A stretch of DNA of 31,702 bases from positions 1 to 31,702 of the IMG/VR virus record IMGVR_UViG_3300010149_000077; one strand, given 5' to 3'. The notes below the pieces were generated by a model, which saw nothing but the letters and a program-made list of their open reading frames with translations, was not told where the DNA came from and searched no databases. Positions 1 through 31,702 of the stretch are shown here, piece by piece (position 1 is the stretch's first letter; every line of letters begins with the position of its first letter). The position numbers and the translations under genes were made by a program. The stretch is from a virus.

Positions 1-10
1 CAGGCAAATA
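1..10 (-). repeat. Partial third copy of the intercistronic element
   Basis: CAGGCAAATA at the window edge matches the distal part of the 20-bp element found complete at 445-464 and 880-899 (AGGYAAATAA core). As in the copy at 445-464, it abuts the T-tract of a leftward terminator. The rest of the copy is outside the window. Confidence 0.5.
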
Positions 11-45
11 AAAAAAAGGAGAACTAAGTCTCCTTCTTTTTACCT
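8..45 (-). terminator. Intrinsic terminator of the leftmost gene
   Basis: A perfect 7-bp stem (AAGGAGA 16-22 with TCTCCTT 29-35, loop ACTAAG) is followed in the leftward direction by a run of T on the transcript strand (A-run 11-17 in the given strand). It lies about 60 bp past the stop of the leftward gene at 106-360 and fits an intrinsic terminator for it. Confidence 0.75.
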
Positions 46-105
46 GACTAATCGACATGTCAGTAGCATTACTTTTTATACTCCCATGCTTAGGGGGAGC
101 TGAAC

Positions 106-360
106 TTACTTGTTCTTTCTCTCTAATTCTTTGTTGCAGATACCGTAGTGGTACTGCAAGTGAGAACTAGAGGACTCCATTCTCTTCATGCATTCCTGCA
201 TGAAGGCCTCTTCCTTGGAAACCACCTTGACCTCCTCCTCTTTGGAAGAGAAGTCAATCAGGGAGATGACCTCTGTACCACAGTAAACTGCGGCAAAAAG
301 GAGGAAAAAGATGGCGATGACTTTGACATCATCGATGAATGATTCAACAAACTTACGCAT
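106..360 (-). CDS. Small single-span membrane protein, early-type, unknown function
   Basis: An 84-residue protein. The start at 360 was chosen because AAAGGA precedes it by about 8 nt; a longer upstream reading would run through the terminator of the next gene. Residues about 13-33 (from VIAIFFLL onward) form one hydrophobic helix after a short N-terminal segment. The rest is a charged, soluble tail rich in Glu/Lys (EEEVKVVSKEE). There is no cleavage-like site, so it probably stays anchored in the host inner membrane. It sits alone between its own terminator and a repeated promoter-like element, and it is richer in GC than the late genes. These are features of phage early or host-takeover genes, but no family is recognised. 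Confidence 0.7.
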   Translation of the reverse strand: MRKFVESFIDDVKVIAIFFLLFAAVYCGTEVISLIDFSSKEEEVKVVSKEEAFMQECMKRMESSSSHLQYHYGICNKELERKNK

Positions 361-444
361 AATACAAGTCCTTTGTTTTAGCGTGTTAAAAATTACCCGT
401 GATTGTCTTACGACGCCTAATGGCAAGCACCTGGGTAGAATGCT

Positions 445-464
445 CACTAAAGCTAGGTAAATAA
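445..464 (-). repeat. Intercistronic repeat, copy 2 (promoter-like position)
   Basis: The 20-bp block begins CACTAAAGC and ends AGGTAAATAA. On the leftward strand it follows directly on the U-tract of the terminator at 461-494 and lies about 85-105 bp upstream of the gene starting at 360. Eighteen of 20 positions match the copy at 880-899. The position suggests a promoter or another transcription signal; no clean -35/-10 pair could be assigned. Confidence 0.6.
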
Positions 465-494
465 AAAAAGAGACTCTTCCTTGAGTCTCCTTTT
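461..494 (-). terminator. Intrinsic terminator of the 495-806 gene
   Basis: Stem GAGACTC (470-476) with GAGTCTC (483-489), six-base loop, followed leftward by a T-rich tract (the A-run at 463-469 in the given strand). It begins 5 bp after the stop codon of the leftward gene at 495-806. The A/T-rich flanks on both sides make it potentially bidirectional. Confidence 0.8.
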
Positions 495-806
495 TCAATT
501 CTTAAATGCTCGATACTCCCCCTCAGGGCACTTGGCCCACTCCTGTACGAAACAGGAGACCTCATCAAAGAGGCCGTCCTCAAGAGCCCACCAGTGAAGC
601 TTAGCACTTAGATCTACACAGATCCATTTGCCATGCTGCTTCACCTTTAGCTCATAAGAGTATCGAGCGTCGACACAGGCCTCAAGGACCTTAGCCATCG
701 CCTCCTCAACCTCCTCCGAAGAGAAAGATGTGAAAATCTCCCAATCAACCTCACCAAGAGGGTTGAAGGTGCCAAAATTATTTGCCCAATAAGTTTGCTT
801 TGCCAT
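495..806 (-). CDS. Small early-type protein, unknown function
   Basis: A 103-residue soluble protein. The start at 806 (MAKQTYW) is set by a strong AGGAGA about 6 nt upstream; longer upstream readings have no such signal. It is acidic and rich in aromatic residues (many Trp/Tyr/Phe), with a helical middle (SSEEVEEAMAKVLEACV). No known motif is recognised. Codon use is GC-richer than in the late genes (GAG, GCC, CTC and GGC common). It has its own terminator 5 bp downstream and an intercistronic repeat upstream, so it is probably expressed as a single-gene unit. A host-takeover or anti-defence role is possible but unsupported. Confidence 0.75.
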   Translation of the reverse strand: MAKQTYWANNFGTFNPLGEVDWEIFTSFSSEEVEEAMAKVLEACVDARYSYELKVKQHGKWICVDLSAKLHWWALEDGLFDEVSCFVQEWAKCPEGEYRAFKN

Positions 807-835
807 GATATTTCTCCTAAAAGAAAACTGCCGTA

Positions 836-879
836 GAGACTCGGCACCTTGGCAGATGCACGGCATGAACATGAGTCTC
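836..879 (-). other. Inverted repeat in the 5' leader of the 495-806 gene
   Basis: GAGACTC (836-842) can pair with GAGTCTC (873-879) around a 30-nt loop, 30 bp upstream of the start codon at 806. It is the same 7-bp arm pair used in the terminator at 470-489, but without a T-tract after it. It could be a leader structure or a relic of a duplicated terminator cassette. Confidence 0.4.
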
Positions 880-899
880 CACTAAAGCAAGGCAAATAA
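880..899 (-). repeat. Intercistronic repeat, copy 3 (promoter-like position)
   Basis: The block begins CACTAAAGC and ends AGGCAAATAA, matching the copy at 445-464. It lies 74-93 bp upstream of the start at 806 in the leftward direction, an equivalent position to the other copy. That supports a shared control element, probably a promoter or part of one. Confidence 0.6.
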
Positions 900-901
900 C
901 A

Positions 902-1131
902 GGGGGTAGGCTAATAACAAAAGCTTATGAACTATATATACTATTACTACCCCCACAAATAATTTTTATACTTTTGTTTTGCCCCTATAGTAAAAATATT
1001 TTTTATATTTTCTATCCCCCCCTATAAGGCTTTTTACAAGTAATTTACTCTACCCCCACTTTCCCCCAAAAATTAATCCTAAAAATTTTAAATCGCTTTT
1101 TGCTTATTTTTTATTAGGAAAATTTAATTAC
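902..1131. other. AT-rich intergenic gap with C/G runs and an inverted repeat
   Basis: No gene is seen here. The stretch is very AT-rich but broken by runs of four to seven C (about 950-954, 982-985, 1015-1022, 1053-1057 and 1063-1067). GGGGGTAG (902-909) and CTACCCCC (947-954) form a perfect 8-bp inverted repeat that extends inward by TAATA after a 2-nt bulge. CTACCCCCAC occurs twice (947-956, 1050-1059), and CCCCTATA occurs twice (around 982-989 and 1019-1026). The gap separates the GC-richer leftward genes from the AT-rich leftward operon. Regulatory region, bidirectional terminator and replication-related site are all possible. Confidence 0.5.
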
Positions 1132-1341
1132 CTATATAGACTTTGCTTCTTCTTGAGATATTTCTCTAGCTATTAGGTATTCACTTTGCTTTCCGTATAG
1201 ATATTTTAATCTCTGCGCTATGTACGCTTGATCTTCAGGCTCTGCTTCGTATTCTTCGTAAAAGTCTATTACACGTTGATATGCGGCTATATATAAATTT
1301 ATTTCTTTTATGTCTGCTTTATTTATTTGATCTCTTAGCAT
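1132..1341 (-). CDS. Small helical protein, unknown function
   Basis: A 69-residue protein. The start at 1341 was chosen over an upstream Met because AAAGGA lies 5 nt before it and it begins 1 nt after the stop of the preceding gene (1343-1345). It is predicted almost wholly alpha-helical and highly charged (IKEINLYIAAYQRVIDFYEEY, then YIAQRLKYLYGKQSEYLIAREI), as in many small phage regulators or adaptor proteins. It is the last gene of a three-gene leftward operon with the ParB-like and membrane proteins. No family is recognised. Confidence 0.7.
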   Translation of the reverse strand: MLRDQINKADIKEINLYIAAYQRVIDFYEEYEAEPEDQAYIAQRLKYLYGKQSEYLIAREISQEEAKSI

Positions 1342-1342
1342 T

Positions 1343-1702
1343 TTATTCCTTTGGAGTTGGATCTTTTGTAAATTGAACACAATCTATGTATTCTAATCCT
1401 AAATGTTTTGCTTTCATTAGTCTATGTACTCCATCAAAGATTAAGTTCTCTTCTGAAAGTATTATTGGGTAGCTTAAGTCAGCAGTTAAGACTCTTTGCA
1501 TGTGGTGTAAAAAGAACTTATTGCTTATTGTTTCGCCTTCATGTTGCCAGCACCATTCTTGTGCATACCTCGCATCCCATAAATTTGAAACTAAAATTTT
1601 TTTCTTTTGGAAGTCTTTTGTAGACTTCCATATGTCTTCTAGATTCCACTGTCTTGTATATGGGTATTTGTCTGTTTTTGGAAAGTACACTGTAGATGAC
1701 AT
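1343..1702 (-). CDS. Small ParB/sulfiredoxin-like domain protein
   Basis: A 119-residue protein. Near the C-terminus it carries ENLIFDGVHRLMKAKHLG, which fits the DGxHRxxAAxxLG signature of ParB-like N-terminal/sulfiredoxin-fold domains, preceded by a hydrophobic strand (YPIILSEE) as in those domains. In that superfamily the motif binds or hydrolyses nucleotide (CTP in ParB, ATP in sulfiredoxin). The DG and HR are present here, but the protein is short and lacks ParB's helix-turn-helix. It lies in a leftward operon, 11 nt after the membrane-protein gene and just before the small helical gene. The upstream SD is weak (GAAAG). Related small phage proteins are usually unannotated; the function is open. 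Confidence 0.65.
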   Translation of the reverse strand: MSSTVYFPKTDKYPYTRQWNLEDIWKSTKDFQKKKILVSNLWDARYAQEWCWQHEGETISNKFFLHHMQRVLTADLSYPIILSEENLIFDGVHRLMKAKHLGLEYIDCVQFTKDPTPKE

Positions 1703-1713
1703 TTATACTGCTT

Positions 1714-2037
1714 TCATTTTAACACTAGAAAGCTACCTACCATTAGTAGTGTTAAGCCAACTAGCTGTTGATTTGTTGGTGAGTCAAAATAATAGAAACT
1801 CAAACCTAACTCTATTATAGTATGTAAACAATAGGTAATTGCTATTGCACCCCATATGTTATACTGCTTAACGAAGTACCACCACGATAGTAATCCTAAG
1901 TAATTTGTTAAAAGTCCGGTAGTTAGCCACCATTTTAAAGGTGACCATTGTAGTTTAAACAGTAAGTTTGAGTTACCTTTATACCAGAGTATAATATATA
2001 GTAAGCTACACATTAAAACATATAGGAGAGTTTGCAT
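1714..2037 (-). CDS. Four-helix membrane protein of SMR-transporter size
   Basis: A 107-residue, very hydrophobic protein with four likely membrane spans: about residues 3-19 (TLLYVLMCSLLYIILWY), 36-56 (WWLTTGLL...), 62-84 (IWGAIAITYCLHTIIELGL) and 91-106 (LVGLTLLMVGSFLVL). Size, four-helix layout and the glycine-containing last helix resemble small multidrug resistance/DMT-type transporters. However, the SMR active-site Glu in helix 1 is not present, so transport is only an inference. First gene of the leftward operon. Its start codon is 1 bp from the divergent late gene, so its 5' end carries the late promoter and the RBS of that gene. Its own SD is poor (AAAGG about 13 nt upstream). Confidence 0.65.
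   Translation of the reverse strand: MQTLLYVLMCSLLYIILWYKGNSNLLFKLQWSPLKWWLTTGLLTNYLGLLSWWYFVKQYNIWGAIAITYCLHTIIELGLSFYYFDSPTNQQLVGLTLLMVGSFLVLK
1968..1995 (+). promoter_or_regulatory. Sigma70-like promoter for the rightward structural genes
   Basis: TTGAGT (1968-1973), a 16-nt spacer and a perfect TATAAT (1990-1995) lie inside the divergent membrane-protein gene. Transcription would begin near 2002, giving a leader of roughly 37 nt with AGGAGAG (2024-2030) before the ATG at 2039. This is the best host-type promoter seen in the window and suits the first gene of the long rightward block. Confidence 0.6.
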
Positions 2038-2038
2038 A

Positions 2039-2794
2039 ATGAGTAAAGACCTTTTAAGGGTAGATGCTAGTAAAGAGTCTAGGCAAGTTGAGTTTTATAA
2101 TTCTTTGGACCAGGAAGAATATAATAAATACCTAAGTAAAATTCCGCCCGAAAAATTAATTAGAATTAAAAAGTCTGTAAACCGACTACAAACAGGTGTG
2201 CATGCATCTGCACCTTTAACTTGCTTAGGGCCCGAAAGTTGTCCCTTTATTAAGAAATGTCCTATACCTACCTTAAAAGCAGACTCTACTTTGGATTTAG
2301 GAGAAGCTTCTGACTATCCTATTGGTAGAGAATGTATTATGGAGAAGTTTTATGTAGAGCAAAAGATAGTAGACTATTTAAAGTATCTAGATGTAGATCC
2401 AAACAATCCTGTAGAAATGTCTATTGTAAATGAATTAGCTTTAATTGATTTATATAAAAATAGGTGTCTTTTTGTTTTGTCTAGTGGAGATAAAAGAGGT
2501 GAGGGTAGAGACTTCTTGATGGTAGATGTTACTGGATTTAACGAGAACGGAGATAGGGCGGAGTCTACTAAGTTGCATCCAGTTATAGATATGATTGATA
2601 GATTAGAGAGAAGAAGAGAGCGTTGGTTAGAACGACTTATGGAAACAAGAAAGTCTAAAGCAGACTTAATGTTAAAAATGGGTGAAAAACAAAATAACTC
2701 TAAGGTATTATCTGAAATACAAGCATTAAGGGAAGCTCTAGCTTCAGTAGAAACAGAAGCTGTAGATGATGAGGATATATTTATAGATGATTGA
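2039..2794 (+). CDS. Putative terminase small subunit (Cys-rich)
   Basis: A 251-residue protein at the head of the packaging/structural block; AGGAGAG sits 8 nt before the ATG. Residues 62-99 hold four cysteines (C62, C68, C74 and C99, in CLGPESC...KKC...GREC) that could bind a metal or an Fe-S cluster. The second half is helical and charged, with KLHPVIDMIDRLERRRERW (about 180-198) followed by a basic coiled-coil-like stretch and a very acidic tail (VDDEDIFIDD). The HPxxxxxxRLxRRRxR pattern together with a position just before the terminase region is typical of divergent phage small terminases, which recognise packaging-site DNA. It shares 8 nt with the next gene. The call rests on pattern and context; a general DNA-binding protein is the alternative. 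Confidence 0.45.
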   Translation: MSKDLLRVDASKESRQVEFYNSLDQEEYNKYLSKIPPEKLIRIKKSVNRLQTGVHASAPLTCLGPESCPFIKKCPIPTLKADSTLDLGEASDYPIGRECIMEKFYVEQKIVDYLKYLDVDPNNPVEMSIVNELALIDLYKNRCLFVLSSGDKRGEGRDFLMVDVTGFNENGDRAESTKLHPVIDMIDRLERRRERWLERLMETRKSKADLMLKMGEKQNNSKVLSEIQALREALASVETEAVDDEDIFIDD

Positions 2795-5700
2795 AGCTCT
2801 TAAATCTATGTATATGAATACTACAGGCAGACCTGTAACTGTAGACTTTGAGTCTGACGGTAGGCCTCGTAGAATGATTATAGAGCCAGGAGCTACTTTT
2901 GATGGTAACTTTTATGGTGCTACTAATGTAAGAATAGACGGTAGTGCTATATTTGATCCAGGTATGAAGAATATAGGTAACATTCTTCAACAAGCAGTTA
3001 TTTTAGACTATGAAACTACTAGTAAGTTTGGTGGAGCAGTAATTACAGAAGCTTCTGCTTATCATGTAGATCAGAATTTAGTTAAGACTTTTTATGTTAA
3101 GCCTTATCACATGGTTACAGTTGGTGACGGTGATTTCTTTGAGCAAGCTCAAATGTCTTCTAAAAAGACCAGACAGGTCAAAACTATAAAAAGTAATGTA
3201 ACACCTAGGGGTCACTTCGCTTCTTTCTTTACAAGGCATTTAAGTGACATATTTTTGTCAGAAGAATCTCGTTCGCTTGGATATTTTATAAACGACTTTA
3301 ATACTAATAAAATGACTGAGTCTTTTGAAAAAATTGTTAAAACTCCTATTTTTAATTTAAGTAAAGCTAGTGAAGATCTTCAAGACATGTTTGTTAAATT
3401 GCATACAGGTCAATTTAAAAATAGATTAGAGTTTGAAGAAGCTATTCTTACCTTAGATAGACAAAAGAAAATCTTTGATAAGGGTGCAGTTAGAGATGAG
3501 TTACTTAAGTACACTAGTGTAGTAGATAAATTTCAAACTAGGTACTATGTAAACTCTGCAGAAGAAGCAAGTCGTTTAGGTATAACTAGTACTTTATTTA
3601 CTAAGGCAGAAAATAGACAAATATTTGATACTTTATCTTACTTAAGAGCTGAGGGTGATATAGGTGTTGCTGATTTACAAAAGCGCACTGAAGATATATT
3701 TAGAGATAGGTTTGGTAGACCAGACATTGCTATACAAGCAGAGCAAGTAGATATTGAGGATTTAATCTTTAAAAGATTGCCGCAAGAAATTGAAGGTAAA
3801 AGCTTATATGCTTCTAACGTTTTATTTGAGTCTAAGCAAACAGGAGCAACTATTAGAGGTATAGTTGCAAACCAATTATTTAAAGAAGATCCAAATTTTA
3901 TAAATTTAGACCCAGATCAGTATAATGCTCGTATAAGAAACAAGCTAGTTCAAGTAGGTAATCCTTTTGAAGAAGTTATGCAGGCAGTTTCTTATACAGG
4001 AGATCCTTTTTATACAACAGGCAAAGAGTATACTTATGCTAAGTCTTTAGCTACTAAAGAGAATACATATGCTGATTTGTTTGAGACTTTTGTAAAAACT
4101 ACAGAAGGCCCTGGTAGGGCTAGAGATATTATCGATTTACAGAAAATGACTCAAGGCGCAACCCAAAGAATGGGGTTGAACGATATAGAACATCCATTAG
4201 GCATGTCGGTAGAAGTTCAAAGTCGTTTATTTGGTGCTGCACAAGAAATATCCCAAGGTGGTGACGCTGCTCAAATTACTAGACAGTTATTAGAAAAAGA
4301 AGCGCATATTTCTGCATCTGACGCTGCTATATCCTCTCCAAAAATTATGCAAGCTGCGCTTCCGTTTAATGTTGCTGCTGAAGAGTTTAGGCGAGGTAGC
4401 GAGTTAGGCAGAGCTTACTATAAGCAAGCATTAGAAGGCAGAGGACCCTTGTTGGGTTTATTTGCCTATGGGGAACTTACTAAGAAGTATTTTTCTACAG
4501 TAGGTCCTGACGATTTGGGACTAGCAGATATTCACTTTGAACAAAGAGTTGCTAGAAATTTAGAGTCTGTATTAGCGCCCGACAATTTACAAACATTTGG
4601 TAGCGTTAAAGGTTACAAGCTTTTAGAAATGCCTACTTTTAGAGTAGATAAGCAAGGTAACCGTATACAAGATTTGAGAACTACTAGTTACGCTAAAACT
4701 CAAACTTATATGGGTATAGAAGGTGTTTATTCTTCTGCAATTACTGATGCTAAAAAGTATCCAGGAGTAGATCCTGAAGCAGCAATACATAGATTGTTTG
4801 AAAAAGTAAACAGAGATGAAGTGCTAGTAGAGTTTGATGAAAAGCAAGGTCGGTATGTTTTACCTGAAGTAAGTGACCCTAAAGAATATTCTAGTAAATT
4901 AAGATCTAGGGTAAAAGCAATTACAGAAAGTAATGCAGAGCAAGTTGAATTATTTGCAAGACGCAGTAGTAGTAACATAATAGATGACGTTATGAATACT
5001 TTAAGAGCTTCTGATAAAGCATCTGCTATCCAAAGAACTTCTGTATCTGTAGGTGGTAGATCTAGTCTCGATAGAGCTATAGGTGCTCATGAAACTTTAA
5101 AGTTTGCAAAACGTACAATAGCTCCAGTAATGGCTTTTGGTTTAGCTATGTCAGGTCTGTCTACTTTAGAAAGATTTCAACAACCTGAGAGGAGTAGTTA
5201 TTTAATACCTAGTTACCACGATTGGTTTGCTTCTCAAGCAGAAATGTTTGGTGGCAATGAGTCTTTTGTTAGATCGATGCAACAGAAGACAGGCTATATA
5301 GAAGGTATGCAAGAGTCAGGAATGTCATCTATGTTAAGGAAGATGAGTTCTGACTTTGGTTCTCCATATACTGGTCCTGGATATTCTGATTTAACTTTAG
5401 AAAGAGGGGAAATTTTAAGAGAAAGGCAACGTAAGCTTAGACATATGTATACTGAACGTCACTTAGCACCTACAGGTGACATAAAAGGTATGATATCTAG
5501 CTTTATAAGAAAATCTTTTTCCCCCCAAGAATTAAACTATCAAAACTCAACAAAAACTCTACTAAATAGAGGTTCTTTTGGAGCAGAAGACTACACTAGT
5601 TTAAAAGGTAAAAACTTAACTAAAGTAACTTTAAGCAATAACTATAATATATCTGTACAAGATGCTGATACTATAACTTTGAAAAGAAATTATGGTAGTG

Positions 5701-6659
5701 GAGGAATGAAAAACTTTTTCTCAGGAAGAAAAAGTAATAAACCAATGTCAATACGTTTAGCAGGTATAGACGCACCGGAAACTGCTCACCAAGGTAGAGG
5801 TGCTCAACCTTATGCAGAAGCAGCTAAACGTATAGCTCAAGATATGATTAGTAGGGCTAAAAATGTAGAAGTAGTATTTGATGAAGGCGACTCTACTTAT
5901 GGCCGTAGAGTAGGTATGGTTTATGCTGATGGAGTAAATGTAAACTTAGAGTTAATTAAAAGAGGTGCTGCTGCTTATTTACCATATAGAGGTAAACAAA
6001 AAAGTACTATATATGACAACAGCGAATTTAGCTCTGCTCAAGAATCTGCATATCAGTCTAAAAGAGGTATGTGGAGATCTGATTACTTTAGAAGCTATAA
6101 GCAAATAGCTCAAGAGTCAGGTCAAACAGTTACTTTTAATACTTTGGTAAATACTTCAAAAGTAGCTCAAAATACTTCCTTGATGACAATGTACTCTGCA
6201 ATGAAAACTTCAGAAGCGTTTGGTATGCAAAACACAGTAGCTCAGCAAGCAACTGCAGACGCAGGCTTAGCTTTAAAAAATAAAGCTAGTAGGAGTGGAA
6301 GTAGTATATTTAAACCTGACTATATGAAGAATGAATGGACTGAGCCAAACCTTATGGGTATGCATCAGACCAATTCCATACTAACAGGAATGAATGAACT
6401 TAAATACGATTTAAACAAGTCAATAAAAACTAAAGGTGGTTATGCTTACAATAAGCATTCTGCTTTAAGAGTTAAATCTCTAGACTTGGAGTTAGCAGCA
6501 GAAACAACTTCTGCTAAATACAATAGCTTTAATAAAGATTATTTATTTAATACAAAAGAGCTAAATAAAAAAAGGCACCGTATTGCAGCAATGCAATTTT
6601 TACAACAAAGACAAAACAATAAAATGTTTAGTTATAGCTCAGGACACCATAGGATGTAA
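2787..6659 (+). CDS. Giant DnaQ-like exonuclease motif + staphylococcal-nuclease-like protein
   Basis: A 1290-residue protein. Near the N-terminus, VILDYETTSK (71-80) matches the ExoI motif of DEDD/DnaQ exonucleases (D74, E76); the later DEDD motifs are not certain (a candidate is around FINDF, 167-171). A full SNase-like domain lies at about 950-1095: DADTITL (D959, D961), RLAGIDAPE (R990, D995, E998) and YGRR (R1040) match the Ca-binding and catalytic Asp21, Arg35, Asp40, Glu43 and Arg87 of staphylococcal nuclease. A hydrophobic segment sits near 777-795 (TIAPVMAFGLAMSGLS), and the basic tail ends in HHRM. The long middle is unrecognised. It overlaps the previous gene by 8 nt and lies upstream of the large terminase. 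The role may be in DNA processing at packaging, or as a nuclease carried in the virion and ejected into the host. The SNase call is strong; the exonuclease call is moderate. Confidence 0.8.
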   Translation: MIEALKSMYMNTTGRPVTVDFESDGRPRRMIIEPGATFDGNFYGATNVRIDGSAIFDPGMKNIGNILQQAVILDYETTSKFGGAVITEASAYHVDQNLVKTFYVKPYHMVTVGDGDFFEQAQMSSKKTRQVKTIKSNVTPRGHFASFFTRHLSDIFLSEESRSLGYFINDFNTNKMTESFEKIVKTPIFNLSKASEDLQDMFVKLHTGQFKNRLEFEEAILTLDRQKKIFDKGAVRDELLKYTSVVDKFQTRYYVNSAEEASRLGITSTLFTKAENRQIFDTLSYLRAEGDIGVADLQKRTEDIFRDRFGRPDIAIQAEQVDIEDLIFKRLPQEIEGKSLYASNVLFESKQTGATIRGIVANQLFKEDPNFINLDPDQYNARIRNKLVQVGNPFEEVMQAVSYTGDPFYTTGKEYTYAKSLATKENTYADLFETFVKTTEGPGRARDIIDLQKMTQGATQRMGLNDIEHPLGMSVEVQSRLFGAAQEISQGGDAAQITRQLLEKEAHISASDAAISSPKIMQAALPFNVAAEEFRRGSELGRAYYKQALEGRGPLLGLFAYGELTKKYFSTVGPDDLGLADIHFEQRVARNLESVLAPDNLQTFGSVKGYKLLEMPTFRVDKQGNRIQDLRTTSYAKTQTYMGIEGVYSSAITDAKKYPGVDPEAAIHRLFEKVNRDEVLVEFDEKQGRYVLPEVSDPKEYSSKLRSRVKAITESNAEQVELFARRSSSNIIDDVMNTLRASDKASAIQRTSVSVGGRSSLDRAIGAHETLKFAKRTIAPVMAFGLAMSGLSTLERFQQPERSSYLIPSYHDWFASQAEMFGGNESFVRSMQQKTGYIEGMQESGMSSMLRKMSSDFGSPYTGPGYSDLTLERGEILRERQRKLRHMYTERHLAPTGDIKGMISSFIRKSFSPQELNYQNSTKTLLNRGSFGAEDYTSLKGKNLTKVTLSNNYNISVQDADTITLKRNYGSGGMKNFFSGRKSNKPMSIRLAGIDAPETAHQGRGAQPYAEAAKRIAQDMISRAKNVEVVFDEGDSTYGRRVGMVYADGVNVNLELIKRGAAAYLPYRGKQKSTIYDNSEFSSAQESAYQSKRGMWRSDYFRSYKQIAQESGQTVTFNTLVNTSKVAQNTSLMTMYSAMKTSEAFGMQNTVAQQATADAGLALKNKASRSGSSIFKPDYMKNEWTEPNLMGMHQTNSILTGMNELKYDLNKSIKTKGGYAYNKHSALRVKSLDLELAAETTSAKYNSFNKDYLFNTKELNKKRHRIAAMQFLQQRQNNKMFSYSSGHHRM

Positions 6660-6661
6660 TT

Positions 6662-7723
6662 ATGGCTACTACAACTGAAGAATTTGGATCTTTAGGTGGA
6701 ATAGGACTATCAGTACTTTTAGGTGCTACTCAAATTGGAGTAATGGCTCATGGTGCAAAGTATTCTATGGGTATGGAGCTTGTAACAGGAGCTAGCAATA
6801 CCCCTGCATTTATGAGTGCTAGTACACCAGGGCATCAATTAGGTCAACTGATTTTAAATCCAGCGGCAGATGGTTTAGGTGGTGCAACTAAAGCACTTCC
6901 AAATGATATAAGAAGTGTTTCTGAAGGGGTTTTAAAATCAGAAACACAAGCTGCAAAAAGAGCTTTAGCAAATACTGCGTTTAGAACTGGAATAGGAAGC
7001 ATGATATTACCAGTAGGCTTTACTAGCGTATTGGCTGCAGGTGCATATTCCGAAGGTGGTGGGGAAGAGTTAACAAGTTTTTTAATACAAGATGTTTTTG
7101 CAAATTATTATGGTAATAGAGTTGCAGAAAATACAGGTGCTTTAACTTCAAGAGCTAAAAATATATATAGCAGTAATTTATCTAGTGAGGTTAGTAGTTT
7201 AGGTAGTAATGCGACAGCTCAAAACTATCACACATTCCTAGGTAGTGCGCTTGCAAGAAGACTTGTAAATATTAGTGGTGCTTATATAGGTGCTGATGTT
7301 GGTTTTCAAGCAGGTAAAGCTATAGGTGAGGGTTTGGGAAACATGTTGTTTGATGATGCAAACACAGGTGCGTTTGGTATGATAGGTGGAATATTTGGCG
7401 CAAGAGGCGGTGCTTTCCTAGGCGCCAATTTAGCTAGAAGCCCATACTCTTTAGCAGCTAGTGCTTTAGTAATTGGTGGTGCTAAATTATTAACAGAAGC
7501 AACTGCTGATATACTAAAAACAGGTTTTGTAAAAGGTAGAGGTAGAGGATTAGATTTTGCAGGAGACTTGTCTGCTTACAATACAAATAGTGCTGTCACT
7601 ATGAGGCAAAGAGCATTACAATCTATGCATAAGTCACATTTAAATGCTCGTTCAGCTTTGGGGCAAGAAGCTAGTATTGTACATATGAATAGAGACTATT
7701 TTGCAAACCATAGAAGGTTATAA
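6662..7723 (+). CDS. Glycine/alanine-rich, membrane-active-looking phage protein
   Basis: A 353-residue protein with AGGATG before its ATG and 2 nt between the upstream stop and this start. Three glycine-rich hydrophobic stretches look like glycine-zipper or membrane-inserting segments: 9-37 (GSLGGIGLSVLLGATQIG), 109-129 and 203-278 (many GxxxG spacings, e.g. IGGIFGARGGAFLGANL). The C-terminus is basic and ends NHRRL. No family is recognised. Its place between the nuclease fusion and the large terminase, and its likeness in composition to the protein at 9942, suggest a virion or internal-head protein, perhaps one that inserts in the host membrane on DNA entry. That role is inferred. It ends in TAATG, overlapping the terminase start by one base. 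Confidence 0.7.
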   Translation: MATTTEEFGSLGGIGLSVLLGATQIGVMAHGAKYSMGMELVTGASNTPAFMSASTPGHQLGQLILNPAADGLGGATKALPNDIRSVSEGVLKSETQAAKRALANTAFRTGIGSMILPVGFTSVLAAGAYSEGGGEELTSFLIQDVFANYYGNRVAENTGALTSRAKNIYSSNLSSEVSSLGSNATAQNYHTFLGSALARRLVNISGAYIGADVGFQAGKAIGEGLGNMLFDDANTGAFGMIGGIFGARGGAFLGANLARSPYSLAASALVIGGAKLLTEATADILKTGFVKGRGRGLDFAGDLSAYNTNSAVTMRQRALQSMHKSHLNARSALGQEASIVHMNRDYFANHRRL

Positions 7724-9939
7724 TGAACAATATTAAAAAAGAAGTAGACAATTCTTTATTTGTAATAAATGAGTACGGTGTAAAGCATCAAGACCCATCA
7801 GGTAAAGTTTCAGAAACTGTTATAAAATATTATAAAGATAAATATAACATAAATACTGATGTGCATAATACTTGTGTGAATTGTCAAATAAGGCAAATAG
7901 AAAAATACAATAAGCCTTTTGAAATCAAATGCAGTGGTATCAAGAAGAAACTACCTGACGGTTCAGGCGCTAAGTTAAAAGCAATAAGAGAATCAAATCC
8001 AGATATAGATCAAGAACAAGCTTTAAAAATAATAAAAGCTACTATTGATCCTGTAGCTTGGTGTGAACTTATGTTTGGATTTTCTGATGGTGACGATCAA
8101 TGGTTCTTAAGAAACTATCAAAAAGAACAATTAAGATGCACTAGTAAAAGAATGGCAGTAAGAGAAGGCCGCCGTTCAGGTAAATCCTTTGCTATGGCCC
8201 TTAAGCTAATTTATATTGCCTTCAACTCTCTAATAGCTAGAGGTAGAGATGCATCTGGAAATATAGTTAAAGTTGGGCCTACAATAATGGTAGTAACACC
8301 ATACCAAGCGCAACTAACTAATATCTTTGAAGAAATGGAAAAACTTCTTAAAAGAAATAGAGAACTTTCTTCTGAAGTTCTAACAGGTACAGGTGATAGC
8401 TTATATATTAAAACTCCTACATTTAAAATGGAGTTTAAAAATGGTGGAGTTATACAAGGGTTTGTATCGGGTATAGGTATGCGTCAAGATGGTTCTGGTG
8501 GTGGTACTATGCGTGGTTTCTCTGCTGACTTAGTATACTTAGACGAAATGGATATGATTCCTGAAGATATCTTAGATAAAGTAATCAATCCTATTCTTGC
8601 TACTACTCCAAACACCTCTTTAATAGCTACTTCAACACCTATTGGTAAACAAGGCAAATTTTACGAGTGGTGTTTAAAAAGGCCTGACTTTAAAGAAGAT
8701 TATCTACCATCATCTGTTATCCCTCACTGGGAGCAAATAAAAGAAGAGATTCTTAGAGAATCTACTAAAGACTCTTTTGCAGCAGAATACATGGCTATCT
8801 TTATTGATGAAGAAAGTGGTGTATTTAAAAAAGATTGGGTTTATAAAGCTATGTCTGATTATCAGTATGTAGACACAATAAATAGCTCAAAACTTTTTAA
8901 TAAATTACATTTAAAAGGTTCTTCTGAAAGAATCATATGTATGGGTATCGACTGGAACAAAAATGCAGGCACAGAGTTTTATGTAGTAGGTTACTATCCA
9001 TCACTAGGTATATGGGTAGGTTTAGATGCTGTAAATGTAGCTGCATCAGAATACTCAGCTAAAAGATGGATAAAAGAGTTACTACAATTAAACTATAAAT
9101 GGAAACCTGACTATATTTATGCTGACGAAGGATACGGGCATACAATTATAGAAGATGTTAAGTATCAAGCTTATGCTCTTAGAAGTAAAAATAATAAATC
9201 TGCTATGGATCAAGAAACTGTAAAAATAACAGACAGATTAGTAAGCTTTAACTTTTCATCAAATGTAATCCTAAAAGATCCTATAACTAATAAAGATATA
9301 AAGAAATTAGGAAAACATTTTTTAGTAGAAAATACTATTCGTACTTTACAAGAAGGTTTATTTATCTTTTCAAATGAAGATAATAGATTAAAAGATCAGT
9401 TTTTTAATTATAAAGTTTTAAGAAGAAATCCTCAGAATAACAAACCTGTATACGGTAAAGCTAATGAACAAATAGGTGACCATAGGCTAGATGCACTGAT
9501 GTTAGCTTTAGGTGGTTTAGTATTAGAAGAGAGTGTTTATTCAGGTAGACAATTGACACCTTCTGTACCTACGTTCCACAGAACACAAGTTAACGGAACA
9601 GGTTTTAAAAGTGCTGACGATGAGATAAATGCTTTATTTAATAAAGCTCAAGAGCAAGGTTTTCCTGGGGCACTAAACGTTTTACGTATTATGCGTGGCA
9701 ACGGTTCAGAAGAAGAACAAAGAGCTATACATCAAAAATATATAGATGATGGTATTGTTCAAGAGCGTGGAAATAATAGGAAATCACGTAGTATAAATAA
9801 GAAAGAAGATGATTTTTCTTTATTAGAAGCTTTAAATAATAATTTAAATACACCTAACTCCTCTAAGACTATTGGTAGTGTATATCATACACCCAAAAGA
9901 GGTAGGTTTGGTTCTAAATCTAGATCTTGGAGGAAATAA
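7723..9939 (+). CDS. terL: Terminase large subunit (packaging ATPase-nuclease)
   Basis: A 738-residue motor that pumps and cuts DNA at the portal. ATPase: Walker A GRRSGKS (149-155), Walker B VYLDEMD with D274/E275, and the coupling motif ATSTPIG shortly after. Nuclease (RNase H-like): GIDWN (D410), YADEG (D468) and GDHRLDALML (D586, D590) supply the acidic metal ligands. It is long for the family. An N-terminal extension of about 110 residues holds CVNC plus a third Cys (C51, C54, C70), and a C-terminal extension of roughly 130 residues ends in a basic tail (RGRFGSKSRSWRK). The start overlaps the upstream stop (TAATG), preceded by AGAAGG. It is separated from the portal by five unrecognised genes, which is unusual. 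Confidence 0.95.
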   Translation: MNNIKKEVDNSLFVINEYGVKHQDPSGKVSETVIKYYKDKYNINTDVHNTCVNCQIRQIEKYNKPFEIKCSGIKKKLPDGSGAKLKAIRESNPDIDQEQALKIIKATIDPVAWCELMFGFSDGDDQWFLRNYQKEQLRCTSKRMAVREGRRSGKSFAMALKLIYIAFNSLIARGRDASGNIVKVGPTIMVVTPYQAQLTNIFEEMEKLLKRNRELSSEVLTGTGDSLYIKTPTFKMEFKNGGVIQGFVSGIGMRQDGSGGGTMRGFSADLVYLDEMDMIPEDILDKVINPILATTPNTSLIATSTPIGKQGKFYEWCLKRPDFKEDYLPSSVIPHWEQIKEEILRESTKDSFAAEYMAIFIDEESGVFKKDWVYKAMSDYQYVDTINSSKLFNKLHLKGSSERIICMGIDWNKNAGTEFYVVGYYPSLGIWVGLDAVNVAASEYSAKRWIKELLQLNYKWKPDYIYADEGYGHTIIEDVKYQAYALRSKNNKSAMDQETVKITDRLVSFNFSSNVILKDPITNKDIKKLGKHFLVENTIRTLQEGLFIFSNEDNRLKDQFFNYKVLRRNPQNNKPVYGKANEQIGDHRLDALMLALGGLVLEESVYSGRQLTPSVPTFHRTQVNGTGFKSADDEINALFNKAQEQGFPGALNVLRIMRGNGSEEEQRAIHQKYIDDGIVQERGNNRKSRSINKKEDDFSLLEALNNNLNTPNSSKTIGSVYHTPKRGRFGSKSRSWRK

Positions 9940-9941
9940 TT

Positions 9942-11579
9942 ATGAGTAGTGTAGCGAGAACTCTTTTAAGAGCAAGTAGAGAGCTTGATGAGCTTGTAGC
10001 TCCATCGGCAGGAAAGACGGTAAGTGAAGCCGGTAAAGTAACAATATCAAATCCAACTTATATCCCAGGTAGGAGGATAAAACCTGAAAGGTTTAGCAAG
10101 CCTGGAGGTAACCCATTAGAAACCACCCCTAGCAATTTGCACTACGATCCTACTAATCAAAGAACCCAACAAAATTTAGTAAACCAAAATCAACAATTAA
10201 GAGCAACTGCAAGAGCTGAAAGAGCGACTGCAAGAGTTGAACAAAATCAAAATAAAATAAGACAACAAGGAAATGTTCTTAGTTATGATGAATCAATTCC
10301 TTTAACGAGGGGCACTGAAGATACTCAAGGTGCTCTTAGGCACCAGATTGAAGGTAATAGAAATCTTAATTTGAATGCAAGAGGAACTGTTACTCCTGCA
10401 GATTTAGCACCAAAAATAGCTACTGTAGATATGTTAAATCAAGCAGCTGTAAGAGACCCAAGAATTAACGCAAATTTTGCAGAAGGTACAATTAAAAGAG
10501 AAGCTCCTGTAGTTTCAGAACACAGTAGTGGAAAAGTATTTAGAGATAGAGGTGCAACGCAAGATGAAGTAAAAGCTCTTTATAATCAAGAAGCTAGCAG
10601 GATGGGGTTAAATGAAGTACCAGCAGGAAACTTAGGTATTTCTCCAGAAAATGCTGCTGCTTTAGGGGGCGCTAATCAAAGAATTCTAGAAGCTCAAGAA
10701 ACAGGAAGTGTAGTAGGGTTAGTAAGAAGACAGAACGAACTTTATAATCAAGGAAGAGTTAGAGGATCAATAGATGGTGCAGTACCACAAGCAGGAACAG
10801 CCGAAGGCTTAGAATATGGATTGCTTGGTAATCAAATAGATATAATGGAAAGAAATGCTTCAAAGTCTGATTTATTTAGTGCTAACCCTGAAGCACAGCA
10901 AGCGTCTAAACGTCTTTTTAGCGGAGATGCGTACGACGAAGCAGTAAATATGCGTAATAATCAAAATGCTTCAATAGGTGCAAGTGATGGTTACGATGAA
11001 GTTGCAACTAATGCTGGAAATAATGCAGTTGCTAATGAAGCTATGAGAGGCGGTACTAATGGAAGTGGCTACTCAGGCCTTTACCAGCCTAGTCAAGGAA
11101 ATACACAATCTTCTGTAGGTGTTTTTAATATGATGGAAGCTGACGGAATGGCAGGTATTGCAGGTTCTGTTGGTTTTGGCGCTTTACTTGGTGGAACTGC
11201 AAACTATGCAATGGGTGGAGAATTTGGAGAAGGTGCTATGATGGGTGGTTTAGCAGGTGGTGCTATGAAGATTGGTGCAAGAGCTATACAGGCAAACGAA
11301 GCAGGTATAGAAAATTATCTCCAAAGAACTGCTTTAGGTGAAGGTATGGAGAGCATGAATAGGACAGAAGCAGGTCAAGCAATTAGAGAAATGCAGCAAG
11401 CTCCTGAAGGTTTAATGCCTGGTATGGCTTTTAATGTTTTGAAATCAGGAGCACCTTCAGTTGGTATGCAGAGTAGATATGCAGTTATGGGTGGTTCTAT
11501 GTTGTCAGGTGTAGCATTTACTGGTAGAAGAAATGATAAACGCAGAGGATTTAATGCACATAGAGGTAATAGAATATGA
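9942..11579 (+). CDS. Probable virion protein: Gln/Asn-rich N-half, glycine-zipper C-half
   Basis: A 545-residue protein. The start at 9942 (MSSVART) is set by GGAGG 8 nt upstream, 2 nt after the terminase stop. The N-terminal part is polar and low in complexity, rich in Gln, Asn, Arg and Ala (e.g. RATARAERATARVEQNQNK). Residues about 403-450 are glycine-zipper-like and hydrophobic (AGIAGSVGFGALLGG, then GAMMGGLAGGAMKIG). The C-terminus is basic (RRNDKRRGFNAHRGNRI). No family is recognised. It resembles the 6662 protein in composition and tail, so both may be internal-head or ejection proteins; that is inference. Its stop overlaps the next start (ATGA). Confidence 0.65.
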   Translation: MSSVARTLLRASRELDELVAPSAGKTVSEAGKVTISNPTYIPGRRIKPERFSKPGGNPLETTPSNLHYDPTNQRTQQNLVNQNQQLRATARAERATARVEQNQNKIRQQGNVLSYDESIPLTRGTEDTQGALRHQIEGNRNLNLNARGTVTPADLAPKIATVDMLNQAAVRDPRINANFAEGTIKREAPVVSEHSSGKVFRDRGATQDEVKALYNQEASRMGLNEVPAGNLGISPENAAALGGANQRILEAQETGSVVGLVRRQNELYNQGRVRGSIDGAVPQAGTAEGLEYGLLGNQIDIMERNASKSDLFSANPEAQQASKRLFSGDAYDEAVNMRNNQNASIGASDGYDEVATNAGNNAVANEAMRGGTNGSGYSGLYQPSQGNTQSSVGVFNMMEADGMAGIAGSVGFGALLGGTANYAMGGEFGEGAMMGGLAGGAMKIGARAIQANEAGIENYLQRTALGEGMESMNRTEAGQAIREMQQAPEGLMPGMAFNVLKSGAPSVGMQSRYAVMGGSMLSGVAFTGRRNDKRRGFNAHRGNRI

Positions 11580-11977
11580 TCGAGTTTTATAAAAACATAC
11601 AGGGCGATTTAATTTCAGATAATGATTTAGTTTTAAATCATAATGGTTTTACAGGTGGCGCTGATTACATTACTTTTTATTTAATGAATAACAACTCTGC
11701 AAAAATATATGAAAACGTAAGTGTGGATTTAGTTATTAACAAGAGTGCTACTAATGATAGTTACACATATAAATTATATCATGGAGAAGAAAACCTGTCT
11801 TTACAAGAATGGAACGAAATAGAAACTAATGATGCTATTACAATAAATGAGCTAGTTGCTGATGTTTATCACAAAATAACAGCAAGAGTTTTTCTTTCCG
11901 CAAATCAGGGAATGTCCGAAGTCTATAAAGATGGAGAAATCGATATACAAGTTTCTGCTACAGAAAGTGATGTTTAA
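11576..11977 (+). CDS. Small beta-rich protein, possible Ig-like head or neck accessory
   Basis: A 133-residue protein coupled to the preceding gene by a 4-nt ATGA overlap, with AGAGG upstream. The alternating hydrophobic pattern (ADYITFYLMNNN, YENVSVDLVINKS, YHKITARVFLSANQ, GEIDIQVSATES) predicts a beta-sandwich like the small Ig-like or carbohydrate-type domains common on phage heads. No conserved catalytic residues are seen and no family is recognised. The context between terminase and portal suggests a virion component. Confidence 0.6.
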   Translation: MIEFYKNIQGDLISDNDLVLNHNGFTGGADYITFYLMNNNSAKIYENVSVDLVINKSATNDSYTYKLYHGEENLSLQEWNEIETNDAITINELVADVYHKITARVFLSANQGMSEVYKDGEIDIQVSATESDV

Positions 11978-12471
11978 TGATAGAGCAAGTCAAAAAACAC
12001 AAGATTGGAGAAGATCAATCTAGCATCACGCAAGAACATAATAATAGAACTAAAGAAGCAGATTCAGTACAGTCTAACTTACTAACTGATGAAGAAGCTT
12101 TTGAGTTATCTAAAGATGATTCAGTTTTACAAGATATTATTTATGATGTAAGAGAAAATCCAGAAGCTGCTTTAGATAAAAACTATATGAAAATATTTAA
12201 ATATGCTGCTGAACAAAATTTAAAAGATTTTCAATTAGTAAAAGAAGATATTAGTAGAAATAAAAATAACCTTGATAAAAATATTAAAGAAAATAAAGGT
12301 GGTTTTTCTGTAGATATAAGTAAGAAACATTTTTTAAAGAAAAACTTTATAGAAGTTTTTGGAAGAAAATCTAATGTAATTACTTATGATGATTATTCAA
12401 CTTTATTAGAATTAAAAAAACTATTAGATATAGATGAACAAATAGGTTTATCAGGTTTTGAAAAAATATGA
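11977..12471 (+). CDS. Charged helical protein, unknown function
   Basis: A 164-residue protein starting at the last base of the previous stop (TAATG), so translation is coupled. It is highly charged (Lys, Glu, Asp and Asn together dominate) and mainly helical, with acidic segments (LTDEEAFELSKDDSVLQD) and a basic middle (SRNKNNLDKNIKENKGG). No motif is recognised. The next gene overlaps it by 4 nt, making a tight 11576-14547 cluster that probably acts together in head assembly. Confidence 0.6.
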   Translation: MIEQVKKHKIGEDQSSITQEHNNRTKEADSVQSNLLTDEEAFELSKDDSVLQDIIYDVRENPEAALDKNYMKIFKYAAEQNLKDFQLVKEDISRNKNNLDKNIKENKGGFSVDISKKHFLKKNFIEVFGRKSNVITYDDYSTLLELKKLLDIDEQIGLSGFEKI

Positions 12472-12779
12472 GCTTTTTTAAAAAACTAAAAAATGATGAA
12501 GACACTGACTTTTCTGAAGAGAATAGTTTAGAAGAACAGTATCAAAAAATGTTTAAAAAAATTGCAAGAGATTTTGTTCATAAAGATGATTTAAAAGAAA
12601 TACTTATAGATATATTATATAACTTAGACGTAGAGTCTGAAGTTGATAGGTTCCCTATCAAAGCTTTTTTAAAAGCAAAAGAGTATGAAAATAACTTAAA
12701 TTCTTCCCTTAAAAAGAGAAGAAAATATCTAGATATAGATGATTACCCATTCTTTACTTCAGGTGATGAAGATGACTGA
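12468..12779 (+). CDS. Small acidic protein, unknown function
   Basis: A 103-residue protein overlapping the previous gene by ATGA. It is acidic at both ends (NDEDTDFSEENSLEEQ and FFTSGDEDD), with a helical centre (KMFKKIARDFVHKDDLKEIL). No family is recognised. Its last codons contain the ATG of the following gene (8-nt overlap). Confidence 0.6.
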   Translation: MSFFKKLKNDEDTDFSEENSLEEQYQKMFKKIARDFVHKDDLKEILIDILYNLDVESEVDRFPIKAFLKAKEYENNLNSSLKKRRKYLDIDDYPFFTSGDEDD

Positions 12780-14547
12780 CGACAGACTATTATTAGCTGT
12801 AAATGAGCTAATTAAATTTTATGAAGAAAAAAGCAAACAAAGCTTATCTCAAGAAAACGAAGTTGTTTTAGATATAATTCAAGTTTCTAATCTTCATCAA
12901 GCAGATATGATACTTCACGGAATGGAGCTAGGTGGAAGTCTTGATGTAATGCATCATGTAAAAAATGTATTAAACGATTCTGAACCACCAGAACTTGGTA
13001 CGAATAAGCAAGAGTTAAAAAGTGGCACTGTAAAAAGCGATGAAGAAGAATGTGGGTTTGTACAAACTGCAGAGTATATATATAAAAAAGCTAATGAATT
13101 TGATCAATTTAAAGTAAAAAAAGAAGATATAGAAGAATATGGCGGCAGTAGTCTTTTAACTGCAGGTAAGTGGACTACAAGCAAAGCCAATAACTATTAT
13201 GAATCTGCTAGAGATTGGTATGAAGAAGCTACAAAAAAAGATGAAGAAGATTGTATAAATTGTAAAATAACATTTAATCAAGGTGACATATTTCCAGAAT
13301 ACGAAATTACTTGGGAGTTAAAACAATTCTTAAAAAATTTAAGAAGTTTATTACTAGACATAAGTAAATCACTAGACCCTACTCAGCTAATTAAAGACTT
13401 TTGTAGCTGGTATAGGTTGTTGAAAGAAAACGGACTTTGTTTCAGTAACTGGCCTATAATTATAGCTATGCTTCCGATGTTAATATCAGATGCTAGAATT
13501 AAATTGACTGAAATAGGATTTTCTTGGACAGGAATTGTAGGCCCATTAGTAGCACCAATACTAGGCGGACTTACAAAGATTTTAGAAACTTTAAGAGCAT
13601 TAGCTGTACCAATTTTTAATTGTATTTTAAATGCACTAAATATATCTAAGAGTACATTGAAAGCAATAGATAGAGTAACTACATCTCTTGCTAACCAAGG
13701 ATTGAGGGCTGCAGATAGTCTTGGTCAGACTTTTGAAAATTTATATAGTGATGGTGCCAATGTAAATAAAAAACCTTTGGCTAATGCTTACACAGATAGT
13801 AAAAGCGAAAATACTAAAGCATCTACATCTACTTTAGATGATATTAAAGTTGTTCCGGAAGTAGAAAGCCCAAATCAAAATAGAAAATATAACTTTTCAA
13901 CAAGAACTCAAAGTTCAAAAACTAAAATAGAACTACCTAGACTTCCTGATTTTTTGAACGGTAAGAAACGCAGTTCTACTTTAAGTGCACCTGGAGAAAG
14001 ATTCTCTGTTTTCGCTCAAGATAAAGGCGAGTTTGCAAAAGCAAAACAATATCAAAATATGCAAGTACTTATTGGTATTGTAGATAAACTTATTGGTATT
14101 ACTAGCGATAGTAAAAATTATGTAGTAGAGCAGTTTAATAATATTATTTATCTTTTAAAAAGTATCAATAGGCTAATAATAGAACCATTATTTATAAGCG
14201 CACAGCTTGTTGGGCAAATAAAAGTCCTGTTTAATTTAGTTAGATTAATTGGAGTTATTATAAAAGTAATTAGCAATTATGACGAAGATATTTGTGATAA
14301 ATTTACAGAAGAAAATGGCAATACAATTACAGGCTTAATAGAAGAAGCTTTTAATGAAGTAGAACTAGAAGTATCTAAAAATGAGATAGAAGCTTCTGAA
14401 GAAGCTACGTTAAAATTAAAGGCAAAGTATTCTGATCATGTTGCTAGACTTGAACCAGTAAAATGTAATGAAGTATTTCTAAATAGTAATAAAAATCAAT
14501 TCGATATTGATATGCTTTATGATGAAATTACAAAATCATTGAGGTAA
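12772..14547 (+). CDS. Large pre-portal protein with central hydrophobic region, unknown
   Basis: A 591-residue protein. The start at 12772 (MTDDRLL) has AGGTGA with AGG 8 nt upstream; the in-frame ATG 6 nt earlier is too close to that SD. A CxxC pair (C161, C164 in DCINCK) lies in the first third. Residues about 227-290 are strongly hydrophobic (WPIIIAMLPMLI, then FSWTGIVGPLVAPILGGL), enough for two or more membrane-type helices. A polar Ser/Thr/Lys-rich linker follows, and then another helical half with hydrophobic helices (QVLIGIVDKLIGI, VRLIGVIIKVI). No family is recognised. Position directly before the portal and size suggest a virion protein, perhaps one involved in DNA ejection. Confidence 0.65.
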   Translation: MTDDRLLLAVNELIKFYEEKSKQSLSQENEVVLDIIQVSNLHQADMILHGMELGGSLDVMHHVKNVLNDSEPPELGTNKQELKSGTVKSDEEECGFVQTAEYIYKKANEFDQFKVKKEDIEEYGGSSLLTAGKWTTSKANNYYESARDWYEEATKKDEEDCINCKITFNQGDIFPEYEITWELKQFLKNLRSLLLDISKSLDPTQLIKDFCSWYRLLKENGLCFSNWPIIIAMLPMLISDARIKLTEIGFSWTGIVGPLVAPILGGLTKILETLRALAVPIFNCILNALNISKSTLKAIDRVTTSLANQGLRAADSLGQTFENLYSDGANVNKKPLANAYTDSKSENTKASTSTLDDIKVVPEVESPNQNRKYNFSTRTQSSKTKIELPRLPDFLNGKKRSSTLSAPGERFSVFAQDKGEFAKAKQYQNMQVLIGIVDKLIGITSDSKNYVVEQFNNIIYLLKSINRLIIEPLFISAQLVGQIKVLFNLVRLIGVIIKVISNYDEDICDKFTEENGNTITGLIEEAFNEVELEVSKNEIEASEEATLKLKAKYSDHVARLEPVKCNEVFLNSNKNQFDIDMLYDEITKSLR

Positions 14548-14552
14548 TAAAG

Positions 14553-16196
14553 ATGGATTCAAAACTAATACTAGAAGGTTTATTAGCCTTAAAAAACAAT
14601 AGCTATAAAAAAGATATGAATAAACCTCTAGAAGTTAGTTCTTTGTCTGGTGCTAGAGTTAAAAAGATTAACAACAGATCTATGTCTTATGCAGATAGAC
14701 ATAGAGGCAATTGGTTTAAACCTGAATATGATTTAACAGAAATACAAATAGCTCAAGATGTAGACAGTTATGTTTTCAAAGCTATTCAAAAGAAAGTACA
14801 TCGATTTGTTTTGGCAGGCTGGGAAATCGTAGGTAACGATAAAGAAACAGTTAGCTATGTTAGGAAAAGACTAAGAGAAATTGAATTAGTATCAGGTATG
14901 CCTTTTGATATTATAATGAAAGATTTAGCTCATGATCTAATTAGATACTCTAATTGTGCTTGGGTTAAGGTGCGCAATAAAGACGCTTCTACAGGCAAAG
15001 TTAGAAGTGTAAACGGCAAAGATATAGAGCCTGTAGCAGGTTACTTTTTACTACCTTTTGAAACCTTATGGTTTAAGGTTAAAAAGAATGGTGAAATTAA
15101 AAAGATAATGCAGGAAGTTCCCAACACAGGAGAAACAAAAGAGTTTGCTCCTCAAGACGTTATTCATTTTTATACAAATAAAAAACCTGGATTTACTATG
15201 GGGACTCCAGAACTACTACCTGTACTGGAAGATATATCTCTATTACGTAGATTAGAAGAAAATGTAGAAAATATGATAGATGCAAATCTACACCCATTAT
15301 TTCATTACAAAGTTGGTAATGATAATTTACCTGAGCGCTTTGGACCTGATGGTATAAAAGAAACAGATCTTGTTAGAAATACAATAGAATATATGCCTTC
15401 AGGAGGTATATTTGTTTCTGACCATAGACACAAAATAGAAGCCATTGGTTCTGAAGGTAAAGCATTATCAATACAAGATTATATAGACTATTTTAAGAAA
15501 AGAGTCTTTGCAGGTTTAGGAGTTTCACCTATAGATATGGGTGAAGGCGATACAGCAAATAGAAGCACTGCAAACACCTTATCTAAAATTGCAATACAAG
15601 ACGTAGAAGCTTTACAAAGGACAGTTAAAACTTTTGTAGAAACTTATATCATAAATGAGATTTTACTTGAGGGTGGATATGAATCGGCATTGCTAGATGA
15701 TAATCTTAAAGTAGAAATTAAATTTGGGAACGTTGATAAAGAAGAAAAGTCTAAGGAAGAGAATCAAGCTATTCAACTTTGGACAAACAATTTAATAAAT
15801 GAAACTGAAGCTAGAAAACGATTAGGTGAAAGACCTGTTGAGGTTAGAGACTTAAGTTATTACAAGCTGTACCAAGAACCGCTTGCTTTAGTTAAAGCGA
15901 TGGGTGCTTTCAGTGCTGCATCAGATGCTTTAGGTAAACATGAGTCTTCTAATATAAGTGAGTCTGGCATTAAAAAAGAAGAAGGGAATTCTGTAGAGAA
16001 ACAAACTCAAGCAGGAAGACCTAATAATAGTAAGCTTGCTAGTGCAGAAAATCTTTCTAAATCTATTTCAAGACCAAAGAATCAGCATGGAGAAAGATTA
16101 GCTCCTAAGTTTAATTCTGATGCTAAAAATATTGTTAAAAAAATAGTAAAAGAAGAAAATCTGCTAAATATAATTGATATTATTGAAAACAGTTAA
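14553..16196 (+). CDS. Portal protein
   Basis: A 547-residue protein forming the dodecameric DNA channel at one head vertex. It has the usual order of portal features: an N-terminal wing (DSYVFKAIQKKVHRFVLAGW at 73-92), a clip and beta region (YFLLPFETLWFKVKKNGEI, then DVIHFYTNKKPGFTMGTPEL), and a stem/crown part with YFKKRVFAGLGVSP and NRSTANTLSKIAIQD, which are characteristic of HK97/SPP1-type portals. The C-terminal 80 residues are polar and low in complexity. GAGG precedes the start. The protease follows after 49 nt, the normal head-gene order. Confidence 0.9.
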   Translation: MDSKLILEGLLALKNNSYKKDMNKPLEVSSLSGARVKKINNRSMSYADRHRGNWFKPEYDLTEIQIAQDVDSYVFKAIQKKVHRFVLAGWEIVGNDKETVSYVRKRLREIELVSGMPFDIIMKDLAHDLIRYSNCAWVKVRNKDASTGKVRSVNGKDIEPVAGYFLLPFETLWFKVKKNGEIKKIMQEVPNTGETKEFAPQDVIHFYTNKKPGFTMGTPELLPVLEDISLLRRLEENVENMIDANLHPLFHYKVGNDNLPERFGPDGIKETDLVRNTIEYMPSGGIFVSDHRHKIEAIGSEGKALSIQDYIDYFKKRVFAGLGVSPIDMGEGDTANRSTANTLSKIAIQDVEALQRTVKTFVETYIINEILLEGGYESALLDDNLKVEIKFGNVDKEEKSKEENQAIQLWTNNLINETEARKRLGERPVEVRDLSYYKLYQEPLALVKAMGAFSAASDALGKHESSNISESGIKKEEGNSVEKQTQAGRPNNSKLASAENLSKSISRPKNQHGERLAPKFNSDAKNIVKKIVKEENLLNIIDIIENS

Positions 16197-16245
16197 GTTT
16201 TTTATCAATATTAAAAAACATAAGTTTTTGCTAAAAGGTAAACAA

Positions 16246-18987
16246 ATGAGCCATATTATTAAATATAACGACTTTATTCAGATCAATCCTGATCAAAGAA
16301 TTTTGTCTTTAAATAAAAAAGATAAAATATCTTTAATAGATAGTATGCTGACTTCGGCTTATTCAGGTGGAAAAGGTTTGTTAATAACTTACGATCTTTC
16401 TCACTCAGGCCGTAGAATAAACAATAGAATTTATTCTACTAAAGGTCAGCAACGAGGAATTGATTCATTAACCCAACCATACGCTAAGCCAATACTTAAA
16501 AATCACGATCAAAGTTCTGAACCTATTGGTCGATTTGTTAGTGGTGAGTGGCAGAATCTATATGATGAAGCTACTCATTATTTACAGTCTTCTCAGAAAG
16601 CAATAGACATACATAACGCTTTTACAGATGACAATCCTGATAAAATATACACTACTCTTAAAAGCTTTGGTTTAATTGAAGATAAGAAATGGCCTGGATT
16701 AGGTCGAATGAGAGTTCAGGCAAACATAACTGATGAAGAAGCAATTAAGAAATTTATGGATGGTCGCTATCTCACTTTTTCTGCTGGGTCTACTACTGAT
16801 AGACATGTATGCTCTATCTGTCAGAGTGATTGGGCTAAAGATGGAATGTGTGAGCATAGGCATGGAAAAGTCTATGATGGAGAAACATGCGTGTTTATTA
16901 CAGGAGACTTCATTGTACTTGAAGGATCCGTGGTAAATACTCCTGCAGATGACTTATCGCAAATTATTAACATGGAGTTTAGTGACAACGATTCTAGCTC
17001 CAATAATAAAGACTACATCAAAAGCGTTGAGGAAATTATTTTGACAGATTCACTTTATACCGTTGGAGAGACTAATGAGCCAAAACAGTTACAAGAAACC
17101 AAGCAAGTCGATGCCCAAGAAAAAAACTACCAAAAAGAAAAAAAAGAAGAAGACCAAAAGCAAGTAGCATCAAGTGACAAAGAGTTTGATCATATGCTTA
17201 TTATTCCTGAAGAAAAAATGAAGCAACTTCACGGGACAGGTAAAACTGACGTTGTTGCAGTTTCAGGAAAACAAAAAATGACTATTAGATTGATTTACAG
17301 AACTAAAGAAAACACTCCTGGTGGAGAAGATTTTCTTTATGAATCTTTTGAAGAGTTTGTAGAAGAATCATTTAATGATGAAAAAATGTTTAAAGTTCCT
17401 GCAGGAGCTAAAGGCAATGCTCAAAAAGTTCTTAACTGGAAAGAAAAGCATGGATCTGAAGTCAAAGGAATGACTTCAGTAGGTTGGGCTAGAGCAAGAC
17501 AACTTGCTAGTAAATCAGAGATTGGTTTATCTACTGTAAGGAGAATGGCTGCTTTTGCTAGACATAGGAAGAATGCAGCAGTAGCTCCAGAATTTAAAGA
17601 AACTCCTTGGAAAGATCGAGGTTATGTAGCTTGGTTAGGATGGGGAGGAACCTCTGGTGTAGATTGGGCTATCAAAACTAGTGCTGCTAATAAAGATAGT
17701 TTACAAGAAGATGCGTATAAGTCCTCTCCAAAAGGCAAGGGAGCTAAAACTCCTGCAAAACCAAGTGAAAGGATTAAAGGCTCTAAAAAGAATAAAGAAG
17801 GTTCTGCATCTAAAGCTAACAGTAAAATTTCAGTAGGTTCTGTTTTAGAAACTTTAAAAGAAAAAGTAAAAAAACATAACGAGAAGCATGGAAAAACAAA
17901 AGGCAAGCGTGTAAGTCTTGGAATGCTCAAGGCTGTATACCGAAGAGGGGCAGGCGCATTTTCTTCTACTCATAGACCTGGAATGTCTAGGTCTGGTTGG
18001 GGAGTAGCAAGGGTTAATGCTTTCTTAAAGCTTGTAAGAAGTGGCAGCCCATCTAACCCTAAATATAAACAGGATAACGATTTATTGCCTGCAGGTCATG
18101 CAAGAAAATCATCTAATAAACCAAAAAAAGATAATAAGGATTTTACTATGAGTGAAGAAGTTATTTCAGAAGAAGTTGTTATTGACTCAGAAGAAGTTTC
18201 TGAAGATTCCGATATGCAAGAAGAAGTTGTTGAACCTACAGGCGAACAACAACTAGAGCATGATGAGAGTCTAGGTGAAGAGAAAGAAGAAGAAGATACT
18301 CAAGCGCCACCTCCAGTTCCACCTGTAGAGGATTCGGAAGATGTTGATTGGGAGTTTTTAGATCTTGCTATGCAGGGTATACTTTCTCAACAAGATGCTC
18401 AGTTAAGTACTGAGCAAAGAAATGCTTTAGCAGAAGATGTTTTCTGTGGTCCTGATCGTTCATTCCCAATTCCTGACTGTGCGCATGTTACTGCTGCAAA
18501 ACGTCTGATTGGGAGATACAAAGGTTCTGATTCTGTTAAATCTAAGATTATGGCTTGTGTAAATAAGAAAGCCAAAAACATGAAATGCGACAAGTCAGAC
18601 GATTACTTAGAGCTAGAGTCTAGATACTCTGATCTTTTGAGTAAATACAACTCTTTAGAAGATAAACTTTCATTAATTGTTGAAAATATTTTAGAAAAGA
18701 AAAATGAAGATTCTTTTGAAAAAGTTGAAGAAAAGCTTGAAAACGACACTACTGAAGAAGTAATAGTGAATGATGTTAAAGTAGTTAGTCCTTCAGAGCA
18801 TATCTCAGAGAAAGAAACTGAACAAAAAATGACAAAAAAGCCTGCAAGTAAATTAGGTGTTTTTGAACAATCTATTGTAGATACTTATAAAGAAATCAAA
18901 ATTGAACATGGTGAGATTTCTGCTGAAGACTATTTGGCTAGCAAGGCCAACTACTTACCTCGTGGCTTCCACCCAAATAAACTTTAA
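16246..18987 (+). CDS. Prohead protease-scaffold fusion with extra phage domains
   Basis: A 913-residue protein. The start at 16246 is set by AAAAGG about 7 nt upstream. Protease domain, about 40-235: NHD with H87 and LTFSAG with S169 are the expected His and Ser of HK97-type prohead proteases, and GSVVNTPAD (217-225) is the typical last strand. A zinc-ribbon-like insertion follows the Ser: C179, C182, C192, H194/H196, C205. Two Trp/Arg-rich modules often seen in phage head-maturation proteins follow (about 380-475, ending WLGWGGTSGVDWA; and 555-598, YRRGAGAFSSTHRPG). Then come an acidic stretch, a small domain (733-785, FCGPDRSFPIPDCAHV) and a coiled coil near 788-830. The C-terminal third looks like scaffold and has its own internal start at 18148. 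The mature protease would clip head proteins and itself. Confidence 0.85.
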   Translation: MSHIIKYNDFIQINPDQRILSLNKKDKISLIDSMLTSAYSGGKGLLITYDLSHSGRRINNRIYSTKGQQRGIDSLTQPYAKPILKNHDQSSEPIGRFVSGEWQNLYDEATHYLQSSQKAIDIHNAFTDDNPDKIYTTLKSFGLIEDKKWPGLGRMRVQANITDEEAIKKFMDGRYLTFSAGSTTDRHVCSICQSDWAKDGMCEHRHGKVYDGETCVFITGDFIVLEGSVVNTPADDLSQIINMEFSDNDSSSNNKDYIKSVEEIILTDSLYTVGETNEPKQLQETKQVDAQEKNYQKEKKEEDQKQVASSDKEFDHMLIIPEEKMKQLHGTGKTDVVAVSGKQKMTIRLIYRTKENTPGGEDFLYESFEEFVEESFNDEKMFKVPAGAKGNAQKVLNWKEKHGSEVKGMTSVGWARARQLASKSEIGLSTVRRMAAFARHRKNAAVAPEFKETPWKDRGYVAWLGWGGTSGVDWAIKTSAANKDSLQEDAYKSSPKGKGAKTPAKPSERIKGSKKNKEGSASKANSKISVGSVLETLKEKVKKHNEKHGKTKGKRVSLGMLKAVYRRGAGAFSSTHRPGMSRSGWGVARVNAFLKLVRSGSPSNPKYKQDNDLLPAGHARKSSNKPKKDNKDFTMSEEVISEEVVIDSEEVSEDSDMQEEVVEPTGEQQLEHDESLGEEKEEEDTQAPPPVPPVEDSEDVDWEFLDLAMQGILSQQDAQLSTEQRNALAEDVFCGPDRSFPIPDCAHVTAAKRLIGRYKGSDSVKSKIMACVNKKAKNMKCDKSDDYLELESRYSDLLSKYNSLEDKLSLIVENILEKKNEDSFEKVEEKLENDTTEEVIVNDVKVVSPSEHISEKETEQKMTKKPASKLGVFEQSIVDTYKEIKIEHGEISAEDYLASKANYLPRGFHPNKL
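18148..18987 (+). CDS. Nested in-frame scaffold protein (internal start)
   Basis: Within the protease gene, AAGGA (18136-18140) sits 7 nt before an in-frame ATG (18148; MSEEVISEE, residue 635 of the long protein). This would give a separate 279-residue product: a very acidic segment (Glu-rich), a Pro-rich linker (APPPVPPV), the FCGPDRSFPI module, a coiled coil and a C-terminal segment that could bind the capsid protein (NYLPRGFHPNKL). Overlapping protease/scaffold genes with an internal scaffold start are known from phage lambda (C/Nu3). The SD and the domain break are visible; use of this start is inferred. Confidence 0.5.
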   Translation: MSEEVISEEVVIDSEEVSEDSDMQEEVVEPTGEQQLEHDESLGEEKEEEDTQAPPPVPPVEDSEDVDWEFLDLAMQGILSQQDAQLSTEQRNALAEDVFCGPDRSFPIPDCAHVTAAKRLIGRYKGSDSVKSKIMACVNKKAKNMKCDKSDDYLELESRYSDLLSKYNSLEDKLSLIVENILEKKNEDSFEKVEEKLENDTTEEVIVNDVKVVSPSEHISEKETEQKMTKKPASKLGVFEQSIVDTYKEIKIEHGEISAEDYLASKANYLPRGFHPNKL

Positions 18988-19003
18988 TATATACATTTAA
19001 TTA

Positions 19004-19012
19004 TTAGGAGAT
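19004..19012 (+). promoter_or_regulatory. Strong SD before the decoration protein
   Basis: ATTAGGAGATTAAATT precedes the ATG at 19019, an almost ideal SD with good spacing. The same TAGGAGAT leader is used before the tail-tube gene at 27746, marking two genes expected to be made in many copies. Confidence 0.6.
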
Positions 19013-19018
19013 TAAATT

Positions 19019-20389
19019 ATGGCTATTTCAAGATTTGCAAGCCGTTTTAAGACTCGTACGGATTTAATGGACAACATTACTCCAAACAACGTTGTCCAAT
19101 CTAACGTATCAGTTCCTCATGGTGAATGGAAGCCCGCTTCTTGGCTTCCTGTTGTTTGGCAGAATGAAAAGAGTAAAGACTTCTTTGTTATTTCTTCTGG
19201 TAAAGTTGTTTCTTTTGACTCATCAGGTCGTGTTGTACCTTCAGGTCTTCTTCGTCGTTGCCTTGATGCTGCAAATGTAAATACTGCAGCTGTTATCGAT
19301 TATGATGCAAATGATAAAGCAGCACGAGTAATTGATATTACTACAGGCGAGTTTGTTGCAGGTCCAAAAGATGTAACTCTTCGTGGCTTTATGCAAGCTG
19401 CTATTGGTAATGGTTGGCTTCCTGGAGAGAGCATGCCTAGTGAAGATGGTAGCGAACTCGCTAACCTCAAAGCACTCGCAAAGAAGTTCATCTCTGCACC
19501 TGTAGGTATTTGTGCATATGATGTATATGCATGGGCCGGTGACGATCCTGCTAACTTGCACTTCACCAACTATCAGAAGCAACACCTTATTCAGTTCTTT
19601 ACTGACATTCAAATGAAGGCTGCTCACGTTGCTGCGGCAACCGCTGAAACTGAGCTTACAGCGGCTTTTAGTATTGGTAACGGTAAAGTTCTCACTAACG
19701 CTAGTGTTAAAGCTATGGCTCGCTACAAGGGACTTCCTCTTTCATCTGATATTGTTGGCCTTAAGCTAGATAAGCCTGCTGCAGCACACACTTCTCGTAC
19801 ACCTGTAAGTATTACTTTTGGTGATGCAACAGTTGTTCGTAGACGTTCAGAACCATCATTGATTAGCAAGGCTGGTGATTTTTATCTTGATGATGAAGCT
19901 TCTATTGTTTTAATTTTTAACACTGGTGGAGCTGATAAGCCTGCTCAATTTGCTTCAGTAGTTTACTACCAGTACGAGGGTGCGACTTCAGCTGCTACCA
20001 CTTCTCTCCAAGAGAGATACATTCACTTTGTAGGTGATTGTAAGCCTGGCGATTTCGTTACTTTTGATAAGCTTTCAAACATGGTTGTCAGAAGCGCTTC
20101 ACTTTCTCTTACGGATAACGATGCAGGTGATGAGAGTGCCGCAAACTCTGCACTTATCCTAGACATGCTTCAAGAGCGTGAAGACTTTACTGTTGGTCGT
20201 GTAATGGACATTATCAAAGAGCCTCGTGGTCTTCTTGAGCGTGTTCGCACTGGGTTTAAGGGTGACGAGTTTGGTGCAGATGCAAAGATGCCTGGTTCTG
20301 CAACTGGTGGTTTCTCAGATATGATTACTCTATCTGGCGAGCTACAAACTGTTGCTGATCAAATCGTTGTTGTTAACGTAAAGATTTAA
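19019..20389 (+). CDS. Putative capsid decoration/head structural protein
   Basis: A 456-residue protein between the protease-scaffold and the major capsid gene, the usual place for decoration or cement proteins. The N-terminal part has beta-rich, surface-protein character (PASWLPVVWQ, DFFVISSGKVVSFDSSGRVV), followed by a helical middle (YQKQHLIQFFTDIQMKAAHVAAATAE) and further beta strands. There is no signal or membrane segment. Codon use is distinct from most neighbours (CGT for Arg, CTT for Leu, AAC for Asn), as in the capsid gene, suggesting high expression. The precise family is not recognised; a minor capsid or head-fibre protein is the alternative. Confidence 0.6.
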   Translation: MAISRFASRFKTRTDLMDNITPNNVVQSNVSVPHGEWKPASWLPVVWQNEKSKDFFVISSGKVVSFDSSGRVVPSGLLRRCLDAANVNTAAVIDYDANDKAARVIDITTGEFVAGPKDVTLRGFMQAAIGNGWLPGESMPSEDGSELANLKALAKKFISAPVGICAYDVYAWAGDDPANLHFTNYQKQHLIQFFTDIQMKAAHVAAATAETELTAAFSIGNGKVLTNASVKAMARYKGLPLSSDIVGLKLDKPAAAHTSRTPVSITFGDATVVRRRSEPSLISKAGDFYLDDEASIVLIFNTGGADKPAQFASVVYYQYEGATSAATTSLQERYIHFVGDCKPGDFVTFDKLSNMVVRSASLSLTDNDAGDESAANSALILDMLQEREDFTVGRVMDIIKEPRGLLERVRTGFKGDEFGADAKMPGSATGGFSDMITLSGELQTVADQIVVVNVKI

Positions 20390-20416
20390 TTAAGATTACA
20401 GATAGAGGGAATAAAT

Positions 20417-21754
20417 ATGTCTTTTAAATTAATTGATGGAACAGAGCTAGAATTACCTAGCAACCGTAAGGCTGCCGCTCGTTATCTTGCTGACATGATT
20501 CGTAATCGTGGTCTTCTTCCCAACGAAGACAAGCAAATTAGCTGGGAGACCTTTGCTAATACTATTTCTCCAAAGAACCAAGATTTGGTACGTGCTTCGG
20601 AGATTACTCCACTTCTACAGGAGTCTATGGAGATTCTTATCCGTGAGCCTGTAGAACCAAACATGACTATCACACCACTCTTTACTCGTGTTCAGGCTCA
20701 AGGTCTTAACACTCAAATTCTTGCAGGTGCTATGGGCGCTGTTTATGCAGGTGATGTACAAGAGCATGGTACTTACCCAGAGGTTAACTTCCAAATGGGT
20801 GGTGCAGTTTCAACTGCTTATATCGGTAAGAGTGGTATTGCTGCGAGCTTTACTGACGAAGCTCTTCGTTATAGTACTTTTGATATCATGGCTAAGAACC
20901 TTGAACTTATGGGTAACGCACTCGTACGTCACAAGGAGCAAAAAGCAGTACAATTCCTTAAGCAACTAGGAACTGCTCTTTTTGACAACCTTAACCCTGC
21001 GCAATCTATCTACGGTGTAACTACTGGTCGTGGAATGAATGACGCAGGTAATGCGCTTGAAGGTAATGGTTCACTTAGCATGGATAACTTGATGCGTGCT
21101 ATGGCACACATGAGTGAAGAAGGATTTACTCCTAATATTCTTCTTATGCACCCATTGTTCTACTATAGCTTCATCCAAGACCCTGTACTTCGCAACATGA
21201 TGCTTGCTCATGGTGGTGGATCAATCTTTAACCCATATAGCGGAGACCCAGGTCCTTTGGCTCCTTACAGCAATGGTGCTCTTGGTGCTCGTGGTCCTTC
21301 AGCTGGTACTCGTGTTGTGAATCCTCGTGGTACTGGTACAAACGGTTCAGCACAAGCTGAGTCTATTAGCTCTGTACTAGAGCGTAGTCAACTAATGACT
21401 TCTGCACCTAACCTACCTAGTTACTTCCCGTTCAACTTGCAGGTTATTGTTTCTCCTCTTTGTCCTTACGATCCAGAGTCAGAGCTTGGTGATATCTTCT
21501 TACTATCAGGTGGTAACGTTGGTTTCCACTTGGTTGATGAAGCACCTACTACTGTCGAGTGGCGTGATGAGAATACTGAGACTGTTAAAGTTAAGATTCG
21601 TGAGCGTTACGGCTTTGCTGTTGCACATGAAGGCCAAGGCGTTGGTGTTCTTAAGAATGTTAAGCGTGCCGAGAACTTGTGGGATGGAACTACTGATGTT
21701 CAAGTTTCAGCAGTTGGTAGTGTAACTGATGCGACTGTACTAAGTAACATCTAA
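20417..21754 (+). CDS. Major capsid protein (HK97-fold type)
   Basis: A 445-residue protein that builds the head shell. After a helical N-terminal region (about 1-60, probably trimmed by the protease) it shows the expected order: ITPLLQESMEILIREP, an E-loop-like stretch with GAVYAGDVQEHGTYPE, the spine-helix region (FDIMAKNLELMGNALVRHKEQKAVQFL) and a P/A-domain segment FTPNILLMHPLFYYSF (about 236-251), then C-terminal strands (FNLQVIVSPLCPYDP, YGFAVAHEGQGVGVLKNV). Arg is almost always CGT and Leu CTT, the signature of a heavily translated gene. AGAGGGA precedes the start. A strong terminator follows. Confidence 0.88.
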   Translation: MSFKLIDGTELELPSNRKAAARYLADMIRNRGLLPNEDKQISWETFANTISPKNQDLVRASEITPLLQESMEILIREPVEPNMTITPLFTRVQAQGLNTQILAGAMGAVYAGDVQEHGTYPEVNFQMGGAVSTAYIGKSGIAASFTDEALRYSTFDIMAKNLELMGNALVRHKEQKAVQFLKQLGTALFDNLNPAQSIYGVTTGRGMNDAGNALEGNGSLSMDNLMRAMAHMSEEGFTPNILLMHPLFYYSFIQDPVLRNMMLAHGGGSIFNPYSGDPGPLAPYSNGALGARGPSAGTRVVNPRGTGTNGSAQAESISSVLERSQLMTSAPNLPSYFPFNLQVIVSPLCPYDPESELGDIFLLSGGNVGFHLVDEAPTTVEWRDENTETVKVKIRERYGFAVAHEGQGVGVLKNVKRAENLWDGTTDVQVSAVGSVTDATVLSNI

Positions 21755-21773
21755 TATGTAGATAAATCACTCC

Positions 21774-21801
21774 TTGAAAAATAACTGTATATGCTTAATA
21801 T
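21774..21801 (+). promoter_or_regulatory. Candidate promoter overlapping the capsid-gene terminator
   Basis: TTGAAA (21774-21779), 16 nt, then TAATAT (21796-21801), with a TG just upstream of the -10 (21792-21793). Transcription would begin near 21808, inside the left arm of the terminator hairpin, so new transcripts would not be able to form it. Matches to consensus are fair rather than strong. Confidence 0.3.
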
Positions 21802-21838
21802 AAAAGCGGGGCCTAAAAACCCCGCTTTTATTATTTTA
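21802..21838 (+). terminator. Strong intrinsic terminator after the major capsid gene
   Basis: A 10-bp perfect stem (AAAAGCGGGG 21802-21811 with CCCCGCTTTT 21820-21829), an 8-base loop and a T-rich tail (TTTTATTATTTT). It is the clearest terminator in the window and splits the head genes from the neck and tail genes. Confidence 0.92.
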
Positions 21839-21850
21839 GGAGTTTTTATA

Positions 21851-22063
21851 ATGAGTTTTTTCAAATCAGAACTAACTGAGATAGAGTTAATCCAAAAAGA
21901 AATTGATATAAAAAGTAGATTGAATGCCAATCCTAACTATATAGTAGATGAAGATAATTTCATTGAAGTGAAAATAGGTGGTAATAATGTCGATAAACCT
22001 AACAACTCAGAACAGTTACCCTCTGAACGGAACATCAACGTTTCCGATAGGGGAGGAAATTAA
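21851..22063 (+). CDS. Small protein overlapping the Ig-like neck gene
   Basis: A 70-residue protein. The start at 21851 has AGGAG 8 nt upstream, directly after the terminator. It is acidic, with a helical N-terminal half (SELTEIELIQKEIDIKSRLN) and a polar C-terminal tail. The last 77 nt lie over the start of the next gene in another reading frame. No family is recognised. The SD is strong, so it is probably translated. Confidence 0.6.
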   Translation: MSFFKSELTEIELIQKEIDIKSRLNANPNYIVDEDNFIEVKIGGNNVDKPNNSEQLPSERNINVSDRGGN

Positions 22064-23012
22064 GCTAGAATTTACTAACTTAGTAGATGAAAAAACAGCT
22101 AAGGACTCAATCATTTTAATCGAGTCGGTTAGTAACTCAGTTGTAGAAACTGATATAAAAGTATACGTATTAGACGCAAGTAATAATGAGATTGAAGACG
22201 TATTCTTAGAAAGACAAGTTTCACAAAAAACATTAGTAATTGTTAAGCCTAAAGCTTACCTTAATGAAAATAGTAGCTATGAACTATTCATCAGAGGGGA
22301 AAGCTTAGAAGAAGTAGCTTCATTAACAGAAGAGTTTTCTAGTAGTACTATTTCTGAAAAGACTGTTTTTGGAACAAGTTTAAATGATGTATTTACTGAT
22401 CAAATCAGAGTGTATGGGTCATATACTGGTAAAACTGAAACTTATTTAAATGTTGAAATAGTTAGCGGTGGTTCAGGTTCTGGAGCTAAATATATTTGGT
22501 GGTTTAATAATGAAGCTAAACCTACAGGCAGTAAAAGGCTTAATAGAACTGTAACTAGGTGGAGGAGCCTTAATAGAGGTTGCTATATTAAATTTTATGG
22601 TGGCGAATATACTTTAGGAGATGTTTTTAAAGTAAAAGTTTTCCCTAAAGAAAAGCTAGCAAACTCATATAGAATTAGCTTTGAGACATCAAGTGACACT
22701 TTAATAATTAAGCCAGAAGTTACTTCTGAGTCAGATATAGGTCTAGTTACTCCTGAAAGTACACAAGCTTCTTTTACAGAAGCTTTACGTATAATTGATA
22801 TGCAACCTAGAAATGGGTCTATCAATAATTCAATCTCTACAAACAAAATTACAATATTTTTTAACAAAAATATAAAAACAGCAAGTGTTAATCAAAATAA
22901 CATAAAGCTGCTTAAACAGTCTGTTTCTGGATTTTTTAACTCTAAAGGTGGAGAAGAAAAAATACCAAAAGAAATTATAATAGAAAATAATAAGATTATT
23001 TTGGAGTTTTAA
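21987..23012 (+). CDS. Neck or head-surface protein with Ig-like (Big_5-type) domains
   Basis: A 341-residue protein. The start at 21987 (MSINLTT) has AGGTGG 5 nt upstream. Residues about 10-110 read like a bacterial Ig-like Big_5 domain: PLNGTSTFPIGEEIKLEF, a variable beta region, then KTLVIVKPKAYLNENSSYELFI. A second, shorter one starts near 263 (MQPRNGSINNSISTNKITIFFNKNI) and runs to the C-terminus, so the last strands may be missing or divergent. The middle is beta-rich and Gly/Arg-rich. Such domains usually decorate heads, necks or tails and may aid weak binding to surfaces. The first Ig strand is encoded in the 77-nt overlap with the previous gene, which supports this early start. Confidence 0.65.
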   Translation: MSINLTTQNSYPLNGTSTFPIGEEIKLEFTNLVDEKTAKDSIILIESVSNSVVETDIKVYVLDASNNEIEDVFLERQVSQKTLVIVKPKAYLNENSSYELFIRGESLEEVASLTEEFSSSTISEKTVFGTSLNDVFTDQIRVYGSYTGKTETYLNVEIVSGGSGSGAKYIWWFNNEAKPTGSKRLNRTVTRWRSLNRGCYIKFYGGEYTLGDVFKVKVFPKEKLANSYRISFETSSDTLIIKPEVTSESDIGLVTPESTQASFTEALRIIDMQPRNGSINNSISTNKITIFFNKNIKTASVNQNNIKLLKQSVSGFFNSKGGEEKIPKEIIIENNKIILEF

Positions 23013-23013
23013 T

Positions 23014-24012
23014 ATGAAATGCTTTTCTTTAAATTCTACTGTGAAGCTTAGAGTTCTTTTTTATAACGACTGTAAAGAAGCTACTAATGTAGACAATATA
23101 AATCTAACAGTAACAAAACCTGATGGAACTACAGTTAGCTTCAATGATACTAATCATACCTTTGTTAACGTAGATACAGGCTATTACTATTATTCATATA
23201 CAGATACAGCTTTGGAAGGCGAGTATAAACATCTTTGGAATGTAACTATTGATGGTGCTGTTGTATCTAAGGAAGATAAATTTGAAATAAAAGGTGGCGG
23301 TTCAGTTGATTTCAAGTTTATAGAACTTGAAAAGAATGAATTGATTGTAGTTGAGCTTCTTTCTTCTATAGAAGCTGAAGATGGAAGTTCATTAAATACA
23401 AATGAGTATTTATCTTTTAGCACAGAATATGATCCTTTTTATTGCTCTACAGACATGCTGTTAATGGAACTAGGTCCTTGGGCAGAAGGAATACCTGAAG
23501 AAACTTTAGCTTTAGCTATTCATTGGTCATCTATGGAAGCTGATTATATTACATGCAAAAAACCTGTTAACGATAGACATACTTATGCTTTAACAAGATT
23601 TGTTATGTATGATGCTGCAATTAGATTGTTGACAATGCCTACAGGTGGCAGCACCAATAGTGGAGCTAGAAAAGAGTTAGGTGACTTACTAATAGAGTCA
23701 GGACAACTAGATATTAATATTAAAGACTTGTTAACAGAACTTAAGCTAGAAAGAGATGAATGGTGGCGTGTAGTTAATGCAGGTGGAACTATTGTACCAG
23801 GGCAAGGGTTAGGACCTACCTTTGCTACTAAAGGTGGTGCAAATAAAGATCCTAACATTTCAAGAGAATGGCACGATCCGTGGAATACTTATTATACTCA
23901 ACCTAGTGCTAATTCTAAATATAGAAAGCCGGGAGAAAAGAAGTATAAGAGTGGATTTACTAGATGGTCAGAACATTACATTACAAGTGTTACCAAGGGG
24001 ACTAGAAGATGA
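23014..24012 (+). CDS. Head-tail adaptor with N-terminal Ig-like domain
   Basis: A 332-residue protein. Residues 1-95 form an Ig-like beta domain (VKLRVLFYNDC, LTVTKPDGTTVSF, TGYYYYSYTDTALEGEYKHLW), a pattern frequent in phage neck and baseplate proteins. Residues about 140-235 are helical (STDMLLMELGPWAEGIPEETLALAIHW...RHTYALTRFVMYDAAIRLL), resembling HK97 gp6/SPP1 gp15-type connector adaptors that dock under the portal. The C-terminal 90 residues are polar with many Trp/Tyr. GGAG lies 9 nt upstream. It overlaps the next gene by 4 nt and heads the connector/neck series. Confidence 0.65.
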   Translation: MKCFSLNSTVKLRVLFYNDCKEATNVDNINLTVTKPDGTTVSFNDTNHTFVNVDTGYYYYSYTDTALEGEYKHLWNVTIDGAVVSKEDKFEIKGGGSVDFKFIELEKNELIVVELLSSIEAEDGSSLNTNEYLSFSTEYDPFYCSTDMLLMELGPWAEGIPEETLALAIHWSSMEADYITCKKPVNDRHTYALTRFVMYDAAIRLLTMPTGGSTNSGARKELGDLLIESGQLDINIKDLLTELKLERDEWWRVVNAGGTIVPGQGLGPTFATKGGANKDPNISREWHDPWNTYYTQPSANSKYRKPGEKKYKSGFTRWSEHYITSVTKGTRR

Positions 24013-24554
24013 AACGAAAGCTTTATAAAAGTTCTAAAGAAATAGATTTAAGAAAGAACTTCGATAAGCTGCTATTTGGTGATGCTAACTCGATAGCACA
24101 CAATCATCTAGTTCTTTTAAGGAAAAGAAAAAAAGATAGTCAAGGTCAAGATATAAAATGTACTTGCGTTAGTAATATAACTCAAGAAGCCAATGTAGAA
24201 ACCAATTGTAACTTTTGCCTAGGTGAAGGTTTTATATGGAAAGAAACATTTCACAGGTGTTATTCAACTTTAATTGGTGCTGACGGTGGTAAAGCTAACA
24301 GAACTAAAAGGATAGAGCCTGGATTTATAAGAACAGATTATAAAATATTCTATTTTAAATTTGATACAAAAATTTCATATAAAGATAAAATTATTGAGTT
24401 ACGACTTGATAATGAGGGTAAGCTAGAAGTACCATATCAAAGATTGACGATATATAAGCCTGAAACAATCCAAGAATACAGATCAGATTATGGTCGTGTT
24501 GAATATATTGCTGTTTATGCAAGAGAAGAAAGCTCAATAAGAGAAAATCAATGA
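24009..24554 (+). CDS. Cys-rich head-closure/neck protein
   Basis: A 181-residue protein, translationally coupled (ATGA). Cysteines C51, C53, C67 and C70 in CTC...CNFCLGEGF, plus C84, form a probable zinc-binding knuckle like the CxxCxGxG turns of DnaJ. The C-terminal part is beta-rich (YKIFYFKFDTKISYKDKIIELRL, VEYIAVYAREE), typical of head-completion (stopper) proteins that follow the adaptor. Its place between adaptor and tail terminator supports a head-closure role. The exact family is not recognised. Confidence 0.55.
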   Translation: MKRKLYKSSKEIDLRKNFDKLLFGDANSIAHNHLVLLRKRKKDSQGQDIKCTCVSNITQEANVETNCNFCLGEGFIWKETFHRCYSTLIGADGGKANRTKRIEPGFIRTDYKIFYFKFDTKISYKDKIIELRLDNEGKLEVPYQRLTIYKPETIQEYRSDYGRVEYIAVYAREESSIRENQ

Positions 24555-25276
24555 TGAAAATTGAAGACAAAAAGGCTCAAGAAATCATATTGAATTTTAT
24601 TGATAGCGACAATAATGTTGCGCATTCTATGCACAGTAAAATTGAAGAAAAAGACTTAAATCCTTTTAAATTTAATTTAGATGATTTTTTACCTAATGAA
24701 AACCCTTTGGATTTAAATAAGTTTTTTGAACTTAGCTCTAGCATTATAGAAAATGCTCAAAAAAACATTAAAGAAAATTCTATAGTAAAACTAATTGAAG
24801 AATACCCACCAGAATCATTACATAGTTATGGTAACGAGGTGATAACTTTTAAAGTTGTTGAGCGTAAACCAGGAATGATGGATCGAAAAGGAAAATCTAG
24901 GCCTCAAAGAAAAGCTAAGTATAGCTATGAGTATTTAGACGAAAATCAACCCAACAAGGTAGTTACAGTAGAAACTAGGCCTGTAGACCATATCATTGAG
25001 TTTAACTGTTGGGCAGTTAATAATAAGTTAGCAAACAAAAGAGCTATTTGGCTTGAAAAATTACTAATAAATACTGCATTTGTTTTTGTAGAAAATGGTG
25101 CGGAAAGATTTTTTTGGAAAGAAAGAAAATCCGACACCTATATTACTGTAAATAATCAACGTATATTTTCTAGACCTGTACATTTTTTTCTTAGATTTAG
25201 AGAGTTTGATGCGAGAGCATATTCTACTTTAAGATCATTTTTTATTGAGAATCATATAATCAACAATAAAGATTAA
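24551..25276 (+). CDS. Tail terminator/completion protein
   Basis: A 241-residue protein overlapping the previous stop; a second ATG follows directly (24554), and either could start it. The C-terminal 130 residues fit tail-terminator proteins of contractile-tailed phages: VETRPVDHIIEFNCWAVNN, then a helix (NKLANKRAIWLEKLLINTAF), then strands ending RPVHFFLRFREFD. Such proteins cap the tube and sheath and join the tail to the head. The N-terminal 80 residues are polar and helical. It lies immediately before the sheath gene, as expected. Confidence 0.6.
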   Translation: MMKIEDKKAQEIILNFIDSDNNVAHSMHSKIEEKDLNPFKFNLDDFLPNENPLDLNKFFELSSSIIENAQKNIKENSIVKLIEEYPPESLHSYGNEVITFKVVERKPGMMDRKGKSRPQRKAKYSYEYLDENQPNKVVTVETRPVDHIIEFNCWAVNNKLANKRAIWLEKLLINTAFVFVENGAERFFWKERKSDTYITVNNQRIFSRPVHFFLRFREFDARAYSTLRSFFIENHIINNKD

Positions 25277-25285
25277 GGAGCCTCT

Positions 25286-27727
25286 ATGGTTACTAGATAT
25301 AATAATTTAAGTGGAGTTGATGCAAACTACATTGACGGTAGTTTTGCAGCTATTACTCAAGCTTCGGGATCGCAAAGTGTTCTCGTAGCAGCAGGTGCTG
25401 AAAAAGGTCGTTCTAATACTCCTTTTTTAGTTCAGGATCTTGGAGTTGCTACAGCAGCTTTCGGTAAGGATTCTGACCTTGTAAAAGCTGTATCTCAACT
25501 TTCAGATAGTCAAGATTTAAACGTTTTTGCTATTCGTGTTGGTGGTAAGCAATCACATTTCATTATTGAAAAAGACATTCCAGATTCTGCTGAAAAGGAA
25601 ATTCTTGTTAGAATTTCTCCAGTAGAGCGTGGTGCTAAAACAAACTTTGATGAAATTAAAGTAGCTTTTTTACCTTTTGCTGATGGTGATATCATTAGAC
25701 AAAGAGTAGTTTTGTTTGATGCTTCTTCAGAGACTGTGCTTTTCGATAGTGAAGAAATTCTTTCTATTGATGATACTCAGTTTGAAGTAGAGTTAAATAA
25801 TGATGTTGGTGAAATTCTTGTTTCAACAACAACTACTTTCACTGGAGGTGATTTAACTACTACAGCTAAATTCAAAGAGCTAGGTGGAAAAGATGCTAGA
25901 GGTGTCTATGTAATTTCAGAACTTAAAAGTTTAAAAGAGTTACTTGACGCAACAACAACAGCAGGTTTAAGTATAGAAAGAACTCCTGATGTAATTACTG
26001 CAGCAACAACAGCCTCCTACAATGCTTGTACAATCTCAAGTATTAATGGTAGCAGTGATATTAGCTCTAGTAAATGTGAAAGATTTGCTGCATTTGAATC
26101 TATGTATGCTGATGTTGAAGACGTTGCTGTAGACTTTATGCATTTTGATAAAGCTTATGTAGACTGTGACACTATTCCTGCATCAGGATTAAGTGCAGCT
26201 GAATTGCAAACTTGGGATCAACAATATTTAGGTACTGCTCATAAAGCTAATGTTAATGGTCAATGTTATGTAACTATGTTTGCTTCGCCTGATCCATTGT
26301 CAGCAAGCCATGTTGTTACTACAGGTGCAACTATTACTCATGGGAGTGGAGTAAAAGTAGAAATAATTCCACATGCTGAGTCCTTAGAGTTAGGTTTGCT
26401 TTTAACTCTAAACGACATTCGTTTTAGCACTGTAGATGCTACAGCTGCAACTCTTTCAAAAGAAGAGTTTATTGGAAGTGACGGTCGATTAAAAACAGTT
26501 ATTAAATCTGATAGCTTCAACCATGCAGGACCTGTAAATTGTGGAATGTTTAGCGTAGGTATAGTTTCTCCTGCTACACTAAATGCTCCTGTACTAACTG
26601 CTTTAACTGCTGCAACATTTATGGATATTAAACCTCTATTTAGCCTTAATGGCGATGCTGCAGGCACCAATAGTATTGACAAAGCAGTGTTAACTCACTT
26701 TGATCTTACAGGAGAATTAATTCCTGATGAGGCTGTAGATCAATTAATGCAAGTTGTTGATGGTAAGTACAAGCTTGCAGATACCGCTTATGCTAGAGAA
26801 GTTAACTTTGGTCACCAAGCAGCTTCTATTGCTTACACATCTTCCACTGAGTATAAGTCAAGTATTGCTGTAGTAGGTACTACTAAACCTAGAGGTGGTC
26901 GTCGTCAACTTAATTCATGGGCAGGTACAGCTCCTACTTATGCATTAGATGTAAATGGTGATTTAGTTGTAGAAACTAATGGTACTAAATTTATGGGTAG
27001 CAAATACTTGTATGGTAATACTAGTTATCGTCTTAATGAAAGTGCTAACGGCTTAGCTTATGGTGGTTTTATCCAAACTACTAAAGGTTTTGGTATTGAC
27101 AGTTCAGACGAGCTTAAAGACGAGAGAGACAATCCAGTAGATATTGGAAAGCACCTTCTTGTTGTAGGCGCACATGGTGTTGTGAATATTAATCAAAACG
27201 AATTTATCTCTACTAACTTGGGTGCAAAAGTAATTGAAAAGCTTGCAAGTCTTCCAATTAATGAGGAGCCTATTGGTCCTATTAATGGATTGCTGCCTGG
27301 TGTTTCAACAACAGGTGCAATTAATAGTCGTGCGTTGCTTAATGATATTGCTCTTGGCCGAGTTATTATGACTGGTACTGATGGTAGTATTGCTAACTTT
27401 AGAACTGCTGCATTGCCTTCAAGCGATTACACTCGTGTTTCTACTATTAGAGCAATGAACTTTGTTTTGGATGCAGTTCGTAGCGTTAGCCTTAAGTATC
27501 TTGGTAAAGCTTTCTCTGATACACAACTAGCTGCTCTTGATACTGAGCTTTTAGGTACTATGAGAGCGATTAAAGCTGAAGGTATTATCCAAGAAGGTAC
27601 TGTTTCTGTTTCGGCTAGTAGACTTGATAGAATCAACGGTCGTTTAAATATGCGTGTTGAAATGGTACCACCTTTGAGTATTGAAGCAATTAGTATTGAT
27701 CTAGTTGTAAGTGCTCCACAAGCTTAA
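25286..27727 (+). CDS. Tail sheath protein (contractile tail)
   Basis: An 813-residue protein. The N-terminal SVLVAAGAEKGRSNTPFLVQ (30-49) and the C-terminal block with RVSTIRAMNFVLDAVRSVSLKYLG, then RLNMRVEMVPPLSIEAISIDLVV, are the conserved core of contractile sheaths, whose C-terminal arm links neighbouring subunits. It is longer than most sheaths (commonly 400-700 residues); the excess lies in the middle (about 100-500), probably as surface-exposed insertions. AAGGAG precedes the start. It defines the phage as a myovirus. The tube gene follows after 18 nt. Confidence 0.88.
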   Translation: MVTRYNNLSGVDANYIDGSFAAITQASGSQSVLVAAGAEKGRSNTPFLVQDLGVATAAFGKDSDLVKAVSQLSDSQDLNVFAIRVGGKQSHFIIEKDIPDSAEKEILVRISPVERGAKTNFDEIKVAFLPFADGDIIRQRVVLFDASSETVLFDSEEILSIDDTQFEVELNNDVGEILVSTTTTFTGGDLTTTAKFKELGGKDARGVYVISELKSLKELLDATTTAGLSIERTPDVITAATTASYNACTISSINGSSDISSSKCERFAAFESMYADVEDVAVDFMHFDKAYVDCDTIPASGLSAAELQTWDQQYLGTAHKANVNGQCYVTMFASPDPLSASHVVTTGATITHGSGVKVEIIPHAESLELGLLLTLNDIRFSTVDATAATLSKEEFIGSDGRLKTVIKSDSFNHAGPVNCGMFSVGIVSPATLNAPVLTALTAATFMDIKPLFSLNGDAAGTNSIDKAVLTHFDLTGELIPDEAVDQLMQVVDGKYKLADTAYAREVNFGHQAASIAYTSSTEYKSSIAVVGTTKPRGGRRQLNSWAGTAPTYALDVNGDLVVETNGTKFMGSKYLYGNTSYRLNESANGLAYGGFIQTTKGFGIDSSDELKDERDNPVDIGKHLLVVGAHGVVNINQNEFISTNLGAKVIEKLASLPINEEPIGPINGLLPGVSTTGAINSRALLNDIALGRVIMTGTDGSIANFRTAALPSSDYTRVSTIRAMNFVLDAVRSVSLKYLGKAFSDTQLAALDTELLGTMRAIKAEGIIQEGTVSVSASRLDRINGRLNMRVEMVPPLSIEAISIDLVVSAPQA

Positions 27728-27745
27728 TTATAGGAGATTTTAATT

Positions 27746-28417
27746 ATGTCAAGTTTAGATTATTCAAAGACATACTCTAGTTACTCTGGAGTAGATATCA
27801 AAGTTGTTGTTGGTGGTAAAGAGATGGGTTCTATGCAAGCTATTTCTTATGCTATTCAGCGTGAAAAAGCACCTATCTACGTTATGGGTTCTGTAGACCC
27901 TATCTCTTTTTCAAGAGGTAAGCGTGGTATTGCAGGTACTATGATTTCACTTATGCTAGATAAGCACTTTCTAGAGCATGATGGTCTTTCAGCAGTTAAA
28001 AAGCCTCTTTTAGATAAGGGTGAAATCTTTGCAAAGCCAGGCACAAAATTAGGCGAAAGTACATTAGGGAATGTTGAATCACAAGGAGCAGGAATAGTAG
28101 CTGGTGATGGTGCTAATGCCACTGTACCAACTTACAATGCTACAGGAAAGTTTGACGCTGATTATCAAACAGCTAATCCTTTTTATGTAGATCAAATTCT
28201 TCCATTTGATGTTTCTATTGTTGCTGTAAATGAATATGGTCAAAAAGCTACAATGCAACTATTTGGTTGTGAGATCTTGAATGAAGGTTCAGGTTTCTCA
28301 ATTGATGATATTGTTGTAGAAAATCAAATGACTTATGTCTGTAGAACTATTTTACCTTGGACTAGTTCTGATTCCTCTACAAAAGCTAGTCGAAGAGGAA
28401 CTAATGCTACTAACTAG
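27746..28417 (+). CDS. Tail tube protein
   Basis: A 223-residue protein with TAGGAGAT before its start. The beta-barrel pattern of myovirus tubes is clear: SGVDIKVVVGGKEMGSMQAI (13-32), REKAPIYVMGSVDPISFSRG, KRGIAGTMISLML, and near the end LPFDVSIVAVNEYG and LFGCEILNEGSGFSIDD. Directly after the sheath gene, it is the expected major tube subunit. It is the first of three consecutive proteins with this same pattern. Confidence 0.82.
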   Translation: MSSLDYSKTYSSYSGVDIKVVVGGKEMGSMQAISYAIQREKAPIYVMGSVDPISFSRGKRGIAGTMISLMLDKHFLEHDGLSAVKKPLLDKGEIFAKPGTKLGESTLGNVESQGAGIVAGDGANATVPTYNATGKFDADYQTANPFYVDQILPFDVSIVAVNEYGQKATMQLFGCEILNEGSGFSIDDIVVENQMTYVCRTILPWTSSDSSTKASRRGTNATN

Positions 28418-28431
28418 TAGTTAAGTTTTAG

Positions 28432-28507
28432 TAAACACTTGTAGAATAAAATAAGATCTTTTAGTAAGCTAACAATAAAAACACGTTAGCTTACTAAAGG
28501 GTGTTTA
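28432..28507 (+). promoter_or_regulatory. Long hairpin leader covering the RBS of the next gene
   Basis: TTTAGTAAGCTAAC (28460-28473) pairs perfectly with GTTAGCTTACTAAA (28485-28498) around an 11-nt loop, and three further pairs (two of them G-U) reach 28501. An outer helix TAAACAC (28432-28438) with GTGTTTA (28501-28507) competes for the last pair. The right arm contains AAAGGG, the only SD before the ATG at 28511, so the structure could hide the RBS. There is no T-tract, which argues against a terminator. Confidence 0.6.
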
Positions 28508-28510
28508 TAT

Positions 28511-29539
28511 ATGAGAATTATAATCGTTAGTCTTTTTTTAATGACTTTTGCTCTTTGCAAAGAAGTAAAAGCGCAACCGCAAAAAAATAATGTAAATACA
28601 AATGTAAACCCTATAAATGTTGACGTTAATGAAGGTAGTAGGGGGGTGAGTAGGAGTACTAGTTATAGAAGTGATGGTAATCGAGATCGTAAAAGCAATC
28701 CTAGGGATAGAGCTCATGTGGCTCTCAAGAAAAGAAGAGAAGATGATGAGTTTGAGAAAGAGTATCAGGAATATTTAAGGTTTGTAAATGATCACAACAA
28801 AAGAGTTGGCAATAAATTTGAACTTCCTGTATTAACAAAAGAACAGTACATAACAAACTATATATTCAGACCAGGAACTTTGCCTGCTACTGAATTATAC
28901 TCAATCATTACAAACAATACTGTTTCTTCTTTAATAAGCAACAATCCCGATTTAAACTTAAGCGAGCTATATCGTCTTGCTGACAAAAAATATAATCTTA
29001 AAAAACCAGAAACAAAACCTTCTCCTAAAGCAATAGCGCCGAAAGCAAATTATAGGTATTCTTTTTCAGGATCAGACTGCAATGTATTTGCAAAAACTAA
29101 TAATAACAGTCCGATACATTTAGATTCTGTAAGTACTGTATCTGTTTCCATATATGAAGCAAAAGCACCTGTTAGGAGACTAGGGTATTCTTCTCCTGTA
29201 GGGTTTACAGGTAATATAAGAACTGTTGCAGGCTCTATTATTTGTGTACTTAGAGATAATCATCCGTTAAGTGAGTTAATGGGTTATCCAAACAAACATA
29301 AAAAACATCGAGATGATAAAGATGAAGTTTTTAATAGCTCCAATTTTAATTCAGGGGCATTATTTCCATTTGATTTAATGTTAATGTATAAGAACGAAGT
29401 AGGTGATGCTTTAGGCTTTTCAATTTATAATGTTGAAATTATATCTGAAGGTATTGTTACTTCTACAAATGATATGATTACTGAAGTAGTATTACAGTTC
29501 CAAGCTACTCATATAGATCAAATAGAAAAGAAGAGTTAA
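28511..29539 (+). CDS. Second tail-tube-fold protein, with N-terminal signal peptide
   Basis: A 342-residue protein. Residues 1-21 look like a Sec signal peptide: one Arg, hydrophobic core IIIVSLFLMTFALC, then KEVKA with a plausible signal-peptidase-I site before QPQ. A polar, basic spacer follows (about 22-100), then a helical part. Residues about 183-342 repeat the tube pattern of the upstream gene: SGSDCNVF, SVSIYEAKAPVRRLGYSSPVGF, IRTVAGSIICVL, LFPFDLMLMYKNEVG, YNVEIISEGIVTSTND. No later Met could give a protein lacking the hydrophobic N-terminus and keeping the spacer. It could be a minor tube, tail-tip or baseplate component; export of a tube-like protein would be unusual. The leader hairpin suggests separate translational control. 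Confidence 0.65.
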   Translation: MRIIIVSLFLMTFALCKEVKAQPQKNNVNTNVNPINVDVNEGSRGVSRSTSYRSDGNRDRKSNPRDRAHVALKKRREDDEFEKEYQEYLRFVNDHNKRVGNKFELPVLTKEQYITNYIFRPGTLPATELYSIITNNTVSSLISNNPDLNLSELYRLADKKYNLKKPETKPSPKAIAPKANYRYSFSGSDCNVFAKTNNNSPIHLDSVSTVSVSIYEAKAPVRRLGYSSPVGFTGNIRTVAGSIICVLRDNHPLSELMGYPNKHKKHRDDKDEVFNSSNFNSGALFPFDLMLMYKNEVGDALGFSIYNVEIISEGIVTSTNDMITEVVLQFQATHIDQIEKKS

Positions 29540-29540
29540 G

Positions 29541-29972
29541 ATGGCATACTACCCATATCAATATTTTTCAGGAGCTAATATACGTGTTGATTTAGGTGGA
29601 GGCAACTTAATTGAATGCGGTGGCATTTCTTTTAACACTACCGAATCTAATCAACCCGTATATGGTTATGCATCACATCTATACGATATGGTTTTGCCTG
29701 GTAGAAGAATAATACAAGGTAGTTTTGTAGTTAACTTTCATTTAGGTAATGACCAAAATCAAATATTAAAAGATTTATATCAAGCCGATAGTTTTTTAGA
29801 TGCACCATTATTCAATATATTTATTGAAACTACAAATAGTTCAGGTTATGAAATAATTATTTATAATTCCTTTTTAACTTCAAGAGGTCAAAGTATACAA
29901 GTAAGTGAAAATGTATTATTAGAAGAATATTCATTTATTGCTAGAGATATTGAAGGACTTAATAAACAATGA
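29541..29972 (+). CDS. Third tail-tube-fold protein
   Basis: A 143-residue protein that starts 1 nt after the previous stop. It carries the same order of motifs as the two genes before it, in minimal form: SGANIRVDLGGGNLIECGGI, QPVYGYASHLYDMVLPG, RRIIQGSFVVNFHL, APLFNIFIETTNSSGYEIIIYNS, then VLLEEYSFIARDI. This is close to the smallest tube-fold size. It probably serves at the tube end (tail-completion or tube-initiator/baseplate-proximal ring), as many myoviruses use tube-like proteins there. The exact role is inferred. ATGA overlap with the next gene. Confidence 0.65.
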   Translation: MAYYPYQYFSGANIRVDLGGGNLIECGGISFNTTESNQPVYGYASHLYDMVLPGRRIIQGSFVVNFHLGNDQNQILKDLYQADSFLDAPLFNIFIETTNSSGYEIIIYNSFLTSRGQSIQVSENVLLEEYSFIARDIEGLNKQ

Positions 29973-30793
29973 GTTATAAAGGTAGTTTAATTAATGACAG
30001 GTATGTTCTTTTTGGTGCTCCCTTAAAAGGCAATGTAAAGGAAGTCATCAATAATGGTTGCCCTACAGGAAGTGACATTATAAGAAGTTTACCTGAGTCA
30101 GCATTCGTTCCTGTTGTAGAAGAAGTAACTGTTATAAAAGAAGAACCAAAAGTAGAAGTAAAGAAACGTAAAGATAGAATTAAACGTAAAAAAGAACTTG
30201 CTAAAAAAAAGAAAAAAGAAGAACTTAAAAAGCAAGCAGAGAAAAAAGAGCCAATTATTTTAAATAAAATTATCGAGGAAAAAACTATGAGTTTAGACCA
30301 AGAACTTGATTCCTTAATGGAAGAAGCAAAACCAAAACAAGCAGAACCAGTAGAAGAAGTACAACCTGAAGTTGTATCTCAAGAAGACTCTTCAGATAAC
30401 ATGAGAAGTCAAATATTAGGTTTTCTTGCTAAAGATCCAAACACTCCTTCATTGGACACTATTGATAGTTGGAAAGAGCAATTTGGTCAAAATGGTATTC
30501 ATGTAATGAGTTTTGGTGACATGGATAATTACATCTACCACCACCTTACAAGAGGTGAGTGGAAGAAGATTAAAGAAGCTATGAAGCGTTTAAGAGATTC
30601 TGAGAACGCTGACGAGCTAGAAGAAAAACTAAAAGAAACAGTAGTAAGAAACTGTATCCTTTGGCCTGAGCCAAACAACGAATGGCTTGAAAACAGCAAA
30701 GCAGGAGTAGTAGATTCTCTTTATCAAATGATTCTGCTTAATTCTGGTTTCTTAACACCACAACAAGCAATGCTACTTACAACTCAACTATGA
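29969..30793 (+). CDS. Tail assembly chaperone-like protein with Lys-rich N-terminal part
   Basis: A 274-residue protein. Residues 1-45 are a short unrecognised segment, about 60-95 are very Lys-rich (KKRKDRIKRKKELAKK), and the rest is acidic then helical: ILGFLAKDPNTPSLDTIDSWK, HVMSFGDMDNYIYHHLTRGEW and VVRNCILWPEPNNEW...VDSLYQMILLNSGF. The C-terminal part fits tail-assembly chaperones or tape-measure partners, which lie between tube genes and the tape measure in contractile phages. A strong SD and ATG lie in frame at residue 107, and the region after it looks like a complete chaperone, so the gene may encode two products. Confidence 0.55.
   Translation: MSYKGSLINDRYVLFGAPLKGNVKEVINNGCPTGSDIIRSLPESAFVPVVEEVTVIKEEPKVEVKKRKDRIKRKKELAKKKKKEELKKQAEKKEPIILNKIIEEKTMSLDQELDSLMEEAKPKQAEPVEEVQPEVVSQEDSSDNMRSQILGFLAKDPNTPSLDTIDSWKEQFGQNGIHVMSFGDMDNYIYHHLTRGEWKKIKEAMKRLRDSENADELEEKLKETVVRNCILWPEPNNEWLENSKAGVVDSLYQMILLNSGFLTPQQAMLLTTQL
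30287..30793 (+). CDS. Nested in-frame chaperone product (internal start)
   Basis: GAGGAA (30275-30280) sits 6 nt before the in-frame ATG at 30287 (MSLDQELDSL, residue 107 of the longer protein), a stronger SD than that of the long form. The 168-residue product contains the whole acidic-helical chaperone-like part and omits the basic N-terminal segment. Either this is the main product, or both forms are made. Confidence 0.5.
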   Translation: MSLDQELDSLMEEAKPKQAEPVEEVQPEVVSQEDSSDNMRSQILGFLAKDPNTPSLDTIDSWKEQFGQNGIHVMSFGDMDNYIYHHLTRGEWKKIKEAMKRLRDSENADELEEKLKETVVRNCILWPEPNNEWLENSKAGVVDSLYQMILLNSGFLTPQQAMLLTTQL

Positions 30794-30801
30794 GGTAACA
30801 A

Positions 30802-31506
30802 ATGGATTTAGTAAGAGTTCTTAAACAAGGTAAAGAGCTCTACAATATCGAATTTGAAACAGGCATTGAATATCAGTTTAGATTACTCTCTATGAGAGAG
30901 TTTAGACTTTTTGATAAGTTTTTAAAAGGAGGCGTTAAAGCGCCTCTTTTTATTTACGAAGAGATATTTAATCTATGTTTCTTAGGAGATGTTAGTTATT
31001 TACCTAAGACTACACCTATGGGGCATATACTAAGTGCAGGCGAACTTATATATTATATGTCGGGCGCACAAGATTCTAATCAAATACTTTTTGATATTGC
31101 TGCTCAAAGAAAAGAGAATCCTGGAGATTCTATTTTTGAACATATGAGAGCTGTAGTTATAAGTGCAATTCCAAGATATACTCTATTCGATATAGATAAT
31201 TTAAGTGAAAAAGAATTTATAAAATGCTTTGTTATAGCAGAAAATATTCTTTCTAAAACTAATCCTAATTTCCAAAGATTAGATCTTAAAGAAATCTATG
31301 ATAATTTAAACGGAACTAAAGAAGAAAAGAAACCTATTGTTCAAAAGGAAAATGTTGAACAATTAGAACAAGCATTAGGGCATTGGAAATTAGAAGAAGC
31401 CAGACAGCTTTTTGAGCAACAAGAACTAGAAAAGCAAAAGCTAAATAAAATATCTTTATCAAAAGAGGAATTAGCTGCTTTAGACAGGGCTAAAAAAGGA
31501 GACTAA
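30802..31506 (+). CDS. Second tail assembly chaperone-like protein
   Basis: A 234-residue protein; GAGGT (30792-30796) precedes its ATG. The N-terminus is beta-like (DLVRVLKQGKELYNIEFETG), the centre helical (FRLFDKFLKGGVKAPLFIYEEIFNLCFLGD, then MGHILSAGELIYYMSG), with a charged coiled-coil C-terminus (NVEQLEQALGHWKLEEARQLF). Position after the first chaperone-like gene and before a hydrophobic gene suits the second member of a chaperone pair. The two are separate genes with an 8-nt gap, with no frameshift fusion evident. Codons 40-50 lie over a terminator-like hairpin. Confidence 0.5.
   Translation: MDLVRVLKQGKELYNIEFETGIEYQFRLLSMREFRLFDKFLKGGVKAPLFIYEEIFNLCFLGDVSYLPKTTPMGHILSAGELIYYMSGAQDSNQILFDIAAQRKENPGDSIFEHMRAVVISAIPRYTLFDIDNLSEKEFIKCFVIAENILSKTNPNFQRLDLKEIYDNLNGTKEEKKPIVQKENVEQLEQALGHWKLEEARQLFEQQELEKQKLNKISLSKEELAALDRAKKGD
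30924..30954 (+). terminator. Terminator-like hairpin inside the second chaperone gene
   Basis: An 11-bp stem with one G-U pair (AAAAGGAGGCG 30924-30934 with CGCCTCTTTTT 30941-30951), loop TTAAAG, U-tract at the 3' side. It has the full shape of an intrinsic terminator but is within coding sequence, 122 nt after the start. The left arm also contains a perfect SD (AAGGAGG) with no start codon after it. Translating ribosomes would normally prevent folding, so termination would depend on translation. Confidence 0.55.
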
Positions 31507-31508
31507 TC

Positions 31509-31702
31509 ATGATAGGTGCTAAAAATGACAGTATATATTTTTCTGCAGCTCAAATGGAGCCGGAAATGCACCCTCTAATGCAGATGGGTATGTCATACGC
31601 ACCTTACATGATGGTAGCAGGAGCAGGCTATCTTGCTATGAATAAGAAACTTCAAGGATCTAATATGACGATCTTTGATTTAGCTGCTATGCGTTTAAAA
31701 AC
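31509..31702 (+). CDS. Start of a hydrophobic tail-region protein (cut by window edge)
   Basis: The first 64 codons (MIGAKNDSIYFSAAQ...) of a gene continuing beyond the window, preceded by AGGAGA. It is rich in Met, with a hydrophobic helix near residues 31-44 (APYMMVAGAGYLAM) followed by NKKLQGSNMTIFDLAA. A tape measure is expected at this position, after the chaperones, but 64 residues do not show it. It also recalls the glycine-rich membrane-active-looking proteins near the terminase. Confidence 0.6.
   Translation, partial: MIGAKNDSIYFSAAQMEPEMHPLMQMGMSYAPYMMVAGAGYLAMNKKLQGSNMTIFDLAAMRLK

Follow-up and report, generated by a model that had tools for sequence, protein, structure and literature searches.

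A late phage protein that combines a DEDDh-type exonuclease variant with a staphylococcal nuclease domain, a candidate for delivery with the virion

Introduction

T4 Alt, the phiKZ inner body and the ejected proteins of P22 and N4 provide the precedent for proteins that are carried in phage heads and then injected, and to our knowledge none of them is a double nuclease. These are head-carried, injected enzymes and hydrophobic proteins, and only in this respect do we compare them with the protein described here, no sequence relation being claimed. As for the enzyme families concerned, the DEDDh exonucleases (DnaQ, RNase T, ExoX) have an ExoI motif D-x-E-T-x-G, an ExoII motif N-xx-F-acid and an ExoIII motif H-x4-D in an RNase H-like order of strands and helices, and the activity of staphylococcal nucleases (SNase, PF00565) is Ca2+-dependent.

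A closer parallel is found in the 'polyvalent proteins' (Iyer et al. 2017, PMC5512222), proteins of great length from portal-terminase phages that combine several enzymes, zincin peptidases among them. Their genes lie with those of virion proteins, and they are predicted to be carried in the particle and injected; the text of that study contains neither SNase nor DnaQ. In phage 0305phi8-36, 55 virion protein genes were identified by mass spectrometry, and in its relative BtI1 the baseplate hub protein bears a staphylococcal nuclease domain (PMC2147016), so that this lineage offers a precedent for virion proteins with a nuclease domain. Here we analyse a viral record of 31.7 kb (the window, i.e. 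the whole stretch of DNA examined), which a comparison of the terminase large subunit (TerL), together with the ME3 annotation, groups with 0305phi8-36, ME3, MTATph1 and KLEB27-3. It encodes a predicted double nuclease; a literature search that covered few subscription papers and did not extend to bioRxiv returned no description of the family as such.

Results

The protein is encoded by a single uninterrupted frame of 1290 codons (2787-6659, plus strand), whose homologues lie upstream of TerL across related loci. Residues 1-56 are present in only about one third of the homologues and the exact start codon is therefore tentative. The gene is followed on the same strand by genes for a 353-aa protein with several hydrophobic Gly-rich segments and the tail NRDYFANHRRL (6662-7723), for TerL (7723-9939; Pfam Terminase_6N, 9e-10; phrog_2, 2.7e-32) and for a 550-aa protein with a hydrophobic Gly-rich segment near its C-terminus and the tail RGFNAHRGNRI (9927-11579). 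Matches in Pfam and PHROGs to TerL, portal (14553-16196) and major capsid protein (20417-21754) place all of these in one gene cluster with the nuclease gene. The first-pass annotation had described the latter as lying beside the terminase; TerL is indeed close by, but the 353-aa hydrophobic protein intervenes and the two are not adjacent.

Some other genes of the window have unusual features. Just upstream of the double-nuclease gene, 2039-2794 encodes a Cys-rich protein (C-x5-C-P-F-x3-C...C), possibly a metal-binding late regulator or a packaging partner, with look-alikes in a comparable place in KLEB27-3 (gp005), MTATph1 (CDS0247) and ME3 (ME3_9, which is interrupted by an intein-like insertion). 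A 937-aa ORF at 16174-18987, with a prohead-protease-like N-terminus, a DUF5824 match and several short matches of unknown function, occupies the usual place of the protease and scaffold. The product of 28511-29539, which starts with the signal-peptide-like segment MRIIIVSLFLMTFALCKEVKA, is flanked by two tail-tube-like proteins to which it appears paralogous.

A search with the 1290-aa protein itself yielded one near-identical contig and nothing more, and TerL was therefore taken as an anchor. The resulting collection comprised 55 loci, to which an alignment-based scan added further members. Wherever a locus extends far enough upstream, the second gene before TerL codes for a homologue of 973-1612 aa; a few loci have an additional small ORF in between. 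For the analysis of conservation, 55 unique sequences were reduced to 48 non-redundant ones at 90% identity; their median pairwise identity is 0.28, and the exonuclease motifs stay invariant at 22-28% identity. All 12 large related records (108-193 kb) carry the gene, and 11 of them have no second SNase match; a second, partial match, broken by a stop and away from the large protein, was seen in the record of L180 (G014:C1:35707-35934). A tblastn search of isolated phages with two homologues gave no match, and among the matches listed in a scan of cellular genomes there was no full-length relative, just cellular SNases.

The N-terminal sequence VILDYETTSK (residues 71-80, 2997-3026) had been recognised at first pass as ExoI of a DEDD exonuclease, and the alignment bears this out, D74, E76 and T77 being present in 48 of 48 homologues. 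The 'unrecognised' stretch of about 850 residues that was said to follow holds the two remaining motifs: ExoII, N344-V-L-F347-E348 (3816-3830; family consensus WIANAxFESKQ), located by alignment and profile comparison, and ExoIII, E505-A-H507-x4-D512 (4299-4322), with E505, H507 and D512 conserved in 48/48. Both had been missed since an insertion of about 200 residues hides them; this segment (residues ~116-315, 3132-3731) is variable and mostly helical, with low alignment occupancy and low-confidence patches in the AlphaFold2 model. Between ExoII and ExoIII runs an invariant R-D-x-x-D strand (R446-D-I-I-D450, 4122-4136, with D447 and D450 invariant), which by analogy may be the counterpart of the 'DT' strand after ExoII in DnaQ-type enzymes. 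Together with the insertion and a helical extension, the predicted exonuclease domain would cover residues ~66-560 (2982-4466), as judged from AlphaFold2 and hhalign.

The Asp and His residues expected for ExoII and ExoIII are thus only partly as in the canonical enzymes: H507 and D512 are invariant, but position 348 of ExoII, an Asp in canonical DEDDh exonucleases, is Glu in 47 of the 48 homologues and Asp in one (L057). Exonuclease activity is for this reason not certain and canonical activity should not be assumed; from its motifs, we class this half as a 'DEDDh-type variant' and not as a canonical member. It also departs from known DEDDh exonucleases in the ~270 residues that separate ExoI from ExoII, in its helical extension and in lying below Pfam detection, as a single-sequence search of the 1290-aa protein against Pfam and PHROGs gave no match in this half.

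Profile comparisons and structure prediction support an exonuclease domain. Compared with 11 cellular DEDDh enzymes, the full family profile gave a separate hit at each of the three motifs, in colinear order, and with the insertion columns removed hhalign aligned the two groups over ExoI and ExoII with a probability of 96 and a score of 62.5. None of 50 column-shuffled profiles scored above 16.8, and the reversed profile scored 13.4. The A2 profile found a weak DnaQ match at ExoI among PDB sequences (E 0.16); a carbonic anhydrase match that outscored it was judged spurious. AlphaFold2 modelled residues 57-592 with a pLDDT of 85 and a pTM of 0.87, as a three-strand start, a helix-strand-helix at ExoII, a strand-helix and a long helix with H-x4-D, a confidently modelled order that fits the RNase H-like one of DEDDh enzymes. 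Absence of such a fold, which would have refuted the first-pass reading, was not what the model gave, but Foldseek with the whole 536-residue model found no significant match in the PDB, probably because the long insertion splits the fold; the matches were weak and partial, with ExoX, RNase T and DexA among them. Among predicted viral structures it matched A0A6J5NQ80 (E 9e-17) and the ME3 protein, the latter with a probability of 0.97 and an E of only 0.066.

The SNase domain (5649-6086, from Pfam and a homologue model; Pfam part 5751-6077) gives the only Pfam match in the protein (residues 989-1097, E 1.2e-21, 77.6 bits against a cut-off of 21), and phmmer relates it to staphylococcal nuclease structures with an E of 7e-15. 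All five catalytic residues reported in the first-pass annotation, D961, R990, D995, E998 and R1040 (equivalents of D21, R35, D40, E43 and R87), are at these positions and conserved in 48/48 homologues. A model of L044, a full-length short homologue (973 aa; pLDDT 75.8), has the OB-fold and matches SNase crystal structures with an E of 3e-6 and a target-normalised TM of 0.77-0.80. The domain is therefore like PF00565 members in being complete with every catalytic residue, and unlike them in being embedded in a 1290-aa late phage protein and in having Ala or Ser in place of T41 of SNase. Conservation, profile comparison and AlphaFold2 together uphold the earlier proposal of a DEDD-type exonuclease and an SNase in one late protein: as far as sequence can tell, this enzymatic identity is very likely correct, and the protein is probably active, at least on its SNase side.

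The hydrophobic segment noted at first pass also proved to be a family feature. It is a helix, often Gly/Ala-rich, at residues 777-795 (5115-5171), in place in 37 of 37 homologues, 39-78 residues before a family-specific DFGSPY-TGP motif (residues 856-864, 5352-5378; six residues almost invariant). Its mean hydropathy is 1.46; in 36 of these 37 homologues no other part of the protein is as hydrophobic, and as a transmembrane helix it is only borderline. The broader motif [DEQ]FGS[PG][WYF] is confined to family members among all viral and cellular ORFs searched.

The protein ends in ...SYSSGHHRM (6627-6656; consensus FNSPIGHHRM), with H1287 conserved in 48/48 and M1290 in 45/48, and the proteins that flank TerL on both sides have similar basic-aromatic tails (NRDYFSxYRRM and RGFNxHRGNRI). 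A loose tail pattern matched 50 family ORFs and 44 others of 1213, and as it was written after the tails had been seen, its specificity counts for more than its count: the 44 others belong to the two TerL-flanking families, apart from one fragment of the nuclease family, and in control ORFs from cellular loci the pattern occurred once in 1781. In a 161-kb relative it is found in exactly three proteins, the double nuclease and both hydrophobic TerL flankers.

Among more distant relatives, ME3_11 of Acinetobacter phage ME3 (A0A172PZZ4) lies two genes upstream of TerL and has a hydrophobic segment and the motifs FDTETTG, NHRFE (N-xx-F-E as in the family) and HTALSD (H-x4-D), but it has only 529 aa, no SNase domain and a different C-terminal tail. 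A0A6J5NQ80 (UniProt, uncultured Caudovirales, 1342 aa), the structural match mentioned above, is a probable family member deposited as 'SNase-like', a name that reflects the SNase half only. In L200 and L202, SNase is accompanied by DFGS-like motifs and an HExxH motif; the exonuclease profile had no match in the 29-kb record of L200, in which a single ORF (L200:7884-9977) combines two FGSGW motifs, SNase and HERVH in a nuclease-protease arrangement. L207 and L208 have, by eye, ExoI-like motifs and an Asp at the probable ExoII. Directly before TerL of KLEB27-3 no counterpart is obvious, but a hydrophobic protein nearby ends in ERIGHHKMGNSKFQ, and MTATph1, whose record begins at TerL, has no obvious counterpart at the other end of the record. 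ME3 having the exonuclease half without SNase, and L200 SNase plus HExxH, the C-terminal part looks, from these sequences, like a constant carrier and the enzymes like its interchangeable load, as would be expected for modular injected effectors (PMC5512222). The product of L201:6039-10685, a 1548-aa protein with SNase encoded among tail-like genes, recalls the SNase-bearing hub protein of BtI1 (PMC2147016).

Discussion

Late synthesis with the head genes, the hydrophobic helix and the tail common to two hydrophobic neighbours make it plausible that the double nuclease travels in the virion, and suggest that it is loaded into the head and ejected at infection. According to this proposal, a 3'-5' exonuclease of DEDDh type (Asp to Glu variant) and a C-terminal SNase-type endonuclease, with a helical region between them that contains one hydrophobic helix, would be made late alongside the head genes and recruited to the assembling head through the family-specific C-terminal part, i.e. 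the DFGSPY motif and the GHHRM tail, together with the two hydrophobic proteins with similar tails. At infection all three would exit with the DNA or just before it, the hydrophobic parts would aid the crossing of the host envelope or sit in it, and the nucleases would cut nucleic acid in the new host, be it the chromosome, a plasmid, the DNA of a rival phage or DNA trapped in the envelope. We consider packaging somewhat more probable than its opposite and put delivery into the host at about even odds, as we do the explanation as a whole, in which a dual nuclease is loaded in the head, co-ejected with its two hydrophobic neighbours and cuts nucleic acid in the host. Two nucleases packed with the phage's own DNA would require a silencing mechanism; one possibility is that low free Ca2+ in the producing cell silences the SNase.

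We read the protein as a candidate multidomain effector that would be packaged in the virion in the manner of the 'polyvalent proteins', and that is undescribed in the literature searched. Like polyvalent proteins (PMC5512222), the family joins at least two disparate enzymatic domains per polypeptide (two nucleases here, SNase and HExxH in L200) and belongs to a portal-terminase phage in which its gene shares a cluster with TerL, portal and major capsid; the HExxH motif of the distant members resembles that of the zincin peptidases. A further-reaching idea, which we hold to be possible but doubtful, is that the double nuclease and the two hydrophobic proteins encoded around TerL form a set for ejection, with a common C-terminal address tag for head loading and with exonuclease, SNase and a probable metalloprotease exchangeable on a DFGSPY-to-tail chassis.

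The strict linkage to TerL would also fit a packaging or head-completion nuclease that acts at the portal with TerL, in the producing cell only, and trims branches, flaps or ends of replicating concatemers, a job well suited to an end-trimming exonuclease and a structure-tolerant endonuclease. However, a nonspecific SNase next to the motor would endanger the genome, KLEB27-3 packages its DNA with no counterpart visible near TerL, and the hydrophobic helix and the tail common to hydrophobic proteins would be left unexplained, so we regard this role as unlikely. An unpackaged enzyme for late intracellular degradation of host DNA, nucleotide scavenging or defence against rival phages seems less likely again: it would be in keeping with two broad-specificity nucleases and with the SNase genes of SPbeta-type phages, some of which are annotated 'chromosome degrading nuclease', but not with the late head-gene position and the conserved hydrophobic helix and tail, scavenging enzymes being usually early and separate.

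Since SNase depends on Ca2+, as is generally known, the domain might instead act outside the cytoplasm, where Ca2+ is abundant, as part of an envelope or tail-entry protein that clears biofilm or periplasmic DNA during entry. The BtI1 hub protein with its SNase domain (PMC2147016) and the L201 SNase protein among tail-like genes would agree with this, but the gene at 2787-6659 is in the packaging and head cluster, not among tail genes, and we think such a role improbable. It is very improbable that the exonuclease domain serves in proofreading, as a subunit of a PolIII-alpha-type polymerase of the phage. A relative does encode a PolIII-alpha polymerase, and a canonical RNase_T-family exonuclease was not found in 11 of the 12 large, possibly incomplete records, but PF00929 misses the double-nuclease family too, so that other divergent exonucleases could escape detection as well, and the domain is fused to an SNase in a late structural operon and followed by a hydrophobic helix. 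Three simpler readings were discarded: a chance motif (48/48 conservation), an ordinary stand-alone phage SNase (fusion and gene position conserved throughout) and a defence system (the sole PADLOC match is the SNase domain).

If the protein is packaged as we propose, it would be the first double nuclease known to us to enter a host with its phage, and the question would arise of how the genome in the virion is protected from two nucleases. A C-terminal loading tag common to three proteins, if true, would be a simple rule for finding ejected proteins, and would serve especially in large uncultured phages, whose virion proteins mostly lack names. The exonuclease half has so far been unannotated in deposited relatives, and the idea is testable since ME3, a cultured phage, has a relative of this half at the same locus.

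Several of the related genomes have further unusual genes. In both ME3 (L003:9152-11434) and KLEB27-3 (L004:5296-8250), TerL has apparent intein-like insertions near Walker A. The 161-kb relative encodes a 1022-aa protein rich in collagen repeats (L247:5384-8449), and also an IMPDH/GMP reductase-like enzyme and pieces of PolIII-alpha with an intein match.
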